Of a DNA stretch of 64,000 nt, positions 1 to 64,000 are shown piece after piece. The notes under the pieces were generated by a model that was not told where the DNA came from, did no database searches, and saw nothing but the letters and a program-made list of their open reading frames with translations. Source of the stretch: Acidobacteriota bacterium. GTDB taxonomy: Bacteria > Acidobacteriota > Thermoanaerobaculia > Gp7-AA8. The stretch's first letter is position 1. Every line of letters begins with the position of its first letter. Location: assembly GCA_003223645.1 (NCBI GenBank), contig QHVT01000008.1, positions 62,001 through 126,000 on the forward strand. Direction: 5' to 3'. The translations under genes and the position numbers were made by a program.

Positions 1-916
1 CGATCGCGCCGGTGGCGGGAATGCCGCCGAAGAGCGCCGAGCCGATGTTCGCGACGCCCTGCGCGACGAGCTCCATGTTCGATTTGTGGCGCGTGCCGAT
101 CATGCCGTCGGCAACGACGGCGGAGAGGAGCGACTCGATGGCCGCGAGCAGCGCGACCGTCACCGAGGGCGAGATCAAGTCGCGGATGTGATCCCATGGA
201 ATCGCGCGCAACTGCGGATGCGGAAGCGCCGACGGGACCGCGCCGAAGCGCGAGCCGATCGTCGCTACGTTCAGATGAAAGAACTGCACGACGATCGTCG
301 CGAGGACCATCGCGACGAACGGCGCGGGAACGATGCGCGAGACCCGCGGCCAGGCGAGGAGAACGACGAGCGTGCCGATCGCGACGCCCGCGGTCGTCCA
401 ATCGATCGAGTCGAAATGTCCCGCGTACGTCATCCACTTCTCGACGAAATCGGCGGGCACGGTGCCGATGTGCAATCCGAGAAAGTCTTTGACTTGTCCA
501 GAGAAGATGATGACGGCGATGCCGGACGTGAAGCCGGTGATGACGGGATACGGGATGAACTTGATGAGCGCGCCCATGCGCGCGAGTCCCATCGCGATGA
601 GCAGGACGCCGGCGATGATGGTGCAGACGACGAGGCCTTCGTAGCCGTATTTCGCGACGATGCCGTAGACGATGACGACGAATGCGCCCGTGGGACCACC
701 GATCTGGACGCGCGAGCCGCCGAGGGCGGAGATCAGGAAGCCGGCGATGATCGCGGTGTAGAGACCGCGCTCGGGCGGCACGCCGGACGCGATCGCGAAC
801 GCGAGGGCAAGAGGAAGCGCGACGATGCCGACGACAATGCCGGCGACAACGTCGCGCGTGATCGATTCACGGGTATAGCCTTCGCGAAAACAGACGAGAG
901 ACTTCGGGACGAACAC
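1..916 (-). CDS. SulP family anion transporter (C-terminal part outside window)
   Basis: A multi-pass inner-membrane sulfate/bicarbonate-type permease. The minus-strand frame reads a typical SulP N-terminal core: the first membrane segment contains [20 protein letters not shown], followed by [19 protein letters not shown] and [13 protein letters not shown], and near the window edge [19 protein letters not shown] followed by PATGAI, the signature before the later helices. I chose GTG at 916 because an in-frame TAA lies 12 bases upstream and no earlier start exists. That TAA is also the stop of the TonB-like gene, so the two genes are in the same frame 12 bp apart and probably co-transcribed. 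About 305 residues are visible; the C-terminal STAS domain would lie beyond position 1. The substrate cannot be told from sequence. Confidence 0.9.
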
Positions 917-928
917 TTCGGGGCGCGA

Positions 929-1684
929 TTATCGCACCCCGAAGTCCACGGTGAGGTCGAGATAGCACTCGACGGCCGTTCCGTTCAGTGATGCCGGCTG
1001 ATAGCGCCACTCTTTCATCGCGCGCAACACCGACTCGCCAAACGCGGGCATCGTCGCGTAGATCACTTGCGCGTCACGCACGCGGCCGTTCCTGTCGATG
1101 ACGCAGTGCACGGAGACTTTGCCGGCCATCTTCGCGCGCATCAGCGCGGGCGGATACAGCGGCTCGATGCGATTGAGGATCGTCGGAGATTTCACTTCGC
1201 CGACGGTGTAAATCTTCTCCTGCACCGGAGTCTGCGGCATCGCGACCGGCGGCGCGTCGAGCGATCCCGGCGAGTCTTTGGTTCCCCACGGAACGCCGAT
1301 CGGCCCCGGCACGGTGCCGTCGCCGGAAGTCGTCGTGGTGTCGCCGCCGGTGGATGCGCTCTGCGCCGGCTGCGTGGTGTCGGGTATCGCCGGCGGCGCG
1401 GTCTGCTGCACCGGGAGTGTGACCGCGGGTTTCTGCTGCGGCTGCGGCTGGGGTTTCGGCTTTGCACCGCCGTTCGGATTGCCGAGCGGAGGAGGGATCT
1501 GGACGGACGCGAAGATCGGCGCGCGCGCGAACTCGTTCGGCGCGTCGAGCGGGAAGCGCACGGAGACGAGTCCGATCGTGATCGCACCGATGATGACGGC
1601 GCTGTGCGCGATCAGCGAGACCGTCAGCAGCGTGTACTTGCCGCGCGACGGAAGGGCCTTGGCACGGATCGAAGTCTCGAACAT
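929..1684 (-). CDS. TonB family energy-transducing protein
   Basis: 251 residues. A short cytoplasmic N-terminus is followed by one membrane segment (about residues 17-40, TVSLIAHSAVIIGAITIGLV). Then comes a long Pro/Gln/Thr-rich periplasmic spacer (KPKPQPQPQQKPAV). The C-terminal TonB domain spans about 160-251, with RIEPLYPPALMRAKMAGKV and the terminal motif MKEWRYQPA. Family role: transmits proton-motive force to outer-membrane receptors. The frame is open far upstream, but ATG at 1684 is preceded by a good ribosome site (AAAGGAG, 6 bases before the start) and gives the expected TonB topology. It lies just upstream of the SulP gene. No ExbB/ExbD or receptor is visible nearby. Confidence 0.9.
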   Translation of the reverse strand: MFETSIRAKALPSRGKYTLLTVSLIAHSAVIIGAITIGLVSVRFPLDAPNEFARAPIFASVQIPPPLGNPNGGAKPKPQPQPQQKPAVTLPVQQTAPPAIPDTTQPAQSASTGGDTTTTSGDGTVPGPIGVPWGTKDSPGSLDAPPVAMPQTPVQEKIYTVGEVKSPTILNRIEPLYPPALMRAKMAGKVSVHCVIDRNGRVRDAQVIYATMPAFGESVLRAMKEWRYQPASLNGTAVECYLDLTVDFGVR

Positions 1685-1760
1685 GGTGTTCTCCTTTGCT
1701 TCGTTGGATGGAGGCGATGCCGCCCGCGAAACCGAGAGCTGCAACGAACTCGTAAACACG

Positions 1761-1840
1761 GGATGGCGGATGGCAGATGGCGGATGGCGGATGGCGGATG
1801 GCAATTCGAAACCACCGCCATCTGCCATCTGCCATCCATC
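1761..1840. repeat. Inverted array of GGATGGC-type heptamers
   Basis: In the gap between the divergent tonB-like and pilT-like genes, five or six copies of GGATGGC/AGATGGC are followed, after about 12 bases, by the complementary GCCATCTGCCATC. The arms can fold into a long imperfect hairpin. The same heptamer family returns at 29199-29414. Confidence 0.8.
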
Positions 1841-1879
1841 AGTGACCTCTGGCATGCTTCGTTCGTAGAACCGCTGAAG

Positions 1880-3121
1880 ATGGCGAAGAAACTGATTCCC
1901 GACCCGGAGCTCGAGCAGCTGGTGCGCGAGCTGAATGAAACGGATGATTCTGTGGAGCGGCGCTCGCTTCGGGCGCCGGCTGGTCTCGATACCTCGGCGG
2001 CCACTTCGGCTTCGCTCAGTGCAGGCTCCGCGGCCGCCGCTCCACTCGAGGCGCTGCTCATCGAGATGGCGCAGCGCGGCGCCAGCGACTTGCTCATCAT
2101 CGCCGGCGTACCGCCGGTGTTCCGCGTCGCGGGGCGTCTCTCGCAATCCACCGACGCTCCTCTTTCCGCCGACGAGATCCAATCCCTCCTCGGCAATCTC
2201 GTCGGCGGAAAGCTGCGCGAGAGAATCGACAGTGAAGGCGCAGCCGATTTCTCGCTGCGGCTCGCGAAGACCGCAACTGACGACGACCGCCGCGCGTGGC
2301 GATTCCGCGTGAACGTGCATCGCCAGCGCGGGACCATCGCCGCGGCCATTCGCGCGCTGCCGACGGAAGTGCCGACGCTCACGCAGCTCCGCCTTCCGCT
2401 CACGCTCGCGGAGCTCGTGAAGCCGCGTCGCGGACTCGTGCTCGTGTGCGGTCCGACCGGCTCGGGAAAATCGACGACGCTCGCCGCTCTCGTCGGCGAG
2501 ATCAATCGCAATGAGGCGCGTCACGTGATCACGATCGAAGATCCGATCGAGTACGAGCACCGCAACGCGAAGTCGATCATCGAGCAGATCGAAGTCGGCC
2601 GCGACGCGCCGTCCTTCGCCGCCGCGCTGCGCGCGTCGCTGCGCCAGGATCCGGACGTGATTCTCGTCGGCGAAATGCGCGACCTCGAGACCGTGGCCAC
2701 TGCGCTGACCGCCGCGGAGACGGGACACTTGATTCTGTCGACGCTGCACACGAGCGACGTCGCGTCAGCCATTCATCGCATCGTCGACGTCTTCCCGTCC
2801 GCGCAACAAACGCAGATCAAGCAGCAGCTCGCGCTCAGCCTCAACGCGATCGTCGTGCAACAGCTCATCCCGCGCAGCGACGGCACCGCGAGCGTCGTCG
2901 CGGTGGAGGTGCTGCACGCGACCTACGCCGTACGCAACCAGATCCGCAACGACAAGCTGCAAAACCTCGCGCAGGAAATCACCCTCGGCAAACGGCAAGG
3001 GATGATGACGATCGAAGAGTCGCTCGTGCGCCTCGTGCAGGACGGGCTGATTACGTTGGAGGAAGCGCGCGTGCGCGCGTCGAGGCCGGACGAGTTGGAG
3101 TCGTTGATGAGGGGACGTTAG
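1880..3121 (+). CDS. pilT: PilT-like twitching motility / secretion ATPase
   Basis: 413 residues. A hexameric cytoplasmic ATPase of the PilT/GspE superfamily, which normally drives type IV pilus retraction. Visible: a family N-terminal domain (about 60-165, MAQRGASDLLIIAGVPPVFR), Walker A GPTGSGKSTT, the Asp box VITIEDPIEYEH, Walker B DPDVILVGEMRDLET, the His box LILSTLHTSD, and a C-terminal PilT signature with AVRNQIR and GMMTIEESL. The first 55 or so residues are a low-complexity extension not usual in PilT. The open frame runs much further upstream, but ATG at 1880 (MAKKLIPDPELEQL) is the first sensible start after the heptamer repeat. No other pilus genes are visible. Its last 4 bases overlap the convergent Uma2 gene. 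Confidence 0.92.
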   Translation: MAKKLIPDPELEQLVRELNETDDSVERRSLRAPAGLDTSAATSASLSAGSAAAAPLEALLIEMAQRGASDLLIIAGVPPVFRVAGRLSQSTDAPLSADEIQSLLGNLVGGKLRERIDSEGAADFSLRLAKTATDDDRRAWRFRVNVHRQRGTIAAAIRALPTEVPTLTQLRLPLTLAELVKPRRGLVLVCGPTGSGKSTTLAALVGEINRNEARHVITIEDPIEYEHRNAKSIIEQIEVGRDAPSFAAALRASLRQDPDVILVGEMRDLETVATALTAAETGHLILSTLHTSDVASAIHRIVDVFPSAQQTQIKQQLALSLNAIVVQQLIPRSDGTASVVAVEVLHATYAVRNQIRNDKLQNLAQEITLGKRQGMMTIEESLVRLVQDGLITLEEARVRASRPDELESLMRGR

Positions 3122-3693
3122 GGGATGTCGAGGTTGCCGTAGATGTCATCGACGGCGATTTCGGTCTGCAGCGACGGGACAGCAAACCGGCCGCCTCGCG
3201 TTGCAACGTGACTCACCCACGCATCGTGTTCGCCGCGCACGTAGATCGTGACTCGCCGTTCGCGGTGAGAGACGACGATGTATTCACGAAGTGTCGGGAT
3301 TGTCTGGTAGTACCCGCGTTTTGCGTCATAGTCGTACGCCTCTGACGAATCGCTCGTCACCTCGACGAGAATCATGGGGTTGAGCGCTGTTTCTTCCGGC
3401 CCCGGCTCGTACAGTTGCATCGGCCCGCAGATCACCGAAACGTCGGGAAAGGCTGCGACATTCACCGCTTCCATATAGATTCGAAAGTCAGAGGACTGCA
3501 CGGTGCAGTCTCTTCCCTGCATCGCATTCAGAAGCTCACGGCCAATTGTCATCGCCAGAGCGGCGTGGTCCCGCGAGCCACCGGCCATTGCGTAGATCTG
3601 GCCGTCGAGAAATTCGTGCTTGGTATCCGAGTACTTTTCCAGCGCGACGTAGCTAGCGTACGTGTAGCGATGATGCCGGTGCGGTTCGGCCAT
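3118..3693 (-). CDS. Uma2 family protein (copy A)
   Basis: 191 residues. Uma2 proteins have a restriction-endonuclease-like (PD-(D/E)xK) fold and are abundant in cyanobacteria and environmental phyla; their biological role is not established. Diagnostic pieces: KHEFLDGQIYAMAGGSRDHA, PDVSVICG, PMILVEVTSDSSEAYD followed by KRGYYQTIPTLREYIVVS. The likely active-site acids are in PDVSV and VEVTS, with a lysine in DAKRGYY. It is a close paralogue of copy B at 3822-4394; both are embedded in a tandem segmental duplication. ATG at 3693 (MAEPHRHHRYTY) matches the start of copy B. Confidence 0.9.
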   Translation of the reverse strand: MAEPHRHHRYTYASYVALEKYSDTKHEFLDGQIYAMAGGSRDHAALAMTIGRELLNAMQGRDCTVQSSDFRIYMEAVNVAAFPDVSVICGPMQLYEPGPEETALNPMILVEVTSDSSEAYDYDAKRGYYQTIPTLREYIVVSHRERRVTIYVRGEHDAWVSHVATRGGRFAVPSLQTEIAVDDIYGNLDIP

Positions 3694-3821
3694 GCACTTG
3701 TAGTGTACCGCCGCCCCGCATCTCCGGCGCCTCGATCACGCGAACCTCCGCCGGTAGCCGCGAGAAAGGCGAGCGCTGCGGGCCTCGAGGCCGGATGAAT
3801 GGAGTCGTTAATGCGGGTGCG
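3694..3821. pseudogene. Duplication debris: remnants of the SDR-gene end and the pilT end
   Basis: This short gap between the two Uma2 copies holds fragments of both genes that flank the Uma2 pair. On the minus strand it reads AEVRVIEAPE, matching ADVRVIEAPE at the C-terminus of the SDR gene (4354-5031). On the plus strand, bases around 3775-3825 (CTCGAGGCCGGATGAATGGA, then GTCGTTAATGCGGGTGCGTT) match the 3' end of pilT. The layout pilT-end / Uma2 / SDR-end therefore occurs twice in a row. Both fragments are degraded and are not genes. Confidence 0.8.
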
Positions 3822-4394
3822 TTAGGGAATGGAAGTTTTGCGGTAAATCTCATCCACCGCAAGCTCCGCTGGCAGCGACGGCAGGACGATTTGCTCCCCC
3901 CTCACCGATGTGCGCGCTGACCACGCGCTGCCTTCGCGAATCCACACTGTGATCCGTCGCTCACGATGCGAGAGAACTACGTACTCCTGAAGCGAAGGGA
4001 TCGTTTGGTAGTACTCGCGCTTTTTGCCGAAGTCGTACTCCTCGGATGAATCGCTCGTCACTTCAACGACGATCATCGGATTCAGCGCCGTGGCTTCCGG
4101 GCCCGGCTCATATTTCTCCAACGGTCCACAAATCACCGAGACATCGGGGTAGGTCGAGAGATTCGGGGCGATGATGTGAACACGCATATCTGTCGTATAG
4201 ACGCGACAGGGGCGGTCCACGAGGATGTTGCCGAGCAGCCGAATCATTTCTGCCGCCAGCACGGTGTGATCTTCCGATCCGCCGGCCATGGCGTAGATAT
4301 CGCCGTCGAGGAATTCGTGTTTGGTTTCGGAGAATGTCTCGAACGCCACGTACTCAGCGTAGCTGTATCGATGGTGATGGTGCGGCTGCGACAT
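3822..4394 (-). CDS. Uma2 family protein (copy B)
   Basis: 190 residues, same fold as copy A and alignable along its length (KHEFLDGDIYAMAGGSEDHT; PDVSVICG; PMIVVEVTSDSSEEYD; REYYQTIPSLQEYVVLSHRE). The two copies have drifted mostly in the middle (residues about 50-90) and at the C-terminus. The 5' end overlaps the end of the SDR gene by 41 bases. The pair is best explained by an old tandem duplication followed by divergence. Function unknown beyond the predicted nuclease-like fold. Confidence 0.9.
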   Translation of the reverse strand: MSQPHHHHRYSYAEYVAFETFSETKHEFLDGDIYAMAGGSEDHTVLAAEMIRLLGNILVDRPCRVYTTDMRVHIIAPNLSTYPDVSVICGPLEKYEPGPEATALNPMIVVEVTSDSSEEYDFGKKREYYQTIPSLQEYVVLSHRERRITVWIREGSAWSARTSVRGEQIVLPSLPAELAVDEIYRKTSIP

Positions 4395-5031
4395 GTCGTG
4401 ATTGTAGTTCCGGCGCCTCGATCACGCGAACGTCCGCCGGCGGCCTCTCCACCGCATCCACGATCGCGCTCACCACTTGCGCGAGCTTGACCGGATACAA
4501 GCGCCGCGCGGTCTCGCGTTGCGACGGGAACGCGCCCCAGATCCAGTACATCGGCAGGACCGCGTACGGCCACCAGTGGCCCGGGCCGAGGACGTACCAG
4601 GGACGGACGAAGGTGGCGGGAATGGCAGTGTTGCGGACGAGCCGCTCGCCTTCTTCGCGAACGGCGACGTACGCCTTCATCGCCGGCGCGGGATGGGCCA
4701 CCGATAAATAGATGAAGTGGCGGATGGTGCTCGCTTCGACTGCTTTCACCGACTCGCGAATGGAGACGAGATCGATTTTCTGGAACTCGTCGGCTTTGGA
4801 CGGCGATGGATGGGCGACGCCGACCAGTTGGATGAACGTGTCGCTCGGCGCAATGTAGCGCGCGAACGTCGACGCGTCGAGCGCGTTGCCGAGAATCGGC
4901 CACACACCTTGCGGGAGTTTCTTTTCGGAGCCGGGACGAATGAGCGCGCGGACCGTGTGTCCGCCCTCGATCAATGCGGGAATGACGCGGCTGCCGATGT
5001 ACCCGGTGCCGCCGGTGATGAAGACGTTCAT
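4354..5031 (-). CDS. NAD(P)-dependent SDR / NmrA-like epimerase-type protein
   Basis: 225 residues, shorter than most extended SDRs. The N-terminal Rossmann motif is ITGGTGYIGSRVIPAL. The rest follows the atypical SDR pattern seen in YwnB/NmrA-like proteins: IAPSDTFIQLVGVAHPSPSK, HFIYLSVAHPAPAMKAYVAV, FVRPWYVLGPGHWWPY. The usual catalytic YxxxK is not preserved (AYVAVREEGE), so it may bind a nucleotide without classical epimerase chemistry. The stop lies inside the start of Uma2 copy B, and a decayed second copy of the 3' end lies at about 3715-3760. Substrate unknown. Confidence 0.82.
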   Translation of the reverse strand: MNVFITGGTGYIGSRVIPALIEGGHTVRALIRPGSEKKLPQGVWPILGNALDASTFARYIAPSDTFIQLVGVAHPSPSKADEFQKIDLVSIRESVKAVEASTIRHFIYLSVAHPAPAMKAYVAVREEGERLVRNTAIPATFVRPWYVLGPGHWWPYAVLPMYWIWGAFPSQRETARRLYPVKLAQVVSAIVDAVERPPADVRVIEAPELQSRHVAAAPSPSIQLR

Positions 5032-5070
5032 GAGAAAGCTACGCGTGAGGCAGCGCCGCGGATTGGAATG

Positions 5071-5252
5071 AAGGCAGAAGGCAGAAGGCAGAAAGCAGAA
5101 AGCAGAAAGCAGAAAGCAGAAGTATGAATCTGAGGTTCGACTTACGAATTCAACATTCCAAATTCGAACTTCGAAACTCGAACTTCAATCGCTTCGTTCG
5201 TCTCACTTCTGCCTTCTGCCTTCTGCTTTCTGCCTTCTGCCTTCTGCCTTCA
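5071..5252. repeat. Inverted array of GCAGAAG-type heptamers
   Basis: About seven copies of (A/G)GCAGAA at 5071-5122 are mirrored by TTCTGCC/TTCTGCT copies at 5206-5252, separated by about 80 bases of AT-richer sequence. The arms are largely complementary and could form a hairpin of about 45 bp. It fills the gap between the gamma-glutamyltransferase end and the SDR gene start, both on the minus strand. Confidence 0.85.
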
Positions 5253-5255
5253 CCT

Positions 5256-7211
5256 TCACCACCCGATCCCATAGTCCTCCCCATGATTCGAGCTTCCTCC
5301 CCACATCGTTCCGTGCTCCTGGTCGAACTCGATCGCGTTGATCGGTCCCGACGTACGCTCTTCGAACGTGAGGTCGTATCCCATCTTCTTCAACTCGCTG
5401 CGCACCCACGGCGGCGTCGAGTCGGCGAGGAGGATGCGGCCGGGGACGGACAGGCGGTCGCCGAGCCATTTGCGCGCCTGATACGTATTGATGTTCGCGG
5501 CTTCCGTCGCTTCCTGCGGCGTCATTCCGAACTCGACGATGTCGAGGAAGAACTGCAGAAGGTTCTGGTCCTGCGTGTCGCCGCCCTGCACGGCGAACGC
5601 GAGATACGGCTTGCCGTTTTTCAGCGCAAGCGTCGGGGTGAGCGTGACATGCGGACGCTTGCCGGGCTCGATGATGTTGTATGGATTCTGCGCGGGATCG
5701 GTGTCGAAGCTTTGCGCGCGCTGGCTCAATCCGATTCCCGTTTTTCCGGCGATCACGGCCGGAACCCATCCGCCGCTCGGCGTGACCGACACCACCCATC
5801 CCGACTCGTCCGCCGCTTCGATCGACGTCGTACCGGCCAGGAACATCTCGTGGAAGTGATCGAGTGCGGCGATGGTGCGCGGCGTGTTCAGCGTCGACGG
5901 CCATTGGTGCAGCGTATCGAGGAACGGATTCTTCTCGCCCTGGAACGGATACGGATCGCCGGGCGCGACGTTCGGATCATTGCGATCGGGATTGATCAGC
6001 TTCGCACGCTCGCGCGCGTAGTCTTTCGACAGCAGTCCCGCCACCGGCTCGGCCGGCGGAAAGTACGGATCGCCGAAATAGAAATCGCGATCGGCGAACG
6101 TGAGGTTCATGGCCTGATACAGCGTGTGGATGTAGCGCGAGCTGTTGTAGCCCATCGACTTCAGATCGAAGTTCTCGAGGATGTTCAGCGTCTCGAGCAT
6201 CATCGGTCCCTGCGACCAGATCGTGAGCTTGTAGACGTCGATCCCTTTGTAGTTCGTCTTCACCGGCTCTTCGATGTGCACTTTCCAGCTCGCGAGGTCG
6301 TTCGCGGTAATCAGTCCGCCCTGCTCCTGCGTGCCGCGCGCGATCTCCTGCGCAATGTCGCCCTTGTAGAAGCGGTCGTACGCGGCGTAGATCGCTTCCT
6401 TACGCGACTTCCCTTTCTTCAGCGCCTGCTGTTCCGCGTCGACGAGCTTGCGCAGCGTTGCCGCGAGATCGGGCTGGCGGAAGATTTCGCCGGGCTCGGG
6501 AGCGCCGCTTGTTCCGCTTGACGATGCGCTTGCAGCGACATCGTGTGACGGCGTGATGCTTTGTGGAGTGGTGCGCGCCTCCGGCGCGCCTTCGGGGGTG
6601 GGAGGCGCGCCGGAGGCGCGCACCACTCCCGCATGCGGAAACATGACCGCTTTCGAATATGGCCACTGCATCAGCCGCTTTTTCTCACGCTCGATCGTGT
6701 TCACGCTTTGCTGTTCCATCGGATAGCCGTCGGCCATCTGGATCGCCGGCGCGAGCACGTCTTTCAAGGACAGCGTTCCGTACTCGGCGAGCATCGTCAT
6801 CAGACCGCCGGGAGTTCCCGGCGTGATCGCGGCGAGCGGGCCGTACTCCGGCGGATAGTTGAGTTTTTTCGATTTGTAAAAGTCTGCAGTCGCGCCGGTC
6901 GGCGCGACGCCGAGGGCGTTGATGCCGATGACCTTTTTCGCGTGCGGGTCGTAGATGAGCGCCTGCGTCTCGCCGCCCCAGCTCAACGTGTCCCACATCG
7001 TGCAGACCGCCGCGAGCATCGCCGCCGCGGCGTCGACTGCGTTGCCGCCTTTCTGAAACATCATCGCGCCCGCGGTCGCCGCGAGCGGCTTGCCGGTGAT
7101 GGCCATCCAGTGACTGCCGTGCAATGGCGGCTTCTGCGTCTTCTGCGCGAACAGCGGAAGCGCGACGGCAAAAAGCAGGACGAGCGTGCAGCGACGTTTC
7201 ATAAGCCGCAT
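5256..7211 (-). CDS. ggt: Gamma-glutamyltransferase family protein, exported
   Basis: 651 residues. An Ntn-hydrolase that normally matures by cleavage before a Thr and transfers gamma-glutamyl groups in the periplasm. Seen: a signal peptide (KRRCTLVLLFAVALPLFAQ), the GGT N-terminus GNAVDAAAAMLAAV, the probable nucleophile in AGTTSIEAADESGW (about residue 461) and the oxyanion-type GTMWGGSSNHGED near the end. Residues about 195-216 are encoded by a perfect 26-bp inverted repeat (6565-6629) and read as a Gly/Pro/Ala/Arg-rich insert that looks foreign to the family. I chose ATG 7211; ATG 7202 is equally possible. The short gap to the divergent gene at 7237 must hold both promoters. Confidence 0.9.
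   Translation of the reverse strand: MRLMKRRCTLVLLFAVALPLFAQKTQKPPLHGSHWMAITGKPLAATAGAMMFQKGGNAVDAAAAMLAAVCTMWDTLSWGGETQALIYDPHAKKVIGINALGVAPTGATADFYKSKKLNYPPEYGPLAAITPGTPGGLMTMLAEYGTLSLKDVLAPAIQMADGYPMEQQSVNTIEREKKRLMQWPYSKAVMFPHAGVVRASGAPPTPEGAPEARTTPQSITPSHDVAASASSSGTSGAPEPGEIFRQPDLAATLRKLVDAEQQALKKGKSRKEAIYAAYDRFYKGDIAQEIARGTQEQGGLITANDLASWKVHIEEPVKTNYKGIDVYKLTIWSQGPMMLETLNILENFDLKSMGYNSSRYIHTLYQAMNLTFADRDFYFGDPYFPPAEPVAGLLSKDYARERAKLINPDRNDPNVAPGDPYPFQGEKNPFLDTLHQWPSTLNTPRTIAALDHFHEMFLAGTTSIEAADESGWVVSVTPSGGWVPAVIAGKTGIGLSQRAQSFDTDPAQNPYNIIEPGKRPHVTLTPTLALKNGKPYLAFAVQGGDTQDQNLLQFFLDIVEFGMTPQEATEAANINTYQARKWLGDRLSVPGRILLADSTPPWVRSELKKMGYDLTFEERTSGPINAIEFDQEHGTMWGGSSNHGEDYGIGW
6565..6629. 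repeat. Palindromic element inserted in frame in ggt
   Basis: Two perfect 26-base arms (6565-6590 and 6604-6629, starting GGAGTGGTGCGCGCCTCC) with a 13-base loop. The 65 bp keep the ggt frame open and add a low-complexity peptide to the protein. Confidence 0.9.
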
Positions 7212-7236
7212 AGTATGTCGCACGTCCTCACACGAG

Positions 7237-8010
7237 ATGAAAGCACCGCAGCCGATCCTCACCGCTCATCTCTTCGCGCCGCTCAACGACGAGCTGGTTG
7301 CCCTGCTGCGCGGCTTGTCTTCCGATGAATGGAACGCGCCGACGGTCGCGGGCGCGTGGACGGTGAAGGACGTCGCCGCGCATCTGCTCGACACGACGTT
7401 GCGGCGGCTGTCGATGCATCGCGACGGGCATGAACCGCCGCCGCGCGACGTGACTTCCGTCAGCGCGCTGGTCGACGATCTCAACGCCGAGGGCGTGTCG
7501 TTTGCGCGAAGACTGAGCGCGGAGCTGATGGTCGATCTGCACGAACGCTATGGTGCGCAGCTGGCTGAGTTCTTCGCGACGCTCGATCCGTTCGCGGAGG
7601 CGAAGTGGAGCGTGAGCTGGGCGGGCGAAGAGCACTCTCCGATGTGGTTCGACGTCGCGCGCGAGCTGACCGAGAAATGGCACCACCAGCAGCAGATCCG
7701 CGATGCGACGGGACGAGCGCCGCTGCACGAGCCGTATCTCGCGCCGGTGATCGCGACGTTCGTCCGCGCGCTGCCGTTCACGTATCGCGACGTGAAAGCA
7801 AAAGTCGTATTGCGCATCGACGACGCGGTGTGGTCGCTGGTGCAGGGAATGCTTTACGAAGGCGAGGCGGAGACTGCGGACGTGCGCGTGACGCTGACGG
7901 GAGATCGCGCGTGGCGATTGTTCACGCGACAGAAGATCGACGCGGAAGCGGTGATCGATGGCGACGCGCGCTACGCCGCTCCCCTCCTCGGAATGACCTC
8001 GATCGTTTAG
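7237..8010 (+). CDS. DinB-like / maleylpyruvate-isomerase-N family protein
   Basis: 257 residues. The N-terminal four-helix-bundle pattern (LLRGLSSDEWNAPTVAGAWT, VKDVAAHLLDTTLRRLSMHR) matches mycothiol-dependent maleylpyruvate isomerase/DinB-like proteins. The conserved His in AAHLLD and the later pair in ELTEKWHHQQQIRDATG are the usual metal-site positions. The C-terminal half (about 165-257) looks like the SCP2-like partner domain of this family. Members are thiol-dependent metal enzymes in several phyla, but substrates are mostly unknown. ATG 7237 lies 25 bp from the divergent ggt start; the sugar dehydrogenase gene follows after 12 bp, suggesting co-transcription. Confidence 0.8.
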   Translation: MKAPQPILTAHLFAPLNDELVALLRGLSSDEWNAPTVAGAWTVKDVAAHLLDTTLRRLSMHRDGHEPPPRDVTSVSALVDDLNAEGVSFARRLSAELMVDLHERYGAQLAEFFATLDPFAEAKWSVSWAGEEHSPMWFDVARELTEKWHHQQQIRDATGRAPLHEPYLAPVIATFVRALPFTYRDVKAKVVLRIDDAVWSLVQGMLYEGEAETADVRVTLTGDRAWRLFTRQKIDAEAVIDGDARYAAPLLGMTSIV

Positions 8011-8022
8011 CCGAGCCTTGCC

Positions 8023-9246
8023 ATGCGATACCCGAAACTTTTCGCGCTCACGTTGGTTCTCGCCTGCGCCCGCGGCGACGCGCAGACCGCGCAGTCGCAG
8101 CCGGTGATGCACCACTACGACATCCGCGCAGCGCAGCTTCCGCGTCCGTTCGCGACGTCGAGCGCCGGCAATCCTCCGCGCGTGGTGAAACGTCCGGCGA
8201 GCGCGAAGCTGTACGCGCCGCCGGGATTTCACATCGAGCTATGGGCGACCGGATTCGGCGAGCCGCGCAACATGATCCTCGCGCCGAACGGCGACGTCTT
8301 CGTCGCCTGCATGGCCGGACTCGAAGTCGATGTGCTGCGCGACACGAACGGCGACGGCAAGCCCGACAAGCGATCGGTGTTTTACGACGGCCTCAATCGT
8401 CCGTTCGGACTCGCGTTTCGCGACAACGCGCTCTACGTCGGCAACACCGACGCGATCGTGCGCTTCGATTACAAAGCGGGACAGCTCGTCGCGAACGGCG
8501 ATCCGACTCCCGTCGCGCCGCTGCCGCGCGGCGGTCACGCGACGCGCAACGTCCTCTTCAATCGCGACGGCTCGAAGATGTACGTCGCCGTCGGCTCGGC
8601 ATCGAACGTCGACGACGAAACAGGCGAGCCGCGGCGCGCGGCGATCACGGAATTCAATCCCGACGGCCGCGGCGCGCGCGTGTTCGCGTCGGGGCTGCGC
8701 AATCCGATCGCGCTGGCGTGGAATCCGGTGAACGGCACGCTGTGGACGACCGTCAACGAGCGCGACGGACTCGGCGACGATCTCGTGCCGGACTACATCA
8801 CCGAAGTGAAGGCCGGCGCGTTTTACGGGTGGCCGTTTTCGTACATCGGAAAGAACGTCGATCCGCGTCGCGCGGGCGAGCATCCCGAGCTCGTCGCGAG
8901 AGCGATCGTTCCATCGCTGTTGATCGAGTCGCACTCCGCGCCGATCACGATGGCGTTCTACACCGGCAAAATGTTCCCCGCGCGTTATCGCAACGGCACA
9001 TTCGTCGCGCTGCACGGATCATGGAATCGCCATCGCCGCACGGGATACAAGATCATCTTCGTCCCGTTCAGGAACGGGCAACCTTCCGGCGGCTACGACG
9101 ACTTCGTCGTCGGATGGGCACCCAGCCCCGACAGCGAGGACGTCTGGGGACGTCCCGCGGGCCTGCTCGTGCTTCCCGACGGCTCGCTGCTCATCGCCGA
9201 TGACGGCAGCGACGTGATCTGGAGAGTGACGTACGACGGGAAGTGA
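8023..9246 (+). CDS. PQQ-dependent sugar dehydrogenase-like beta-propeller, exported
   Basis: 407 residues. Belongs to the soluble glucose/sorbosone dehydrogenase group: six-bladed propeller enzymes, normally periplasmic, that oxidise sugars with PQQ. Seen: a short signal peptide (about 1-20), PPGFHIELWATGFGEPRNM, APNGDVFVA, GLRNPIALAWNPVNGTLW, a WTTVNERDGLGDDLVPDYI block, and the end motif GWAPSPDSEDVWGRPAGLLV. The cofactor cannot be proved; PQQ is inferred from family. It follows the DinB-like gene by 12 bp. Confidence 0.87.
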   Translation: MRYPKLFALTLVLACARGDAQTAQSQPVMHHYDIRAAQLPRPFATSSAGNPPRVVKRPASAKLYAPPGFHIELWATGFGEPRNMILAPNGDVFVACMAGLEVDVLRDTNGDGKPDKRSVFYDGLNRPFGLAFRDNALYVGNTDAIVRFDYKAGQLVANGDPTPVAPLPRGGHATRNVLFNRDGSKMYVAVGSASNVDDETGEPRRAAITEFNPDGRGARVFASGLRNPIALAWNPVNGTLWTTVNERDGLGDDLVPDYITEVKAGAFYGWPFSYIGKNVDPRRAGEHPELVARAIVPSLLIESHSAPITMAFYTGKMFPARYRNGTFVALHGSWNRHRRTGYKIIFVPFRNGQPSGGYDDFVVGWAPSPDSEDVWGRPAGLLVLPDGSLLIADDGSDVIWRVTYDGK

Positions 9247-9353
9247 AAAGTAAAGGTAAAAGGGAAAAGGGAAAAGTAGCTGCGCCTTCGACTGCAATCG
9301 TGCGTCAAGCGCAGCTACTTTTACCTTTCTCCTTTTCCCTTTTACCTCCCTTC
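9245..9353. repeat. Inverted purine/pyrimidine repeat arms downstream of the sugar dehydrogenase
   Basis: A purine-rich arm (9245-9284, built on AAAAGGGAAAAGG and ending GTAGCTGCG) is matched by a pyrimidine arm (9310-9353, starting CGCAGCTACTTTTACC). The inner 13-16 bp are perfectly complementary around a 25-base loop. It may act as a transcript end; its design is the same as other tandem-repeat hairpins in the window. Confidence 0.75.
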
Positions 9354-9401
9354 AAGTCAGCACCCGTATTGCAAGGATCAACGGTGTGAAAGGAGTACCG
9401 G

Positions 9402-9818
9402 ATGCCAAGAACCGCAAACGGGAAAAGGAAGAAGAGCATGCTGCATCGTGCAGCCTCAGCGGTGAAGCGATTGTTCCTGCGCGGTCGTTTTCTCGACGAC
9501 GCCGCGCCTGAAGAAGTGCAGCAGACACGGCCGCGCGCGCCGAAGCCGCAGCCGAAGGCCGCGAAGTATCCGCAACGCGAGACCGACATTCCGCTCGATC
9601 TGATCGAGCGCACCTACACGCCGCCAGCGACGAGCTCGAAAGCTTCGTTCCGCAGCGATGGCGCCGACCACCAGCTCGACCAGGAGTTCGCGTTCGGGCA
9701 CACCGACAACGAATGGAATGACGAAGACCGCTACACGAACAAGTCGGGCGATCCGCGCATCGGAACGCACCGCCGCAACTACGAGCCCGATGAGGCTCGC
9801 GCAGAAGAACGAAAATAG
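9402..9818 (+). CDS. Hypothetical basic protein
   Basis: 138 residues, not recognised. A Lys/Arg-rich N-terminus (PRTANGKRKKSMLHRAASAV) leads to a Pro-rich stretch and a charged, probably disordered C-terminal half rich in Asp, Asn and Arg. No signal peptide or membrane segment. The preceding 15 bases contain AAGGAG about 6 bases before ATG (GAAAGGAGTACCGG), a good ribosome site. A second small gene follows after 14 bp, so they likely form a two-gene unit. Confidence 0.65.
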   Translation: MPRTANGKRKKSMLHRAASAVKRLFLRGRFLDDAAPEEVQQTRPRAPKPQPKAAKYPQRETDIPLDLIERTYTPPATSSKASFRSDGADHQLDQEFAFGHTDNEWNDEDRYTNKSGDPRIGTHRRNYEPDEARAEERK

Positions 9819-9832
9819 CGAGGAGAACCAGC

Positions 9833-10204
9833 ATGGACGAGAACCCCAACATCGGATCGAATTTCGGATCGACAGACACGGAGACGCGCGGCGGCTTCGG
9901 CACGACGAGCGCGACGGACAGCGACATCTGTCCGACGTGCGGTCAGGCGACGAATCGCATGGGCGTCGAACAGCTTCTCGGTCATCTCGGCATTACACCG
10001 GACATGATTAACAATCTGAAGGCGCAGTTTCAGAACGTCGACATCGACGAGTACATGAACACCGCGCGCGACTATCTGAAGAACACCGGCGGCAAAGCGC
10101 AGTCATACGCGAAAGAGAATCCCGGCAAAGTGGCCGCCGGCGTCGCCGCGCTCGCCCTCGGCGCGGGTCTGATTTACGCCGCAGTGAATCGCGACAAAAC
10201 GTAA
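9833..10204 (+). CDS. Hypothetical protein with CxxC motif and C-terminal membrane segment
   Basis: 123 residues, not recognised. A flexible Gly/Thr-rich N-terminus, then a CPTCG motif (around residues 33-37) that could bind zinc, an amphipathic region, and a C-terminal hydrophobic helix (KVAAGVAALALGAGLIYAAV, about 98-117) followed by NRDKT. This resembles small tail-anchored proteins with a YtxH/DUF883-like end, but the family is unsure. GAGGAG lies 8 bases upstream of the ATG. Confidence 0.7.
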   Translation: MDENPNIGSNFGSTDTETRGGFGTTSATDSDICPTCGQATNRMGVEQLLGHLGITPDMINNLKAQFQNVDIDEYMNTARDYLKNTGGKAQSYAKENPGKVAAGVAALALGAGLIYAAVNRDKT

Positions 10205-10211
10205 AACAAAC

Positions 10212-10239
10212 GGAGGACGCGCGCGTGCGCGCGTCCTCC
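10212..10239 (+). terminator. GC-rich hairpin after the small-gene pair
   Basis: Perfect 13-bp arms around a 2-base centre (GGAGGACGCGCGC / GCGCGCGTCCTCC), 8 bases after the stop of the 123-residue gene. It is not followed by a T-run, so intrinsic termination is uncertain. Confidence 0.55.
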
Positions 10240-10259
10240 CCCGCGCTACCATCGCGGGC

Positions 10260-10748
10260 ATGCCGAAAACCCAAGCGTCCCGCTTCATCCTCGCCTGGCT
10301 TGCGACCGGCGTGAGCGATTTTCTCTGGGCCGTCGTCCTGAGCGTCGGCATTTACAAAAATACGTTCACGCAGCTGTGGCAGGGCGTCGCGTCCGTGCCT
10401 CTCGGCAAGAGCGCGCTGGACGGCGGGACGCGCACCATGATGATCGGCATCCTGTTGCACTTCGGCGTCGCGCTGGCGTGGACGACCGTGTTCTTCTTCC
10501 TCACGCGCTTCGGCTGGATGCAGCGCGCGCTGAATTCACGATGGGGCGCGCTCAAAGTGGCGGCGGTGTACGGGCCCTTCATCTGGGCGTTCATGTCGCT
10601 AATCGTCATCCCGATCTTCACGCATCGCCTGCCGCGCAACTGGTGGCGCTGGACCGTGCAGGCCGTAGGACATATTCCGTTCGTGGCGCTACCGATGATT
10701 GCGGTGTACCAGCGCAGCGCGGAAAGCGAAGCGCCGGCAGCGGCGTAG
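10260..10748 (+). CDS. Four-helix integral membrane protein, unknown function
   Basis: 162 residues with about four membrane helices (around 10-30, 60-82, 98-120 and 133-150). Pieces such as ILLHFGVALAWTTVFFFLTR and AAVYGPFIWAFMSLIVIPI are typical of small uncharacterised bacterial membrane proteins. No catalytic motif is seen. It stands alone, with a hairpin upstream and a tandem-repeat hairpin starting at its stop codon. Confidence 0.75.
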   Translation: MPKTQASRFILAWLATGVSDFLWAVVLSVGIYKNTFTQLWQGVASVPLGKSALDGGTRTMMIGILLHFGVALAWTTVFFFLTRFGWMQRALNSRWGALKVAAVYGPFIWAFMSLIVIPIFTHRLPRNWWRWTVQAVGHIPFVALPMIAVYQRSAESEAPAAA

Positions 10749-10855
10749 GACGAATAGGACAGATAGGACCTCTAGGACGAATAGGACTATGGGACTGTCC
10801 TAGACGTCCTATTCGTCCTATTCGTCCTATTCGTCCTATTCGTCCTATTGTCCTA
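10746..10855. repeat. Inverted array of TAGGACGAA-type nonamers
   Basis: Copies of TAGGAC(GAA) at 10746-10790 are mirrored by four to five copies of CCTATTCGT at 10807-10855. The array sits exactly between two convergent genes, overlapping both stop codons, and would fold into a long hairpin in either transcript. Confidence 0.85.
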
Positions 10856-11239
10856 CGCCGCCGCAGCCACGCACTCCGCCAACGCAAACCGCAGCGAATC
10901 CTCCGTGACCGGCTTGATCACGTACGCGTCAATCCCGTAATGCAGCTTCGCTTCGTTCTGATAGCGGATGTTCTTGTAGATCGCCGTGACGAAGATGATG
11001 CGCGGCTGGTAATTCGGATCGGCGTTGCGCAGAAAGCGCGCGACTTCGAAGCCGTGCATGCCGGGAAGCAATCCGTCGAGGATCACGACCTCGGGACGCG
11101 ACTGCATGGCGATCTTGATCGCCTCGTGCGCGGTCGCGGCTTCGAACACATTCGAGAATGCCATCTGCTTCAGGAACTGTACGACTTCGGCTCGTTGCGC
11201 GCGTCCATCTTCGGCGATGAGTACTCGTGGCTTATCCAT
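10853..11239 (-). CDS. CheY-like single-domain response regulator
   Basis: 128 residues, one receiver domain: ILIAEDG-type acidic pocket (VLIAEDGRAQR), phosphoacceptor Asp in VVILDGLLPGMHG, Thr in IIFVTAIYK and Lys in AYVIKPVTEDS. No output domain, so it probably passes signals by protein contact. It lies 39 bp downstream of the HPt-REC-GGDEF gene on the same strand and is a likely partner. Confidence 0.9.
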   Translation of the reverse strand: MDKPRVLIAEDGRAQRAEVVQFLKQMAFSNVFEAATAHEAIKIAMQSRPEVVILDGLLPGMHGFEVARFLRNADPNYQPRIIFVTAIYKNIRYQNEAKLHYGIDAYVIKPVTEDSLRFALAECVAAAA

Positions 11240-11278
11240 CTCTTAGCTCCTCGTCTAATTTCTAATTTGGCTAATCGG

Positions 11279-12565
11279 CTATGCGGTTTTGCGCTGCGGC
11301 GCAGGTTGTCTGCTCGAGAAGACGAGATTGCGTCCCGCCGCTTTGGCGCGATACAGCGCGGCATCCGCGCTCGCGAGGGCGACGGCGATGCCGGCGATCA
11401 TCGGCGGCATCGACGCAACGCCCGCGCTGAACGACACGCAGACTGTTTTCCCGTCCGGCGCGAGCTGCGTCATCGACGCGAATTCGTCGCGCAGGCGATC
11501 GACGAGACGCAGCGCATCGTCCTGCGAGACGTTGTCGATGAGCAGCGTGAACTCTTCGCCGCCGTAGCGGCAGACGCTGTCGGACGCGCGCACGTTCGCA
11601 TACAGGAATGCGCCGAGGCGGGAAAGGACGACGTCGCCGAACGCGTGTCCGTGCGTGTCATTGATCTGCTTGAAGCGATCGACGTCGATCATCACGATTG
11701 CGCCTTCGCCGCGCGACGCGCGCACCCACGCCTGCAACTCGCGATGAAATGCCGCGCGATTCAGAAGACCGGTGAGGCAGTCGTGGTCGAGAATCTGCCG
11801 GATCTGGCGCGCGCGCTCGAGTCGCGTTTGCACGGTGGCGAGGAGAAAGTTCGGCGAGACCGGCTTCTCGATGTGATCGTCGCCGCCCGAGCGCATCGAC
11901 TCGATGCGCGTCTGCTGCTGTCCCTCGGTCGTGAGAAACAGAATCGGCGTCGTCTGATAGTCGTCGAGCTGCCGGGCGAATCGCGCGAGCTCGTAGCCCG
12001 TGATCGACGGCAGAAGGATGTCCATCAGAATCAGATCGGGACGGAACGCGACGAGGTCGTGTTCGAACTGTTTCGGATCGGCGCACGTGCGCACCTCGTA
12101 GCCGTCGCCTTCGAGCACGGAGCGGAGATAAAGCGCCTGATCGGGATCGTCTTCGACGGAGAGAATGCGCGCGCCCGGCTGCGCTTTCGTGAACACCCGG
12201 CGCGAGCCGTCATCGTTGCCCGGCATCTGCCGCACGACGGAAGTCGATCGTTCCAACTCGTCGATTTCGCCGCGAAGGACGTCGAGCATCGACGACCATC
12301 GCTGGATCTGGTCGTCCGCCGGCGTCGCGCCTTCTTTCATCAGGCGGCGGCATTCGCGTTCGCCGCGCGCGGCGAGCGAGTTGATGACCTCGAATCCGTC
12401 GATGCCGCCGATGCCGGCGAAGCTGTGAAAGCGGCGCATGAGATCGTGCAGCGCCGACGGCTCGCCGTCGCGCATGGCGGCGAGAATGCGTGTCATTTCC
12501 GCGAGCCGCTGATTCGCCTCGCGAACGAACACACCGATGATTTGCGCAATGGAGAGACTCGACAT
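11279..12565 (-). CDS. HPt-REC-GGDEF protein (putative diguanylate cyclase)
   Basis: 428 residues. Domains in order: an HPt-like four-helix segment (about 1-115) with phospho-His candidate in RRFHSFAGIGGIDGFE; a receiver (about 132-250) with VEDD, Asp in LILMDILLPSITG and Lys in HIEKPVS; and a GGDEF domain (about 262-415) with active motif RYGGEEF and DVDRFKQINDTHGHAFGD. The intact GGEEF predicts cyclic-di-GMP synthesis controlled by phosphorylation. An RxxD inhibitory site is not evident. A CheY-like gene follows on the same strand. Confidence 0.93.
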   Translation of the reverse strand: MSSLSIAQIIGVFVREANQRLAEMTRILAAMRDGEPSALHDLMRRFHSFAGIGGIDGFEVINSLAARGERECRRLMKEGATPADDQIQRWSSMLDVLRGEIDELERSTSVVRQMPGNDDGSRRVFTKAQPGARILSVEDDPDQALYLRSVLEGDGYEVRTCADPKQFEHDLVAFRPDLILMDILLPSITGYELARFARQLDDYQTTPILFLTTEGQQQTRIESMRSGGDDHIEKPVSPNFLLATVQTRLERARQIRQILDHDCLTGLLNRAAFHRELQAWVRASRGEGAIVMIDVDRFKQINDTHGHAFGDVVLSRLGAFLYANVRASDSVCRYGGEEFTLLIDNVSQDDALRLVDRLRDEFASMTQLAPDGKTVCVSFSAGVASMPPMIAGIAVALASADAALYRAKAAGRNLVFSSRQPAPQRKTA

Positions 12566-12734
12566 GCGCGCCTCTCAGCGCAAAATCCCGGCCGCGCTGC
12601 CGATGCGAGCCAACTCGTTGATCCGACGACACGTACGCCGCAAATCGCACCGGCGCTGCATTGCCGAACGCGTGTCGAAGATCGAGAAACGTTCGGATTT
12701 CAGACATGCGCGCTCGGGTGTAACATCCGCGCCC

Positions 12735-14210
12735 ATGCGCACGAAACTGATCGGAATCCTCCTCGCGCTCGCCAGTTTTTCTTTTGCCGCCGCGGATGAT
12801 CTTTCGGACATTCGCGCCGAGGTTGCGAAGCGGCACGACGAAGCCGTCAAGCGATTGCAGGATTGGATCGCGTTGCCGTCGATCGCCGCGGAAGACCGCA
12901 ACTATCCGGCCGGCGCGGAGTACATGGCGCAGCTCGCGCGCGACGCGGGATTCCAAACCGCGACGGTGATCAACACCGATGGAAAGCCGGGTGTGTTCGC
13001 GACGCTAGACGCCGGCGCGGCAAAAACCGTCGGGCTCTACTTCATGTACGACGTGAAGCAGTTCGATCCCGCGGAGTGGACGTCGCCGCCGCTCGAAGCG
13101 CGGATCGTCGACAAGCCGGGCATCGGCAAAGCCGTCGTCGGACGCGGCGCGGTCAATCAGAAAGGACCGGAGTCAGCGTTCCTCGCGGCGCTGCACGCGA
13201 TTCGCGGCGCGAACAAGAAGATGCCGGTGAATCTGGTGATGGTCGCGGAAGGGGAAGAAGAAATCGGATCGCCGCACATCGGCCAGCTCGTGCATCGTCC
13301 CGAAGTGGAAGCAGCGCTGCGCAAATGCGCCGGCGTGTTCATGCCGGCGGCGAGTCAGGATCTCGACGGCGTCGTCACGGTCTCCCTCGGTGCGAAAGGC
13401 GTCGTCGAGCTCGAGCTGATCTCGACCGGAGAAAAATGGGGACGCGGTCCGGCGAAGGACATCCATTCATCGCTCAAGGCAATGGTCGACAGTCCGGCCT
13501 GGCATCTCATCAAAGCGCTCGACACGCTCGTGTCGGCCGACGGCAACACGATCATGATCGAGAACTATCCGAAGCCGCGGCCGATCAGCGCGGAAGAGAA
13601 AGCGATGATCGCCGAGGCGACGAAGCGGCGCAGCGAAGGGAGCTCGAAGAAATCGCTCGGCGTGCAGCACTGGATCGACGACCTGCCGTGGACGCAGGCC
13701 AACGAGCGGCTCGAGTCGCAGCCGACCGTCAACATCGAAGGACTCGTCGGCGGCTACACCGGACCGGGAGGCAAGACGATCCTCCCCCATCGCGCGGTCG
13801 CGAAGATCGACATGCGACTCGTGCCGGACATGAAGAAGGATGATGCCGTCGCCGCGCTGAAGGCGCATCTCGCGAAGCGCGGATTCGGCGACATCGAAGT
13901 GAACGTGACGGGCGGCTACGATCCCACGAGCACGTCCTCGACGGCGTCACTGATTCAATCGCAGATCAGCGTGCTCAAACGCGCGGGCATCGACCCCGTT
14001 CTCTGGCCGCGCAACGCCGGCTCGTATCCCGGCTACGCCTTCACCGACGCGCCGCTGAAGCTCGCCGCCGGCCACTTCGGCCTTGGCCACGGCAGCGGCG
14101 CGCACGCACCCGACGAGTACTACGTCATCGAGTCGACGACCCCGAAGGTGGAGGGATACGACGGCGCGGTGATGTCGTTCGTGGAGTATTTGTACGAGTT
14201 GGCGAAATAG
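12735..14210 (+). CDS. M20-like metallopeptidase, exported; metal ligands altered
   Basis: 491 residues. Signal peptide TKLIGILLALASFSFAAA. The fold is M20 (dipeptidase-like): RLQDWIALPSIAAEDRNYP, GRGAVNQKGPESAFLAAL, the acid pair in VAEGEEEIGSPHIG, VGGYTGPGGKTILPHRAVAK in the lid domain, and GSGAHAPDEYYVIE at the end. Two usual zinc ligands differ: the HxD position reads FMYDVKQF (Met in place of His), and GRGAxD reads GRGAVNQKG (Asn in place of Asp). Either this is a subfamily with a changed metal site or it is not a classical peptidase. ATG 12735 is chosen for the signal peptide. Confidence 0.85.
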   Translation: MRTKLIGILLALASFSFAAADDLSDIRAEVAKRHDEAVKRLQDWIALPSIAAEDRNYPAGAEYMAQLARDAGFQTATVINTDGKPGVFATLDAGAAKTVGLYFMYDVKQFDPAEWTSPPLEARIVDKPGIGKAVVGRGAVNQKGPESAFLAALHAIRGANKKMPVNLVMVAEGEEEIGSPHIGQLVHRPEVEAALRKCAGVFMPAASQDLDGVVTVSLGAKGVVELELISTGEKWGRGPAKDIHSSLKAMVDSPAWHLIKALDTLVSADGNTIMIENYPKPRPISAEEKAMIAEATKRRSEGSSKKSLGVQHWIDDLPWTQANERLESQPTVNIEGLVGGYTGPGGKTILPHRAVAKIDMRLVPDMKKDDAVAALKAHLAKRGFGDIEVNVTGGYDPTSTSSTASLIQSQISVLKRAGIDPVLWPRNAGSYPGYAFTDAPLKLAAGHFGLGHGSGAHAPDEYYVIESTTPKVEGYDGAVMSFVEYLYELAK

Positions 14211-14212
14211 GA

Positions 14213-14602
14213 TCAGTAAACCGGGGGAGTTTCTCCGGCTGCGGCCCGGGCGTCCAGGAACTCGCGAATCTGCTTCTGAGCGGCCGCAGTCCGCGCCGCA
14301 GATTCAGCGGCGGCCTCCTGCCGTTTGTGCAGGTAATCGCGCACGCTGTTTCTCGAAAGGACGAGCCCCTGGATCGCGAGATCCGCTACGATCAGAGCGA
14401 GCGTGTGTGTAAGAATCTCGCCGAGGGAAAGCTCGAGGCCGCCGAAATAGGAGTCGCCGTCGGCCGCCGGCTCGAGCGACTTTCGCGCCTGACGCAGCAT
14501 GTCGTCGCTCGCGACTTCATAGATCGCGACTTCTTCCGGCGCATGCACGGCCAGCATCTCCGAGACCAGCGCCACGATGAATTGCTTGTCTTGCTCCGTC
14601 AC
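14213..14602 (-). CDS. Hypothetical protein co-transcribed with the M48-like peptidase
   Basis: 129 residues, not recognised. Acidic N-terminal half (VALVSEMLAVHAPEEVAIYE), a hydrophobic stretch in the middle (LTHTLALIVADLAIQGLVL, about 65-83) and a charged, Ala-rich helical C-terminal part likely to form a coiled coil. The ATG overlaps the stop of the upstream membrane-peptidase gene by 4 bases, suggesting translational coupling and a shared role. Confidence 0.75.
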   Translation of the reverse strand: MTEQDKQFIVALVSEMLAVHAPEEVAIYEVASDDMLRQARKSLEPAADGDSYFGGLELSLGEILTHTLALIVADLAIQGLVLSRNSVRDYLHKRQEAAAESAARTAAAQKQIREFLDARAAAGETPPVY

Positions 14603-16500
14603 CTGCTCGCCTCACTCCTTCGCTGCGCTACCAGTGCGTTCCGGATTCTGGAGATATACAGCAGCGCGATCAAGACCTGCGGAATCGCCGTCGCAACCAT
14701 CACGCGCCGCAAATCGACATTGATTGGGCCGTAAAGCTCGAGCCTCTGCTGGTCTTGCCACGGCATTCGCGTGAATGCCGTCAGAAGCTCGCCATAGGTA
14801 CGGCCGGGGAAGAGATCCGAAAGCCACAGCCAGAACAGGGCGGCGTAGTGAATGAGGACCGCCCAGAACCACAACCATTCCGCGAAAAGAGCAGGAATCC
14901 AGGGGCGTTTAAGATTCCGCGCCGCGGCGATGACGACAAGCATCAACGTGATCGAGCCGATCGAGCTGAAATCCGATCGTAAATCGAAGCTGCTGGAGAA
15001 GCCGCGCGGAAGCTCGCCGCCAAAGACTCCGATTCCGGCAACGTAGAAGAAATACTGAAGGGTAGCAACCGCGCAGAAAAACAACGCGATCCACGACGCC
15101 AACGCGTGGAGCATCGCGACCCATTGACGCCCCTCTCCCCTTGCAATCGCCACGCGTTGAATCCGATCGCTTCCGACGCGCTTCCATATCGACCGCTGTG
15201 CTGCGAGCCGGCCTGCGGCGACCCCGACGACCACGATCTGCGCATAGAAATACTCTGGAAAGACGACGGACTGCCTGGCGATGAAAGCACAAGCGGCGAG
15301 CGCCAATGCAGCGCCGGACAACAACCCCCAGCGAAAGGCAGCGGGAATCGGGTTCTGCCACGTCTCCACGGTCAAAAGAAGCAGGCCGAAGGCGGCAATC
15401 CAATACGCGGGATATTCGAGCAGCGGCAACTTGGGGCCGAGGATCTGATCCGGCGGGCCTGCCGTCCAAATGGCCATGCAATAGGCGCTCAGCACCTGAA
15501 TTCTCAGGAACAACTGCGCGGGCGTCGCCGTCCGTCCCGTGCGGAGGAAGCCGATCCGCTGCTCAGCCGACAGATGCGATCCGCCGGCCGGAGAGGACTG
15601 ATAAACCTGTGCGAGGTCGACGCCTGGAGTCTCCATGGCGGCATACGTGTCCGCCAGCGATTCCTTGTGCAGGCGAAAGGAGTCGTCGATACGCCGGAGC
15701 AACCGGAACACGACGATCGCGGTCACGGCCGCCAGTGAAAGGTTGAGAAGCACCGGGACCCGGAGCGGACGCGTCCAACTTCCAAAGGTGAAAAACACCG
15801 ATATCGCCACGAACACCACGAGCAGGCGGGCCAGGGGCCGCGTCAGCGCGTTCAGGATCGGATCGCCGCAACGGACGTGAAAAAGCTCGTGCATCAGGAC
15901 GAAACGAAACTCGCCCATGCGTCCGCGACGCAGACGCGCGAGAAGCGAATCCTGCAAGTACGCCGTCAGACCATGCCGGAAGCGGTAGCGAATGAATGTC
16001 GATCGGGCGAGCCGCAGGGCGACAGGCGGGAACCCCGACGGCAATGCCGCTCGCGCTTCCTCGAGAAGAATCTCCAGCTTCACCTGCGAAGCCGGAAGGA
16101 TTCGCCGCGCTTTCAGCCCTTCGAATACATAGGCGCGGATTGCGAGCAGCACCAGACAGCCGAGCGCGGCCAGAGGTACGAACGTGGAGATCAGTATGAG
16201 GACATGCCCGTCGCGCTCCCGTTGGAAGTGCGCCACGATCGAGCCCCACCGCTCATCGATCGACCGCAGACGTTCTCGTCCATCGGGCGGCAGTCGATTG
16301 TCATGCGCCTGCGCATACTCCGCCCACCGTGCGGCCTCGGGGAGCGTAACGTGCAAATCCGGCCAGCAGGCGATTCCCGCGAGAAAGAGATCGAACCCGA
16401 TGATCACCACAGCCACGAACTTCCACAGGCACGCTGCCAGCACCGCTGCATATCCAGCGTTGAACAGCCGCCCGCGCCGCAACAACTCCGCCGACGTCAT
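14599..16500 (-). CDS. Multi-pass membrane protein with M48-like HExxH peptidase domain
   Basis: 633 residues. The zinc motif VLMHELFHVRCGDPILNA and a downstream KESLADTYAAME (Glu as third ligand, then Asp) follow the M48/Ste24 pattern. Before the motif are two membrane segments and a juxtamembrane region (PASQVKLEILLEEARAALPS); after it come about eight more helices, so it is longer and more membrane-embedded than HtpX. M48 enzymes cut membrane or lipidated proteins; BlaR/M56-like sensing is an alternative. Substrate unknown. The first gene of a two-gene unit with the 129-residue protein. Confidence 0.8.
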   Translation of the reverse strand: MTSAELLRRGRLFNAGYAAVLAACLWKFVAVVIIGFDLFLAGIACWPDLHVTLPEAARWAEYAQAHDNRLPPDGRERLRSIDERWGSIVAHFQRERDGHVLILISTFVPLAALGCLVLLAIRAYVFEGLKARRILPASQVKLEILLEEARAALPSGFPPVALRLARSTFIRYRFRHGLTAYLQDSLLARLRRGRMGEFRFVLMHELFHVRCGDPILNALTRPLARLLVVFVAISVFFTFGSWTRPLRVPVLLNLSLAAVTAIVVFRLLRRIDDSFRLHKESLADTYAAMETPGVDLAQVYQSSPAGGSHLSAEQRIGFLRTGRTATPAQLFLRIQVLSAYCMAIWTAGPPDQILGPKLPLLEYPAYWIAAFGLLLLTVETWQNPIPAAFRWGLLSGAALALAACAFIARQSVVFPEYFYAQIVVVGVAAGRLAAQRSIWKRVGSDRIQRVAIARGEGRQWVAMLHALASWIALFFCAVATLQYFFYVAGIGVFGGELPRGFSSSFDLRSDFSSIGSITLMLVVIAAARNLKRPWIPALFAEWLWFWAVLIHYAALFWLWLSDLFPGRTYGELLTAFTRMPWQDQQRLELYGPINVDLRRVMVATAIPQVLIALLYISRIRNALVAQRRSEASR

Positions 16501-16599
16501 CTCCGTAGGAGTGATCCGTAGACGCGTTTCCCTACCTGCGCGCGAGTGTGATCTGCCCGCCGGTAAACGCGCGCAGAAACCTGACCTGATTCGAGGGCA

Positions 16600-16728
16600 G
16601 ATTCAGCTTCGCGAACCAGATTTTCAGCTCACGAGCTAACAGATTCAGCTCGCGAGCTGAAAGTTTTAGATCGAGAGGTAAAAGTTTCAGCTCGCGAGCT
16701 AACAGTTTTGGGATCGCGAGCTAAGACC
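16600..16728. repeat. Degenerate tandem repeat of about 22 bp containing AGCTCGCGAGCT
   Basis: About six imperfect units based on TTCAGCTCGCGAGCTAACAG, each with its own 12-base palindrome AGCTCGCGAGCT in the better copies. Starts about 100 bases upstream of the M48-like gene. Within 16501-17450 there is otherwise no credible gene. Confidence 0.75.
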
Positions 16729-16789
16729 TTGGGTCCGCGAGACGGCGGCGTTCCCAAGTACCTCCATTCGCCAACTTCGATTACACACC

Positions 16790-16864
16790 GTCATCTTGAG
16801 CCGCGAAGACAGCGAAAGATCTCAAAATACGTAACTTGAGATCCTTCGCTACGCTCAGGATGAC
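16790..16864. repeat. Palindromic element, GTCATC...GATGAC family (copy 1)
   Basis: Starts GTCATCTTGAGCCGCGAAGA and ends ATCCTTCGCTACGCTCAGGA followed by TGAC. The two ends are inverted copies of each other around a short centre. Related copies lie at 20324-20416 and 46710-46807. Confidence 0.82.
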
Positions 16865-16900
16865 GCAATTCTGTGTGATCGAATCTAGCGAATGAAGTAC

Positions 16901-17016
16901 TAAGGGCCTGTCCCGAAATAAGTGGCCCACCGCAGCAAGCTCGCGAGGTCATACGCAGAGGGCGAATGCAGCGAGTCGGCGGCGAAATGAGACACTTACT
17001 TTTTGACGAGCCCTAA
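16901..17016. mobile_element. Possible MITE or IS remnant with imperfect terminal inverted repeats
   Basis: The left end (TAAGGGCCTGTCCCGAAATA then AGTG) is an imperfect inverted copy of the right end (CACTTACTTTTTGACGAGCC then CTAA). The inner 70 bases have no coding potential. The style of the ends is IS-like, but no target duplication could be confirmed. Confidence 0.45.
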
Positions 17017-17055
17017 GTCGTGCGCGCCAAAAGCAATGCATCAGCAGTGGCGCAA

Positions 17056-17379
17056 ATGAAACCGGCCCGGATGCAAATGAAACCGGCCCGGATGCAAGTG
17101 AAACAGGCCCGGATGCAAGTGAAACAGGCCCGGATGCAAATGAAACAGGCCTGGATGCAAGTGAAACAGGCCCGGATGCAAATGAAACAGGCCCGGATGC
17201 AAATGAAACAGGCCCGGATGCAAGTGAAACAGGCCCGGATGCAAGTGAAACAGGCCCGGATGCAAATGAAACAGGCCCGGATGCAAGTGAAACAGGCCCG
17301 GATGCAAGTGAAACAGGCCCGGATGCAAATGAAACAGGCCCGGATGCAGAAACCGGCCCGGATGCAAGTGAAACTGGCT
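17056..17379. repeat. 21-bp minisatellite, about 15 units
   Basis: Fourteen full units and a shorter one built on GAAACAGGCCCGGATGCAA plus two variable bases (A/G). Because 21 is a multiple of 3 and no unit contains a stop, the array is open on both strands: plus reads repeated (M/V)KQARMQ, minus reads FHLHPGL. A plus-strand open frame (17020-17454) spans it, but no ribosome site or conserved flanking domain supports a gene. Confidence 0.9.
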
Positions 17380-17450
17380 ATAGCCGGCGAGCCAGCCGCC
17401 GAGACGGCGGCGTTCCCAAGTCGTGCGTCTGGACACTCGGTTCCGGGGCG

Positions 17451-17715
17451 CTGAAACGCCCGGCGACGATCTACCGTCCATCGCCACGACTGTATCCGGA
17501 ATCACTTCCGCCGATCGAATACCCCGGCCATCTTGAGACCCGAAAGATCGACAGCAGAGGGCATGATGCGGGGGAAGCACGAGCGGATCTTCACGAGCAA
17601 GACCCTGGCGAGCGAACACGTCGGTCTTGAGGAGATCGACAACGGCATCTGGTCGCTCTACCACGGACCGGTACTACTGGCCCGCTTTCGAGGAACGGGA
17701 GATGAGGTTCTATGG
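17451..17715 (+). pseudogene. Frameshifted C-terminal remnant of an IS transposase
   Basis: One frame reads LKRPATIYRPSPRLYPESLP followed by PIEYPGHLETRK. A shifted frame then continues with ERIFTSKTLASEHVGLEEID and NGIWSLYHGPVLLARF. This order is the usual C-terminal tail of DDE integrase-type transposases (IS481/IS3-like), where the same elements lie in one frame. The catalytic DDE region is missing, so it is a decayed fragment and marks the island as a past insertion site. Confidence 0.75.
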
Positions 17716-17960
17716 CTGACGTTCAATGTCCCTACTGGGTCAGAAGGCACGACGCGTGGCAGGTTGTGCTCCTGAGTGATCGAACATCAGCCTATCGTGT
17801 CGACACAGTGCGTTCGTGCGAATTGAATGGACGGCTGACGCTCCGCGTATTGGAAAATCCAACCTCACGAAAACCACCGCCCAGCGACTTCCGACCACTA
17901 CGGGGTGTAACCTATGTGCCCGGTCTGTTTGTCACCCATGTTCCCGGCTGCACGCTCGAG

Positions 17961-19016
17961 TTAGCCGGTGACTTGGTTTGGAGGTGGCCACGTAGACTGA
18001 AGATGTTCGACAACAGCGGTCAAACCTTGTCTCGTGAACGTCTGAGGAATAATAAAGTTCGGATAGCGACCGTCATGTAATCCTACAGCGCGGTCCTCGT
18101 CCGACACCGGCAAGACCAGCGTGATCCGATTGCTTTGCTCGTCGTGGTGAGGTGTGCCGCTTGCTTCTCGTGGGCCGAGCATGTAGAACTGCGATGGCCG
18201 CAGTTGACTCGACCGCCATATAACGCGAGGCACCCAATCGTTCGTATGATGCGCCGCTAAGAGCAGAAGGACAATATCGTTTTTATCTAGGTCATCTGGC
18301 GACGTCTCGTCATGATCTGTTACGTGGCAGATAACGTTCCTTTCGTGAAAAATCTCGGCGATGACGCGTCCTAACGCGGCCTCAGACGGAGCATGCACTA
18401 CCACGACCCGTAACTGAGTGGCTGGTGTGATAGCGACATAGAGTTGTGGCGGCACTCGCTGGCGGAAACGTTGGAATAACGTGTCATACGGCATCAACTG
18501 CACTCCGGGTGGCAGCAGACCGTCGAGTTGCTCTCTGAGAATTTCAGAGGTGACCTTCATTTGAAGTTCGCGCGCCAACACGATTATCAGGAATATGTGT
18601 CCATGGCTGCCCAGGGCGAGTATCGGTTCTGAGCCGCGCACCAATTCACGGCCGAGATTCTGAGCATATACCTTTGCCTGAGCGTATGCGGTCTGGGCAT
18701 CCGCCGACAAACGCAGAACCTGCTCGCGTGGCGATACAAGGATGGAGGTGTCGGCACGCTTCAGTTCGATCGCACCGTAAACAAGCCGACCCGCATCAGC
18801 ATCGTCTGGATAAATGAGGAAATCTGCCTCGGAGCGTCCTGGCCTACCTCGAGGAACGATTTGTGAAGGCTTGAGCCGAAGCGGGAGAGACTCCGAAAGT
18901 ATTTGAGGAAAGGCGGCGAATAGTTGTTGCCACTCTCTTTCAGGCACATTTCGTCGCGCGAGCAGTTCTGCAAAACGTTCGCGCGCTAGACGGAGCGCGG
19001 CCTCCCCCATGGACAT
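17961..19016 (-). CDS. Shedu-like (DUF4263-type) nuclease with C-terminal TIR-like domain
   Basis: 351 residues. The N-terminal part (about 20-100) has the layout of Shedu/DUF4263 defence nucleases: a leading REWQQLFAAFPQILSESLPL, then a PD-(D/E)xK core with the acid in SEADFLIYPDD and the ExK in AIELKRADTS. The C-terminal part (about 205-300) begins TQLRVVVVHAPSEAALGRVI and has a hydrophobic strand NDIVLLLLAAHHTNDWVPRV, which resembles TIR-like or SEFIR-like folds. Shedu proteins are known anti-phage nucleases; the TIR call is weaker. The gene is less GC-rich than its neighbours and lies alone among repeats and a transposase remnant, consistent with transfer. ATG 19016 lacks a clear ribosome site; the ATG two codons later is an alternative. 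Confidence 0.6.
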   Translation of the reverse strand: MSMGEAALRLARERFAELLARRNVPEREWQQLFAAFPQILSESLPLRLKPSQIVPRGRPGRSEADFLIYPDDADAGRLVYGAIELKRADTSILVSPREQVLRLSADAQTAYAQAKVYAQNLGRELVRGSEPILALGSHGHIFLIIVLARELQMKVTSEILREQLDGLLPPGVQLMPYDTLFQRFRQRVPPQLYVAITPATQLRVVVVHAPSEAALGRVIAEIFHERNVICHVTDHDETSPDDLDKNDIVLLLLAAHHTNDWVPRVIWRSSQLRPSQFYMLGPREASGTPHHDEQSNRITLVLPVSDEDRAVGLHDGRYPNFIIPQTFTRQGLTAVVEHLQSTWPPPNQVTG

Positions 19017-19547
19017 ATGACAATGGTAACTCGGATCTATTTTCGAGGCCGCGCGCTAGAGACGACGCTGGCGCACAACCGGCCACCGGCGGATGCACGC
19101 GACTAAGGTGGATCTCTCACCGTGCGTTGTCGTCGTCCGCCCAACTCTTTACTTGCCAGGCCAACAACACCCCTCTCAGAGACCACGCACGTTCTGCGGG
19201 CTGCTATCGGCGCGCTGTGTATTCGGCTAAGACGATCCCTATGCGACGTGTAGCGTTACGACGCTGCATGATCTGCTCGAATCGAAATGCTTCACCGCGC
19301 CGCGTTTCGCATGGGATTCGACATCGTGCCCGCAAGTCGATGCCGTTTGTCTGCGGAGGCCGGCCGCGGCGAAGATCTCCAGTCGTGTACGACAAATGTT
19401 CCCTCATACGGGTTCGTGGGCTTGCAACCGCGTCGTCTGAAGCGCAATCCGTCCATATCGATCATCGTCGTGGCGACGTCGCGGTGGCCGGGACTCGGGG
19501 TCGCTGAATTTAGGGAACGCAGGACTTCGTTGCCTTCGCCGACAGTA

Positions 19548-19653
19548 TCGATGGCATCGCCGATGTCAAATGGACTCCGCGGATCGCATCGATGACATCG
19601 CCGATCCCAAATTGACTCCGCGGATTCCATCGATGGCATCGCCGATGTCGGAG
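19548..19653. repeat. 41-bp tandem repeat, 2.6 copies
   Basis: Units start at 19548, 19589 and 19630 with TCGATGGCATCGCCGATGTC or a close variant, followed by AAATGGACTCCGCGGAT. The third unit is partial. Confidence 0.85.
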
Positions 19654-19703
19654 TGCGGCGGCCGGGCGGAGACTATGCTGCCGCTTTCTTTACGTAGCGG
19701 AAG

Positions 19704-19729
19704 GCGGCAGCGTAGCTGCCGCAGTCCAA
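19704..19729. repeat. Dispersed 26-base element containing GCGGCAGCGTAGCTGCCGC
   Basis: Exactly matched on the opposite strand at 29276-29301. The core is itself a palindrome around GTAGC. Both copies lie in gene-free gaps. Confidence 0.85.
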
Positions 19730-19854
19730 AGACCGCGACTCGTCGATGGCGGATGAGATGCCGCCGCCGGTGACACGTTGTTCGCTTTCACGTAGCGCGG
19801 GTAGCCGTTGACGAGGTGGACGCGCGGATTGAGTCGCGCTGACGGGCCTCTTCT

Positions 19855-20286
19855 CTAAACGCAGAGCGACGGGCAGCTACCCGATCCGGCGAGCGTCACG
19901 TCGTACGTGACGGGACTGCCGCCCGTCGGCTGCACGGTCAAGGTGAGCGCGTTGCCGACGATCTTTCCGCTGTAGTGCGCGTTCGGCCCTTCATTCGTCG
20001 TCGGTCCGGCCTCGAAGCGGTAGGTGCCGTCGATGCTGAACGTGCCGTTCGATTGCACCGTGGGCTTCGCGAAATGGCCGCGCCAGCAACCGGATTGCAG
20101 CTGGACGTCCGCACCTTCGACGGACAGGCAGACGTTCTCGCCGCTCCACCGGCCGGCGGCCAGCGTCGGGATGTCGCCGCCGAGGGTGTTGATGGGATTC
20201 GAGGTCGGGTCGGTGGGGCTGCCGCCGCAGGTGGCGATGAGGAGCGCCATCGAGGTCGCCAGGGCGTACGTGAACGCTTTACGCAT
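19855..20286 (-). CDS. Putative lipoprotein, unknown function
   Basis: 143 residues. The N-terminus RKAFTYALATSMALLIATCG has a lipoprotein signal with lipobox IATC; the mature part begins with a Pro/Thr/Ser linker. The rest is probably all beta with two Cys pairs (NVCLS, GCWRGH, and CPSLCV at the end). ATG 20286 is chosen because GGAGG lies 6 bases upstream and the signal starts there. Likely anchored on the outer membrane; function not recognised. Confidence 0.8.
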   Translation of the reverse strand: MRKAFTYALATSMALLIATCGGSPTDPTSNPINTLGGDIPTLAAGRWSGENVCLSVEGADVQLQSGCWRGHFAKPTVQSNGTFSIDGTYRFEAGPTTNEGPNAHYSGKIVGNALTLTVQPTGGSPVTYDVTLAGSGSCPSLCV

Positions 20287-20323
20287 AACGCCTCCGCAAG
20301 TTGAGAGCACGTGAAAAATTCGC

Positions 20324-20416
20324 GTCATCCTGAGCCGCGCAGACGGCGAAGGATCTCAGAATTGCTGGTATTGGTATTTTGAGATCCTTCGTCGCGCTTC
20401 GCCGACTCAGGATGAC
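20324..20416. repeat. Palindromic element, GTCATCC...GGATGAC family (copy 2)
   Basis: Starts GTCATCCTGAGCCGCGCAGA and ends with GACTCAGGATGAC; inner inverted block GAAGGATCTCA / TGAGATCCTTC. Lies just upstream of the lipoprotein gene and downstream of the cohesin-like gene. Confidence 0.88.
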
Positions 20417-20448
20417 GAGAGATTGGTTTACAGCCTCTGAGCATGCGC

Positions 20449-22320
20449 TCATTCGATCCGCCGTGCAAATTGCACGCTCGGGTCATTGGTTACGTTGTCG
20501 GTCGTCGATCCATAGATGAATGCGCTGCCGCTCGTGACTTCGAACGTGATCGTCTCGCCGCCGGCGAGCGCGAGTCCTTCGAGAAAGTCGGTCGAGCCGC
20601 TTTGCGTGAAGAACGTGGGCGAGAAGCTTTTGGTCAACGTCTTGACCACCACGCCGTCGCGGTTGCGCACGATGACGTTGAACGCGACGCCCTGCTCGAG
20701 CGTGCGCACGCCGATGTTCAGACGGAACTTCTGAAAGTCCGCCGGCGCGATGACGGCGCCGGTGTTGCCGGCCTTCAGCGCCTCGTCGGTGCTGAGCGGT
20801 TCGAGCGCGATTCCGCTCGTGCCGGCGACGCCGCCGTCGTTGAAGACGCGCGCGAGCGTGACCGGGAGCGACGAGTTGACGTCGGAGACGAGGTCCGCGC
20901 TTCCGAGTCCGACGGCGACGCCCATCGCCGGCAGCAGGTCGTCAAAGGAAAGCGTCTTGCCGGAAGAGATCGTGTACGCGAGCGACGGATCGCCGGAGGA
21001 GCCCTGCGCGCCGGCCGGATGAAACACGATCTTGCCTGAGATGGTCGAGGACTTGGCGTTGTAAAGCTGGACCGAAGTCTTGAAGTACGCGCCGTTGTTG
21101 CCCGGCGCCGATCCGACCGCGGGAAGAACGCGCGTCACGGGCGGCGTGGGAAGCGCGGTGATGAGCACGGAGATCGACGACGAATTCGCCGACGTCGTGT
21201 CGCACGAGGTCGTGTGATTGCGTGCGCGCACGCGGTAGTAGTAACGAACGTCCGCGCTCGTGTGCGTGAATGCGGCGGTCGGCGCGACCACGGTCTGGGA
21301 GGTGACGGTCCCGAATGCAGAGTCGGTCGATTCTTCGATGACGTAGTCGGTCGCACTCCCGACCGCGGGCCAGGTGATGTTGTACGTCGTTCCGACTAGC
21401 ACCGTCTCCGGCCCGGTCAGCGGCGGCGCCGAAGGAACGACGCACTGCGCCGCCTCGACGATCTTCACGGTGGCCGTTGCGGTCCCGCCGCCGGCCGATG
21501 CTGGCAGCGTCGCCGTGATCGTCACGGTGCCGGGCGATATGCCGGTGACGGTGATCGATCCCGTGCGGCTCCCCGCGTTGATCGCGATCGGCGACTGCAC
21601 GGTCGCGAACGCCGTATTCGACGACGTGACCTGCACCGACGTGTTGTTGATCATGCGCACGTCGGTTTGCGCGAACAGCGATCCGTTGCTGCCGGCGGTG
21701 ACGTTCTGCGTCGGCGGCGTGAGCGAGATCGCCGGCACAGGCAACACGATCGAGCCGTTGACGAGCGTGAGTTGTCCGTTGCCGGTCGTCTCTTTCGTCG
21801 CTGCGCTTCCGCCGTCGTCGGTGAGCTGCGTCGTCGCGCTGTCGAGCGTCAGCGTGATGTTCTGTCCCGGCGTCGCCGATGACGAGAGCTGGAAGACGAG
21901 ATGCGCGACGAGATCGCCGGGCGCCGAGGCGTTCAGCGTGAACGGAATCGGATTCGTCGACTGCTGAAAGCTCGCCAGGAGCGAGATTGCGCCGCTGCTC
22001 GCGGGCGACGTCTCGAACGCGGGATGCAGGCTCGCGGTGATTCCGGCGCGCGTGAACGTCACCGACGAGACCGCGGCCGCGGGCGCGTAGGTGACGCGAA
22101 TGCTGAACGCCTGAATGCGCGAGGTCGTCACCTGATCCATTCCCAGCGGCGTGCCGGAGCGATCGCGGATCGACACCGGAACGTCGACGGTGGGACCGTC
22201 GGCGGTCGCGGTGCCGACCGTGATCACGTCCTGCGCCGAGACGGCGCAGGTGATCATGACGTTGCTGACGACGGCGAAGAGAAACGCGAGAACCAGACGA
22301 CTACGGAGATACGAGGCCAT
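20449..22320 (-). CDS. Secreted multidomain protein with cohesin-like, Big2-like and FN3-like domains
   Basis: 623 residues. Signal peptide (about 1-30, ending VSAQ). Cohesin-like domain about 33-185 (TVDVPVSIRDRSGTPLGMDQ; SSVTFTRAGITASLHPAFET; GDLVAHLVFQLSSSATPGQN). A bacterial-Ig/Big2-like domain about 200-290 (ISLTPPTQNVTAGSNGSLFA; GTVTITATLPASAGG), an FN3-like domain about 295-385 (YNITWPAVGSATDYVIEEST; YYYRVRARNH), and a C-terminal beta domain about 395-623 common in exported proteins of such genomes. No anchor is visible. The cohesin-like domain is closely related to that in the next gene upstream (22342-23013). Last gene of a same-strand run starting at 29103. Confidence 0.82.
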   Translation of the reverse strand: MASYLRSRLVLAFLFAVVSNVMITCAVSAQDVITVGTATADGPTVDVPVSIRDRSGTPLGMDQVTTSRIQAFSIRVTYAPAAAVSSVTFTRAGITASLHPAFETSPASSGAISLLASFQQSTNPIPFTLNASAPGDLVAHLVFQLSSSATPGQNITLTLDSATTQLTDDGGSAATKETTGNGQLTLVNGSIVLPVPAISLTPPTQNVTAGSNGSLFAQTDVRMINNTSVQVTSSNTAFATVQSPIAINAGSRTGSITVTGISPGTVTITATLPASAGGGTATATVKIVEAAQCVVPSAPPLTGPETVLVGTTYNITWPAVGSATDYVIEESTDSAFGTVTSQTVVAPTAAFTHTSADVRYYYRVRARNHTTSCDTTSANSSSISVLITALPTPPVTRVLPAVGSAPGNNGAYFKTSVQLYNAKSSTISGKIVFHPAGAQGSSGDPSLAYTISSGKTLSFDDLLPAMGVAVGLGSADLVSDVNSSLPVTLARVFNDGGVAGTSGIALEPLSTDEALKAGNTGAVIAPADFQKFRLNIGVRTLEQGVAFNVIVRNRDGVVVKTLTKSFSPTFFTQSGSTDFLEGLALAGGETITFEVTSGSAFIYGSTTDNVTNDPSVQFARRIE

Positions 22321-22341
22321 TGGGTTCCTGGAACGGGGAAA

Positions 22342-23013
22342 CTATAAACGCATGCGCGTGGCGATGAATCCGAGTGCGAGAGCGAGAGCGATCAAAGCCC
22401 ACATGGACAGCGTGGGACCGTTTGCGGACACGATGTTGATCGCGCCGGCGACGAGCAGAAGGTTTCCGGCGGTCGTGGTCTCCCGCGTCCCCGGGCTTCC
22501 CGCCTGATCGGTGAGCTGCGTGAGCGTAGGATCGAGCGTGAGCGTGATCGTGCTGCCGGGCGTCGCGGTGCCGTTGAGCGTGAACTGCAGGTGCGCGACC
22601 TGATTACCGGGCAGCGGCGCGTTCGACGTGAATGGAATCAGGTTCGTCGCTTCCGCGAATGTGTCGAGCAGCGTGATCGTGCCGGGCCCCGAGGGGCTCG
22701 ACTCGAACGTCGGCGTGAGCGACTGCGTGATGCCGGCGCGCGTGAACGTCACCGATGAAACCATCGATGCGTTCGTGTAGTTGACTTTGATGCTGTACGA
22801 CTGGATGCGCGAGCCCGGCGGCTGATCGATGCCGAGCGGCGTGCCCGACGTGTCGCGAATGTACACGGGCACATCGACGACGGTGTTCGGCGCGCCGGTA
22901 CGCGTCGCGACGGTAATGACGTCCTGAGGAAGAGGCTGCGCCGCCGCGGGGGCGGCGGGCAGCATCATCACAATTGCAATCAGAAGTGCGACTCGGGCCA
23001 GACTCTTCTGCAT
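22342..23013 (-). CDS. Secreted cohesin-domain protein with IPTL-CTERM-like C-terminal signal
   Basis: 223 residues. Signal peptide (RVALLIAIVMMLPAAPAAAQ), then one cohesin-like domain (about 32-185: VVDVPVYIRDTSGTPLGIDQ; SSVTFTRAGITQSLTPTFES; GNQVAHLQFTLNGTATPGST). The C-terminus NGPTLSMWALIALALALGFI followed by ATRMRL has the layout of IPTL-CTERM sorting signals: a PTL.W motif, a membrane helix and a basic end. ATG 23013 gives the signal peptide directly; ATG 23028 overlaps the upstream stop. Probably surface-anchored after processing, and a candidate partner of the dockerin in the gene upstream. Confidence 0.85.
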   Translation of the reverse strand: MQKSLARVALLIAIVMMLPAAPAAAQPLPQDVITVATRTGAPNTVVDVPVYIRDTSGTPLGIDQPPGSRIQSYSIKVNYTNASMVSSVTFTRAGITQSLTPTFESSPSGPGTITLLDTFAEATNLIPFTSNAPLPGNQVAHLQFTLNGTATPGSTITLTLDPTLTQLTDQAGSPGTRETTTAGNLLLVAGAINIVSANGPTLSMWALIALALALGFIATRMRL

Positions 23014-23017
23014 AGCT

Positions 23018-26000
23018 CTACTCCACATTCTTCTTCGGCTGATTGGGCTGCTGCTGCCGCGAGTCGATCTTCGTACCGGTCACGCGCAGCGTTCCGGCGG
23101 CAACGGTCGCCGACCGCGTGCCTCCCTGATCGCTGAGCATCGTGACTGCCGGATCGATGTCGATGGAAACGCTCGCCCCTGCGCGTGCCGTGAGCTCGAT
23201 CTCGGCGACGACGACGGACTGTCCCGCCTCGAGACGAGAGCCGCCGGCGCGTTCATCGAACGCAACGAGATAGGCAAGCGCGTCGCGCGACGGACGACTG
23301 AGCTCGAACGCCGGCTGAACGTCGGCGATCGCTCCGGCGCGATGGATGACCGCGCCGCGAACTGCATCGCTGAACGTCACGCGCAGCGACAGCGCTTGCG
23401 GCACGGTCGAATCGGAATCGGTGCTGATGCGCACCGGCACGACGTACTTGCCGTTGCGCAGCATCGGCGTGCCGAGACTCAGCGCACCCGAGAGTTTCAC
23501 CGAGGACGACGTCGTGATTCGCGGCGCCTCGGATGAAGGCGACGGGCCGCTCATGAACAGATAGTTGACGAGATAGAAGATGTCGGCGGAGTCGACGGCG
23601 GCATCGCCGTTCGCATCACCCGAGTCCATTCCCGAAGGTCCGGCCGGAGGCGCGCCGCTGAGGAACAGATAGTTGACGAGCCAGAAGATGTCGGACGGAT
23701 CGACTGCGCCGTCGTTGTTCGCGTCGAACTGTTTCGGGACGTACTTGTAGCCGTTTGTCAGCGTGCCGCTGCTCGAATCCGGATTCGTGACCGTGACGTT
23801 GACGAAGCCCGCGGCGTGCGCAGGAGTCTTGGCCGTCAGTTTCGTCGAGTTGACGAAGACGACGCTCGTCGCGGCGTTGCCGCCGAACGTGATCGCCGCG
23901 CCGCTCTGGAAGTTCGTGCCGTTGATCGTCACGTTCTTGCCGCCGCTGGTCAGGCCGGCCGACGGAACGACGGACGTGATCGTCACCGGCGGCTGTGTAA
24001 CGACGGTGACGTTCGCCGACTTCGTATCCGAGCATCCTGCCGACGTCGTCACGATGCACTGCAGCGTCAACGTTCCCACGGCTCCGGACGTGAACGTGAT
24101 GTTCGTCGTACCGGTGCCGGCGGTGATCGTGCCGTTGGTGATCGACCAGTTGTACGTCGCGCCCACGCCGGCGTTGGCGACGGATGCCGCATGGCCGGTC
24201 GTGTTCGCGGCGACGCTCGACGGAGCGGTGATCGTGGCGTTCGGGTTCGGATTGACGGTCACCGTCTTGACGGCGGACGGTGCGCTGGGGCAGCCGCTCG
24301 TCGTCACGACGACGGTGTAGTCACCCGCGGCCGTTACGACGTACGTCTGATTGGTTTGGCCTCCGATCGGCGAGCCGAAGAGATACCACTGATAGCCGGT
24401 GGCGCTGCTCGAGGTGAGCGTGGTGCTGCCGCCCTGGCAGAAGCTGGAGTTGCCGCTGATCGTCGGCGTTGCCGGAGTCGGATTGACGACGACGGTGGTC
24501 GAGCCGGCGGCCGAGGTGCAGCCGCTGACCGTGATCGTGACGGAATACGATCCGCCATCCGCAGTAGTCGCGCCGCTGCGCGTCGGATTCTGCAGCGATG
24601 ACGTGAAGCCGCCAGGACCGGTCCACGAGTATGTGGCGCCGGCGACGGTCGGCGTGTTGAGTTGAATCGTGTTGCCGGGGCAGTACGGACCGCCGTTCGT
24701 CGCGGTCGGCGTCGCCGGTGTGGCGTTGACGACCACGGTGGTCGAGCCGGCGGCCGAGGTGCAGCCGCTGACCGTGATCGTGACGGAATACAGTCCGCCG
24801 TCCGCGGTGGTCGCGCCGCTGCGCGTCGGATTCTGCAGCGCGGACGTGAAGCCGCCAGGACCGGTCCACGAGTATGTGGCGCCGGCGACGGTGGGCGTGT
24901 TGAGCTGAATCGTGTTGCCGGGGCAGTACGGTCCGGTGTTCGAAGCCGTCGGCGTCGCCGGCGTTGGATTGACGACGACAGTGGTCGAGCCGGCGGCCGA
25001 GGTGCAGCCACTGACCGTGATCGTCACGTTATAGACGTCACCGGCCGTGGTCGTTGCGCCGCTGCGCGTCGAATTCTGCAGTGCGGAGGTGAAGCCACCA
25101 GGACCGGTCCACGCGTACGTGGCGCCGGCGACAGTCGGCGTGTTGAGCTGAATCGTGTTGCCGGGGCAGTACGGACCGGTGTTCGAAGCCGTCGGCGTCG
25201 CCGGAACCGGAGTCTCGGTCACGGCCGTGATCGCGGACATCGGGCTGCTGCAACCCGCCACGTCGGTCACCTGCACGGTGTAGTCGCCGGCGACCGTCAC
25301 GACGATGTTCTGGGTGGTTACGCCGGTCGAAACGGTGTTGAGGTACCACAGATTGCCGGTCGCGCTGCTCGACATCAGTGTCGTGCTGCCGCCGGTGCAG
25401 AAGGTGGCGGTGCCGCTGATGGTCGGCTGCGACGGCGGGACGTCGATCGGCACGTTGATGTTCGTCGACTTATGGCAGCCGCCCGCCTCGACGACACTGA
25501 GCGTGAGCCCGACGTTGCCGGACGCGCCCGCGGTGTAGGTGATGCTCTGGGTGTTGGTCGCCGAGGTGATCGTGCCGTTGGTGATCGACCACGAGTACGA
25601 CGTCGCGCCTGCCGGACCGGCGGCGGTGTTACCCGCCGAGCTCGGACAGACCGTCGTCGGCGTCGGAGTGATGCTGATCGGCGCGCTGCAGTCGACGTTG
25701 TTGAAGCACATCGTGACGTCGTTGATCGTCGGCGTGGCTGCGTTGTTGGTCGTTGCCAGATACGCTTTGTACTTCGCGTAGCGCAGGTTGTAGAGCGACG
25801 TGAGCGAGCCGGGCGACGTGGTAAAGAACGTGCCCGCAGTGCCGTCCGGGCCTACGAAGCTGAACGGTCCGCCCGGAGTGTTCGAGCCGGCGACCTGGAA
25901 CTGCAGAGTCGTGTTCGCGGGCGTCGCGCCATTCCAGGAGAGGGTCGACCAGATCGGAGTGAGTCCTCCGAGCGGGTTACTGTCCTTGTTGTTCGAAACG

Positions 26001-28672
26001 TAGTTGCCGCTCGGCGCGTAACCCGTCTGCATATAGGTTCTGAAGTTGTAGTCGCGGGTGGTATCCGCGGACCACGTTCCGCCGCTGTCGGCCGAGAGCA
26101 CGCGCGAACCGCTGGCATACGTGCCGGGCGACGAGCGAATCCAGAAGTAGCCGCTGCCCGCGGGGGCGGACACCGGACGCAGAATCACAGCGTACTGGGT
26201 TCCGGAGGTGAGCGTTGCGGGCGCGCCGAAAGTGGCGGTGAAAAGAGTGGTCGCGCCGCTCGCGAAGGCGGAGCCGGGGATCGTCACGCTGGCAAGGTCG
26301 GCGCCGGTGGGCAGACCAGCGCTCGTCGCACGAACCGAAAGCGTGAGGTTGGGAGGAGTGGCGCCGCAACCGTTGCAGAAGAGCTGGATATCCGCTTTCG
26401 CGAGCTGGCCGGTCACGCCTGCAATGAACGTCTGACCCGTCCAATTGGGAGTGCCGAAGCCGGTGCCGGTCGTCGTGCCGGCGGTGTTCGCCTGGTCGGA
26501 GACCGGCGCATTCGACAGCGTCACGTCGCCGGGGCTCGTCGTGATGTCGACGTTGGTTCCGACGCCCGTCTGGAAGTCGGTCTGCGTGGTGTCCGTGAGG
26601 CACGCGCTCGTCGGTGCAACCGTGAGCGCGAAGTCCTGCACCGTCGTGCCACCGTCGGTGACGACGATGCTCGATGCGCTGGCGGTGCTGTATCCGGGCT
26701 TGGTGGCGCTGATCGACGGATACGTCCCGGCCGGGATGTTCAGGAACGAGTAGAGGCCGGATCCGTTCGTGGTCGTGCTGCGCGCGCCGAAGGTGATGGT
26801 CGCGCCGCTGATCGGCGTGCCGCCGGGCGTGACGGTGACGGTTCCGCTGAGCGTGCCGCCGGCACCGACCGGAGTGCACGAGGGATACTGGAATGAGCCG
26901 ATCTTGGTCTTCCACCGCTTGTCGAACGTTTGCGACGCGGGGTTGGCGTATTCGTTCGTGTACCAGAACGTACAGCCGTTGGGATCGAGCGACATGTTGC
27001 TGTAGTCGCCCCACCGTGTGCTGCCGGTCTGCGATGCCGTGCCCGTGAACATCATCGTTTCGGTCTGGCTGAACGTGTTGACCGAATCTCCGGCCAGGCG
27101 GCCGGCATAGGCGATCGACGGGAACATCGTCGTGGCGTTGGAGATGCTGTAGCCCATCGCCAGGTTGCCGGCGCGGTCGAGCGCGAGGCTGGGCGTGAAG
27201 CGGTGGTTTACGTTCGCGGCGTCCGGATCCCACGTTGCTGCCTGGGGAATGGCAGGATTTACGTTGCCGCCGGTGACGTCGACCTGATACCAGCGCGGGG
27301 CAGCAAAGCCGCTGGTGTTTGCACGCCGCACGGTATGCGGCACCCAGAGCGATTCGGTACCTCCGAAGTTGGTGTACTGGTTCTGCACCATCGCGCGGAT
27401 CTGCAGGACGTCGAGCAGAGTCGCGGTGCCGGGCTGCGGTGCATTCCCCACGGCGGCGTTCGGCCAGCTCGTGGCGGCGATCGGCGCATCCGGGCCGGTG
27501 AACGTCGACAGCGCAAGGTGATCCCAGTCGACGTGGAACTTGTAGACCGTTACCGCGTTCAGGAATTGCCAGGTCGACATGAAGAGGTTCGGACGTCCCG
27601 GCGGCGGCGTGCCGGTCTGCAGGCGCGCGTTGCTGGGCATGACCGCGAAATCGCCGCCGGGGATGTTGAACGCCACGACCTGCACGGTCGGGCTGCCGGC
27701 ATACATCTGCTGCTTGTTGAACGCCCAGGCTCTGGCTGTCTGGAAGGTCCCGCCGGGGCCGAAGCCGAACATGTTCGCCGACATGTAGATGCCGTCCGGC
27801 CAGATGGCGAGCTTCTCGTAGTCGTTCAGGAAGTCGGAGATCTGGATCGAATAAAAGTTCCAGCCGCCGGTGAGCGGGTTGCCGTTCATCGACACGGCGA
27901 AGCACTGATAGGCAGGACCGAGGGGATTACCGCCACCGTCGGTCAGAAACGCGAAGTCGGTGAGGACCCAGCGGTCTTCGAACGAGTCGTAAAGGACGAC
28001 CGGATCGCCGAAGTTCTCGGTGTCGCAGAGGTTGCCGAAGCTGCCCTGCGCCATCAGCGTATCGAAGGTGAACGCCGTCTGCAGAGCGCCGGCCTTGTCG
28101 TAAATGCCGACCGAGGTGTTGACGGCCTGAATGTAGTACGTCGGTCCGACGTCGCCGGTGGTGTCAGGCGGACTTCCCGCTCCCCAGAACTCGCGATCGA
28201 GACCTTCGAACACGACGTTCGGCCCCGGCGCCGGCGGATTCGCCGTCGGCGGCACATTCGGAATGCTGGGCGGCGGAAGCTCGATGTGGTTGGTGTTCTC
28301 GAGCTCGACGGGCGTGTGCGCCGGTTCCGGCAGCTCGCGCCGATCGCGCACGGACGGCCGGCGCGCCGGTAATGCACGGAGGTCGAACCGCTTGCTCGCC
28401 CCGCGCGTCAACTTCAGCTCGATCGGCTTATTGAATGGAATCGGTCCGGGCTTCGGATTGGTGGCGTCGGTGTCCGAGGACTTCCTTTCCTTCTTCACGT
28501 TTGGACCGCGTCTGGGGCGATCTTTGTCTCGCTCGCCGCTTTCGCTGCTTTCGTTGGTCTTATCGACCGTGACCGGTTTCGCCGGTTGCTTCTTGCGTGT
28601 CGCCGCCTCGGCAGTGCCGAACGTCGATGCAATCATCAACACGAGAAGAAGGAAATAAAGGATTCGTTTCAT
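23018..28672 (-). CDS. Giant secreted protein with PKD/Ig-like repeats, TIG domain, dockerin and cohesin-like domain
   Basis: 1884 residues. Signal peptide (about 1-24), charged linker, then a propeller-like region (about 150-600, VVFEGLDREFWGAGSPPDTT and GRPNLFMSTWQFLNAVTVYK). A carboxypeptidase-regulatory-like domain follows (about 610-690, SGTVTVTPGGTPISGATITF). Next a beta domain, several PKD/Ig-like modules including three near-identical 81-residue ones (YCPGNTIQLNTPTVAGATY), and a TIG domain (PSAGLTSGGKNVTINGTNF). Then a dockerin with two Ca-binding repeats (DANNDGAVDPSDIFWLVNYL; DANGDAAVDSADIFYLVNYL) and a cohesin-like domain to the end. ATG overlaps the stop of the response-regulator gene by 4 bases. 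Confidence 0.9.
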   Translation of the reverse strand: MKRILYFLLLVLMIASTFGTAEAATRKKQPAKPVTVDKTNESSESGERDKDRPRRGPNVKKERKSSDTDATNPKPGPIPFNKPIELKLTRGASKRFDLRALPARRPSVRDRRELPEPAHTPVELENTNHIELPPPSIPNVPPTANPPAPGPNVVFEGLDREFWGAGSPPDTTGDVGPTYYIQAVNTSVGIYDKAGALQTAFTFDTLMAQGSFGNLCDTENFGDPVVLYDSFEDRWVLTDFAFLTDGGGNPLGPAYQCFAVSMNGNPLTGGWNFYSIQISDFLNDYEKLAIWPDGIYMSANMFGFGPGGTFQTARAWAFNKQQMYAGSPTVQVVAFNIPGGDFAVMPSNARLQTGTPPPGRPNLFMSTWQFLNAVTVYKFHVDWDHLALSTFTGPDAPIAATSWPNAAVGNAPQPGTATLLDVLQIRAMVQNQYTNFGGTESLWVPHTVRRANTSGFAAPRWYQVDVTGGNVNPAIPQAATWDPDAANVNHRFTPSLALDRAGNLAMGYSISNATTMFPSIAYAGRLAGDSVNTFSQTETMMFTGTASQTGSTRWGDYSNMSLDPNGCTFWYTNEYANPASQTFDKRWKTKIGSFQYPSCTPVGAGGTLSGTVTVTPGGTPISGATITFGARSTTTNGSGLYSFLNIPAGTYPSISATKPGYSTASASSIVVTDGGTTVQDFALTVAPTSACLTDTTQTDFQTGVGTNVDITTSPGDVTLSNAPVSDQANTAGTTTGTGFGTPNWTGQTFIAGVTGQLAKADIQLFCNGCGATPPNLTLSVRATSAGLPTGADLASVTIPGSAFASGATTLFTATFGAPATLTSGTQYAVILRPVSAPAGSGYFWIRSSPGTYASGSRVLSADSGGTWSADTTRDYNFRTYMQTGYAPSGNYVSNNKDSNPLGGLTPIWSTLSWNGATPANTTLQFQVAGSNTPGGPFSFVGPDGTAGTFFTTSPGSLTSLYNLRYAKYKAYLATTNNAATPTINDVTMCFNNVDCSAPISITPTPTTVCPSSAGNTAAGPAGATSYSWSITNGTITSATNTQSITYTAGASGNVGLTLSVVEAGGCHKSTNINVPIDVPPSQPTISGTATFCTGGSTTLMSSSATGNLWYLNTVSTGVTTQNIVVTVAGDYTVQVTDVAGCSSPMSAITAVTETPVPATPTASNTGPYCPGNTIQLNTPTVAGATYAWTGPGGFTSALQNSTRSGATTTAGDVYNVTITVSGCTSAAGSTTVVVNPTPATPTASNTGPYCPGNTIQLNTPTVAGATYSWTGPGGFTSALQNPTRSGATTADGGLYSVTITVSGCTSAAGSTTVVVNATPATPTATNGGPYCPGNTIQLNTPTVAGATYSWTGPGGFTSSLQNPTRSGATTADGGSYSVTITVSGCTSAAGSTTVVVNPTPATPTISGNSSFCQGGSTTLTSSSATGYQWYLFGSPIGGQTNQTYVVTAAGDYTVVVTTSGCPSAPSAVKTVTVNPNPNATITAPSSVAANTTGHAASVANAGVGATYNWSITNGTITAGTGTTNITFTSGAVGTLTLQCIVTTSAGCSDTKSANVTVVTQPPVTITSVVPSAGLTSGGKNVTINGTNFQSGAAITFGGNAATSVVFVNSTKLTAKTPAHAAGFVNVTVTNPDSSSGTLTNGYKYVPKQFDANNDGAVDPSDIFWLVNYLFLSGAPPAGPSGMDSGDANGDAAVDSADIFYLVNYLFMSGPSPSSEAPRITTSSSVKLSGALSLGTPMLRNGKYVVPVRISTDSDSTVPQALSLRVTFSDAVRGAVIHRAGAIADVQPAFELSRPSRDALAYLVAFDERAGGSRLEAGQSVVVAEIELTARAGASVSIDIDPAVTMLSDQGGTRSATVAAGTLRVTGTKIDSRQQQPNQPKKNVE
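24463..25200. repeat. Three tandem 243-bp coding repeats
   Basis: Three in-frame copies of an 81-codon Ig-like module with very high nucleotide identity (each contains GTCGAGCCGGCGGCCGAGGT). They differ mainly at a few codons, which suggests recent expansion or ongoing conversion. Confidence 0.85.
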
Positions 28673-29103
28673 GCTGGTTGTCCTTTGATTGAAGGTTGCG
28701 GCGTCATCGCAGCGGGATTCGCTGCGGCGACGAGAAACTGACTGAGAAATACGATCGACTGCGGCTTGGTGAGGATCGCCGAAACGCGCCCGTCCGACGC
28801 GGAGCGATCGAGCTCGGGCGATCCGTAGCCGGTGAGCACGACCAGGTTCGCGGCCGGCTGCAGCGTGCGGATCCGCGCGATGAGATCGCCGTCTTCGCGA
28901 TGCACGCCGCCTGTCAAATAGGGATCGACGAGCACGATGTCGTAGCTCTTCTCCGACATCAAAGCGTCCGCCGAGCAGGCGTCGACCGCGACGTCAACGT
29001 CGCAGCCGTCCATTTGCAGGACCTGCCGCAGCGAACCGGCGATCAGATCGTCGTCGTCGATCAACAAGATGGTTTTCAGCGCCTTCGGCGCGGAGTCAGA
29101 CAT
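28669..29103 (-). CDS. Single-domain response regulator upstream of the dockerin gene
   Basis: 144 residues. Receiver fold with acid pocket LLIDDDDLIAG, phosphoacceptor in DIVLVDPYLTGG, Thr in LVVLTGYGSPE and Lys in ILTKPQSIV, then a short tail without an output domain. Its stop overlaps the ATG of the 1884-residue gene, so a signalling protein and a surface protein share one transcript. A 17-bp palindrome lies 74 bases upstream. Confidence 0.88.
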   Translation of the reverse strand: MSDSAPKALKTILLIDDDDLIAGSLRQVLQMDGCDVDVAVDACSADALMSEKSYDIVLVDPYLTGGVHREDGDLIARIRTLQPAANLVVLTGYGSPELDRSASDGRVSAILTKPQSIVFLSQFLVAAANPAAMTPQPSIKGQPA

Positions 29104-29176
29104 TAAGGACGGGGAGAGACCGCGCCATCATGTCACGGAACGCTTGCGCCGGAAGCGTGGAAGCGCTGGTTCGCTT

Positions 29177-29193
29177 GTAGGTAATTTACCTAC
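29177..29193. promoter_or_regulatory. Perfect palindrome GTAGGTAATTTACCTAC, possible operator
   Basis: An AT-rich 17-base perfect palindrome in a GC-rich background, 74 bases upstream of the response-regulator start that begins the cohesin/dockerin operon. Position and symmetry fit a dimeric-repressor site; no regulator is assigned. Confidence 0.4.
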
Positions 29194-29198
29194 ATGAG

Positions 29199-29414
29199 GG
29201 ATGGCAGATGGCGGATGGCGCAACGCGGTTGCTCGGTTGCGCGGTCGCTCGGTTGCGCGGCTGGCCATCGTTCCCTTGGACTGCGGCAGCTACGCTGCCG
29301 CTTTGCCATACGGCACACGATCGGTGTGCGTAACCGCGCCAACTGCGTAACCGCGCAACCAGGCCGGGGGCATTAGCTGCCGGCGTTCTGACCGCCATCT
29401 GCCATCTGCCATCT
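29199..29414. repeat. Gap with inverted GATGGC-type arms around other repeats
   Basis: The gap 29104-29412 holds no gene. Arms of AGATGGC/GGATGGC (29199-29219) and GCCATCTGCCATC (29392-29414) enclose GGTTGC.CGGTTGCGCGG repeats and the dispersed 26-base element (29276-29301) also found at 19704-19729. The arm family equals that at 1761-1840. Confidence 0.8.
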
Positions 29415-30054
29415 ACTTTCCCTCTGGAAGGAGGCCATGCTCGATCGCGTATTGCACGAGCTGCGCGTTGTTTTTCAGCCCCATCTTCGCGAGAAGCCGC
29501 GCGCGATGCGTCCCGACCGTGCGTACGCTGAGATTCAACTCCGACGCGATCTGCCGCGGCGGTTTTCCGGCCGCGATCAAACAGAGCACCTGAAACTCGC
29601 GATCGGAAAGATGCTCGTGCAGATTCTCACCGCTCGCGTCGACGACGCCGAAGGCGACGCTCTCCGCGAGATCGGGCGTCAGAAATCGCTCGCCGCGCGC
29701 GACCTTGCGAATCGCGGCGACGAGGTGCGCGCGCGCGTTGTCTTTGCTCACGTATCCCGCCGCGCCGGCCTTCAGCGCGCGCGTCGCGTACGACGCCTGC
29801 GTGTGCATCGTGAAGATCAGCACCGGCGTTTGCGGTGCGATCGAGCGGATCTGCGCGAGCACGTCGAGGCCCGCACGATCGGGAAGATTGAGATCGAGGA
29901 TGATGACGTCCCACTTCGCGCGGCGAAGCTCCTCGATCGCCTCGCTGCCGCTGCGCGCTTCGCCGCCCACGACGATGTCGCTCGTGTCGGAGACGATCTG
30001 CTTCACGCCCTCGCGAACGATGTCGTGATCGTCGGCGATCAGAACCTGGATCAC
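29413..30054 (-). CDS. NarL/LuxR-type response regulator
   Basis: 213 residues. Receiver domain with IADDHDIVREG, phospho-Asp in DVIILDLNLPDRAG, Thr in VLIFTMHTQA and Lys in GYVSKDNA. C-terminal LuxR helix-turn-helix with LSDREFQVLCLIAAGKPPRQ and the recognition helix around LNLSVRTVGTHRARLLAKMG. A DNA-binding transcription factor. The ATG overlaps the kinase stop by 4 bases, so this is the cognate partner of the upstream histidine kinase. Confidence 0.95.
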   Translation of the reverse strand: MIQVLIADDHDIVREGVKQIVSDTSDIVVGGEARSGSEAIEELRRAKWDVIILDLNLPDRAGLDVLAQIRSIAPQTPVLIFTMHTQASYATRALKAGAAGYVSKDNARAHLVAAIRKVARGERFLTPDLAESVAFGVVDASGENLHEHLSDREFQVLCLIAAGKPPRQIASELNLSVRTVGTHRARLLAKMGLKNNAQLVQYAIEHGLLPEGK

Positions 30055-31736
30055 GCTTGCGCTCCCAGCGGAATCCGTACCGAGACGATCGTGCCGCGTC
30101 CCGGGATGCCTTCGATGAGCGCCGTACCTCCGAGCATGTCCGCGCGCTCCCGAATGCCGGCCAGCCCGAGGGATGCGGGATCTTCGATTTCTTCCGACAC
30201 GATGCCGCGTCCGTCGTCGCGGATCTCGAGGAACAACTCACCCGAACGCTCGCGCACGCGAATCTCGACGCGGCTCGCATTCGAATGCCGCGCGACGTTC
30301 GTCAAGGCCTCCTGAAAAATCCGATAGATCGCCGCCGAGGTCGTGTTGCCGACTTCACGCAACTCGTCCGGCACCGACAGCTCGCATTCGATTCCGGTGC
30401 GCTCTTCGAACACGCGCGCCTCCGATTCGATCGCCGCGAACAACCCGAGGTCGTCGAGCACGCTCGGGCGCAACTCCGATGAAATTCGCTGCACGCTCGT
30501 CACCGTCAAATCGAGCGTGCGCAGGATGCGATCGATCATCGGCCGCAATTCCTGCGACGGCCGGGTTTTCTCGACGAGTCCGATCACATCCATTTTCAAT
30601 GCAGTGAGCGCCTGCCCGAGGTCGTCGTGAATCTCGCGCGCGACGCGCATGCGCTCCTCTTCCTGCACGGTCAATAAACGTTCCGACAGCGCTTTCAGAT
30701 TTTGCTCGGCGGCCGAGCGGCGCTCCAGCATCTCATTGAACGCCGCCGACAATCTCGCGATCTCACTCGGACCGCCGGTCGTCTCCGCGCGCCCATAGCC
30801 GGCGCGCGCCGCCGACTCCGCCGCATGGACGAGCGCGATGACCGGCTTCTGGATCTCGCGCGAGAGCATCATCGCCGCGACCGTGAGAATGAGGATGATC
30901 AGCACGCCGCCGGCGATGCCGAGAACATACATCTGCCGCACCTCACCCATCACATCCGCGGTCGGCACGCCTGCGTAAATCGTCCACTGCAGCGACGGCA
31001 CATGCGTGAAGCCGTACTGCCGCGAGACGCCGTCGAGACCACGCGCCTCCGCCTGCCCCTCCCGTCGTCTCAACGCAAGTTTCGCCACCTCGGCATCAGC
31101 CGCGTGCCGTCCCACGATGTCGCGCGCGCCGGCGGTACGCGCGATCACGACGCCATCGCGATCGAGAATCGTGACCACGTTGTTGGGCAACGGCGCCTCG
31201 GTCTGAATGAAGTCGATGTACTGAAGCAGGACCAGCGATCCTCCGCCGTCCGCGACCGGCTCCGTGATGATCGACATCCAGTGATCGCGAACGTGGCGGA
31301 TCACCGGCTGCCGCGTGGGCAAGCGTCCCTCGCGCAGATCGTCCGCAACGGACGGCCGCGCGGCGAGCGACACGATCGCATCCTCCCCCATCGGCCGCGC
31401 CGAACAGACCAGCGTTCCCCCGCGGTCATAGAAAAGCAGATCCGACCATTGCGGAAAAAAGTCAACGATCGCAAACAGCGAGTCGCACGTCTTGCCGTCG
31501 AAGGCCCGAATCGCAGGCCGTTGCGCCATCTGCTTCAGCAGCGCCGCCGAGCTCGCGTGCTGCGACGCGATCCGCTCGGCAATCGTTCTCGCCGAGCGCA
31601 GCGCAATCGCGCGAGCCTCATTCGTCTCGCGCCGCACCTCGAATGCAAACATCCAGCTGAGCAGCAGCAACAGCGGCAACGCCACCGCCGCGCCGAGGCT
31701 GACGAGCCGCGCGCGAATGGACCAGTTCCGGCGCAT
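30051..31736 (-). CDS. Membrane sensor histidine kinase (NarX/DegS type)
   Basis: 561 residues. Membrane helix (about 12-30), extracytoplasmic dCache-like sensor region (about 35-275), second membrane helix (about 278-300, VLGIAGGVLIILILTVAAMM), HAMP (about 300-352, EIARLSAAFNEMLERRSAAE), HisKA_3 domain with phospho-His in RVAREIHDDLGQALTALKMD, and an HATPase domain with EALTNVARHSNA and DDGRG. Phosphorylates the LuxR-type regulator encoded just downstream. ATG 31736 begins MRRNWSIRARL right before the first helix; the longer upstream frame is Arg/His-rich and unlikely. Confidence 0.94.
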   Translation of the reverse strand: MRRNWSIRARLVSLGAAVALPLLLLLSWMFAFEVRRETNEARAIALRSARTIAERIASQHASSAALLKQMAQRPAIRAFDGKTCDSLFAIVDFFPQWSDLLFYDRGGTLVCSARPMGEDAIVSLAARPSVADDLREGRLPTRQPVIRHVRDHWMSIITEPVADGGGSLVLLQYIDFIQTEAPLPNNVVTILDRDGVVIARTAGARDIVGRHAADAEVAKLALRRREGQAEARGLDGVSRQYGFTHVPSLQWTIYAGVPTADVMGEVRQMYVLGIAGGVLIILILTVAAMMLSREIQKPVIALVHAAESAARAGYGRAETTGGPSEIARLSAAFNEMLERRSAAEQNLKALSERLLTVQEEERMRVAREIHDDLGQALTALKMDVIGLVEKTRPSQELRPMIDRILRTLDLTVTSVQRISSELRPSVLDDLGLFAAIESEARVFEERTGIECELSVPDELREVGNTTSAAIYRIFQEALTNVARHSNASRVEIRVRERSGELFLEIRDDGRGIVSEEIEDPASLGLAGIRERADMLGGTALIEGIPGRGTIVSVRIPLGAQA

Positions 31737-31976
31737 GGGAGGCCATGATACGGAAGGTTGCACATTTCGATGCGTCCACCTGCGCGGCGCAACGCGATGC
31801 ACGTGCACTCGCGATGCAATTCGTCGTGATGCGGCGGGTGCGACGCGGTTGTGATGATCACAACCAACTATGCGGGGGGCAGTTGCGCTCGGCGCGTGGG
31901 GACGTGCTGCGCGCAGCATAGGGGAGCACGCGCGCCGTCTGCCATAGCCGCGTCTTGGGCGGCTTGTGATGCACGA

Positions 31977-32195
31977 TCAAATCGCGCGGGTAGGGCGGTG
32001 GGATAGTGCGCGTACAAATTGTACGCGCACTATCATTTCATTCATCGCATTTGTTCGCCGCGTAATCCCAACGACCGCCGTGACGAGACAGCGATCGATT
32101 GCAAGCTGTCGGCGAACATACAGCCCAAGCAAGGTGATCACCACAGCGGCAGTCACGAGTAAAACGATTGTTCGCTTCGAGCGGAACGCCGTCAT
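31977..32195 (-). CDS. Small single-pass membrane protein, possible immunity partner
   Basis: 72 residues, not recognised. Short basic N-terminus, one membrane helix (TIVLLVTAAVVITLLGLYV) and a basic C-terminal tail. GAGGAT lies 5 bases before the ATG, a fair ribosome site. It comes 30 bases after the small ORF at 32225-32416, in the same direction and downstream of the RHS gene, a position where immunity genes are commonly found. The role is inference only. Confidence 0.5.
   Translation of the reverse strand: MTAFRSKRTIVLLVTAAVVITLLGLYVRRQLAIDRCLVTAVVGITRRTNAMNEMIVRVQFVRALSHRPTRAI
32012..32044. repeat. 33-base perfect palindrome in the end of the small membrane-protein ORF
   Basis: Arms GATAGTGCGCGTACA and TGTACGCGCACTATC around AAT. 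It could terminate the RHS-module transcript (minus strand), although no T-run follows. Confidence 0.7.
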
Positions 32196-32224
32196 TTTTA
32201 TCCTCAGTACTACTCCGGCAGCCT

Positions 32225-32416
32225 TTAGGCCGATATGGACCAAAGAGGACTTTTGCAGCTCTGCTTCGGATACTTCTTCGCTTGTGAACGTCCAAATCGA
32301 TTCGCTTTCTGATCCGCTTCGGAGTCGGCTGCCGAATCGCCTTTGAACTTTTGATCGAACCACTCTCGAAAATCGCTGAAGTCGCAGGCTTCGTCGTATC
32401 CAAACGGGCCGCACAC
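32225..32416 (-). CDS. Small ORF, possible orphan RHS tip fragment
   Basis: 63 residues from GTG: CGPFGYDEACDFSDFREWFD followed by a hydrophilic Lys/Asp-rich tail. Not recognised. It lies in the lower-GC tract between the RHS gene and the small membrane protein. A displaced toxin-tip/immunity pair is one reading; chance ORF is another. Confidence 0.35.
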   Translation of the reverse strand: MCGPFGYDEACDFSDFREWFDQKFKGDSAADSEADQKANRFGRSQAKKYPKQSCKSPLWSISA

Positions 32417-32449
32417 GACCGTTCGCGCGGTAGGCGGACGGCCAGAGAT

Positions 32450-33016
32450 CTAACTGTCGCTGTTCTTACTTTTGAACGCGAGGCGAACCTGCTCATCGCC
32501 GGTGATATTCAACACATATCCTCTGCCGCTGCCCAAGCGCGGCGGTTGACCGGTACTTGGGACTAATTGTCGAAAGCCGTTAGGAACCTTGCCATAAGTG
32601 AACGTTTTCGTGAGCACACCTGCTTCGCGCGTGACATCGCCCGCTCGATCATCAGTAGCTTTCACTTCGGCTGTTTCGTGTACTTGTCCGCTTACGACTT
32701 CTCCGTTCGCCGGAACGAACCGATCGGACACGACGATCCACATCGGCTCTCGTGAGTCTTCGCTGTAGACAGCGATGCTCAGCAATCGCGTCGGTGTTCG
32801 AAGCACGAACTCCGGTGCATCCTCGATCCATGAAGATATCGCGACACCAGCCGCATCGCCTGATTGGCTACCAACCACCCGATGCACCTCTCCCGCGGAA
32901 TCTACCGCCACCGGGAGTGAAGCCTCCTCGGTTATTAACCGGCACTTGGCCGTAGCAAAGAGGAGGATTAGTGAGAAGCATGCCTTCAGTCGTCTCCCAT
33001 TCGAAAATGCACGCAA
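32450..33016 (-). CDS. Exported-type protein overlapping the RHS 3' end, candidate immunity protein
   Basis: 188 residues from TTG 33016, which has GGAG 7 bases upstream. The N-terminus carries a basic then hydrophobic signal-like stretch (RRLKACFSLILLFATAKC), then a beta-rich soluble region (SWIEDAPEFVLRTPTRLLSI; EPMWIVVSDRFVPANGEVVS; RGYVLNITGDEQVRLAFKSK). The reading frame differs from the RHS frame and overlaps its last 149 bases. No family recognised. Position right after an RHS tip suggests immunity, but this is inference. The start is uncertain; the open frame extends to 33337. Confidence 0.55.
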   Translation of the reverse strand: MRAFSNGRRLKACFSLILLFATAKCRLITEEASLPVAVDSAGEVHRVVGSQSGDAAGVAISSWIEDAPEFVLRTPTRLLSIAVYSEDSREPMWIVVSDRFVPANGEVVSGQVHETAEVKATDDRAGDVTREAGVLTKTFTYGKVPNGFRQLVPSTGQPPRLGSGRGYVLNITGDEQVRLAFKSKNSDS

Positions 33017-36000
33017 GTGGGCACTCCTTGCACGGCGGATTGAAGCGGTAGATGAATGGATCTTTCTTTTCGAACGTGTATATCTGATCAGAAGGACCGC
33101 CACCGCACGTACCCGTGAATCTGCAGTTGTTTCCCGGAAGCGATCCGTAGGGACTATTGATGGGGATCGCGTGTTCCCTGAACACAGTGCAGAGCACGCG
33201 TTCAAGACCCATGGGATCAACGTACCTCGTCGGATTGCCGTCAACGTAGGCATAGAGATTGGCTGGAAGTCCGGGAGCTTGCTGGAAGAATGGTCCCGAA
33301 AATTTTTCAACAATTCGCGGAAGCCCATCGCTCCCAAGCCGCGAAAGAAACGCGGATGACAACGGCGTTAGCAGCTGATCTAACCGAAGAGATCCCAGCA
33401 CGCCAATCGGATCCGCCTGGGTATACCGCCCCCACCCCGCCCGGTACCACCGAAAGATGTTGTACCGCGGCTTCGTATCATCCTCGAACAGCGATTCCTG
33501 AAACGGTGATCCAAGCGACTCCTGGCCGGGAAACCGCAGTATCTGCGTATCCCCGTCGAGACCAGCGCGATATTCGTAGACGCGGCCGAACGGCTCATAT
33601 TCTGCTCGCCAGACGATTGCGCCTCCAAGATCGGTCTGCAGGGTTGGGGTGCCAAGATGATCTGTAAACGTGAAACGCAGCGATTCTTCCAGTTCCATGC
33701 GGCTGTCGCTCGACGCCTGCGCAACCGGCTGGCCGGCCAGCCAGAAATAATCCGTCCCGCCAGGAACCGAGCCGACCGGCACGGGCTGGACAGCCTGCTG
33801 CCAATCAGACTGCCAGAGCAGGTTCAGTTCAGGCGAATAAGACGACAGCCGCAGGTAGCCGAAACGAGAAGAATGAATCCAACTGGCGCCGATGCGCACT
33901 CCCCGGCCATCATACAAAAACTCCACCGAGTCCGGATCGGAGGCTGAGCCCGAAATCCCCTGGAGAAGATTACGCGCGCTATAAGTCATGGAGGACAGCT
34001 CGTTGCCTGCAGCGTCATAGCTCACGCTCTCGGTGGTGGTTCCAGTGACGCCTGAGAGCTTCGACGTCGTACCGGCGTACGAAAATGCCAGCGTCCGGCT
34101 TCCGATGTGAAGCGACGTCATATTGCCTGCTTCGTCGTATTGATACGTTCCGGCCCCCCAGAGAGCGGCTCCGGTATTTGCCTCCGTCAGCCGGTTCAGG
34201 TCATCGTAGATCAAATCGCGATTGTAGGCCGCATTCACCGCGTCGTGGATCTGGGTAATGTTTCCGGCCGCATCCGAGGCGTAGGTGTATTGTGCAACCG
34301 TACCTGTTGCGCCAGCGAGCTGGACCATGATTGGCCGATACCGACTGTCGAAACTCATCGTCTTAGTCATACCATTTCCGAACGCAAGTTGAGTCGCCGG
34401 ACCAAACGGCAGATAGGTTGCCGATGACAAGATCGTCAGCCCATCGACTGTCATCGACGCCGGCCGGTCGGCGAAATCAAAGCCGTATTCAGCGATCCGG
34501 CCTGCCGGGTAAACGATTCGATTTCGGTTCGCGTCGGCGTCATAACCATACGTCATTGCGATCGGAGCATAACCGCTGGATGGATTGTCCCGAGTCTCGA
34601 CGGCGAGCCGCCCGCGGCGCTCATAGCAATAGCTTGTCAACCCTGCAGGATCAGTCATGGTCGCAAGCCGGCCGACGCCATTGCCTGAACCGCAGTCTTG
34701 ATCATAGGAGTATTCGACCGTCTCTGAATCCAGCCCCGCGCTGCTGGAGGTCGCAGTGATCAGACGATTCAGAGCGTCATAGGAGCGCTGCGTCGTCGCA
34801 TTGTTCGCGTCCCGCGAGGTCGTCAGATTCGAGGCGGCGTCATACAGATAGGTTGTCGTTCCCGTAACAGGGCTTTGCTGCGACAGCAAACGGCCGAAGT
34901 CATCATCATTGTAGGTTGTGACATTCCCCTTCGGGTCGGTCACCGTCCTAAGAGTGCCTTGAATGTCGTAGCTGTAAGCGGTCGTAATGATATTGGGAGC
35001 GACAAGCGTCTGCTTGACCGTCGCGACCCGACCGGCAGGGTCGTATGTGTACGTAGTATTCGGCGATGCATGATTCTCATCCCGCACACTCGAAAGCCGT
35101 CCTTCCTGATCGTACGCGTAATGGATCGCTGTTGCGTCGGCGTGAGTCACCGTCTGCAACTGGGCAAGTGCGTCATAGCCATAGGTCTCGTTCTTCTTTT
35201 CGACTTCGGTTGCTCCGGAAACGGTGACGATGCGTTCTGCGCTCGTCAGGCCGCTGCTGGGATCGTACTCATATTTGATCCGCTCGCGAAGTTCATTGAG
35301 CGCCGGCCCGCGGGACATGGTGAGAACGCGTCCGCGCGAGTCGTACGTATATTTCGTCACACCGCCCAGTGGACGCTGTTCCGATTGTAATGGACCGGCC
35401 GGCGGATCGTATGCTCGCGTGGTAGTGAGATCAGTCGCACAGAGGGCGTCATAGGCCGTGTCACAGCCCGACACGCCCTTGATTGTCGACGTGAGCATCC
35501 GGCCCAGAGAGTCGAACGTCATTTCCGTTGCCGCTCCGTTTGGATCCACGATGCGCGTCGCGTTGCCGAAGATGTCGTAGCTCTCATAGCGGGTGATATG
35601 GCCGGCCGCGTTGCGCACGGCGGCCAGCCGGCCCCGCAGGGTTGCAGGAACGGAAGAATGAACCGGATAATAGACAAATGACGTCACGTCGCTGACGTCC
35701 TTTCGTGGACCGTCGACCGACTTCCGCAGGTATTGGGGTTGCGGCAGGGTAAGCCAGGATGACTGGAAGTTGCCGCCAGGAGTGAACGCCGGCTGGCTCG
35801 ACGTATTGCCGTTGGAAGGATCGTCGCCGTACAAGATCGTTGAAGTTGTGTGTTCTTCGAGTTGTGAACCCTGTTGTCCCGTCTCGGTCCATCCGCTGAG
35901 GCCGTGACTGATTACAACACCCGTGAGCGGGTGATATGCAAAGATCTCACGGCGGACGGTACCGCCGGGCACGACACTCGGAGTGACAACCGCCGTCGGT

Positions 36001-38501
36001 TTGTCGGGCCAGTGCGCATCCTGATATTCGTAGGACGTCGTGATCGTCGCGGACGTCGATTCGAGCGACGCTGCCGGCAAGGTCGACGCATCGAGCATGC
36101 AGTGCAACGGCGCGGTATCGGGGTTACACCCCGCCGGCCTCAAAAACTGCTGCGTCGACACAATGCGTTCTCCATCGTACGTGCGCACCGTGATATATCC
36201 GCTGGCATTCTGCTCCCGCGTCAGGTGCCCCTTGACGTCGTATGCAAAGACGCCGTCGCGAGAGCCGCAGGCGCTGCAACCGCCGGTAATCGACACGGTT
36301 CGCCAGGAGCCGCCGATCGGCCGGAGTGTGAACTCGGAGACGACACCTGATTTCATCGTGATGCGCGTGACGAGTTGCGTAGAGCTCGTTCCGGCAGCTC
36401 CGTATTGGATGCTGTCGATTTCGTCGCGCGCGCCGCTCTCGCTCATCGTCCGGCCATATGCGTCATAGGTATGGCCTTCGATCAGATTGCCGAGGGCGTC
36501 TTTTGCAGCGGTCAACCGATCGTTCGTATATTCATAGGTGCGCCAGGTTGAGGATCCCGGCGCGAGAACACCAATGAGGTTGTCATTGACGTAAGAATAT
36601 TGCCATGTCAGCCCGGCAGTCTCGATCGCCGTGACGCGCTTGGTCGCGGCATTCACCGTCACGTTCCAGGTGACATCGGTCCACGAATCTTTGACGGACT
36701 GCGGTAACCCGTTCGCATCATAGGTAATCCGCACTTCGCGGCCGGAGCTGATGTCCCTCAAGCCGACGAAGCGGCCATCGCTGCTCCGATAAAGGCGAGC
36801 CGTGCCGGCACCGGCAGGCCGATGCACGTACAGCGAAGCCATCGCATCGAAAGCGAGCGTACCGGCCGACGTTCGCCCTTTGGGCCACATTTGCGTATAG
36901 ACGCCATTTCGTCGCATGAAAACGAACGACTCATTATTTTCATCGGTCATCGAGATAGTATCGCCCGTTGCCTCGGCGAGAACAAAAAGGCGGCTGTCGA
37001 ATATCGATACCCACCCCCGCCCGAAGGAACCGCGGATGCGTTGATGGGAATCGTAATTGCGATTCAGCCGGACCGCATCGAGAAGCAGCGGCAACGGGTC
37101 GCTGTCGGAATAATGAGCATTACCGTCCTCATAGGAGATGGGATGCGATGAACCCGTGGGGGGCTGCGGCATTTTACAAACACTCGGGCATTCGACCGTC
37201 GTGACATCGTCGACATGGCCGTTACAGAAGTCCAGCGAAGCCTGGAAGGTGATCGTTCGCACCCAATCGGGTGGCGTATACGCGAACTCGTAATGGGTGG
37301 GTGTACTCACATTAATCGCCGTCGGGCCGTTGATCACACCTCCGTTGTGTTCCACGCCGTCGTCGCCCGCATAGCTCAGAATTCGAACGGTCCTGGTCGC
37401 CTGACTGATGCCCGTGGGCAGCGTATGGTCGACGCCAAGCCGGATATCCTCTGTCAGCGGATTGAATAAGCGGTTGATATCGATAGCGCCCGACGTCTGC
37501 GGTGTGGACAGTTGCACCGTCTTTTCATCCGTAAACGCCGGGTCACTCGGACGCTGGCAGGCGACTGCTTTCGCCATGAACGGATAGGTGCCGGGTGGAA
37601 GGCAGCCGACGTTAAACGTGCTCTCGACCGTGCCACTCGGCGAGTTGAGGTTTCCGGTGACCGATACTTGGCTGCCGCTGAAATACGCGTAAATGGATCG
37701 ATCGAGAAAGGCGGGCCCACCGGTGCCTTCGAAGGCATAGCCGATCGTGGCGTGCACATTCCCCGCGCCGTCGATCGGATCGAGGGTGATGCCGGTGATC
37801 AGGGCCTGTTTGATATTGACCGGGTCGGGTGCAGCCGGCGGGCTGTCCCAGCAAGAAATCGAATTGCCGAACGGCTTCACCGAAGCAACATAGGTAACCT
37901 CATGCGTGCCGCTGCCGCGGCACCCGAGGCCTCCATTGGTCAGCTCGACCGTGCCTTCCCATGGTTCACCGCCATTGAGCCATCGTTCGCTGAATTGGGC
38001 ACCGTCAACATAAACGTGGATGACTCGTACGCTAAAAGAATTCGGCGAAACATAGGGGAAGCGATAGTGCACCGACGTCGTCATGTTTGTTTTCTCGGGA
38101 TTGAACCCGACGATGTGACCGTCGGCTGTCGGTCGCGGGTCGTAGTCACGTGTCACGGTTCGCTCCGTGGTGTATGTCGTTCCACCGCAGTTCTGCGAGG
38201 CGATCGCACCATACGTATGCGCACCAGGCGCGATACAAATGTATCCCGTAAAGCCCACGGCTGTTCCGGTACCGGGACCAAAGTTGCCTCCCCCGGCATA
38301 CGCGTAATCGTCCAGGCGCTCGATGTTGATCGTGCCGCCCTGGCCCACAAACGAGTAGTCCACCTCGATCCTCGCTGACGTTTGTGTGGGAGGATCGATG
38401 ACGCGCATGTCGGTGATCTGGACACCGCACTGCGCGAGCAGCGAGGTCGCGTTCGACATCAACAGGCAAGCCGAAAAAAGAATGAATGTGCGAGCACGCA
38501 T
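32868..38501 (-). CDS. Secreted RHS/YD-repeat protein with Cys-rich C-terminal tip
   Basis: 1877 residues. Signal peptide TFILFSACLLMSNATSLLAQ, then about 430 residues of beta-rich N-terminal modules. The RHS entry motif follows (DPLPLLLDAVRLNRNYDSHQ, RGSFGRGWVSIFDSRLFV), then many YD repeats (TYDSRGRVLTM; YAYDQEGRLSSVRDENHASP) and the core end FRWYRAGWGRYTQADPIG ... NPTRYVDPMGL. After DPMGL come 111 residues with seven Cys (NPPCKECPLACIFEWE), ending Gly/Arg-rich. RHS shells enclose a cleaved C-terminal effector in toxins; here the signal peptide implies Sec export rather than T6SS delivery. ATG 38501 has GGAGGGGG upstream. GC is lower than the flanks. Confidence 0.92.
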   Translation of the reverse strand: MRARTFILFSACLLMSNATSLLAQCGVQITDMRVIDPPTQTSARIEVDYSFVGQGGTINIERLDDYAYAGGGNFGPGTGTAVGFTGYICIAPGAHTYGAIASQNCGGTTYTTERTVTRDYDPRPTADGHIVGFNPEKTNMTTSVHYRFPYVSPNSFSVRVIHVYVDGAQFSERWLNGGEPWEGTVELTNGGLGCRGSGTHEVTYVASVKPFGNSISCWDSPPAAPDPVNIKQALITGITLDPIDGAGNVHATIGYAFEGTGGPAFLDRSIYAYFSGSQVSVTGNLNSPSGTVESTFNVGCLPPGTYPFMAKAVACQRPSDPAFTDEKTVQLSTPQTSGAIDINRLFNPLTEDIRLGVDHTLPTGISQATRTVRILSYAGDDGVEHNGGVINGPTAINVSTPTHYEFAYTPPDWVRTITFQASLDFCNGHVDDVTTVECPSVCKMPQPPTGSSHPISYEDGNAHYSDSDPLPLLLDAVRLNRNYDSHQRIRGSFGRGWVSIFDSRLFVLAEATGDTISMTDENNESFVFMRRNGVYTQMWPKGRTSAGTLAFDAMASLYVHRPAGAGTARLYRSSDGRFVGLRDISSGREVRITYDANGLPQSVKDSWTDVTWNVTVNAATKRVTAIETAGLTWQYSYVNDNLIGVLAPGSSTWRTYEYTNDRLTAAKDALGNLIEGHTYDAYGRTMSESGARDEIDSIQYGAAGTSSTQLVTRITMKSGVVSEFTLRPIGGSWRTVSITGGCSACGSRDGVFAYDVKGHLTREQNASGYITVRTYDGERIVSTQQFLRPAGCNPDTAPLHCMLDASTLPAASLESTSATITTSYEYQDAHWPDKPTAVVTPSVVPGGTVRREIFAYHPLTGVVISHGLSGWTETGQQGSQLEEHTTSTILYGDDPSNGNTSSQPAFTPGGNFQSSWLTLPQPQYLRKSVDGPRKDVSDVTSFVYYPVHSSVPATLRGRLAAVRNAAGHITRYESYDIFGNATRIVDPNGAATEMTFDSLGRMLTSTIKGVSGCDTAYDALCATDLTTTRAYDPPAGPLQSEQRPLGGVTKYTYDSRGRVLTMSRGPALNELRERIKYEYDPSSGLTSAERIVTVSGATEVEKKNETYGYDALAQLQTVTHADATAIHYAYDQEGRLSSVRDENHASPNTTYTYDPAGRVATVKQTLVAPNIITTAYSYDIQGTLRTVTDPKGNVTTYNDDDFGRLLSQQSPVTGTTTYLYDAASNLTTSRDANNATTQRSYDALNRLITATSSSAGLDSETVEYSYDQDCGSGNGVGRLATMTDPAGLTSYCYERRGRLAVETRDNPSSGYAPIAMTYGYDADANRNRIVYPAGRIAEYGFDFADRPASMTVDGLTILSSATYLPFGPATQLAFGNGMTKTMSFDSRYRPIMVQLAGATGTVAQYTYASDAAGNITQIHDAVNAAYNRDLIYDDLNRLTEANTGAALWGAGTYQYDEAGNMTSLHIGSRTLAFSYAGTTSKLSGVTGTTTESVSYDAAGNELSSMTYSARNLLQGISGSASDPDSVEFLYDGRGVRIGASWIHSSRFGYLRLSSYSPELNLLWQSDWQQAVQPVPVGSVPGGTDYFWLAGQPVAQASSDSRMELEESLRFTFTDHLGTPTLQTDLGGAIVWRAEYEPFGRVYEYRAGLDGDTQILRFPGQESLGSPFQESLFEDDTKPRYNIFRWYRAGWGRYTQADPIGVLGSLRLDQLLTPLSSAFLSRLGSDGLPRIVEKFSGPFFQQAPGLPANLYAYVDGNPTRYVDPMGLERVLCTVFREHAIPINSPYGSLPGNNCRFTGTCGGGPSDQIYTFEKKDPFIYRFNPPCKECPLACIFEWETTEGMLLTNPPLCYGQVPVNNRGGFTPGGGRFRGRGASGGW

Positions 38502-38703
38502 GAGCGACCCCCTCCAGTCGTTGGACGTCTGGGGCGCGGTGCTCGTAACTGCGGCGCACGATCGCCGGCAGATCTATCAACGAAAATGAATTGTGCGAAC
38601 TGACTGGCCTAACATACCACAGTTAGGCGGAGATCGCTCCCCGATGACCAACATTTCGACGCCCGTCGAAGTATCCCCACCGGTTTCCCGCTACCATGCC
38701 CAC

Positions 38704-39171
38704 ATGAAAGGCGAACATCACTACAAGCAACGTTTGATCTGGGACGGCAATCGCGGCGAGGGGACGTCGACGTACTTCGTGTACGGACGCAACTACCGGC
38801 TGCTCGTCGACGGCAAGCCGGAGATTCAGGGCACGGCCGACATCGCGTTTCGCGGGGAAGCGGAGAAGTGGAATCCGGAGGATCTCTTTGTCGCGGCGAT
38901 CTCGTCGTGTCACATGCTGTCATATCTCGCGCTCTGCGCACGCGAGAAGATCAGCGTGCTGTCGTACGAAGACGAGGCCACGGGCGTCATGAAAGAAGAC
39001 GGGAAGGGCGGCGGGCGCTTCGAGCAAGTCACGCTGCATCCGGTCGTGACGATCGCGAACGCCGAGCAGCTCGATCGCGCGCGCGAGCTGCATGAGAAAG
39101 CGCACGAGCTCTGTTTCATCGCCAGCTCGGTCAGCATCCCGATTCATCACGAAGCAGAGGTGCGCGCGTGA
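38704..39171 (+). CDS. OsmC family peroxidase
   Basis: 155 residues. Thiol-dependent hydroperoxide-detoxifying fold. Seen: the first active Cys in NPEDLFVAAISSCHMLSYLA and the second in FEQVTLHPVVTI ... HELCFIASSVSIPI, the standard OsmC/Ohr spacing. ATG 38704 (MKGEHHYKQRLIWDG) fits the family N-terminus; the frame is open upstream but carries no conserved sequence. First gene of a three-gene overlapping operon with ACT and ArsR-like genes, suggesting redox-linked regulation. Confidence 0.9.
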   Translation: MKGEHHYKQRLIWDGNRGEGTSTYFVYGRNYRLLVDGKPEIQGTADIAFRGEAEKWNPEDLFVAAISSCHMLSYLALCAREKISVLSYEDEATGVMKEDGKGGGRFEQVTLHPVVTIANAEQLDRARELHEKAHELCFIASSVSIPIHHEAEVRA

Positions 39172-39545
39172 AGGATCTCGCGATCGCGCTCGACCATCGT
39201 CCCGGTGCGCTCGCCGAGATGGGCGAAGCCCTCGGCGAGGCCGGCGTCAGCATCGAAGGCGGCGGCGTGTTCGGCGGGGTCGCACACTTTCTGTTTCACG
39301 ATGCGCAGGCGGCGCGAGCAGCGCTCGATCGCGCCGGCATCCGCGTCGCCGGCGAGCACGACGTGCTCGTGCAGAAGTTGCGTCAGGACGAGCCGGGACA
39401 GCTCGGCAAGATCGCGCGCCGGATGGCCGACGCCGGCGTGAACATCGAAGTGCAGTACAGCGATCACGATCACAACCTGATTCTCGTCGTCGACGACATC
39501 GAGCGCGGACGCGCAGTGTCGGAGGAGTGGAAGCGTCATGCCTGA
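39168..39545 (+). CDS. Tandem ACT-domain protein
   Basis: 125 residues from GTG overlapping the OsmC stop by 4 bases. Two ACT-like modules: LAIALDHRPGALAEMGEALG and VLVQKLRQDEPGQLGKIARR with NIEVQYSDHDHNLILVVDD. ACT domains bind amino acids or related ligands; here no catalytic domain is attached, so it is probably a ligand-sensing accessory protein. Confidence 0.85.
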   Translation: MKDLAIALDHRPGALAEMGEALGEAGVSIEGGGVFGGVAHFLFHDAQAARAALDRAGIRVAGEHDVLVQKLRQDEPGQLGKIARRMADAGVNIEVQYSDHDHNLILVVDDIERGRAVSEEWKRHA

Positions 39546-40161
39546 TCTCGCCGGCGTCGCACGATTGATCGGCGACCCCGCGCGTGCGCGCATGCTGACG
39601 GCGCTGATGAGCGGCAAGGCGCTCACCGCGACCGAGCTCTCGCTCGAAGCGAATGTGAGCGCGTCGACCGCGAGCTCGCATCTCTCGAAGCTCACGGGCG
39701 CGCGCCTCATCGCGATCGAGAAGCAGGGACGCCACCGCTACTTCCGCCTCTTCAGCGCCGACGTTGCGTCCGCGCTCGAAGAGCTCGCGTGCGTCGCGCG
39801 CCAGCCGCGCACCGGCCCGACCGATCCCGCGCTACGCGTCGCGCGCGTCTGCTACGACCACCTCGCCGGCGAGCGCGGAGTGTGGATGTACGAGCAGCTC
39901 CAAACGCGCAAGCTCTTCGACGATGAAAAGTTCTTCGCGAACTTCGGCATCGACCTCGGTGCGCTCACGCACTCCCGCCGCCCCCTCACCCGTACCTGCC
40001 TCGATTGGAGCGAACGCCGCCACCACCTCGGCGGCTCGTTAGGCGCCGCAGTCCTCGATCGCATCCTCGCGCTCCGCTGGGCGAAGCGCGAGTTGGACAG
40101 CCGCGCGCTGGTGTTTACCGCGCGCGGAGCGGATGCGTTTCGCGCGATGTTCAGCGCGTGA
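39538..40161 (+). CDS. ArsR-family winged-helix regulator with C-terminal extension
   Basis: 207 residues. N-terminal ArsR winged helix (about 1-90): VARLIGDPARARMLTALMSG, TATELSLEANVSASTASSHL, KLTGARLIAIEKQGRHRYFR. The C-terminal 110 residues (CYDHLAGERGVWMYEQLQTR; PLTRTCLDWSERRHHLGGSL) are a known extension in a subset of ArsR proteins. No CxCxxC metal site; Cys residues at about 95 and 105-110 and in RTCLDWSERRHH might sense metal or thiol. Overlaps the ACT gene by 8 bases, so it may regulate its own operon. Confidence 0.9.
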   Translation: MPDLAGVARLIGDPARARMLTALMSGKALTATELSLEANVSASTASSHLSKLTGARLIAIEKQGRHRYFRLFSADVASALEELACVARQPRTGPTDPALRVARVCYDHLAGERGVWMYEQLQTRKLFDDEKFFANFGIDLGALTHSRRPLTRTCLDWSERRHHLGGSLGAAVLDRILALRWAKRELDSRALVFTARGADAFRAMFSA

Positions 40162-40407
40162 TTACTCCCGCAACCTCCAAATCCCGAACTGATCCTTCTC
40201 GTACCGTTCTTTCACCGCGTCGATCGCGCGTCTTCGCGCGTACCAGTCGCGGTCGCGGCGCGCCTCGGCTTGCTGCCACGTCTCGTTGTATGCGCGGCGG
40301 AAGACTTCCTGCGCGGCGGTGGGGAGGTTGTATCGATAGACGAACGGCAGGTCATCGACCGTTTTCAACGGCATCGAGGTTTCGAGCTCGACGTCTCGCA
40401 CAGTCAT
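40162..40407 (-). CDS. ChaB-like protein
   Basis: 81 residues. Contains the ChaB pattern LPTAAQEVFRRAYNETWQQA followed by a charged helix and DAVKERYEKDQFGIW. ChaB proteins are small and of unclear function (originally linked to cation transport). Convergent with the ArsR-like gene, with stops adjoining. ATG 40407 is favoured over 40410 by ribosome-site spacing. Confidence 0.75.
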   Translation of the reverse strand: MTVRDVELETSMPLKTVDDLPFVYRYNLPTAAQEVFRRAYNETWQQAEARRDRDWYARRRAIDAVKERYEKDQFGIWRLRE

Positions 40408-40414
40408 CATCCCC

Positions 40415-41728
40415 TCAATCGTAGTACTCGTGCCCGAGGTGGGTGATCGGCTCGGCGCCCATCGCCCATCGCATCGTGTTTTTCAGTTTCATGAGTTGGA
40501 TGAAGAGGTCGTGCTCCGGATAGAGCTCCGGCGCGTGCATCGGACATTTGAAATAGAAGCTGAGCCACTCCTGCACGCCGGCGAATCCGGCCCGCTGTGC
40601 GAAGTCGAGCAGCAGCGCGAGATCGAGCACGATCGGCGCGGCGAGGATCGAGTCGCGGCAGAGAAAGTCGATCTTGATCTGCATCGGATAGCCGAGCCAT
40701 CCGAAGATGTCGATGTTGTCCCATCCTTCTTTCGCATCGCCGCGCGGCGGGTAGTACTCGATGCGCACTTTGTGAAACAGGTCGCCGTACAGCGATGCGT
40801 GGAGATGCGGCTGCAGGATGTAATCGAGCACGCCGAGCTTCGTGACTTCCTTCGACTTGAACGAGCCCGGATCGTCGAGCACTTCGCCGTCGCGATTGCC
40901 GAGGATGTTCGTCGAGAACCAGCCGCGCACGCCGAGCATGCGCGCCTTCAACGCCGGCGCGATCACGGTCTTCATCAGCGTCTGCCCGGTCTTGAAGTCT
41001 TTTCCCGCGACCGGCACGCCGTGTTGCCGCGCGAGCTCGAACGCCGCGGGAAAATCGAGCGCGAGGTTCGGCGCGCCGTTCGCGAACGGCACTCCTTCTT
41101 TGATGCACGCCCACGCGTACATCTGCGAGTTCGAGATTGTCGGATCGTTGTGCTGCAGCGCCTTCTCGAATGTCTCGACGGTGTGATGGACGCCGTTCGC
41201 CGACACGTACACCTCGGTCGATGCGCACCACACCGCCACCGCGCGCGCGCATCCGTTGTCGCGGATGAACGTGCGAATGTCGCCGCGCAGCTGTTCGACG
41301 AGGTCCGCTTTCGTCGCGCCTTTCTTCACGTGCGTGCCATCGAGCTTACGCACGTACTCGGGAAAGAAGACGCCGGGGAACGGACGGATCGCTTCGAGCT
41401 CATCGCGGATCGGATCGAGATGCGCGCGCTCGAGGACGTTCGCGTGCAACGCGGACTCCCAGGCGTTGTCGGGAAAAATGTCCCACGCGCCGAACACGAG
41501 TTGATCGAGCGAGGCGAGGCCGAGGAAGTCGTGGATGCGCGGGGACTCCGCGTCGGTGCGCTTGCCGAGGCGGATCGTGCCCATTTGCGTGAGGGAGCCG
41601 ATCGGCTGCCCGAGGCCGCGCCGCGCCAGCATCACGCCGGCGATGAACGTCGTCGCAACGGCGCCGAGGCCCGGCAACAAAACACCCAGGCGTCCTTCCG
41701 GGGGACGGATTGAAATGGGTTGTTTCAC
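40415..41728 (-). CDS. ino1: Myo-inositol-1-phosphate synthase
   Basis: 437 residues. Converts glucose-6-phosphate to inositol-1-phosphate with NAD. Seen: LLPGLGAVATTFIAGVMLAR, NGVHHTVETFEKALQHNDPT, VPVAGKDFKTGQTLMKTVIA, GWFSTNILGNRDGEVLDDPG with FKSKEVTKLGVLDYILQ, and the C-terminal IKIDFLCRDSILAAPIVLDL. GTG 41728 has GGAGG 7 bases upstream and is preferred to any upstream start. It is divergent from the 16-gene glycosylation cluster and may supply inositol phosphate to it, or feed phosphatidylinositol synthesis. Confidence 0.94.
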   Translation of the reverse strand: MKQPISIRPPEGRLGVLLPGLGAVATTFIAGVMLARRGLGQPIGSLTQMGTIRLGKRTDAESPRIHDFLGLASLDQLVFGAWDIFPDNAWESALHANVLERAHLDPIRDELEAIRPFPGVFFPEYVRKLDGTHVKKGATKADLVEQLRGDIRTFIRDNGCARAVAVWCASTEVYVSANGVHHTVETFEKALQHNDPTISNSQMYAWACIKEGVPFANGAPNLALDFPAAFELARQHGVPVAGKDFKTGQTLMKTVIAPALKARMLGVRGWFSTNILGNRDGEVLDDPGSFKSKEVTKLGVLDYILQPHLHASLYGDLFHKVRIEYYPPRGDAKEGWDNIDIFGWLGYPMQIKIDFLCRDSILAAPIVLDLALLLDFAQRAGFAGVQEWLSFYFKCPMHAPELYPEHDLFIQLMKLKNTMRWAMGAEPITHLGHEYYD

Positions 41729-41866
41729 GACTTTGCCTCCGCAAAAATCGCGTGGCAAAACGCATTCCACTGATTTGCACAAGACGCAACCTTTACGAGT
41801 CCTTATTTGCTATTTGTGCAAATTGCCGGTGCACGGTTTGCAGAGCCCGAGCGGCGGAGGAATCGC

Positions 41867-42733
41867 TTGCTCGATCAAGTCGTCATCACATCGCACGACC
41901 GGCTGGTGATGCGCGAGCTGGCCGCGCAGTTTCCGTCACTCTGCTTCACGATCGGGATGGCGCGTGAGCCGGACGTCGTGGTGCACGCGCGCGAATGGCG
42001 CGATGGCGCGTTCGACGTCTACGCCTTCGACTACACCCTCGACTCCGCCGACGCGCGCTCCGATTTCTCCCTGCACGTCGTCGACGACGATCCGCCGCGG
42101 TCCGCGGCAATCGAGATCCTGAACCGCTGCCAGCGCGCCATCCGCCGCCGCAACCGCTGCTCGCAGACGTCGCGCTTCGACGCCGTGCTCGCCGCACATC
42201 GCGCGCTGCACGACCTGGACAAACCGCTCGTGCGCGCCGACTACAACCACGCGCTCGACACCTGGCAGTGGACGCTGCGCCTCGCGCCCGACGCGTCGCT
42301 GGCGCTGCAGCTCGCGGCCCTCTTCCACGACATCGAGCGATTGCAATCGGAAGCGGACGAGCGCATCGAACATCGCGTCGTCGACTATCAGGCCTTCAAA
42401 GACCGCCACGCCGCGAACGGCGCCGGCATCGCGGCCGGCGCGCTGCGCCGCTGCGGGATCGATGACGTGACATGTGATCGCGTCGCGTTCCTGATCGCCC
42501 ATCACGAACGACGCGCAACCGGCGACGCCGATCTCCTGCTCCTCAATGACGCCGACGCGCTTTCGTTTTTCTCGCTCAACAGCACCGGCTTCGCCGACTA
42601 CTACGGCCGCGAGCACACGCAACGCAAGCTCGCCTACACGCTCTCGCGTCTCGGCGCGGGCGCGCGCCGCCACCTCGATTCCATCCGCTTGCGCGACGAC
42701 GTGCAGGAGCTCTTCGCATCGTGCGCGGGATGA
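41867..42733 (+). CDS. DUF4202-like protein
   Basis: 288 residues. The central motif NHALDTWQWTLRLAPDASLA with LQLAALFHDIERLQSEADER and FLIAHHERR is characteristic of DUF4202, an HD-like all-alpha family of unknown chemistry (His/Asp pairs HD and HH suggest a metal site). TTG 41867 is chosen because GGAGG precedes it by 6 bases; earlier in-frame TTG/GTG codons lack a ribosome site. First gene of the plus-strand operon of the glycan cluster, 4-base overlap with the next gene. Confidence 0.82.
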   Translation: MLDQVVITSHDRLVMRELAAQFPSLCFTIGMAREPDVVVHAREWRDGAFDVYAFDYTLDSADARSDFSLHVVDDDPPRSAAIEILNRCQRAIRRRNRCSQTSRFDAVLAAHRALHDLDKPLVRADYNHALDTWQWTLRLAPDASLALQLAALFHDIERLQSEADERIEHRVVDYQAFKDRHAANGAGIAAGALRRCGIDDVTCDRVAFLIAHHERRATGDADLLLLNDADALSFFSLNSTGFADYYGREHTQRKLAYTLSRLGAGARRHLDSIRLRDDVQELFASCAG

Positions 42734-43788
42734 AGATTGTCGTCTTCGGCCTGACCATCAGCTCCTCGTGGGGCAACGGCCACGCGACGCTCTGGCGCGG
42801 CCTCTGCTCGGCGCTCGCGAAGCTCGGACATCGCGTCGTCTTCTTCGAGCGCGATGCTCCGTACTACCGCAAACACCGCGATCTGCATGGCAGCGAGGCG
42901 TTCGAACTGACCCTCTATGACGACTGGGACGACGATGAAGCGCAGTCTGAGCTCGCGAACGCCGACGCCGCGATCGTGACGTCGTATTGTCCCGATGCAT
43001 TCGCGGCGACGACGGCGATGCTCGACTCCCCTGCCGCGCTGAAAATCTTCTACGACCTCGATACGCCGGTGACGCTCGATCGTCTCGATCGCGGCGAGAC
43101 CGTCGAGTATCTCTGGCCCGACCTCGGCGCGTTCGATCTCGTGCTCAGTTACACCGGCGGTCCCGCGCTCGATGACTTGCGCGCGCTCGGCGCGCGCGCC
43201 GCGTTTCCGCTGTACGGCAGCGTCGATCCCGCCGCGCATTTTCCGGTCGATTCATCCGAGCATTACCGTTGTCGCTTTTCGTACCTCGGCACGTACGCCG
43301 CCGATCGCCAGGAAGCGCTCGAGCGTTTGTTCATCGACAGCGCGCGGCAATTGCCCGACGCGCGTTTCATCCTCGGCGGCTCGAAGTATCCGCAGGATTT
43401 TCCGTGGTGCGAGAACGTCTGGTATCTCGATCACGTCCCGCCCGGAGATCATCCGAAGTTTTACTGTTCGTCCGACGCGACGCTGAACGTGACGCGCGGC
43501 GCGATGGCGCGCCGCGGCTTCTGTCCCTCGGGGCGTTTATTCGAGGCCGCCGCGTGCGGCGCGCCGATCGTCAGCGACGACTGGCCGGGACTCGACGAAT
43601 TCTTCACACCCGGCGAAGAGATCCTCGTCGCGCGCGACACCGAGGAAGCGGTGGCGCATCTGGCGCGATCGCGCGACGAACTGCGCACGGTCGGCGAAGC
43701 GGCGCGCGCGCGCGTGCTGCGCGAGCACACGGCCGATCACCGCGCGGCGGAGCTGGTGGAGATCATGAGGAATGTACGAAATGTTTGA
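42730..43788 (+). CDS. CgeB-like glycosyltransferase
   Basis: 352 residues, GT-B fold. Starts KIVVFGLTISSSWGNGHATL; the C-terminal nucleotide-sugar half has SGRLFEAAACGAPIVSDDWP and GLDEFFTPGEEILVARDTEE, typical of CgeB/GT-like spore-glycan enzymes. It is closely similar in layout to the minus-strand genes at 49414 and 50499. Overlaps the DUF4202 gene by 4 bases. Confidence 0.88.
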   Translation: MKIVVFGLTISSSWGNGHATLWRGLCSALAKLGHRVVFFERDAPYYRKHRDLHGSEAFELTLYDDWDDDEAQSELANADAAIVTSYCPDAFAATTAMLDSPAALKIFYDLDTPVTLDRLDRGETVEYLWPDLGAFDLVLSYTGGPALDDLRALGARAAFPLYGSVDPAAHFPVDSSEHYRCRFSYLGTYAADRQEALERLFIDSARQLPDARFILGGSKYPQDFPWCENVWYLDHVPPGDHPKFYCSSDATLNVTRGAMARRGFCPSGRLFEAAACGAPIVSDDWPGLDEFFTPGEEILVARDTEEAVAHLARSRDELRTVGEAARARVLREHTADHRAAELVEIMRNVRNV

Positions 43789-43806
43789 TGCGCGACGGAG
43801 GCTCTG

Positions 43807-44598
43807 ATGTGGGGAATCATCCCGGCCGCCGGAATCGGCAGCCGCATTCAACCGCTTGCGTTTTCGAAAGAGCTGCTGCCGGTCGGGAGCCGCTTTGAAG
43901 GCGAGACGGAGCGGCCGCGCGCGGTGAGCGAGTATCTGCTCGAGCGGATGATCGCCGGCGGCGCGACGCGCATCTGTTTCGTGATCGCGCCCGGCAAGTC
44001 CGACATCATTGAATATTACGGCGGCAATTTCGGCGCGGCCGAGATCTGCTACGTCGTGCAGCCGCAGGCGGGCGGATTGTGCGACGCGCTTTTTCGCGCG
44101 CTACCGCTGATTCATGACGACGAGATGGTGCTCGTCGGATTGCCGGACACGGTCTGGTTTCCCGCCGACGGGCTGCGCTTTCTCGGCAACGGCGATCTCT
44201 CGTTTCTGTTGTTTCCCGTCACCCAGCCGCAGTTGTTCGACGCGGTCGTGTCCGACGACGACGGGAACGTGAGCGAGATCCAGGTCAAGCAGAACAACGC
44301 ATCCTCGAACTGGATCTGGGGCGCCTTCAAGCTGCGCGGACGCGTGTTGCGCGAGCTGCACACGCTTTGGTGTACGCGCGAGCCGCGCGATCCGTACCTC
44401 GGCACGCTCGTCAACGCCTGGATGGCGAATGGCGGACGCGCGTCCGGCGTCCGTCGCGGCGAAGCGTACGTCGACGTCGGCACGATTCACGGCTATCGCG
44501 AGGCGATCAATCTCCTGCACGAGCGCGACGCATTCACGCATGCCGAGTTCGCCGCCCGTCCCGCACGACTGCTGCACGTCGTCGGAGAGCAGGCATGA
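43807..44598 (+). CDS. Sugar nucleotidyltransferase
   Basis: 263 residues. N-terminal G-x-G-x-R motif (PAAGIGSRIQPLAFSKELLP) and VGLPDTVWFPADG for the metal-binding Asp, as in glucose-1-phosphate thymidylyl/uridylyltransferases. Makes an activated sugar (base and sugar unknown) for the cluster. The C-terminal part YVDVGTIHGYREAINLLHER fits the family. Confidence 0.9.
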   Translation: MWGIIPAAGIGSRIQPLAFSKELLPVGSRFEGETERPRAVSEYLLERMIAGGATRICFVIAPGKSDIIEYYGGNFGAAEICYVVQPQAGGLCDALFRALPLIHDDEMVLVGLPDTVWFPADGLRFLGNGDLSFLLFPVTQPQLFDAVVSDDDGNVSEIQVKQNNASSNWIWGAFKLRGRVLRELHTLWCTREPRDPYLGTLVNAWMANGGRASGVRRGEAYVDVGTIHGYREAINLLHERDAFTHAEFAARPARLLHVVGEQA

Positions 44599-45305
44599 GC
44601 GAGATGAGCGTGCACGAGATCGAGTCCCAGGTCCGCAAGCTGGGGCCTTGGTTTCACAATCTCGATTTGCGCGGCGTGCACACCGCGCCCGAACATTTTC
44701 TCGGCGACTATCCGCGCTTCAAGTGGGAGAAGTTCGCGCACGCCGTTCCCGCGGATCTCACCGGGAAATCGGTGCTCGACATCGGCTGCAACGCCGGCTT
44801 CTATTCGATGGAGATGAAGCGCCGCGGCGCCGCGCGCGTTCTCGGCATCGACAGCGATGAGCGCTATCTCGAGCAGGCGCGCTTCGCCGCGCGCGTCGCG
44901 CACGCCGACGTCGAGTTTCGCAATCTGTCCGTCTATGACGTCGCGTCGCTGCGCGAACAGTTCGACGTCGTGCTGTTCATGGGCGTGCTCTATCACCTGC
45001 GCCATCCGTTGCTCGCGCTCGATCTCTTGCACGACGTCGTCCGCGAGCTGCTCGTCTTCCAGACGATGTTGCGCGGAAGCAGCGACGTGCTGCATGTCGA
45101 CGAAGACCATCCGTTCGACGAGCGCGCGATGTTCGACGACCCGGCGTTTCCGAAAATGTTCTTCATCGAACAGCGCTACGCGCACGATCCGACGAACTGG
45201 TGGATTCCCAACCGCGCGTGCGCCGAGGCGATGTTGCGGAGCGCGGGATTCACGATCGTCGATCATCCCGAAGAGGAGGTGTTCATCTGCCGGTCGAAGC
45301 CGTGA
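44595..45305 (+). CDS. SAM-dependent methyltransferase (TIGR04290-like)
   Basis: 236 residues. SAM motif I VLDIGCNAGFYSMEMKRRGA and a CmoB-like start (RKLGPWFHNLDLRGVHTAPE; HFLGDYPRFKWEKF). C-terminal WWIPNRACAEAMLRSAGF is typical of TIGR04290, a family found in clusters with glycosyltransferases. Probably methylates a sugar or aglycone. Starts with a 4-base overlap with the nucleotidyltransferase stop. Confidence 0.87.
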   Translation: MSEMSVHEIESQVRKLGPWFHNLDLRGVHTAPEHFLGDYPRFKWEKFAHAVPADLTGKSVLDIGCNAGFYSMEMKRRGAARVLGIDSDERYLEQARFAARVAHADVEFRNLSVYDVASLREQFDVVLFMGVLYHLRHPLLALDLLHDVVRELLVFQTMLRGSSDVLHVDEDHPFDERAMFDDPAFPKMFFIEQRYAHDPTNWWIPNRACAEAMLRSAGFTIVDHPEEEVFICRSKP

Positions 45306-46174
45306 TGTTGTGGAACGAGCCGAACAACCTCTCGCATTGGGACTTCGAGCTCGACCCGGAATGGACGACCTATTCCGAGATGGTGCGCGTCGCCTCGGAC
45401 GCCGTACGTGCGGAAAATCGCGAGCTCACGCAAGTCCTCGGCGGGATCTCGCCGATCGATCCGGCGTTCATCGAGCGGATGCAGCGGCAGGGCGTGCTCG
45501 AGAAAATCGACGTCGTCGCCGTGCACGGATTTCCGCTCGACTGGAATCACTGGCAGATTCACGAGTGGCCGGCGAAGCTCGATGAGATTCGCGCGGTGAC
45601 GCGGCATCCCGTGTGGGTCAGCGAAGTCGGCGTGTCGACGTTCGGCGCGGAGGAAGTGCAGGAGTTCGGACTCGAGCGCACCGCGCAGCTGCTGATCGGA
45701 AAATCGGATCGCGTTCATTGGTACAGCCTCTACGACCTGCCGCGCGCGTGGCCGGCGACGACGCGGCATCGCGAGGCGGAAGGCTCGTCGTATTACCGGC
45801 ACTTCTACATGGGCTTGTTGCGCGAGGACGGCGCGCCGAAGCTCGCGCTGCGTCGCTTTCACGAATACACGCCCGCTCTCGGCATTTGTCAGTGGTTCCA
45901 CTTCGAAGACCCCCGCCTCGATTCCGCCGTGCAGTGGATGAAGGAGCTCGGCGTGAAACACGTCCGCACCGGATTGAGCTGGGCGGACAGCCATCGCGAG
46001 AACGCGGACGCGTGGTTCGATCGACAGATGAAAGCGCTCGCGGATTTCGACGTGACGCTCACCTACTGCTTCACGCCGGAGTCGTGCGGCGTGCGCGCGC
46101 ATCACACCAGCCCGCCGCAACGCGTCGAAGAGTTCGCGGACTTTTGCGCGCGCATGACGAGGAGATATGCGTGA
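45305..46174 (+). CDS. GH39/GH5-like glycosidase protein, apparently permuted barrel
   Basis: 289 residues. Begins MLWNEPNNLSHWDFELDPEW, with the acid/base Glu (NEP) that usually sits after strand 4. The nucleophile-like Glu follows in PVWVSEVGVSTFG. After about residue 200 come pieces that look like barrel strands 1-3 (KELGVKHVRTGLSWADSH; FDVTLTYCFTPESCG; EFADFCARMTRRYA). In normal clan GH-A enzymes strands 1-3 precede WNEPN, so the order here seems circularly permuted. The start overlaps the methyltransferase stop (TGATG). No signal peptide, so probably intracellular. Confidence 0.75.
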   Translation: MLWNEPNNLSHWDFELDPEWTTYSEMVRVASDAVRAENRELTQVLGGISPIDPAFIERMQRQGVLEKIDVVAVHGFPLDWNHWQIHEWPAKLDEIRAVTRHPVWVSEVGVSTFGAEEVQEFGLERTAQLLIGKSDRVHWYSLYDLPRAWPATTRHREAEGSSYYRHFYMGLLREDGAPKLALRRFHEYTPALGICQWFHFEDPRLDSAVQWMKELGVKHVRTGLSWADSHRENADAWFDRQMKALADFDVTLTYCFTPESCGVRAHHTSPPQRVEEFADFCARMTRRYA

Positions 46175-46349
46175 CCATGATCCTGTCATCCCGAGCGTGA
46201 GCGAGGGATCTGGGGCTCGGGTGGTGGCACGGTCATCATGCCTTCCGCCCGCCCAGGATATGCGTGACCACGATCCTGTCATCCCGAGCGTGAGCGAGGG
46301 ATCTGGGGCTCGGGTGGTGGCTCGGTCATCATGCCTTCCGCCCGCCCAG
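46164..46349. repeat. 93-bp tandem duplication at the HAD start, GTCATCCCGAGCG element
   Basis: Two nearly identical 93-base units (46164-46256, 46257-46349), each starting GATATGCGTGACCA and containing GTCATCCCGAGCGTGAGCGA. A partial inverted end (TCCCTCGCTCCGCTCGGGAT) follows at 46351-46373, so the whole resembles a palindromic element with a duplicated left arm. Confidence 0.9.
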
Positions 46350-46769
46350 GTCCCTCGCTCCGCTCGGGATGACAAACTCATTGTCTGCGTCGATCTCAAC
46401 GGGGTTCTCGACGCGTATGGCGGATGGCAGGGGCCGGAGCATTGGGACCCGCCGCGCGAAGGCGCAGCCGAGTTTCTCGGGTCGCTGCGCGAGCACGGCT
46501 TCCGCGTCGTGATTTTCACGACCCGCTTCGCTGACGACGCGAAGCGCTGGCTCGTTGAGCACGACTTGCTGCAGTACGTCGACGAAGTGACGGACCGCAA
46601 ACCGGCCGCACACGTGTTCGTCGACGATCGCGCGGTCTGTTTTCGCGGCGACTTCGACGCGACGTTGAACGACGTGCTGTCCTTCAGTGCGCACTGGGAA
46701 AACCAAGGTGTCATTCCGAGCCGCGAAGACGGCGAGGAATCCCCGGCGGAAAACGTACTCGCTCCGTAG
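46167..46769 (+). CDS. HAD-like hydrolase with repeat-encoded ends
   Basis: 200 residues. Residues 1-62 come from the 93-bp repeat pair (twice RDHDPVIPSVSEGSGARVVA). The HAD core follows: LIVCVDLNGVLDAYGGWQGP, REHGFRVVIFTTR, DRKPAAHVFVDDRAVCF. Motif I reads DLN where phosphatases have DxD. The last residues (after SFSAHWEN) are encoded by another palindromic element (46710-46807). No start lies between the repeat and the core, so the repeat supplies the start codon. ATG 46167 overlaps the preceding gene by 8 bases. Confidence 0.8.
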   Translation: MRDHDPVIPSVSEGSGARVVARSSCLPPAQDMRDHDPVIPSVSEGSGARVVARSSCLPPAQVPRSARDDKLIVCVDLNGVLDAYGGWQGPEHWDPPREGAAEFLGSLREHGFRVVIFTTRFADDAKRWLVEHDLLQYVDEVTDRKPAAHVFVDDRAVCFRGDFDATLNDVLSFSAHWENQGVIPSREDGEESPAENVLAP

Positions 46770-46807
46770 GCGGGGGATCCTTCGCCGTCTCCGCGGCTCA
46801 GGATGAC
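46710..46807. repeat. Palindromic element between convergent operons (copy 3)
   Basis: Starts GTCATTCCGAGCCGCGAAGA and ends CCGCGGCTCAGGATGAC; inverted around CGCTCCGTAGGCG. It encodes the end of the HAD protein and its last 10 bases are the end of the convergent phosphoribosyltransferase-like gene. Confidence 0.88.
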
Positions 46808-48189
46808 ACGATTCGATAGCGCTGCGCTTCACGCCGCAGCCGCGGCGCTTCCTCGACGCACGACTGCTCGGCGAGCATGTAATAGCCGTACCAGAACGCG
46901 CGGTACGCCGACTTGTAGAAGTGCATCACGTTGCGCGACCACGTTCGTCCTGTCGACGTTTGCATGGCACGCAAGAGCCGCTCTTCCTCGAACCCGAGCT
47001 CGATGATGGCGCCGGCGAGGTCCCATCCGAGGTCCTGACAGCCGACGAGATCGTGCGACGCGTGATGATCGATCGCGTCGGTCTTGAGCGTGCCGAGCCA
47101 CTCCCACGCGTGCAGTTTGTTGTCGGTGACGATCGGCTGCGCATCGTCGTCGACTTCATCGACGAACGGTTCGAGATCGACTCTCGCGTTGAACGCGGCC
47201 ATCTCCGCGAGCGCTCTCGCGCTCGCGCCCCGTTTGGGCGCGGGCCAGTGTTTCTCGCGGAACGTGAGGTAGCGAACGACGGCGTCGAAGAGATCGCCGC
47301 GCTTTGCGTCGACCCACTGCGACACGATGAAGCCGCGATCGATCGAGATGACAGGAGGCGTGAACGCCGCGAGTTGCGATGCGCGCTCGAACATCTCATC
47401 GCCGCGCAATCCGAATCCTTCGAATTTCACGAGCAGCTCGCCGTCGCGATACTTGCGGCGCTCCTGCTGCACGTGAACGCCCGGCCATCGATGGACGGCC
47501 GCACGCCATTTCCCCGCGCTCATGTCTTCGACGCCGCGCGGCAGTTCGAACGGCACGTGCACGCGTCGCGTCGTGTGCCACAACACGCGCGTGTCGTCGG
47601 ACGCCATCGCGCCCGGCTCGCCCTCGTGACTCGGAAAGAACACGATGCGGTCACGCGTCACGCCGTGCTGCTCGAGCCACGACGCGACGCACGCGAACGA
47701 GCTGCCGGAGAGTCCCGGTCCTTCGTCGACGATCGCATAGAAGCCGCGCCCCGCGCGCAACACGCTCTCTTCGTACGGCGACGGACGCAGCTCGCGGGCG
47801 AACGGATGTCCGGTCGGACGCACCGTCACGAAGCGCGCGTTCGGAAGCGCCGATGCGACGACGGCGCCGAGGCTCGTGCCGATGCTGCGGATGCCGACGA
47901 CCGTCCATTCGTTCGCCAAGTCACGAACCGAGTGTGCAGCGTCTGCATACAGTTGCGGATCGACCGCGTAGAACGCGTAGCCCTCCGGTTCTTTGACTTC
48001 GATCGACGCCGGCAGATCGCACTCGACGCCGCGCAGCAGCAAGTCATCGAGTGCCGGGTAATGCGATCCACGCGCGTCGGCGAGCGCCTGCGCGACTTCG
48101 CCCGCAGCGATCAACTTCGACAACGGATCGGTGAGCGCGCGGAACTCCGCGAGCGTCCACGTGCGCATGGAATCGCCGTAGACGATCAT
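46798..48189 (-). CDS. Phosphoribosyltransferase-like protein of the glycan cluster
   Basis: 463 residues. The N-terminal half (about 75-230) has a type I PRTase pattern: VVGIRSIGTSLGAVVASALP, a PRPP-loop-like YAIVDEGPGLSGSSFACVAS and RIVFFPSHEGEPG. The C-terminal half (about 260-463) is unassigned and contains RKYRDGELLVKFEGFGLRGD and DHHASHDLVGCQDLGWDLAG, somewhat reminiscent of aminoglycoside-kinase-like folds, but this is not secure. Last gene of the ten-gene minus operon, ATGA overlap with the NRAMP-like gene. Could bring a ribose unit or salvage a base in the pathway. Confidence 0.6.
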   Translation of the reverse strand: MIVYGDSMRTWTLAEFRALTDPLSKLIAAGEVAQALADARGSHYPALDDLLLRGVECDLPASIEVKEPEGYAFYAVDPQLYADAAHSVRDLANEWTVVGIRSIGTSLGAVVASALPNARFVTVRPTGHPFARELRPSPYEESVLRAGRGFYAIVDEGPGLSGSSFACVASWLEQHGVTRDRIVFFPSHEGEPGAMASDDTRVLWHTTRRVHVPFELPRGVEDMSAGKWRAAVHRWPGVHVQQERRKYRDGELLVKFEGFGLRGDEMFERASQLAAFTPPVISIDRGFIVSQWVDAKRGDLFDAVVRYLTFREKHWPAPKRGASARALAEMAAFNARVDLEPFVDEVDDDAQPIVTDNKLHAWEWLGTLKTDAIDHHASHDLVGCQDLGWDLAGAIIELGFEEERLLRAMQTSTGRTWSRNVMHFYKSAYRAFWYGYYMLAEQSCVEEAPRLRREAQRYRIVSS

Positions 48190-49439
48190 CCGATCACCAG
48201 CATCGCCATGCACGCGAACATCGCAACGATCGACGCGGCGACGATCGCGCACTCGAGTTTCGGACTCGCGCGGCCGAGCATGATGTTCGCGTCGGACGCG
48301 ACGAGCAGCACGCCGAGGAGCAGGAGCGGCGCGAGAAAGCCGTTGATCACGCCGCTCCAGAACAGTGCCTGCATCGGCTTGATCGGCGTGAGCTCGAGCA
48401 GCATTCCGCCCGCGGTGCAAAGAATCAGCACCGCGTAGAACTGCCGCGCGTTGCGCAGCTTCCGATCGAGTCCCTGCTCCCAGCCGATCGCTTCCGCGAA
48501 TGCGAACGCCGCGGATCCCGACAGCACCGGAATCACGAGAAACCCGACGGCGAGCAGTCCGACCGTGAACAGCAGCTTCGCCGCGCCGGAGAGCGGTCCG
48601 AGCGCCTCCGCCGCCTGGCGTGCCGTCTCGATCACCACTCCGTTTCGATGCAGCGTCAGCGCGGCCGTGACGATGATGAAGAACATCACCACGCGCGAGA
48701 ACAGCGTGCCGACGCCGACGTCGAGCACCCGAAACCAGACGTCGCTCTTGCGCGCGCCTGGCAGCTCGTCCTCGTTGCGCACCTGCTTTTTCTCTTCGAC
48801 TTCATGCGACGCCTGCCACATGAAAAAGTACGGACTGAACGTCGTGCCGATGAGGCCGATGAGGATCATCCATCCGCGGCGCGTCGGCGGCAGCCGCGGC
48901 ACGACCGCCTCGCGCAAAACGTCGGCCCAGTCTGGACGCAACAGGATTGCGGCGACGATATACGACGCGAGCACGAGCGCGAGCCATTTGAAGATGCGCG
49001 CAAGCTTCCCGTACGGCAGCCGTACCGTTGCGATCGCGATCGCGCTTCCGTATCCGAGTACGAACCAGCGCGACGAAATGCCGGTCAACATTTCCGACGC
49101 CTCGCCCATCCCCGTGAGGTCCGCGCCGATGTTGAGCATGTTGGTGAGAAAGAGCGCGGCCGAGAGGACGACCACGAGCGCGCGCGGAAGCTTCATCCGC
49201 AGCGCGCCGATGATGCCGCGGCCGGTGATCATGCCGACGCGCGCGCACATCATCTGCGCCGCTGCCATCAGCGGCCAGGTAAAGAGCGCGGTCCAGAGGA
49301 TCTGCAGTCCGAGAACGGCGCCGGCGATCGTGAACGTCGCGATGCCGGAGGGATCGTCGTCGGCCGCGCCCGCGATCACGCCGGGTCCCGCGCGCGCGAA
49401 GAAACGACGTACGCTATGCGCTCGAGGCGGCCGTCGCAT
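48186..49439 (-). CDS. NRAMP-like divalent metal transporter
   Basis: 417 residues, about 11 membrane helices. Family features: GPGVIAGAADDDPSGIATFT (DPS instead of DPG in TM1) and SPYFFMWQASHEVEEKKQVR after the sixth helix. Probably a proton-coupled metal or Mg/Mn transporter of the NRAMP-related group. Within an operon of glycosyltransferases it may bring the metal cofactor they need; this is inference. Overlaps the upstream glycosyltransferase gene by 26 bases. Confidence 0.87.
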   Translation of the reverse strand: MRRPPRAHSVRRFFARAGPGVIAGAADDDPSGIATFTIAGAVLGLQILWTALFTWPLMAAAQMMCARVGMITGRGIIGALRMKLPRALVVVLSAALFLTNMLNIGADLTGMGEASEMLTGISSRWFVLGYGSAIAIATVRLPYGKLARIFKWLALVLASYIVAAILLRPDWADVLREAVVPRLPPTRRGWMILIGLIGTTFSPYFFMWQASHEVEEKKQVRNEDELPGARKSDVWFRVLDVGVGTLFSRVVMFFIIVTAALTLHRNGVVIETARQAAEALGPLSGAAKLLFTVGLLAVGFLVIPVLSGSAAFAFAEAIGWEQGLDRKLRNARQFYAVLILCTAGGMLLELTPIKPMQALFWSGVINGFLAPLLLLGVLLVASDANIMLGRASPKLECAIVAASIVAMFACMAMLVIG

Positions 49440-50502
49440 CGCCGCGCCGGACCTCCACGATGATGCGCTCCAGCTCCGCGGCCCGATGCGCGGCCGTGTG
49501 ATCGCGCAGCACGCGCCGCCGCGCGCGCATGCCGATGCGATGGCGCTCGCGCTCATCCAGCTCGCGCACGAACGCGAGCGCTTCGTCCGACGAGCGTGCC
49601 ACGAGCAGCTCGCGCCCGATGTCGAAGAACGTCTCCAGCCCCGGCCACGAATCGCTGATGATCGGCACGCCGCACGCCGCCGCCTCGAACAAGCGCACCG
49701 ACGGCGAGTAACCCGCCTTCACCATCGCCGCGCGCGTAATGTTCAGCGTGAAGCGCTGCGCGTTGTAAAACGCGCGATGACGGTCCGGCGGCAGATGCTC
49801 GATGCGCGCGACGTTTCGCGGCCAGCGAATGGTCTCCGGATAGAGCGGACCGGCGACGATGAAGCGTCCCTTGCGCCAGCGATGCGCGGGACGAATCAAC
49901 AAGCGGCGCAGCATCGGCTGGCGATCGTCGCTGTACGTGCCGAGGTAGCCGAGGTCGTATTCGTTATCGACGGCCTCCGGAAAATAAAGCGACGGATCGA
50001 CGCAGCAGTACAGCGGGCGCGCCATCGGCGAGCGATAGCGCTGCTCGATCACGTCGAGGATCGGACCGCCGGTGAAGGAGAGATAGAAATCGAAGCGCGG
50101 GATGAGCGAAGGATCGAGATACTCGTAGTCGCGGGCCTCGAGCTTCGCCATCGTGACCGGCGTATCGATGTCGTAGAACGCGGTCACTCCCTGCGCCGTC
50201 GAGAGGATCCAATCGGCGACCGCAACTCCCTCGGGCACGAACGATCCGACGATCACCGCGTCGGCGTCGCGAATGAGACTGCGGAAGCGGCGCTTGAGCG
50301 ACGGCACGGATGAATAGAGATGCGTCTCACAGAACGGAGGATGGTCGAGATCGCGATTCGCCGCGTACCACGGCACGTCGCGCTCGATGAAGGTGACCTC
50401 GTGTCCGCGCGCCGACAGCTCGCGCACGAGCGCGCGATACGTCGTCGCGTGTCCGTTGCCCCACGATGACGTGATCGAGAGTCCGTGAATGACGATCTTC
50501 AC
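49414..50502 (-). CDS. CgeB-like glycosyltransferase
   Basis: 362 residues, GT-B. KIVIHGLSITSSWGNGHATT at the N-terminus closely matches the plus-strand gene at 42730; C-terminal VRLFEAAACGVPIISDSWPG and LETFFDIGRELLVARSSDEA. ATG overlaps the next upstream stop by 4 bases. Acceptors unknown. Confidence 0.88.
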   Translation of the reverse strand: MKIVIHGLSITSSWGNGHATTYRALVRELSARGHEVTFIERDVPWYAANRDLDHPPFCETHLYSSVPSLKRRFRSLIRDADAVIVGSFVPEGVAVADWILSTAQGVTAFYDIDTPVTMAKLEARDYEYLDPSLIPRFDFYLSFTGGPILDVIEQRYRSPMARPLYCCVDPSLYFPEAVDNEYDLGYLGTYSDDRQPMLRRLLIRPAHRWRKGRFIVAGPLYPETIRWPRNVARIEHLPPDRHRAFYNAQRFTLNITRAAMVKAGYSPSVRLFEAAACGVPIISDSWPGLETFFDIGRELLVARSSDEALAFVRELDERERHRIGMRARRRVLRDHTAAHRAAELERIIVEVRRGDATAASSA

Positions 50503-51584
50503 AGCGACGGCTCCAGCACGCGCTCCACTTCCGCCGCGCGATGGTCGTACGTGTGCTCGGCGATGACGCGCCGATACGCGGCGCGCCCGATCGCGGCCGC
50601 GCGCTCGGGCGAGAGATCGTGCACGATCTCCGCGACTTCGTCTCCGTCGTTCGCGACGAGCACCTCGTCATCGGGATCGAGGAACTGTTCGATGCCTTTC
50701 CAGGCGTCGGTGATGATGCACGCCGACGCGCCCGCGGCTTCGAAGACGCGCGTCGCCGGGGAGAATCCGTAACGGGCCATGCTCTCGCGCGAGATGTTGA
50801 GCACCGCGCGCGGCGTGCAGTTGAACGCGTTGTGATCGCCGGTGAAGACGTGGCCGACGTACTTCACGTTACCTGGCTTCGGCTTGTCGTCCCATCCGGC
50901 GCCGCCGAGGAGGAAGCGGCCATGCGGCGCGGACGCGGCGGCGCGGAAAAAATATTCGTCGACGCGCAGCTCGCGATCGGGAAGACGATTGCCGAGGAAC
51001 GAAACGTCGGCGTCGAAGCGCGGATCGCGGTCGACGGGAAAGTGCGTCGAGCAGTCGAGCGCGTTGTAGATCGGTACGCAACGCCGCGCGCCGAGCTTCG
51101 TGTACGCGTCGACGACCGGATCGCCGCCTCCGTACGTCAGCACGGCGTCGTATTTCGGAATGAGGGCTGCGAACGGATCGTCGGGATCCTCCGCGATGCG
51201 ATCGAGCGTCGCCGGCGCGTCGACGTCCCAGAAGAGGATGACGCGCCGGCCGTCGGCGAGCGCGAGCACCTCGCGCTCGAGAAATTGATCGAACACGCCG
51301 ACGCCGCTCGCCTTCACGATGACGTCCGCATGTTGCGCGTCCTCGAGACACGCGCCTACGTCCAGGAGCAGTGGAGCGGCGGCCGCCGCTCCACTGTAGA
51401 CGACCACGCGCGCCCATTCGGGCTCTTCGATGTCGCGATGCTGCTGCCGTCCGTACGCATCGGGCTCGTAGAACGTGATGCGATGGCCGCGCTGATGCAG
51501 CGCGCGAATGATTCCGCGATAGTACGTCGCGGCTCCGTTCCAGTACGCAGAAACGAGACTCGATCCGAAGAACGCAATCTTCAT
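50499..51584 (-). CDS. CgeB-like glycosyltransferase with an embedded palindrome
   Basis: 361 residues. KIAFFGSSLVSAYWNGAATY at the N-terminus, FSPATRVFEAAGASACIITD and WKGIEQFLDPDDEVLVANDG in the donor half. The stretch VVYSGAAAAAPLLLDVG (about residues 62-78) is encoded by a perfect 28-bp palindrome and looks like an insertion. ATG 51584 overlaps the upstream stop (ATGA); the long frame above it is a shadow. Confidence 0.87.
   Translation of the reverse strand: MKIAFFGSSLVSAYWNGAATYYRGIIRALHQRGHRITFYEPDAYGRQQHRDIEEPEWARVVVYSGAAAAAPLLLDVGACLEDAQHADVIVKASGVGVFDQFLEREVLALADGRRVILFWDVDAPATLDRIAEDPDDPFAALIPKYDAVLTYGGGDPVVDAYTKLGARRCVPIYNALDCSTHFPVDRDPRFDADVSFLGNRLPDRELRVDEYFFRAAASAPHGRFLLGGAGWDDKPKPGNVKYVGHVFTGDHNAFNCTPRAVLNISRESMARYGFSPATRVFEAAGASACIITDAWKGIEQFLDPDDEVLVANDGDEVAEIVHDLSPERAAAIGRAAYRRVIAEHTYDHRAAEVERVLEPSL
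51369..51396. repeat. 28-bp perfect palindrome inside a glycosyltransferase gene
   Basis: CAGTGGAGCGGCGG followed by its exact complement. Shares AGTGGAG plus GGCGGCCGCC with the element at 62478-62508. Confidence 0.9.
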
Positions 51585-52714
51585 GATGTTGCCTCCAGGT
51601 GTGTACTGATGTTTGCTTGTGCGCGTTTGCCGCGCAGCTCGTCGTAGATGCGCAGCAGCTCGGTGACGCGATGGCTGCAGGTGTGCCGCGCGCGGATGGT
51701 CTGCAGTCCGTGTTCGCGCAGCGACTGCGCGATGTCCTCCTCGTACAGGATCGCGTGCAGATGGCGCGTCATCTCTTTGCCGTCTTTCGCGACGAGATAG
51801 TCGACGCCTGGACGAAAGAGATGCTCGTCGTCGTCCCACGGCGCGCAGACGAGCGGAATGCCGCACGCGAGCGCCTCGAACACGCGAATCGTCGGAATGC
51901 CGGGCAATGCTTCGACATACGGCCGCCGCGGCACATGCACGGTCACGCGATGCCGCGCAAACTCCTCGGGCACGCGAAAGTTCGGCAGCCATCCGCGATA
52001 CGCGATCCCGTTCGCGCGCAGCAGTCGAATCGCGTCGTAGGGATAGCGGACGCCGTGCACGTCCGCCGTCAGTTTCAGCTGCCGCACCGGCTCGATGAGA
52101 AACGTCTGCAGCTCCGCGCTGCGCTCCTCATCGCCCCAGTTGCCGATCCAGACGAGATCGCCTTCGGGGTCGCGCTGCAACGGACGAAACACGCGCACGT
52201 CCGCGGCCTCATGCCACGTCCATGCGCGCGCGGCCCATCCGCGCTGGAGATAGAGATCGCGGATCGTGTTGCCGAATGCGAGCACGCCGTCGAAGTCGCG
52301 CAGGTCGTACTGCGACATCTGCTCCGGCTGCGTCACCGCGCGATGATGGGTGTCATGAAAGAGGAGTTTGTAGCGCCCGCCGCTCGCGCGATGACGGCCG
52401 ACGCGCGCGACCAGCTCGTGCGCGTTCCATTCGTGGACGAGCACGAGATCGGCGCGATCGAGCGCGGCATCGAGATCGAGTGAAGCGAGATCGTACTGGC
52501 GCGGCTGCAATGCGGGATACGCGGCGCGGAACGCGTCGATCGCCGCTTCGCCGGCGTCGTCGAGCAGATTCGTGAGGCTCCACGAGTCGCGCGGCTCGTA
52601 GACATCGACGCGATGTCCGCGTCCGAGCAGCTCCGTGACGACGCCGCGCAGAAAGTGCGCGTTGCCATGATTCCAATCGGACAGCAGCGACTGCACGAAG
52701 AAGACGACTTTCAT
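51581..52714 (-). CDS. Glycosyltransferase, GT-B type
   Basis: 377 residues. KVVFFVQSLLSDWNHGNAHF at the N-terminus, donor half with IPTIRVFEALACGIPLVCAP and DEHLFRPGVDYLVAKDGKEM. Related to the CgeB-like genes but more divergent (Asn-His-Gly in the N-terminal loop). The 4-base overlaps at both ends place it in the middle of the ten-gene operon. Confidence 0.86.
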   Translation of the reverse strand: MKVVFFVQSLLSDWNHGNAHFLRGVVTELLGRGHRVDVYEPRDSWSLTNLLDDAGEAAIDAFRAAYPALQPRQYDLASLDLDAALDRADLVLVHEWNAHELVARVGRHRASGGRYKLLFHDTHHRAVTQPEQMSQYDLRDFDGVLAFGNTIRDLYLQRGWAARAWTWHEAADVRVFRPLQRDPEGDLVWIGNWGDEERSAELQTFLIEPVRQLKLTADVHGVRYPYDAIRLLRANGIAYRGWLPNFRVPEEFARHRVTVHVPRRPYVEALPGIPTIRVFEALACGIPLVCAPWDDDEHLFRPGVDYLVAKDGKEMTRHLHAILYEEDIAQSLREHGLQTIRARHTCSHRVTELLRIYDELRGKRAQANISTHLEATS

Positions 52715-53778
52715 GCGATTGCCTCCGCCGGCTCGCGCATCAGCTCGTGATACGCGGAGAGATAGCGCCGCGCGGTCGTGCGCGGCGTGAACGCCTGCGC
52801 GCGCCGCATCGCCGCGGCGCCAAGCGTGTCGCGCAGGCGATGGTCTTCGATCAGGCGCGTCAGCGCGTCGCGAAGCGAGTCGTCATAGTTCGGAACGAAG
52901 ATTGCGGCGCCGTCCCACAGCTCGCGCAGACTCGGGATATCGCCGAGGACGAGCGCGCAGCGCGAGAGCGCGGCCTCGAGGACGGTGAGGCCGAACGGCT
53001 CGTAGCGCGCGGGCAGACAATAAATGGATGCGAACGCGTACTGCTCGGCGAGCTGCGCGCAGTCGAGGCGGCCGAGGGAGGCGACGTTGGCGATGTGCTT
53101 CTCTTTGGCCTCGCCGGCGACGCGCACGGGCCACGACAGCGACGGCGCGACCCGCACCAGCGCGGCAACGTTTTTCGCGTCGTCCCACAAACGTCCGGCG
53201 CTGAGAACGAACGGTTCCTTGTTGGCGTGCGGCGCAAACGATCCGGCACGGCAGTTGTGAATCACGCGCGACGGAACATCGACGCCGTAGATCGCGCGGA
53301 TCGCGTCGAGCATCGCCCACGTAGGTGCGACGAGCAGGTCGACGGATGCGAGTCCGCGCTGCACGCGCGCGAAGTATTCGCGCCACTCGTGCGGCGGATC
53401 GTCGCCGTGCACGGCGCGCCACCACGAGAACACGCATGAATGCGCGACGACGAGCCGCGGGGCGGTGAAGGGCAGCCCGGCGTGGGCGTAGCCGTTGAGG
53501 TGAATGACGTCGTACGGGCTCGCGCTCGCCAGATCGAGCAGCCATTCACCGGCGCGATCGACGTCCTCCCACGGCTCGTCCATCCATTCGAGCTTGAAGC
53601 GGCTCTCGACGAGATCGACGTTGTCGAGCGCGGCGATGTCGCGACGCTGATCGCGCGTCACCGGCTCCCCCATCGTCGCGATCGTGAACTCGACGTCGTC
53701 CTGTGCGAGCGCGCGCGCGAGCTCGAGCGCGTAGGTCCAGACGCCGCCGATCGTGTCGGCCGTCATCAGCACTCTCAT
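52711..53778 (-). CDS. GT4-like glycosyltransferase
   Basis: 355 residues. N-terminal TADTIGGVWTYALELARALA is typical of GT4 acceptor domains; donor half has PFVLSAGRLWDDAKNVAALV and LPARYEPFGLTVLEAALSRC (EPFG with ExxLSR). Retaining transferase using a nucleotide sugar. ATG 53778 overlaps the upstream stop by 4 bases. Confidence 0.9.
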   Translation of the reverse strand: MRVLMTADTIGGVWTYALELARALAQDDVEFTIATMGEPVTRDQRRDIAALDNVDLVESRFKLEWMDEPWEDVDRAGEWLLDLASASPYDVIHLNGYAHAGLPFTAPRLVVAHSCVFSWWRAVHGDDPPHEWREYFARVQRGLASVDLLVAPTWAMLDAIRAIYGVDVPSRVIHNCRAGSFAPHANKEPFVLSAGRLWDDAKNVAALVRVAPSLSWPVRVAGEAKEKHIANVASLGRLDCAQLAEQYAFASIYCLPARYEPFGLTVLEAALSRCALVLGDIPSLRELWDGAAIFVPNYDDSLRDALTRLIEDHRLRDTLGAAAMRRAQAFTPRTTARRYLSAYHELMREPAEAIA

Positions 53779-54803
53779 GCCGACAGCTCCAGGACAGGCA
53801 GGATTGCCTGTCCTCCACTCTGTTCGTAGATCGAGTCGAGCACGCGCGCGACTTCTTCGAGCGACGCGATCGATTCGTCGAAGCGCGCGTCGCGTGCCAG
53901 ACGGCGCGTCCACTCGACGGCCGCGCGTCCGCCCCACGCATCGGGCGGAGACGCCAGCGTGATGCGCGACGTCTTCTCGAATCGTTCGGCGGTGAAGTCG
54001 TAGAAAGATCCGTTCTCGTTGCGCATCGCCACCGCGCCGCGCGTTCCGTAAAACGTCGCGCCGATCTCCGCGTCGCATCCGGCGGACAAGTTCCACGAGC
54101 AGGCCACGCGAATCACCGCGCCGTCTTCGAGCTCGATGTGCGCGATCGCGTGGTCTTCGACCGCGCGTCCGTCGCGCACGAACGGTCGCCCGTTGACGAA
54201 CAACTGTCCGCGAACGTTGTACGCGCGCACATCTCCGAACATCCAGAGCGCGAGATCGACGAGATGAATGCCCAGATCGATCAGACATCCGCCGCCCGAT
54301 TCCGCGGCGTCGTAGAACCATGGCTTGTCGGGACCGTAGGCGTTGTGAAACACGAGATCGGCGGCGTAGACGCGACCGACGCGGCCGGAGGTGATCTCGC
54401 GTCGCATCGCGTCGATTGCATTCGTGAAGCGATACGACAGATCGACGCCGAGGAGACGATTTGCCCGGCGCGCCGCATCGATCACGCGGCTCGTCTCGAG
54501 CTGCGAGCGGCCGAGCGGCTTCTGGCAGAAGACGGCCACACCGCGATCGAGCGCAGCGATCGACTGCTCGGGATGCAGCGCGCTCGGCGTGGCGATCACG
54601 ACACCGTCGAGATCGCAGTCGAGCAGCTCATCGAGTGACGTCACCACGCATGCGTTCGGCGCGTTCTTCGCCGCGTCGCTCGCGACGTACGCGTTGTTGT
54701 CCGCGATCGCCACGACGTCGGCTTCACCGCTTTCGAGGATCGCGTTCATGCGATGCCGGCCGATCCAGCCGACGCCCAAAAATCCGAGTCGCGGTCGCTT
54801 CAT
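53775..54803 (-). CDS. Gfo/Idh/MocA family oxidoreductase
   Basis: 342 residues. Rossmann start RLGFLGVGWIGRHRMNAILE, the EKP-type motif as VFCQKPLGRS, and the C-terminal FHNAYGPDKPWFYDAAESGG followed by CLIDLGIHLVDLALW with the active His. Acts on a sugar, nucleotide sugar or inositol with NAD(P); inositol is attractive given the adjacent synthase. The last residues are encoded by a 10-bp inverted repeat at 53791-53814. Confidence 0.9.
   Translation of the reverse strand: MKRPRLGFLGVGWIGRHRMNAILESGEADVVAIADNNAYVASDAAKNAPNACVVTSLDELLDCDLDGVVIATPSALHPEQSIAALDRGVAVFCQKPLGRSQLETSRVIDAARRANRLLGVDLSYRFTNAIDAMRREITSGRVGRVYAADLVFHNAYGPDKPWFYDAAESGGGCLIDLGIHLVDLALWMFGDVRAYNVRGQLFVNGRPFVRDGRAVEDHAIAHIELEDGAVIRVACSWNLSAGCDAEIGATFYGTRGAVAMRNENGSFYDFTAERFEKTSRITLASPPDAWGGRAAVEWTRRLARDARFDESIASLEEVARVLDSIYEQSGGQAILPVLELSA
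53791..53814. repeat. Short inverted repeat in the 3' end of the Gfo/Idh/MocA gene
   Basis: AGGACAGGCA, four-base loop GGAT, TGCCTGTCCT. It encodes SGGQAILPVLE near the C-terminus. Confidence 0.85.
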
Positions 54804-55756
54804 ATGGTCACCACCGCTTTTACGAAGCCGTCGGGGCGTTGCTCGAGCGCGCGAAACGCGTCGCTGATGCTGTCGAACCGAAATGGAGTGAGGCAGCGAT
54901 CGACGTCGAGCCGTTCGCTCGCCACCGCGTCGATCGCTTCACGCATGCCGCGCACGCACGTCGCGCGGTCGCGCTCGTGCGCGTTGACGACGTCGATTCC
55001 CTTCCAGTTCCAGAGCTGCATGTTCACCGTGCGCGTGCCGTCCTGGTGATAGCCGGCGATGATCAGCCGCCCTCCTTCGCGCACGAGCTCACCGGCAGCA
55101 TCGAGCGCCTGCTGAGAGCCGATCGCCTCGATCGCGCGATCGAATTGCGGCAGCGCGCGCGGATCGGCGCGATCGATGAAGATCGTTTCCTCCGCGCCGA
55201 AGCTGCGCGCGAGCGCGAGCGCGTACGGACGGCGCGAGATCGCGACGACGCGCGCGCCGGCGTTGACGGCGAGCCGCACCAGCAATGCGCCGAGGAAGCC
55301 GATGCCGACGATGGCGACGCTGTGACCGCGCTGGATGTCGCTTCTTCGAAATGCGTTCATCGCGCACCCGATCGCCTCGGCCGGAAACAATCGATTGTGC
55401 AGCGCGGGCGGAAGCACGACGACGCCGTCGGCGGACGCGACATCGAATTCGGCAAACGCGTTGCCCGAGAGGAAGGCCACGCGTTGTCCGACCGAGAGGT
55501 CCGTCACGCCTTCGCCGGCGGCGTCGATCACGCCCCACCCTTCGTGCCCCGGCGCGCCGGGCGGAGCGGGATATTGAAACCACGGACGTCCCTGCCACAG
55601 CGGCAGGCTCGACGCGCACACGCCGCATCCTTCGACGGCGATGCGCACTTCATTCGCGGACGGCGACGGCGCGCGGACCTCGCCGCGAATGCCGATTCGC
55701 CGGGATGTATCGATCACCGCGGCCCTCATCGTCCCAATGGAGGCCGCGACGCTCAT
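54800..55756 (-). CDS. Zinc-type alcohol dehydrogenase (MDR family)
   Basis: 318 residues, short for an MDR enzyme. Catalytic zinc ligand region VEGCGVCASSLPLWQGRPWF and GHEGWGVIDAAGEGVTD; no structural four-Cys lobe. NAD domain with VAIVGIGFLGALLVRLAVNA. Likely oxidises a polyol or sugar in the pathway. ATG 55756 overlaps the upstream stop. Confidence 0.88.
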   Translation of the reverse strand: MSVAASIGTMRAAVIDTSRRIGIRGEVRAPSPSANEVRIAVEGCGVCASSLPLWQGRPWFQYPAPPGAPGHEGWGVIDAAGEGVTDLSVGQRVAFLSGNAFAEFDVASADGVVVLPPALHNRLFPAEAIGCAMNAFRRSDIQRGHSVAIVGIGFLGALLVRLAVNAGARVVAISRRPYALALARSFGAEETIFIDRADPRALPQFDRAIEAIGSQQALDAAGELVREGGRLIIAGYHQDGTRTVNMQLWNWKGIDVVNAHERDRATCVRGMREAIDAVASERLDVDRCLTPFRFDSISDAFRALEQRPDGFVKAVVTI

Positions 55757-56844
55757 GGTGCGGCCACCCGTGCGTCGGCCCGCGGAACCTCCGGCCGCAC
55801 CGTCTTGATCGAGCGCGCCGCGCGCTTCCGTCCGCGCGACGCCAGCAGCCATTCGTAGAGCAGGCGAATGCCGTCGCGCGCGGGCACGTGCGCACGCCAG
55901 CCCGTCGCGGCGCCGTACGCGCGCGTGTCGGAGACGTAGTAGCGCTGATCGCCGACGCGCCAGTCGTCGAAGGAAACGTTCGGACGTTGTCCGTCCAGCC
56001 GCTCGATGATGTCGAGCAGCTCGAGGAGACTGATCGCGTTCGACGGGCCGCCGCCGATGTTGAACGCGCGGCCGGAAATCGCGGCGACGTTTTTTTGCGC
56101 GAGCAGAAACGCGTCGACAAGATCTTCGACATAGAGGATGTCGCGCACCTGCCGGCCATCGCCGTACAACGTGATCGGCTTGCCTTCGATCGCGCGAATC
56201 AGAAAATGCGCGATCCATCCCTGGTCTTCGGTTCCGAATTGATGCGGCCCGTAAATGCAGCTCATCCGGAACACGACCGCGGGGATGCCGAACGAGCGCG
56301 CGTAGTCGATCACGTACTGGTCGGCTGCGCCTTTCGAGCATCCGTACGGGCTGTGAAAGTCGAGCGGGCGCTCCTCGGAGATCGCGCGATCCGCGACGTA
56401 GCGCTGCGGCTCGTCGCGCAGCCGGACGTCGTCGAGCGCGCCGTACACCTTGTTCGTTGACGTGAACACGATCGGCGGCGGAGCGAGCCGCCCGCGGATC
56501 GCCTCGAGCACGTTCAACGTGCCGCGCGCGTTGATGTCGAAGTCTTCGCGCGGATCGACGAGACTCGTCGTCACCGCGACCTGCGCGGAGAGGTGAAACA
56601 CTTCCGTCGCGTTGCGAACGACTCGCGCGACGAGCGTGGAGTTGCGGACGTCGCCGAGCTGCACCTCGATGAGCCCACCGTGTTTCGCGGTGAGGAACTC
56701 GAGGTTCTGCTCGACTCCGGCGCGCGAGAGGTTGTCGAATACGAGCACGCGTCTGCCGCCGGTGAGAATCCGGTCGGCGAGATTCGTTCCGATGAATCCG
56801 CACCCGCCGGTGATGAGCACGTACTTCTCGCGTCGCGCGCTCAT
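55753..56844 (-). CDS. Sugar-nucleotide epimerase/dehydratase (CDP-paratose epimerase-like)
   Basis: 363 residues. TGGCGFIGTNLADRILTGGR (NAD motif), VFTSTNKVYG and the catalytic Tyr-Lys in SPYGCSKGAADQYVIDY, then RMSCIYGPHQFGTEDQGWIA. The TNKVYG and QFGTEDQGW pieces recall RfbE. Converts one NDP-sugar into another for the glycosyltransferases. ATG 56844 overlaps upstream. Confidence 0.9.
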   Translation of the reverse strand: MSARREKYVLITGGCGFIGTNLADRILTGGRRVLVFDNLSRAGVEQNLEFLTAKHGGLIEVQLGDVRNSTLVARVVRNATEVFHLSAQVAVTTSLVDPREDFDINARGTLNVLEAIRGRLAPPPIVFTSTNKVYGALDDVRLRDEPQRYVADRAISEERPLDFHSPYGCSKGAADQYVIDYARSFGIPAVVFRMSCIYGPHQFGTEDQGWIAHFLIRAIEGKPITLYGDGRQVRDILYVEDLVDAFLLAQKNVAAISGRAFNIGGGPSNAISLLELLDIIERLDGQRPNVSFDDWRVGDQRYYVSDTRAYGAATGWRAHVPARDGIRLLYEWLLASRGRKRAARSIKTVRPEVPRADARVAAP

Positions 56845-57959
56845 ACTGTCAACCCTCTCGCCGCCAACTCCGCACTCGCCTCGGCCACGCGATCGATCGC
56901 CACTTGTCCTTCGAGCCAGCTCGCGAGCGAGACGAGTCCTTCGTCGAGATCCACCTGCGGGTGATAGCCGAGGAGCTCGCGGGCGAGCGTGATGTCGGCG
57001 AAACAGTGGCGGATGTCGCCCATGCGGTATTTGTCCGTGACTTCGGGGACAATGTGCTGTTTGCCCAGCGCGTCGGCGATGCGCTCCGCGATCTCGCGCA
57101 CGCTGTAATTGCGTCCGCTGCCGACGTTGAAGACCTGCCCCGCCGCCGCGGGAACTTCGAGCGCGAGACGGCACGCGCGCGCGACGTCGAACACGCTGAC
57201 GAAGTCGCGCCGCTGATGACCGTCCTCGTTGATGAGCGGCGGCTTGTTGTTGAGCAGACGAGACGCGAAGATCGCCAGCACGCCGGTGTACGGATTCGAC
57301 AGCGCCTGCCGCGGACCGTAGATGTTGAAGAAGCGCAGCGCGACCGTCGGGATGTTGTAGCTCTTGCCGATCATCAGGCAGAGCCGCTCCTGATCGAATT
57401 TCGAGAGCGCGTACACCGATGCGAGCGACGGCGGCTTCGTTTCCGGCGTCGGAACCGGCATCAGCGTCTCGCCGCCGTCGCCGCGCAACTCCCACTCACG
57501 CACCTTCAATTGATCGAGCGTGCGGCACGCGCCGCCGACGCACTGGCCGTCCGGCGCGCGATACAGCCCTTCGCCGTAGAGGCTCATGCTCGACGCGACG
57601 ATCAACCGCTCGACCGGCTGCTCGACGAGCGCTTCCAGCAGCACCGCCGTGCCGACGTTGTTCACGTCGGTATAGCGCTGCACCTGATACATGCTTTGTC
57701 CGACGCCGACGAGCGCCGCGAGGTGATAGACCGCGTCGACGCCGCTGAGCGCCTTGCGCACCATGCCGGGATCGCGCACGTCGCCGGCGATCAATTCGAC
57801 GTCGTCGTCGAGATAATCGGGACGCTTCGCTTTTTCACCGTGCACCTGCGGCGAGAGGTTGTCGAGCGCGCGCACCGCGTAGCCCGCGCGCAGCAGCTCA
57901 TCCGCGAGATGCGATCCGATAAAGCCCGCACCGCCTGTAATCAGGATCTTTTTGTTCAT
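56841..57959 (-). CDS. NAD-dependent sugar-nucleotide 4-epimerase (WbiB/rhamnose-epimerase-like)
   Basis: 372 residues. ITGGAGFIGSHLADELLRAG; catalytic SVYALSKFDQERLCLMIGKS; FFNIYGPRQALSNPYTGVLA and NEDGHQRRDFVSVFDVARAC. The Cys-containing insert (PDGQCVGGACRTLDQLKVRE) is typical of dTDP-L-rhamnose 4-epimerase-like proteins. First gene of the ten-gene minus operon, so its promoter lies in 57960-58222. Confidence 0.92.
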   Translation of the reverse strand: MNKKILITGGAGFIGSHLADELLRAGYAVRALDNLSPQVHGEKAKRPDYLDDDVELIAGDVRDPGMVRKALSGVDAVYHLAALVGVGQSMYQVQRYTDVNNVGTAVLLEALVEQPVERLIVASSMSLYGEGLYRAPDGQCVGGACRTLDQLKVREWELRGDGGETLMPVPTPETKPPSLASVYALSKFDQERLCLMIGKSYNIPTVALRFFNIYGPRQALSNPYTGVLAIFASRLLNNKPPLINEDGHQRRDFVSVFDVARACRLALEVPAAAGQVFNVGSGRNYSVREIAERIADALGKQHIVPEVTDKYRMGDIRHCFADITLARELLGYHPQVDLDEGLVSLASWLEGQVAIDRVAEASAELAARGLTV

Positions 57960-58222
57960 GCCTCCCCTCGGCGAAAACCAGTTTTGGACGAGCGCGCTGA
58001 AGTTCCTATGTCTCTGCAGTCACGTTTTCCGTGAAAAGCAAAACGCCTGCCCGAGATTTGCGTAGGATGCAAACGCTGCGAAAGGTCAAAGGAGCCTGAA
58101 CCAGACGCTGCGCGTGAGGCGCGCGCCCGTGGGAAAGTGCTCGAGCGCGGCGGCGAGCGACGGGTCGTCGAGCCGAATCGTCACTTCGTAGGAACGCGTC
58201 GCCGGTAGTATCCTCTCTCGCA

Positions 58223-58789
58223 GTGGGAAATCCGACAGCGGTCAAAGTGAAGGGCGGCGCTCTGCTCTCGCGGCTCGCGTTCGTGCGCGAGAACCGCGGC
58301 GAAGAAGGCGTGCAGAGAGTGCTCGCGCGTCTCTCCGATGAGGACCGCGGCGCATGCGCGCAGATCCTCACCGGCGGCTGGTATCCGTTCGCCCTCAATG
58401 AGCGGCTCGATCAGGCCGTCGCCGCCGAGATGGGGATGGGCGAGAACGTCTTTCTCCTGATAGGCGAAAAGTCCGCCCTCCAGAACCTCAACGGACCGCA
58501 CAAAGCGCTCCTCTCCCCCGGCGACCCGCACGGCCTCCTCCGCCGCACCCCGCAGATCTATCAGATGTACTACGACACCGGCCGCCGCACCTACGAAGCC
58601 GCAAGCGAAAAGAAGGCGATCCTCCGCACCCACGACGCGCCGGTGTTCTCGCGACAGGACTGCCTCACGGTCATCGGCTGGCACCGCAAAGCGATCGAGC
58701 TCTGCGGCGGCAAGCAAGTGCGCGTGACGGAGACGAAATGCCGCGCCAACGGCGCGGAGCATTGCGAGTATGTTTGCGAGTGGAGTTGA
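58223..58789 (+). CDS. V4R / TIGR02265-like small-molecule sensor protein
   Basis: 188 residues from GTG. Pattern LSRLAFVRENRGEEGVQRVL, GGWYPFALNERLDQAVAAEM and a C-terminal CRANGAEHCEYVCEWS, as in 4-vinyl-reductase-like and myxobacterial TIGR02265 proteins. The Cys-rich end may bind metal or an organic ligand. No output domain. Alone, divergent from the glycan operon. Confidence 0.7.
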   Translation: MGNPTAVKVKGGALLSRLAFVRENRGEEGVQRVLARLSDEDRGACAQILTGGWYPFALNERLDQAVAAEMGMGENVFLLIGEKSALQNLNGPHKALLSPGDPHGLLRRTPQIYQMYYDTGRRTYEAASEKKAILRTHDAPVFSRQDCLTVIGWHRKAIELCGGKQVRVTETKCRANGAEHCEYVCEWS

Positions 58790-58844
58790 TGGTAACGGCC
58801 TTCACTTAAGGATGCACAACCCCTCATCCGGCCTTCGGCCACCT

Positions 58845-59010
58845 TCTCCCCGCAAGCGGGGCGAAGGGCAACAAATTCAATGCACTCTTAAAGTTGCCCC
58901 TCTCCCCGCAAGCGGGGCGAAGGCAACAAATTCGATGCACTTTTAAAGTTGCCCCTCTCCCCGCTTGCGGGGAGAGGGTGGCGCGCAGCGCCGGGTGAGG
59001 GGGCGTGCGT
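58845..59010. repeat. Tandem palindromic REP-like units, period 55-56 bp
   Basis: Three units start with TCTCCCCGC(AAG/TTG)CGGGG at 58845, 58901 and 58956. The first two include GCAACAAATTC.ATGCAC followed by TTAAAGTTGCCCC. The end CGCGCAGCGCCGGGTGAGGG completes a larger inverted structure with CCCTCATCCGGCCTTCGG at 58821. The gap 58790-59034 holds no gene. Confidence 0.85.
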
Positions 59011-59034
59011 GCGCAGTGAAGGCTCCCATTGAGG

Positions 59035-59544
59035 TTAATCGGGCAGGCGCTCGATGAGCGCACGCTCGCCGGCGGTCAGATGCCGGTCGAGATCAGGATG
59101 CGCGTCGAGCAGCGTTTCGGCATCGACCAGGTCCTGGTGACGTTTCGTTCGGCGGCGAGCAGGGTCGGTTCCGGATCGTAGCTTTTCGTGCAGAAGATCG
59201 ACGGCGCTGATCACGCGCAGCGTGACCTCATCGAGCACGACTTCTTCCGCCGAGGTCACGGCGTTGCCGAGCGCTGGATCATCCGTGAACTGCACCGCAG
59301 TCCCGTCGGGTGATACCCAATTCTCCGAATGCTCGAACGTTCCTGTCATCCGCAGCCCCGCGCTCGTCATCGCCTCCCGCGGAATCACCTCGCGGCTCAA
59401 CACCGCGAGATCAATGTCGATCGTGGTGCGTGGATCCGGCGAATGCACCTGTAACGCGACACCGCCGATGATCGCGTAGGGCGTCCGCGTCTCCGCAAAG
59501 ATGCGGCCGAGGGCGAGCAGCGTCGGCTTCTTCGTCGTTTCCAT
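59035..59544 (-). CDS. AbiEii-like nucleotidyltransferase
   Basis: 169 residues. Contains the Pol-beta-type nucleotidyltransferase core: PYAIIGGVALQVHSPDPRTT with IDIDLAVLSREV (metal acids DID) and a helix VISAVDLLHEKLRSGTDPAR. Similar to toxins or MNT-like proteins, but no antitoxin partner is clear. ATG 59544 has AGGGG 4 bases upstream. Confidence 0.75.
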   Translation of the reverse strand: METTKKPTLLALGRIFAETRTPYAIIGGVALQVHSPDPRTTIDIDLAVLSREVIPREAMTSAGLRMTGTFEHSENWVSPDGTAVQFTDDPALGNAVTSAEEVVLDEVTLRVISAVDLLHEKLRSGTDPARRRTKRHQDLVDAETLLDAHPDLDRHLTAGERALIERLPD

Positions 59545-59632
59545 TTCGCCCCTGAGCCAATGCCACTGCCGGTCGAGCAGGAAGCCCACAGAGAGTCCGG
59601 AGCTCATCGTCGAATTCTAATAGCATTGCTGC

Positions 59633-60271
59633 ATGCGCATCGGCATCCTCGGCTCCGGTTTGATGGGCGCCAAGCTCGGAACGATCTTCGCGCGCGCCGG
59701 ACACGACGTCGTCTTCAGCTACTCGCACAGCCAAAAGAAATTGCAGAAGCTCGCGCGCGACGCCGGCAAACATGCGCGCGCGGGAACACCCGCGGAAGCG
59801 GCGAGCGATGCCGACGCAATCCTGCTGGCCGTGCATTGGTCGCGGGTCGATGACGTCTTGCAGCAGGCCGGCGACTTGCGCGGCAAGGTGATCGTCAGCT
59901 GCTCGCTTCCGATGAATGACGACGACACCGCGCTCGTGGTCGCTCACACTTCATCCGGCTCGGAGAAGCTGGCGAAGAAAGTTCCGCGCGCTCACGTCGT
60001 CGCCGCGTTCAACACCGTGCCGAGCGAAGTGCTGTTCGACGTGTTCGAGGCCCGCAGGCGCAAAACGCGTCCGAGTCTCGTGTACTGCGGCGACAACGAG
60101 CGCGCGAAGCGCGTCGCGGCAACATTGATTCGCGACACCGGCTTCGAGCCCGTCGACGCCGGTCCGCTGCGCATCGCGCGCTACACCGAGCCGTTCGCGT
60201 TGCTCGTCGCGCAACTCGCGTACGAAGGAAAAGGCGGGCCGGAGCTGGCGTACCGCTTCGAGCGCTTTTAG
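59633..60271 (+). CDS. NADP-dependent F420-reductase-like oxidoreductase
   Basis: 212 residues. Rossmann motif RIGILGSGLMGAKLGTIFAR, SYSHSQKKLQK for phosphate, DAILLAVHWSRVDDVLQQAG and PLRIARYTEPFALLVAQLAY. Family members reduce F420 or small carbonyls with NADPH. Single gene, divergent from the AbiEii-like gene. Confidence 0.87.
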   Translation: MRIGILGSGLMGAKLGTIFARAGHDVVFSYSHSQKKLQKLARDAGKHARAGTPAEAASDADAILLAVHWSRVDDVLQQAGDLRGKVIVSCSLPMNDDDTALVVAHTSSGSEKLAKKVPRAHVVAAFNTVPSEVLFDVFEARRRKTRPSLVYCGDNERAKRVAATLIRDTGFEPVDAGPLRIARYTEPFALLVAQLAYEGKGGPELAYRFERF

Positions 60272-60278
60272 CTCGTCG

Positions 60279-60926
60279 TCAGCGCTCGATTTCGGCCAGC
60301 CACTCCGGCATCCCCGCTCCGGTGCGCGCCGACACTTCCAACACTTTCATCCCCGGACGCACGGCTTCGATGCTCGCGCGCGCGGCGGCGCGATCGAATT
60401 CCACCGCATCCGCGAGATCGATCTTGGTGATGATCGCGACGTCCGCGCTGTGGAAGATCGTCGGATATTTTCGAGGCTTGTCTTCGCCTTCGGTGACGGA
60501 CATCAGCACTGCGCGCAGGCTTTCGCCGAGGTCGTAGCTGGAGGGACAGACGAGATTGCCGACGTTCTCGATGAAGAGGAAATCGAGATCGCTGAGCGTC
60601 CACTCTTCGAGCGCGTCCTGCACCATCTCCGCGTCGAGATGGCAGACGGTTCCGGTCGTGATCTGTTTGACGGGAACCTGCGTGCGCGCGAGGCGCGCGG
60701 CGTCGTTGTCGGTGGCGAGATCGCCGACGAGCGCGGCGACGCGGAAGCGGCCGCGCAGCTCGGTAAGCGTGCGCTCGAGAAACGCGGTCTTGCCGGAGCC
60801 GGGGCTGGAGACCAGGCTGATCACACGCGTGCCGGCGTCGCGATAGCGCGCGCGCAGCTCGCGCGCGAGGAGGTCGTTCTTCTTGAATACATTCCGGCGA
60901 ACTTCAATCAGCCGCGTCTCGCTCAT
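60279..60926 (-). CDS. hypB: Hydrogenase/urease nickel-insertion GTPase HypB
   Basis: 215 residues. SIMIBI GTPase that drives nickel insertion into [NiFe]-hydrogenase (or helps urease). Seen: Walker A VSSPGSGKTAFLERTL, VGDLATDNDAARL, the Cys-His pair in TTGTVCHLDAEMVQDAL, FIENVGNLVCPSSYDLGES, and TKIDLAD for guanine. No N-terminal His-rich nickel store. Overlaps HypA by 23 bases. No hydrogenase subunit in the window. Confidence 0.95.
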   Translation of the reverse strand: MSETRLIEVRRNVFKKNDLLARELRARYRDAGTRVISLVSSPGSGKTAFLERTLTELRGRFRVAALVGDLATDNDAARLARTQVPVKQITTGTVCHLDAEMVQDALEEWTLSDLDFLFIENVGNLVCPSSYDLGESLRAVLMSVTEGEDKPRKYPTIFHSADVAIITKIDLADAVEFDRAAARASIEAVRPGMKVLEVSARTGAGMPEWLAEIER

Positions 60927-61167
60927 CCTCGATCTCCAGCGCCGTCACGAGAAATTCTTCGCCGGGCGTCTCTTCGATCACCAACTGCGTGCCGGCAAGC
61001 GGTGTTCCCTCGCAGGCGGCGTCGTAGGCGAAGAGCAGCGATTCTTTCACGACGCCCGACAGCGCGCCCATCGTCAGGTGCACGGCGATCAGTCTCGGAT
61101 CGCCGCGTCGCTGCAGCTCTTCGCAGACGGCATCGACGATGCTCACCGCGATGGAAAGCTCGTGCAT
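60904..61167 (-). CDS. hypA: HypA-like nickel chaperone lacking the zinc-finger domain
   Basis: 87 residues against the usual 110-120. N-terminus MHELSIAVSIVDAVCEELQR carries the nickel-binding MHE motif; VHLTMGALSGVVKESLLFAY is the expected core. After LVIEETPGEE, where HypA normally has two CxxC pairs on a zinc loop, the chain goes straight to FLVTALEIEDERDAAD. All four zinc Cys are absent. Still paired with hypB, so probably expressed. Confidence 0.85.
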   Translation of the reverse strand: MHELSIAVSIVDAVCEELQRRGDPRLIAVHLTMGALSGVVKESLLFAYDAACEGTPLAGTQLVIEETPGEEFLVTALEIEDERDAAD

Positions 61168-61210
61168 GTCCCATCGATTTGACCACAGCAGCGAGCGATA
61201 TACTTCGAGC

Positions 61211-61816
61211 ATGTCGAAGGCAGCAGCGCTTCGCGACTACGACGACGCGGACGCAGACCAGATCGTCGTCTTCCATGACGTGACATGGGAAGACTACGAG
61301 CGCGTGCTCGCGATCCGCGGCGACAAATCCGCTCCACGCATCAGCTATTTGGAGGGGGAGCTCGAGATCATGAGTCCGGGGAAAGGTCACGAGCAAATCA
61401 AGTCGCTCATCGGACGTCTCGTCGAAGTCTGGTGCATCGATCGTGGCATCGAGATGATGCCTTACGGCAGTTGGACGCTGAAGGAAAAACCGAAGAAGCG
61501 GGGAGCGGAAGCCGACGAGTGCTACATCTTCGGAACGGAGTCTCGCGAACGGCCGCAGCTGGCGATTGAAGTCGAATGGTCGCGCCGCGGCATCGACAAA
61601 TTGCAGATCTACGAAAAGCTCGGAGTCGAAGAAGTCTGGTTCTGGCGCAAAGGAACCATCGAAGTCTACGTACTCATTGCCGGGCAATTCGCGCGCGCGC
61701 CGCGCAGCCGAGTGCTTCCCGACCTCGATCTCGCACTCCTCACGTCGATGCTCGACCGCGACACGCTCACGCAGGCCGTGCGCGATTTCAGAAAAGCGCT
61801 CGAAGCGAAATCGTAA
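61211..61816 (+). CDS. Uma2 family protein (third, divergent)
   Basis: 201 residues. SYLEGELEIMSPGKGHEQIK, PYGSWTLKEKPKKRGAEADE with CYIF, and LAIEVEWSRRGIDKLQIYEK with GVEEVWFW: the Uma2 restriction-fold pattern (acids in ADECYIF and IEVEW, Lys in DKL). Different subgroup from the pair at 3118-4394. Divergent from hypA, 43 bp away. Confidence 0.88.
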   Translation: MSKAAALRDYDDADADQIVVFHDVTWEDYERVLAIRGDKSAPRISYLEGELEIMSPGKGHEQIKSLIGRLVEVWCIDRGIEMMPYGSWTLKEKPKKRGAEADECYIFGTESRERPQLAIEVEWSRRGIDKLQIYEKLGVEEVWFWRKGTIEVYVLIAGQFARAPRSRVLPDLDLALLTSMLDRDTLTQAVRDFRKALEAKS

Positions 61817-61850
61817 TCAAGCCTCGACGGCATCGTCGTACGATGCCCCG

Positions 61851-62348
61851 ATGCCGCTCCTCATCCGCAAAGCAGAGCCGCGCGACACTGAAACTCTCGG
61901 ACGCCTCGGCGCCATGCTCATGCGCACGCATTACGCGTTCGATCCGCAGCGTTTCCTCGCGCCGGGCCAGGGCACGGAGGCCGGCTACGGCTCGTTTCTC
62001 CGCGGCGTCCTCGAATCGCCGGACGACATCATCTTCGTCGCGGAACAGGACGGCGCGATTGCCGGCTACGTCTACGTCGCCCTGGAGCCGCTCTCGTGGA
62101 AGGAGCTTCGCGGTCCGGCCGGCTTCATTCACGACGTCGCGATCGCCGAGGGATTCCGGCGGTCGGGCGTCGCCACCCAATTGATGAAGGCCGCGATCGA
62201 CTGGCTGCGTACGCGCGGCGCGCCGCGCGTCATTCTCGGAACCGCCGCCCAAAACGCGCCGGCGCAAGCGCTTTTCCACCGCCTCCGTTTTCGCGACACG
62301 ATGATCGAGATGACGCTGGAGTTGGATGAGGCGCGGCATCAAGAGTGA
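61851..62348 (+). CDS. GNAT family N-acetyltransferase
   Basis: 165 residues. GNAT motif A FIHDVAIAEGFRRSGVATQL followed by MKAAIDWLRTRG; motif B LGTAAQNAPAQALFHRLRFR. Acetyl-CoA dependent transferase, substrate unknown. ATG 61851 follows the Uma2 stop by 34 bases on the same strand. Confidence 0.9.
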   Translation: MPLLIRKAEPRDTETLGRLGAMLMRTHYAFDPQRFLAPGQGTEAGYGSFLRGVLESPDDIIFVAEQDGAIAGYVYVALEPLSWKELRGPAGFIHDVAIAEGFRRSGVATQLMKAAIDWLRTRGAPRVILGTAAQNAPAQALFHRLRFRDTMIEMTLELDEARHQE

Positions 62349-62477
62349 ACTGCAACGCTGACAGTGCAAGAGTATCTGAAGCGACGGCGGTTCGCGCACG
62401 ATCCGAAAGACGCGAATTCACTCGGAGCCGGATTCGTCAGCTCGATCGTCGAGGATCGTGATCGCGTCGCAACGAAG

Positions 62478-62508
62478 CGGGCGGCCGAGGGCGGCCGCCC
62501 CTCCACTA
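62478..62508. repeat. GC-rich palindromic element with GGCGGCCGCCC core
   Basis: GGGCGGCCGAGGGCGGCCGC followed by CCCTCCACT: inverted GGGCGGCC/GGCCGCCC. Related by its AGTGGAG-GGCGGCCGCC core to the palindrome at 51369-51396. Confidence 0.7.
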
Positions 62509-62515
62509 AAACAAC

Positions 62516-62902
62516 CTACTGCCGCACATCCCTGGTCACTTCGATCGTCTGCGCTACATACCGCCCGTTGTCGTTGACGCCGCGAACGCTGATCTGATCG
62601 CCGCGTTCGAGGTCGGTGACGTTGTACTCGCGGTTGTTGTACAGCACGCGCGTACGGCTGTCGTAGTAAATCGTCCCGCGCTGGTTCGTGCCGCTGCCGC
62701 TCTGGCGCAGGTTGTTGACGTACGTGACGTCGAGATCGATGATCTGGTTGCGGGTGTCGATGGTGTTGACGTAACCCTGCACATCCGACGACTGCGTTGA
62801 GGATGGGCTGCCCAGAATGATGTCGCCGAGGCCGCCGCTTCCCATCGAGCCGCAGGATGCGAGCAGAAGTACTGCGAAACTCAAAACAATTGCTCTTCGC
62901 AT
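62516..62902 (-). CDS. Small lipoprotein, unknown function
   Basis: 128 residues. Signal RRAIVLSFAVLLLASCGSMG with lipobox LASC. The mature part is beta-rich and Asn/Thr-rich (YVNTIDTRNQIIDLDVTYVN; RTRVLYNNREYNVTDLERGD; SVRGVNDNGRYVAQTIEV), with an OB-fold-like rhythm close to DUF5666 proteins. ATG 62902 has GGAGGAG 6 bases upstream. Confidence 0.85.
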   Translation of the reverse strand: MRRAIVLSFAVLLLASCGSMGSGGLGDIILGSPSSTQSSDVQGYVNTIDTRNQIIDLDVTYVNNLRQSGSGTNQRGTIYYDSRTRVLYNNREYNVTDLERGDQISVRGVNDNGRYVAQTIEVTRDVRQ

Positions 62903-62934
62903 CGTTGCTCCTCCACATGTCAGAATGAGCAAGT

Positions 62935-64000
62935 TTGACGCCGCATCGGTCGCGTTTTTACCTTCCGTCACTGATCGCGCTTCTCTATTTCAATCAGGGA
63001 TTTCCGTTCGGGATTTACGACCGCACGCTGAATCTCTACCTCAGCGTTTCGAAAGTCCCGCTCGCCACCATCGGCCTGCTCAGCACGGTCGGACTCGCGT
63101 GGACGCTGAAGCCGCTCTGGGCCCCGCTCGTCGACGCGATCACGACCTATCGCGCGTGGATCCTCGGCTCGCTCGCCGCTCTGACGCTCGCGCTCGCCGC
63201 CTTCGGCTTCGTGCCGCCCGCGAGCACGGGCTTCTGGATCGCCGCGACGGTGATGACGTTCGCGTCGGCGACGCAGGACATCGCAATCGACGCGTTGTCG
63301 ATTCGCATCACGCCGGCGGAACGAATCGGGATGGTGAACTCGGTCCGCGTGACGGCCGCGCGCGTCGCGTTCATCGTTGCCGGCGGCGGACTCGCCATCG
63401 TCGCCGACCGCATGCAATGGCGCGGCGCGTTTCTCATCGCCGCACTCGTCACGTTCCTCATCCTCGGGGCGACGCTGTTCGCCGTTCCGCGCGAAGCGGG
63501 CGGGATGGAACGTCACGAGAATCCGGTCCGCGCGCTCCTCGAATGGCTCGCGCGCCCGCAGTCGCTGCCGCTGCTCGCCGTCGTCCTTCTCTACCGCCTC
63601 GGCGACTCCGCGCTGCGGCCGATGGTCACGCCGTACTGGATCTCGCGCGGCTACACCGTGACCGAAGTCGGCAACGTGATGACGACCCTCGGCGTCACGT
63701 GCATCATCGCCGGCGCGATCGCCGGCGGCGCGTTTGTCGTCCGCTTCGGCATCTTCCGCGGCCTGCTCTGGCTCGGGCTCGTGCAGATGCTCTCGAACTT
63801 CGGCTACGCGTACGCCGCGGCGACGCATGCCGGCCGGCCGGTGATGTACGGCGCCGCGGTGATCGAATCGTTTTGTGATGGACTCGGAACCGCCGCGTTT
63901 CTCTCGTTCCTGATGTTCGTCTGCGAAAAAGAAAACGCAGCGACCGAGTACGCGATGCTGAGCGCCGTCTTCGCGATCTCGCGCACCGGCGCCGGGATGA
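62935..64000 (+). CDS. AmpG-like major facilitator transporter (3' end outside window)
   Basis: Partial, about 355 residues. Start TTG 62935 follows an in-frame stop by 6 bases and gives LTPHRSRFYLPSLIALLYFN, then QGFPFGIYDRTLNLYLSVSK; ten or more membrane helices follow. AmpG/MFS features: GLAWTLKPLWAPLVDAITTY in loop 2-3, TQDIAIDALSIRITPAERIG in TM4-5. Substrates of relatives include muropeptides. Weak ribosome site; CTG 62971 is an alternative start. Confidence 0.85.
   Translation, partial: MTPHRSRFYLPSLIALLYFNQGFPFGIYDRTLNLYLSVSKVPLATIGLLSTVGLAWTLKPLWAPLVDAITTYRAWILGSLAALTLALAAFGFVPPASTGFWIAATVMTFASATQDIAIDALSIRITPAERIGMVNSVRVTAARVAFIVAGGGLAIVADRMQWRGAFLIAALVTFLILGATLFAVPREAGGMERHENPVRALLEWLARPQSLPLLAVVLLYRLGDSALRPMVTPYWISRGYTVTEVGNVMTTLGVTCIIAGAIAGGAFVVRFGIFRGLLWLGLVQMLSNFGYAYAAATHAGRPVMYGAAVIESFCDGLGTAAFLSFLMFVCEKENAATEYAMLSAVFAISRTGAGM

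Follow-up and report, generated by a model that had tools for sequence, protein, structure and literature searches.

A Shedu-type nuclease gene at an attI-like site in an Acidobacteriota genome: a candidate defence cassette of a chromosomal integron

Within the 64,000 nucleotides of DNA that were analyzed (the window), the gene for the 351-residue protein P0001 (17961–19016, minus strand) is best explained as encoding a single-gene defence nuclease and as being the attI-proximal cassette in a chromosomal integron. We give this reading a probability of about two thirds (0.68). The identity of the protein as a nuclease, the location of its gene, with an attI-like site on one side and an attC core on the other, and the defence-type genes among the other cassettes are all read from the sequence.

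The gene and its neighbourhood

The open reading frame is intact and its coding status is certain because a homologue from another part of the phylum shares 49% identity with it over 190 residues. As the first-pass annotation had noticed, the gene is lower in GC than its neighbours (55.1% with a GC3 of 0.55 versus 62–66% with a GC3 of 0.74–0.86) and does not belong to a cohesive operon. It stands alone, with a small ORF that reads as lipoprotein-like and the gene of an Ig-like protein on its 5′ side and with a peptidase-like gene farther away on its 3′ side. The repeats and the transposase remnant which had been seen in the flanks are also present. A 21-bp tandem repeat array (17052–17378, 15.7 copies according to Tandem Repeats Finder) adjoins the cassette site, 41-bp repeats were found at 19547–19649 in a repeat search of the window, and a transposase remnant, to which we return below, occupies 17453–17959. 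The claim of a repeat-rich defence island is therefore correct with respect to the repeats, but what we find is not a generic island: it is the attI and cassette region of an integron, with an attC that has taken up a now decayed IS481-like insertion. The 21-bp repeat is also present at many other places of the genome, some of them near cassette sites. Elsewhere in the window a 243-bp unit is repeated three times in tandem (24461–25205) within the large gene of a secreted-type protein (23018–28672).

Close relatives of P0001 were found neither in the genome contigs nor in the viral contigs, phages or plasmids searched. We rejected 27 exact pattern matches in the genome contigs, which are unrelated proteins, as well as weak matches of the genome search among the loci L002–L020, which proved unrelated on inspection. 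P0001 is a rare low-GC cassette which was not found in the other genomes searched, with the exception of the homologue in the genome G172.

The N-terminal nuclease module

The nuclease module comprises residues 6–196 (18429–19001, minus strand). The domain itself spans approximately residues 12–190, so that only a few residues are located N-terminal to it. The sole Pfam match of P0001 is SduA_C (E = 3.3e-4), which at 21.3 bits lies below the curated cut-off of 27. When P0001 and its homologue were used as a pair in an hhalign comparison with three Shedu nuclease domains, one of them solved (8TI8), the match extended across the domain with a probability of 97% and E = 7.2e-11. D65, E84-x-K86, Q113 and the terminal YD element of P0001 align with 8TI8 and the two other Shedu domains; the sequence similarity to Shedu is low (23–27%). 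We regard it as established by this sequence evidence that the N-terminal half is a Shedu/SduA-type PD-(D/E)xK nuclease domain which has kept its motif residues, in agreement with the PD-(D/E)xK core and the Shedu/DUF4263-like flanks proposed by the first-pass annotation.

The only homologue found is encoded by G172, which belongs to another class of the same phylum, and the similarity covers residues 6–196 of P0001 (E = 3.6e-47). This protein exceeds the SduA_C cut-off (28 bits) and matches the SduA models of PADLOC. Its C-terminus is ECF-sigma-like (Sigma70_r4_2, sigma-70 region 4, E = 1e-8). As this region follows the same nuclease, the C-terminal module differs between P0001 and its homologue. 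An N-terminal nuclease with a differing C-terminal module is the unusual architecture that the two predicted proteins bear out; to this extent the earlier claim of an uncommon architecture stands, whereas a nuclease–TIR fusion is not demonstrated. The gene of the homologue (L040:8612-9928, contig C5 of G172) overlaps a SIR2_2 gene. Its surroundings further contain, by reading, a KAP-type NTPase, an HTH/ImmA-like protein and three phage-integrase-like genes.

The C-terminal module

The C-terminal module (residues 197–351; 17964–18428, minus strand) is predicted to consist of alternating strands and helices. The first-pass annotation had seen in this half a strand pattern resembling TIR or SEFIR folds and had proposed HMM searches for DUF4263, TIR and SEFIR together with structure prediction as a check. 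The searches recovered the nuclease family, with the score below cut-off given above, but no TIR, TIR_2 or SEFIR model matched at E ≤ 10, neither with the full protein nor with the C-terminal half, and residues 197–351 have no Pfam match. For the full protein there was also no convincing further match in PHROGs, PADLOC, NCBIfam and the PDB, and PADLOC yielded no TIR or SEFIR match. AlphaFold, run without an alignment, was applied to all of P0001 and separately to its C-terminal module; both models had a pLDDT of 39, and neither was good enough to be used in a fold search.

The module begins with what reads as strand–helix–strand, and against a profile built from five TIR members the C-terminal half obtained the best score of all non-members (E = 0.007–0.03). 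TIR genes are moreover frequent among the cassettes of the same genome. These observations would fit a nuclease–TIR fusion in which an active TIR NADase or a TIR signalling domain controls the Shedu nuclease or acts jointly with it. However, the profile match is limited to about 40 residues and has a probability of 2–6%, and the score is scarcely above that of shuffled sequences, one of the 200 shuffles scoring higher. In addition, a valine (in NDWVPRV) is found by eye at the place of the TIR catalytic glutamate, in a region without reliable alignment, and therefore an NADase would be unlikely even if the module had a TIR fold. Taken together with the missing family matches in Pfam and PADLOC, the TIR/SEFIR fold was not confirmed. 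We consider the nuclease–TIR fusion unlikely, and that the C-terminal half is TIR-like at all seems rather improbable to us.

The attI-like site upstream of the gene

Upstream of P0001 we find an attI-like site (19139–19412, minus strand) with the core GTTGGGC at 19139–19145. The window sequence from 19134 to 19412 recurs at three other loci of the genome (L076:4599-4899, L083:2316-2510 and L098:6205-6486). The four loci are 75–85% identical up to the core and 30–49% identical past the core, and the pairwise identity drops right after it. Their cores read GTTGGGC, GTTAGGC or GTTAGCC (GTTRRRY-type), and each core is followed by a different gene, which in the window is P0001. This four-locus pattern is what one would expect of integron attI sites that each have another gene as their first cassette. 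The genome contains at least four of these dispersed attI-like sites, and none of them is adjoined by an intact integrase gene.

At 19406–19489 (minus strand), just upstream of the attI-like site, the 3′ end of an integron integrase gene may have left a weak trace. A tblastn search against the 64-kb window gave 52% over 29 amino acids with E = 0.026, and a profile search was not significant. In G001, a genome of the same genus, the integrase gene is followed, about 170 bp past its 3′ end, by a GTTAGGC core. The position of the trace would agree with this layout, an agreement which we take as suggestive only. No integron integrase over the cut-off was found in this assembly. Within the same family a strong integron integrase match (E ≤ 1e-40) is present in 12 of 18 genomes, including G001, nine being over the curated cut-off. 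Contig C35 encodes a candidate integrase, which we discarded: positions 181–236 of the integron integrase model are unmatched, and by reading the protein resembles a recombinase beside an IS91-like transposase. The 5.4 kb contig itself (L096, G000:C35), on which a tyrosine recombinase and an IS91-like transposase can be read next to each other, is possibly foreign or contaminating DNA.

The attC core and the IS481-like remnant at the 3′ end of the gene

At the other end of the gene the TAA stop codon of P0001 is included in an attC R′-type core, GGCTAAC (17960–17966, minus strand). Inserted in this attC is the decayed 3′ part of an IS481-like element (17453–17959, plus strand), whose right inverted repeat lies at about 17905–17956. 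Of the putative attC of P0001, the R′-type core and the adjoining stub are present at the stop codon, the rest having been replaced by the IS481-like remnant. As the far half of the site is lost, this suggests that the P0001 cassette is probably locked in place and that normal excision is no longer possible.

The genome has about 17 complete or partial copies of the window sequence from 17453 to 17966, mostly at 74–82% identity, and fuller copies of the element carry rve or rve_3 domains. In 14 of the 15 copies examined, the same stub and a GTTRRRY-type core come after the end of the element, and beyond them the sequence is unique; the type of the core and its place are the same as at P0001. 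Most copies have an opposite-strand ORF that ends at the attC core or close to it, and this ORF is not the same from copy to copy.

The remnant abuts the stop codon of P0001 and in many copies the element abuts different genes, and one could therefore regard P0001 as a passenger of an IS481-like transposon and not as an integron cassette. The fuller copy at L076:6940-8410 argues against this: it is about 1.45 kb long, both inverted repeats are present and enclose the transposase alone, and attC sequence resumes beyond them. Cassettes without the IS481-like element, moreover, carry full attC sites, and the upstream boundary of P0001 is an integron-type core and not an IS end. Given the extent of the L076 element and this upstream boundary, we rejected the transposon-passenger reading, to which we leave hardly any probability, and continue to treat P0001 as an integron cassette.

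Other cassettes of the genome

Other cassettes of the same genome are followed by attC sites of about 185–200 nt. These sites begin with a GCCTAAC/GCCCAAC-type core, end with a GTTAGGC/GTTGGGC-type core and have a long imperfect palindrome in between. Full attC sites are found in L077, L082 and L098, and one attC has 36 matches in the genome, whole or partial. In the predicted fold of the opposite strand of one attC both cores are paired, with an energy slightly better than that of shuffles (z = −1.2); a 150-nt part of the top strand of one attC folds no better than shuffles. Many of the cassette loci are located at or near contig ends, and therefore the arrays have probably been broken by the assembly.

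The genes adjoining the cores and attC sites code for SIR2_2, CAP12/Pycsar TIR, TIR_2 and Schlafen AlbA_2 proteins, a GNAT protein, an LMW phosphatase, an APP1 phosphatase, a methyltransferase and a DUF4160 protein. PADLOC matches among the cassette genes are TIR effectors, SIR2 and AbiGi. A pentapeptide–TIR gene is found near a GTTRRRY-type core on contig C39. On another contig (L097:3078-7006, G000:C50) a small stand-alone TIR gene overlaps an ORF of 1196 aa which starts with a second, divergent TIR-type domain.

Proposed function

We infer a defence role of P0001 because of its Shedu family, its cassette neighbours and the SIR2 neighbour of its relative in G172. Defence, the function suggested by the first-pass annotation, is the likeliest one, and taken as a whole the interpretation of that annotation is partly supported. 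As judged from the conservation of the motif, the nuclease would cut invading DNA in a metal-dependent manner. The C-terminal module probably takes over the control role (sensing, gating or oligomerisation) which in characterised Shedu is held by the N-terminal clamp, as the exchange of domains suggests. This module may be exchangeable, since the only homologue found has an ECF-sigma-like one in its place. Finally, the first cassette position may favour expression: P0001 adjoins attI, and therefore its position is expected to be the best expressed one (PMC12409362).

P0001 might alternatively not be a defence effector, its Shedu-derived nuclease domain serving cellular regulation or DNA maintenance instead. 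Such a role would be compatible with the fusion of the G172 homologue to an ECF-sigma-like domain. On the other hand the residues of the nuclease motif are conserved, the homologue adjoins a SIR2_2 protein, and P0001 is a rare low-GC cassette in a genome in which several other cassettes are of defence type, which makes a non-defence role quite improbable in our view. Returning to the defence nuclease, a wider generalisation can be formulated. P0001 and its homologue could represent a class of Shedu proteins with inverted domain order, having the nuclease in front and a control domain that is exchanged at the C-terminus (divergent, TIR-like and probably NADase-dead in P0001, ECF-sigma-like in G172), and this class could have spread in part as integron cassettes. 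We put this forward tentatively, as a possible but doubtful extension.

If these proposals are true, Shedu control would also proceed via exchangeable C-terminal modules, beyond the N-terminal clamps, and a comparison of the two fusions would be a direct test of the idea that the accessory domain sets the specificity. The view of chromosomal integrons as libraries of defence genes would also reach past Vibrio, to a lineage in which several attI-like sites are dispersed.

Comparison with known systems

P0001 resembles Shedu (SduA; PF14082/DUF4263; 8TI8, 8TI9, 8TIA) in being a single gene, in its PD-(D/E)xK domain of about 160–180 residues, in the D/ExK/Q motifs and in the terminal YD/FDEL element. 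In characterised Shedu the nuclease is C-terminal, behind an N-terminal clamp that binds DNA ends and releases it (PMC12904381), whereas in P0001 the nuclease is N-terminal and the extra module C-terminal. A precedent for a nuclease and a TIR in one chain are the restriction-nuclease–TIR partners of short Argonautes (PADLOC Aga_REase-TIR). This model was matched by other proteins searched but not by P0001, whose TIR identity is putative and which has no adjoining Argonaute gene among the ORFs examined.

Defence genes are known to be stored in chromosomal integrons, such as those of Vibrio (PMC12409362), and as in Vibrio the single-gene defence-type cassettes described here are found beside attI or in attC arrays. 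The lineage is a different one, however, the several attI-like sites are dispersed without an adjoining integrase, and the attC of P0001 is interrupted. For the IS1111-attC insertion sequences repeated insertion at one attC end has been described (PMC11187229). The IS481-like element likewise recurs at one attC position (in the 14 of 15 copies mentioned above), but it has an rve-type DDE transposase and not the DEDD transposase of IS1111.

In the literature searched, the coverage of which was partial, we found no description of the architecture and setting of P0001. Shedu nucleases are already known, as are defence genes carried by integrons and insertion sequences that target attC (PMC12904381, PMC12409362, PMC11187229), and what appears to be new is the order of the domains with the differing C-terminus together with the integron setting.
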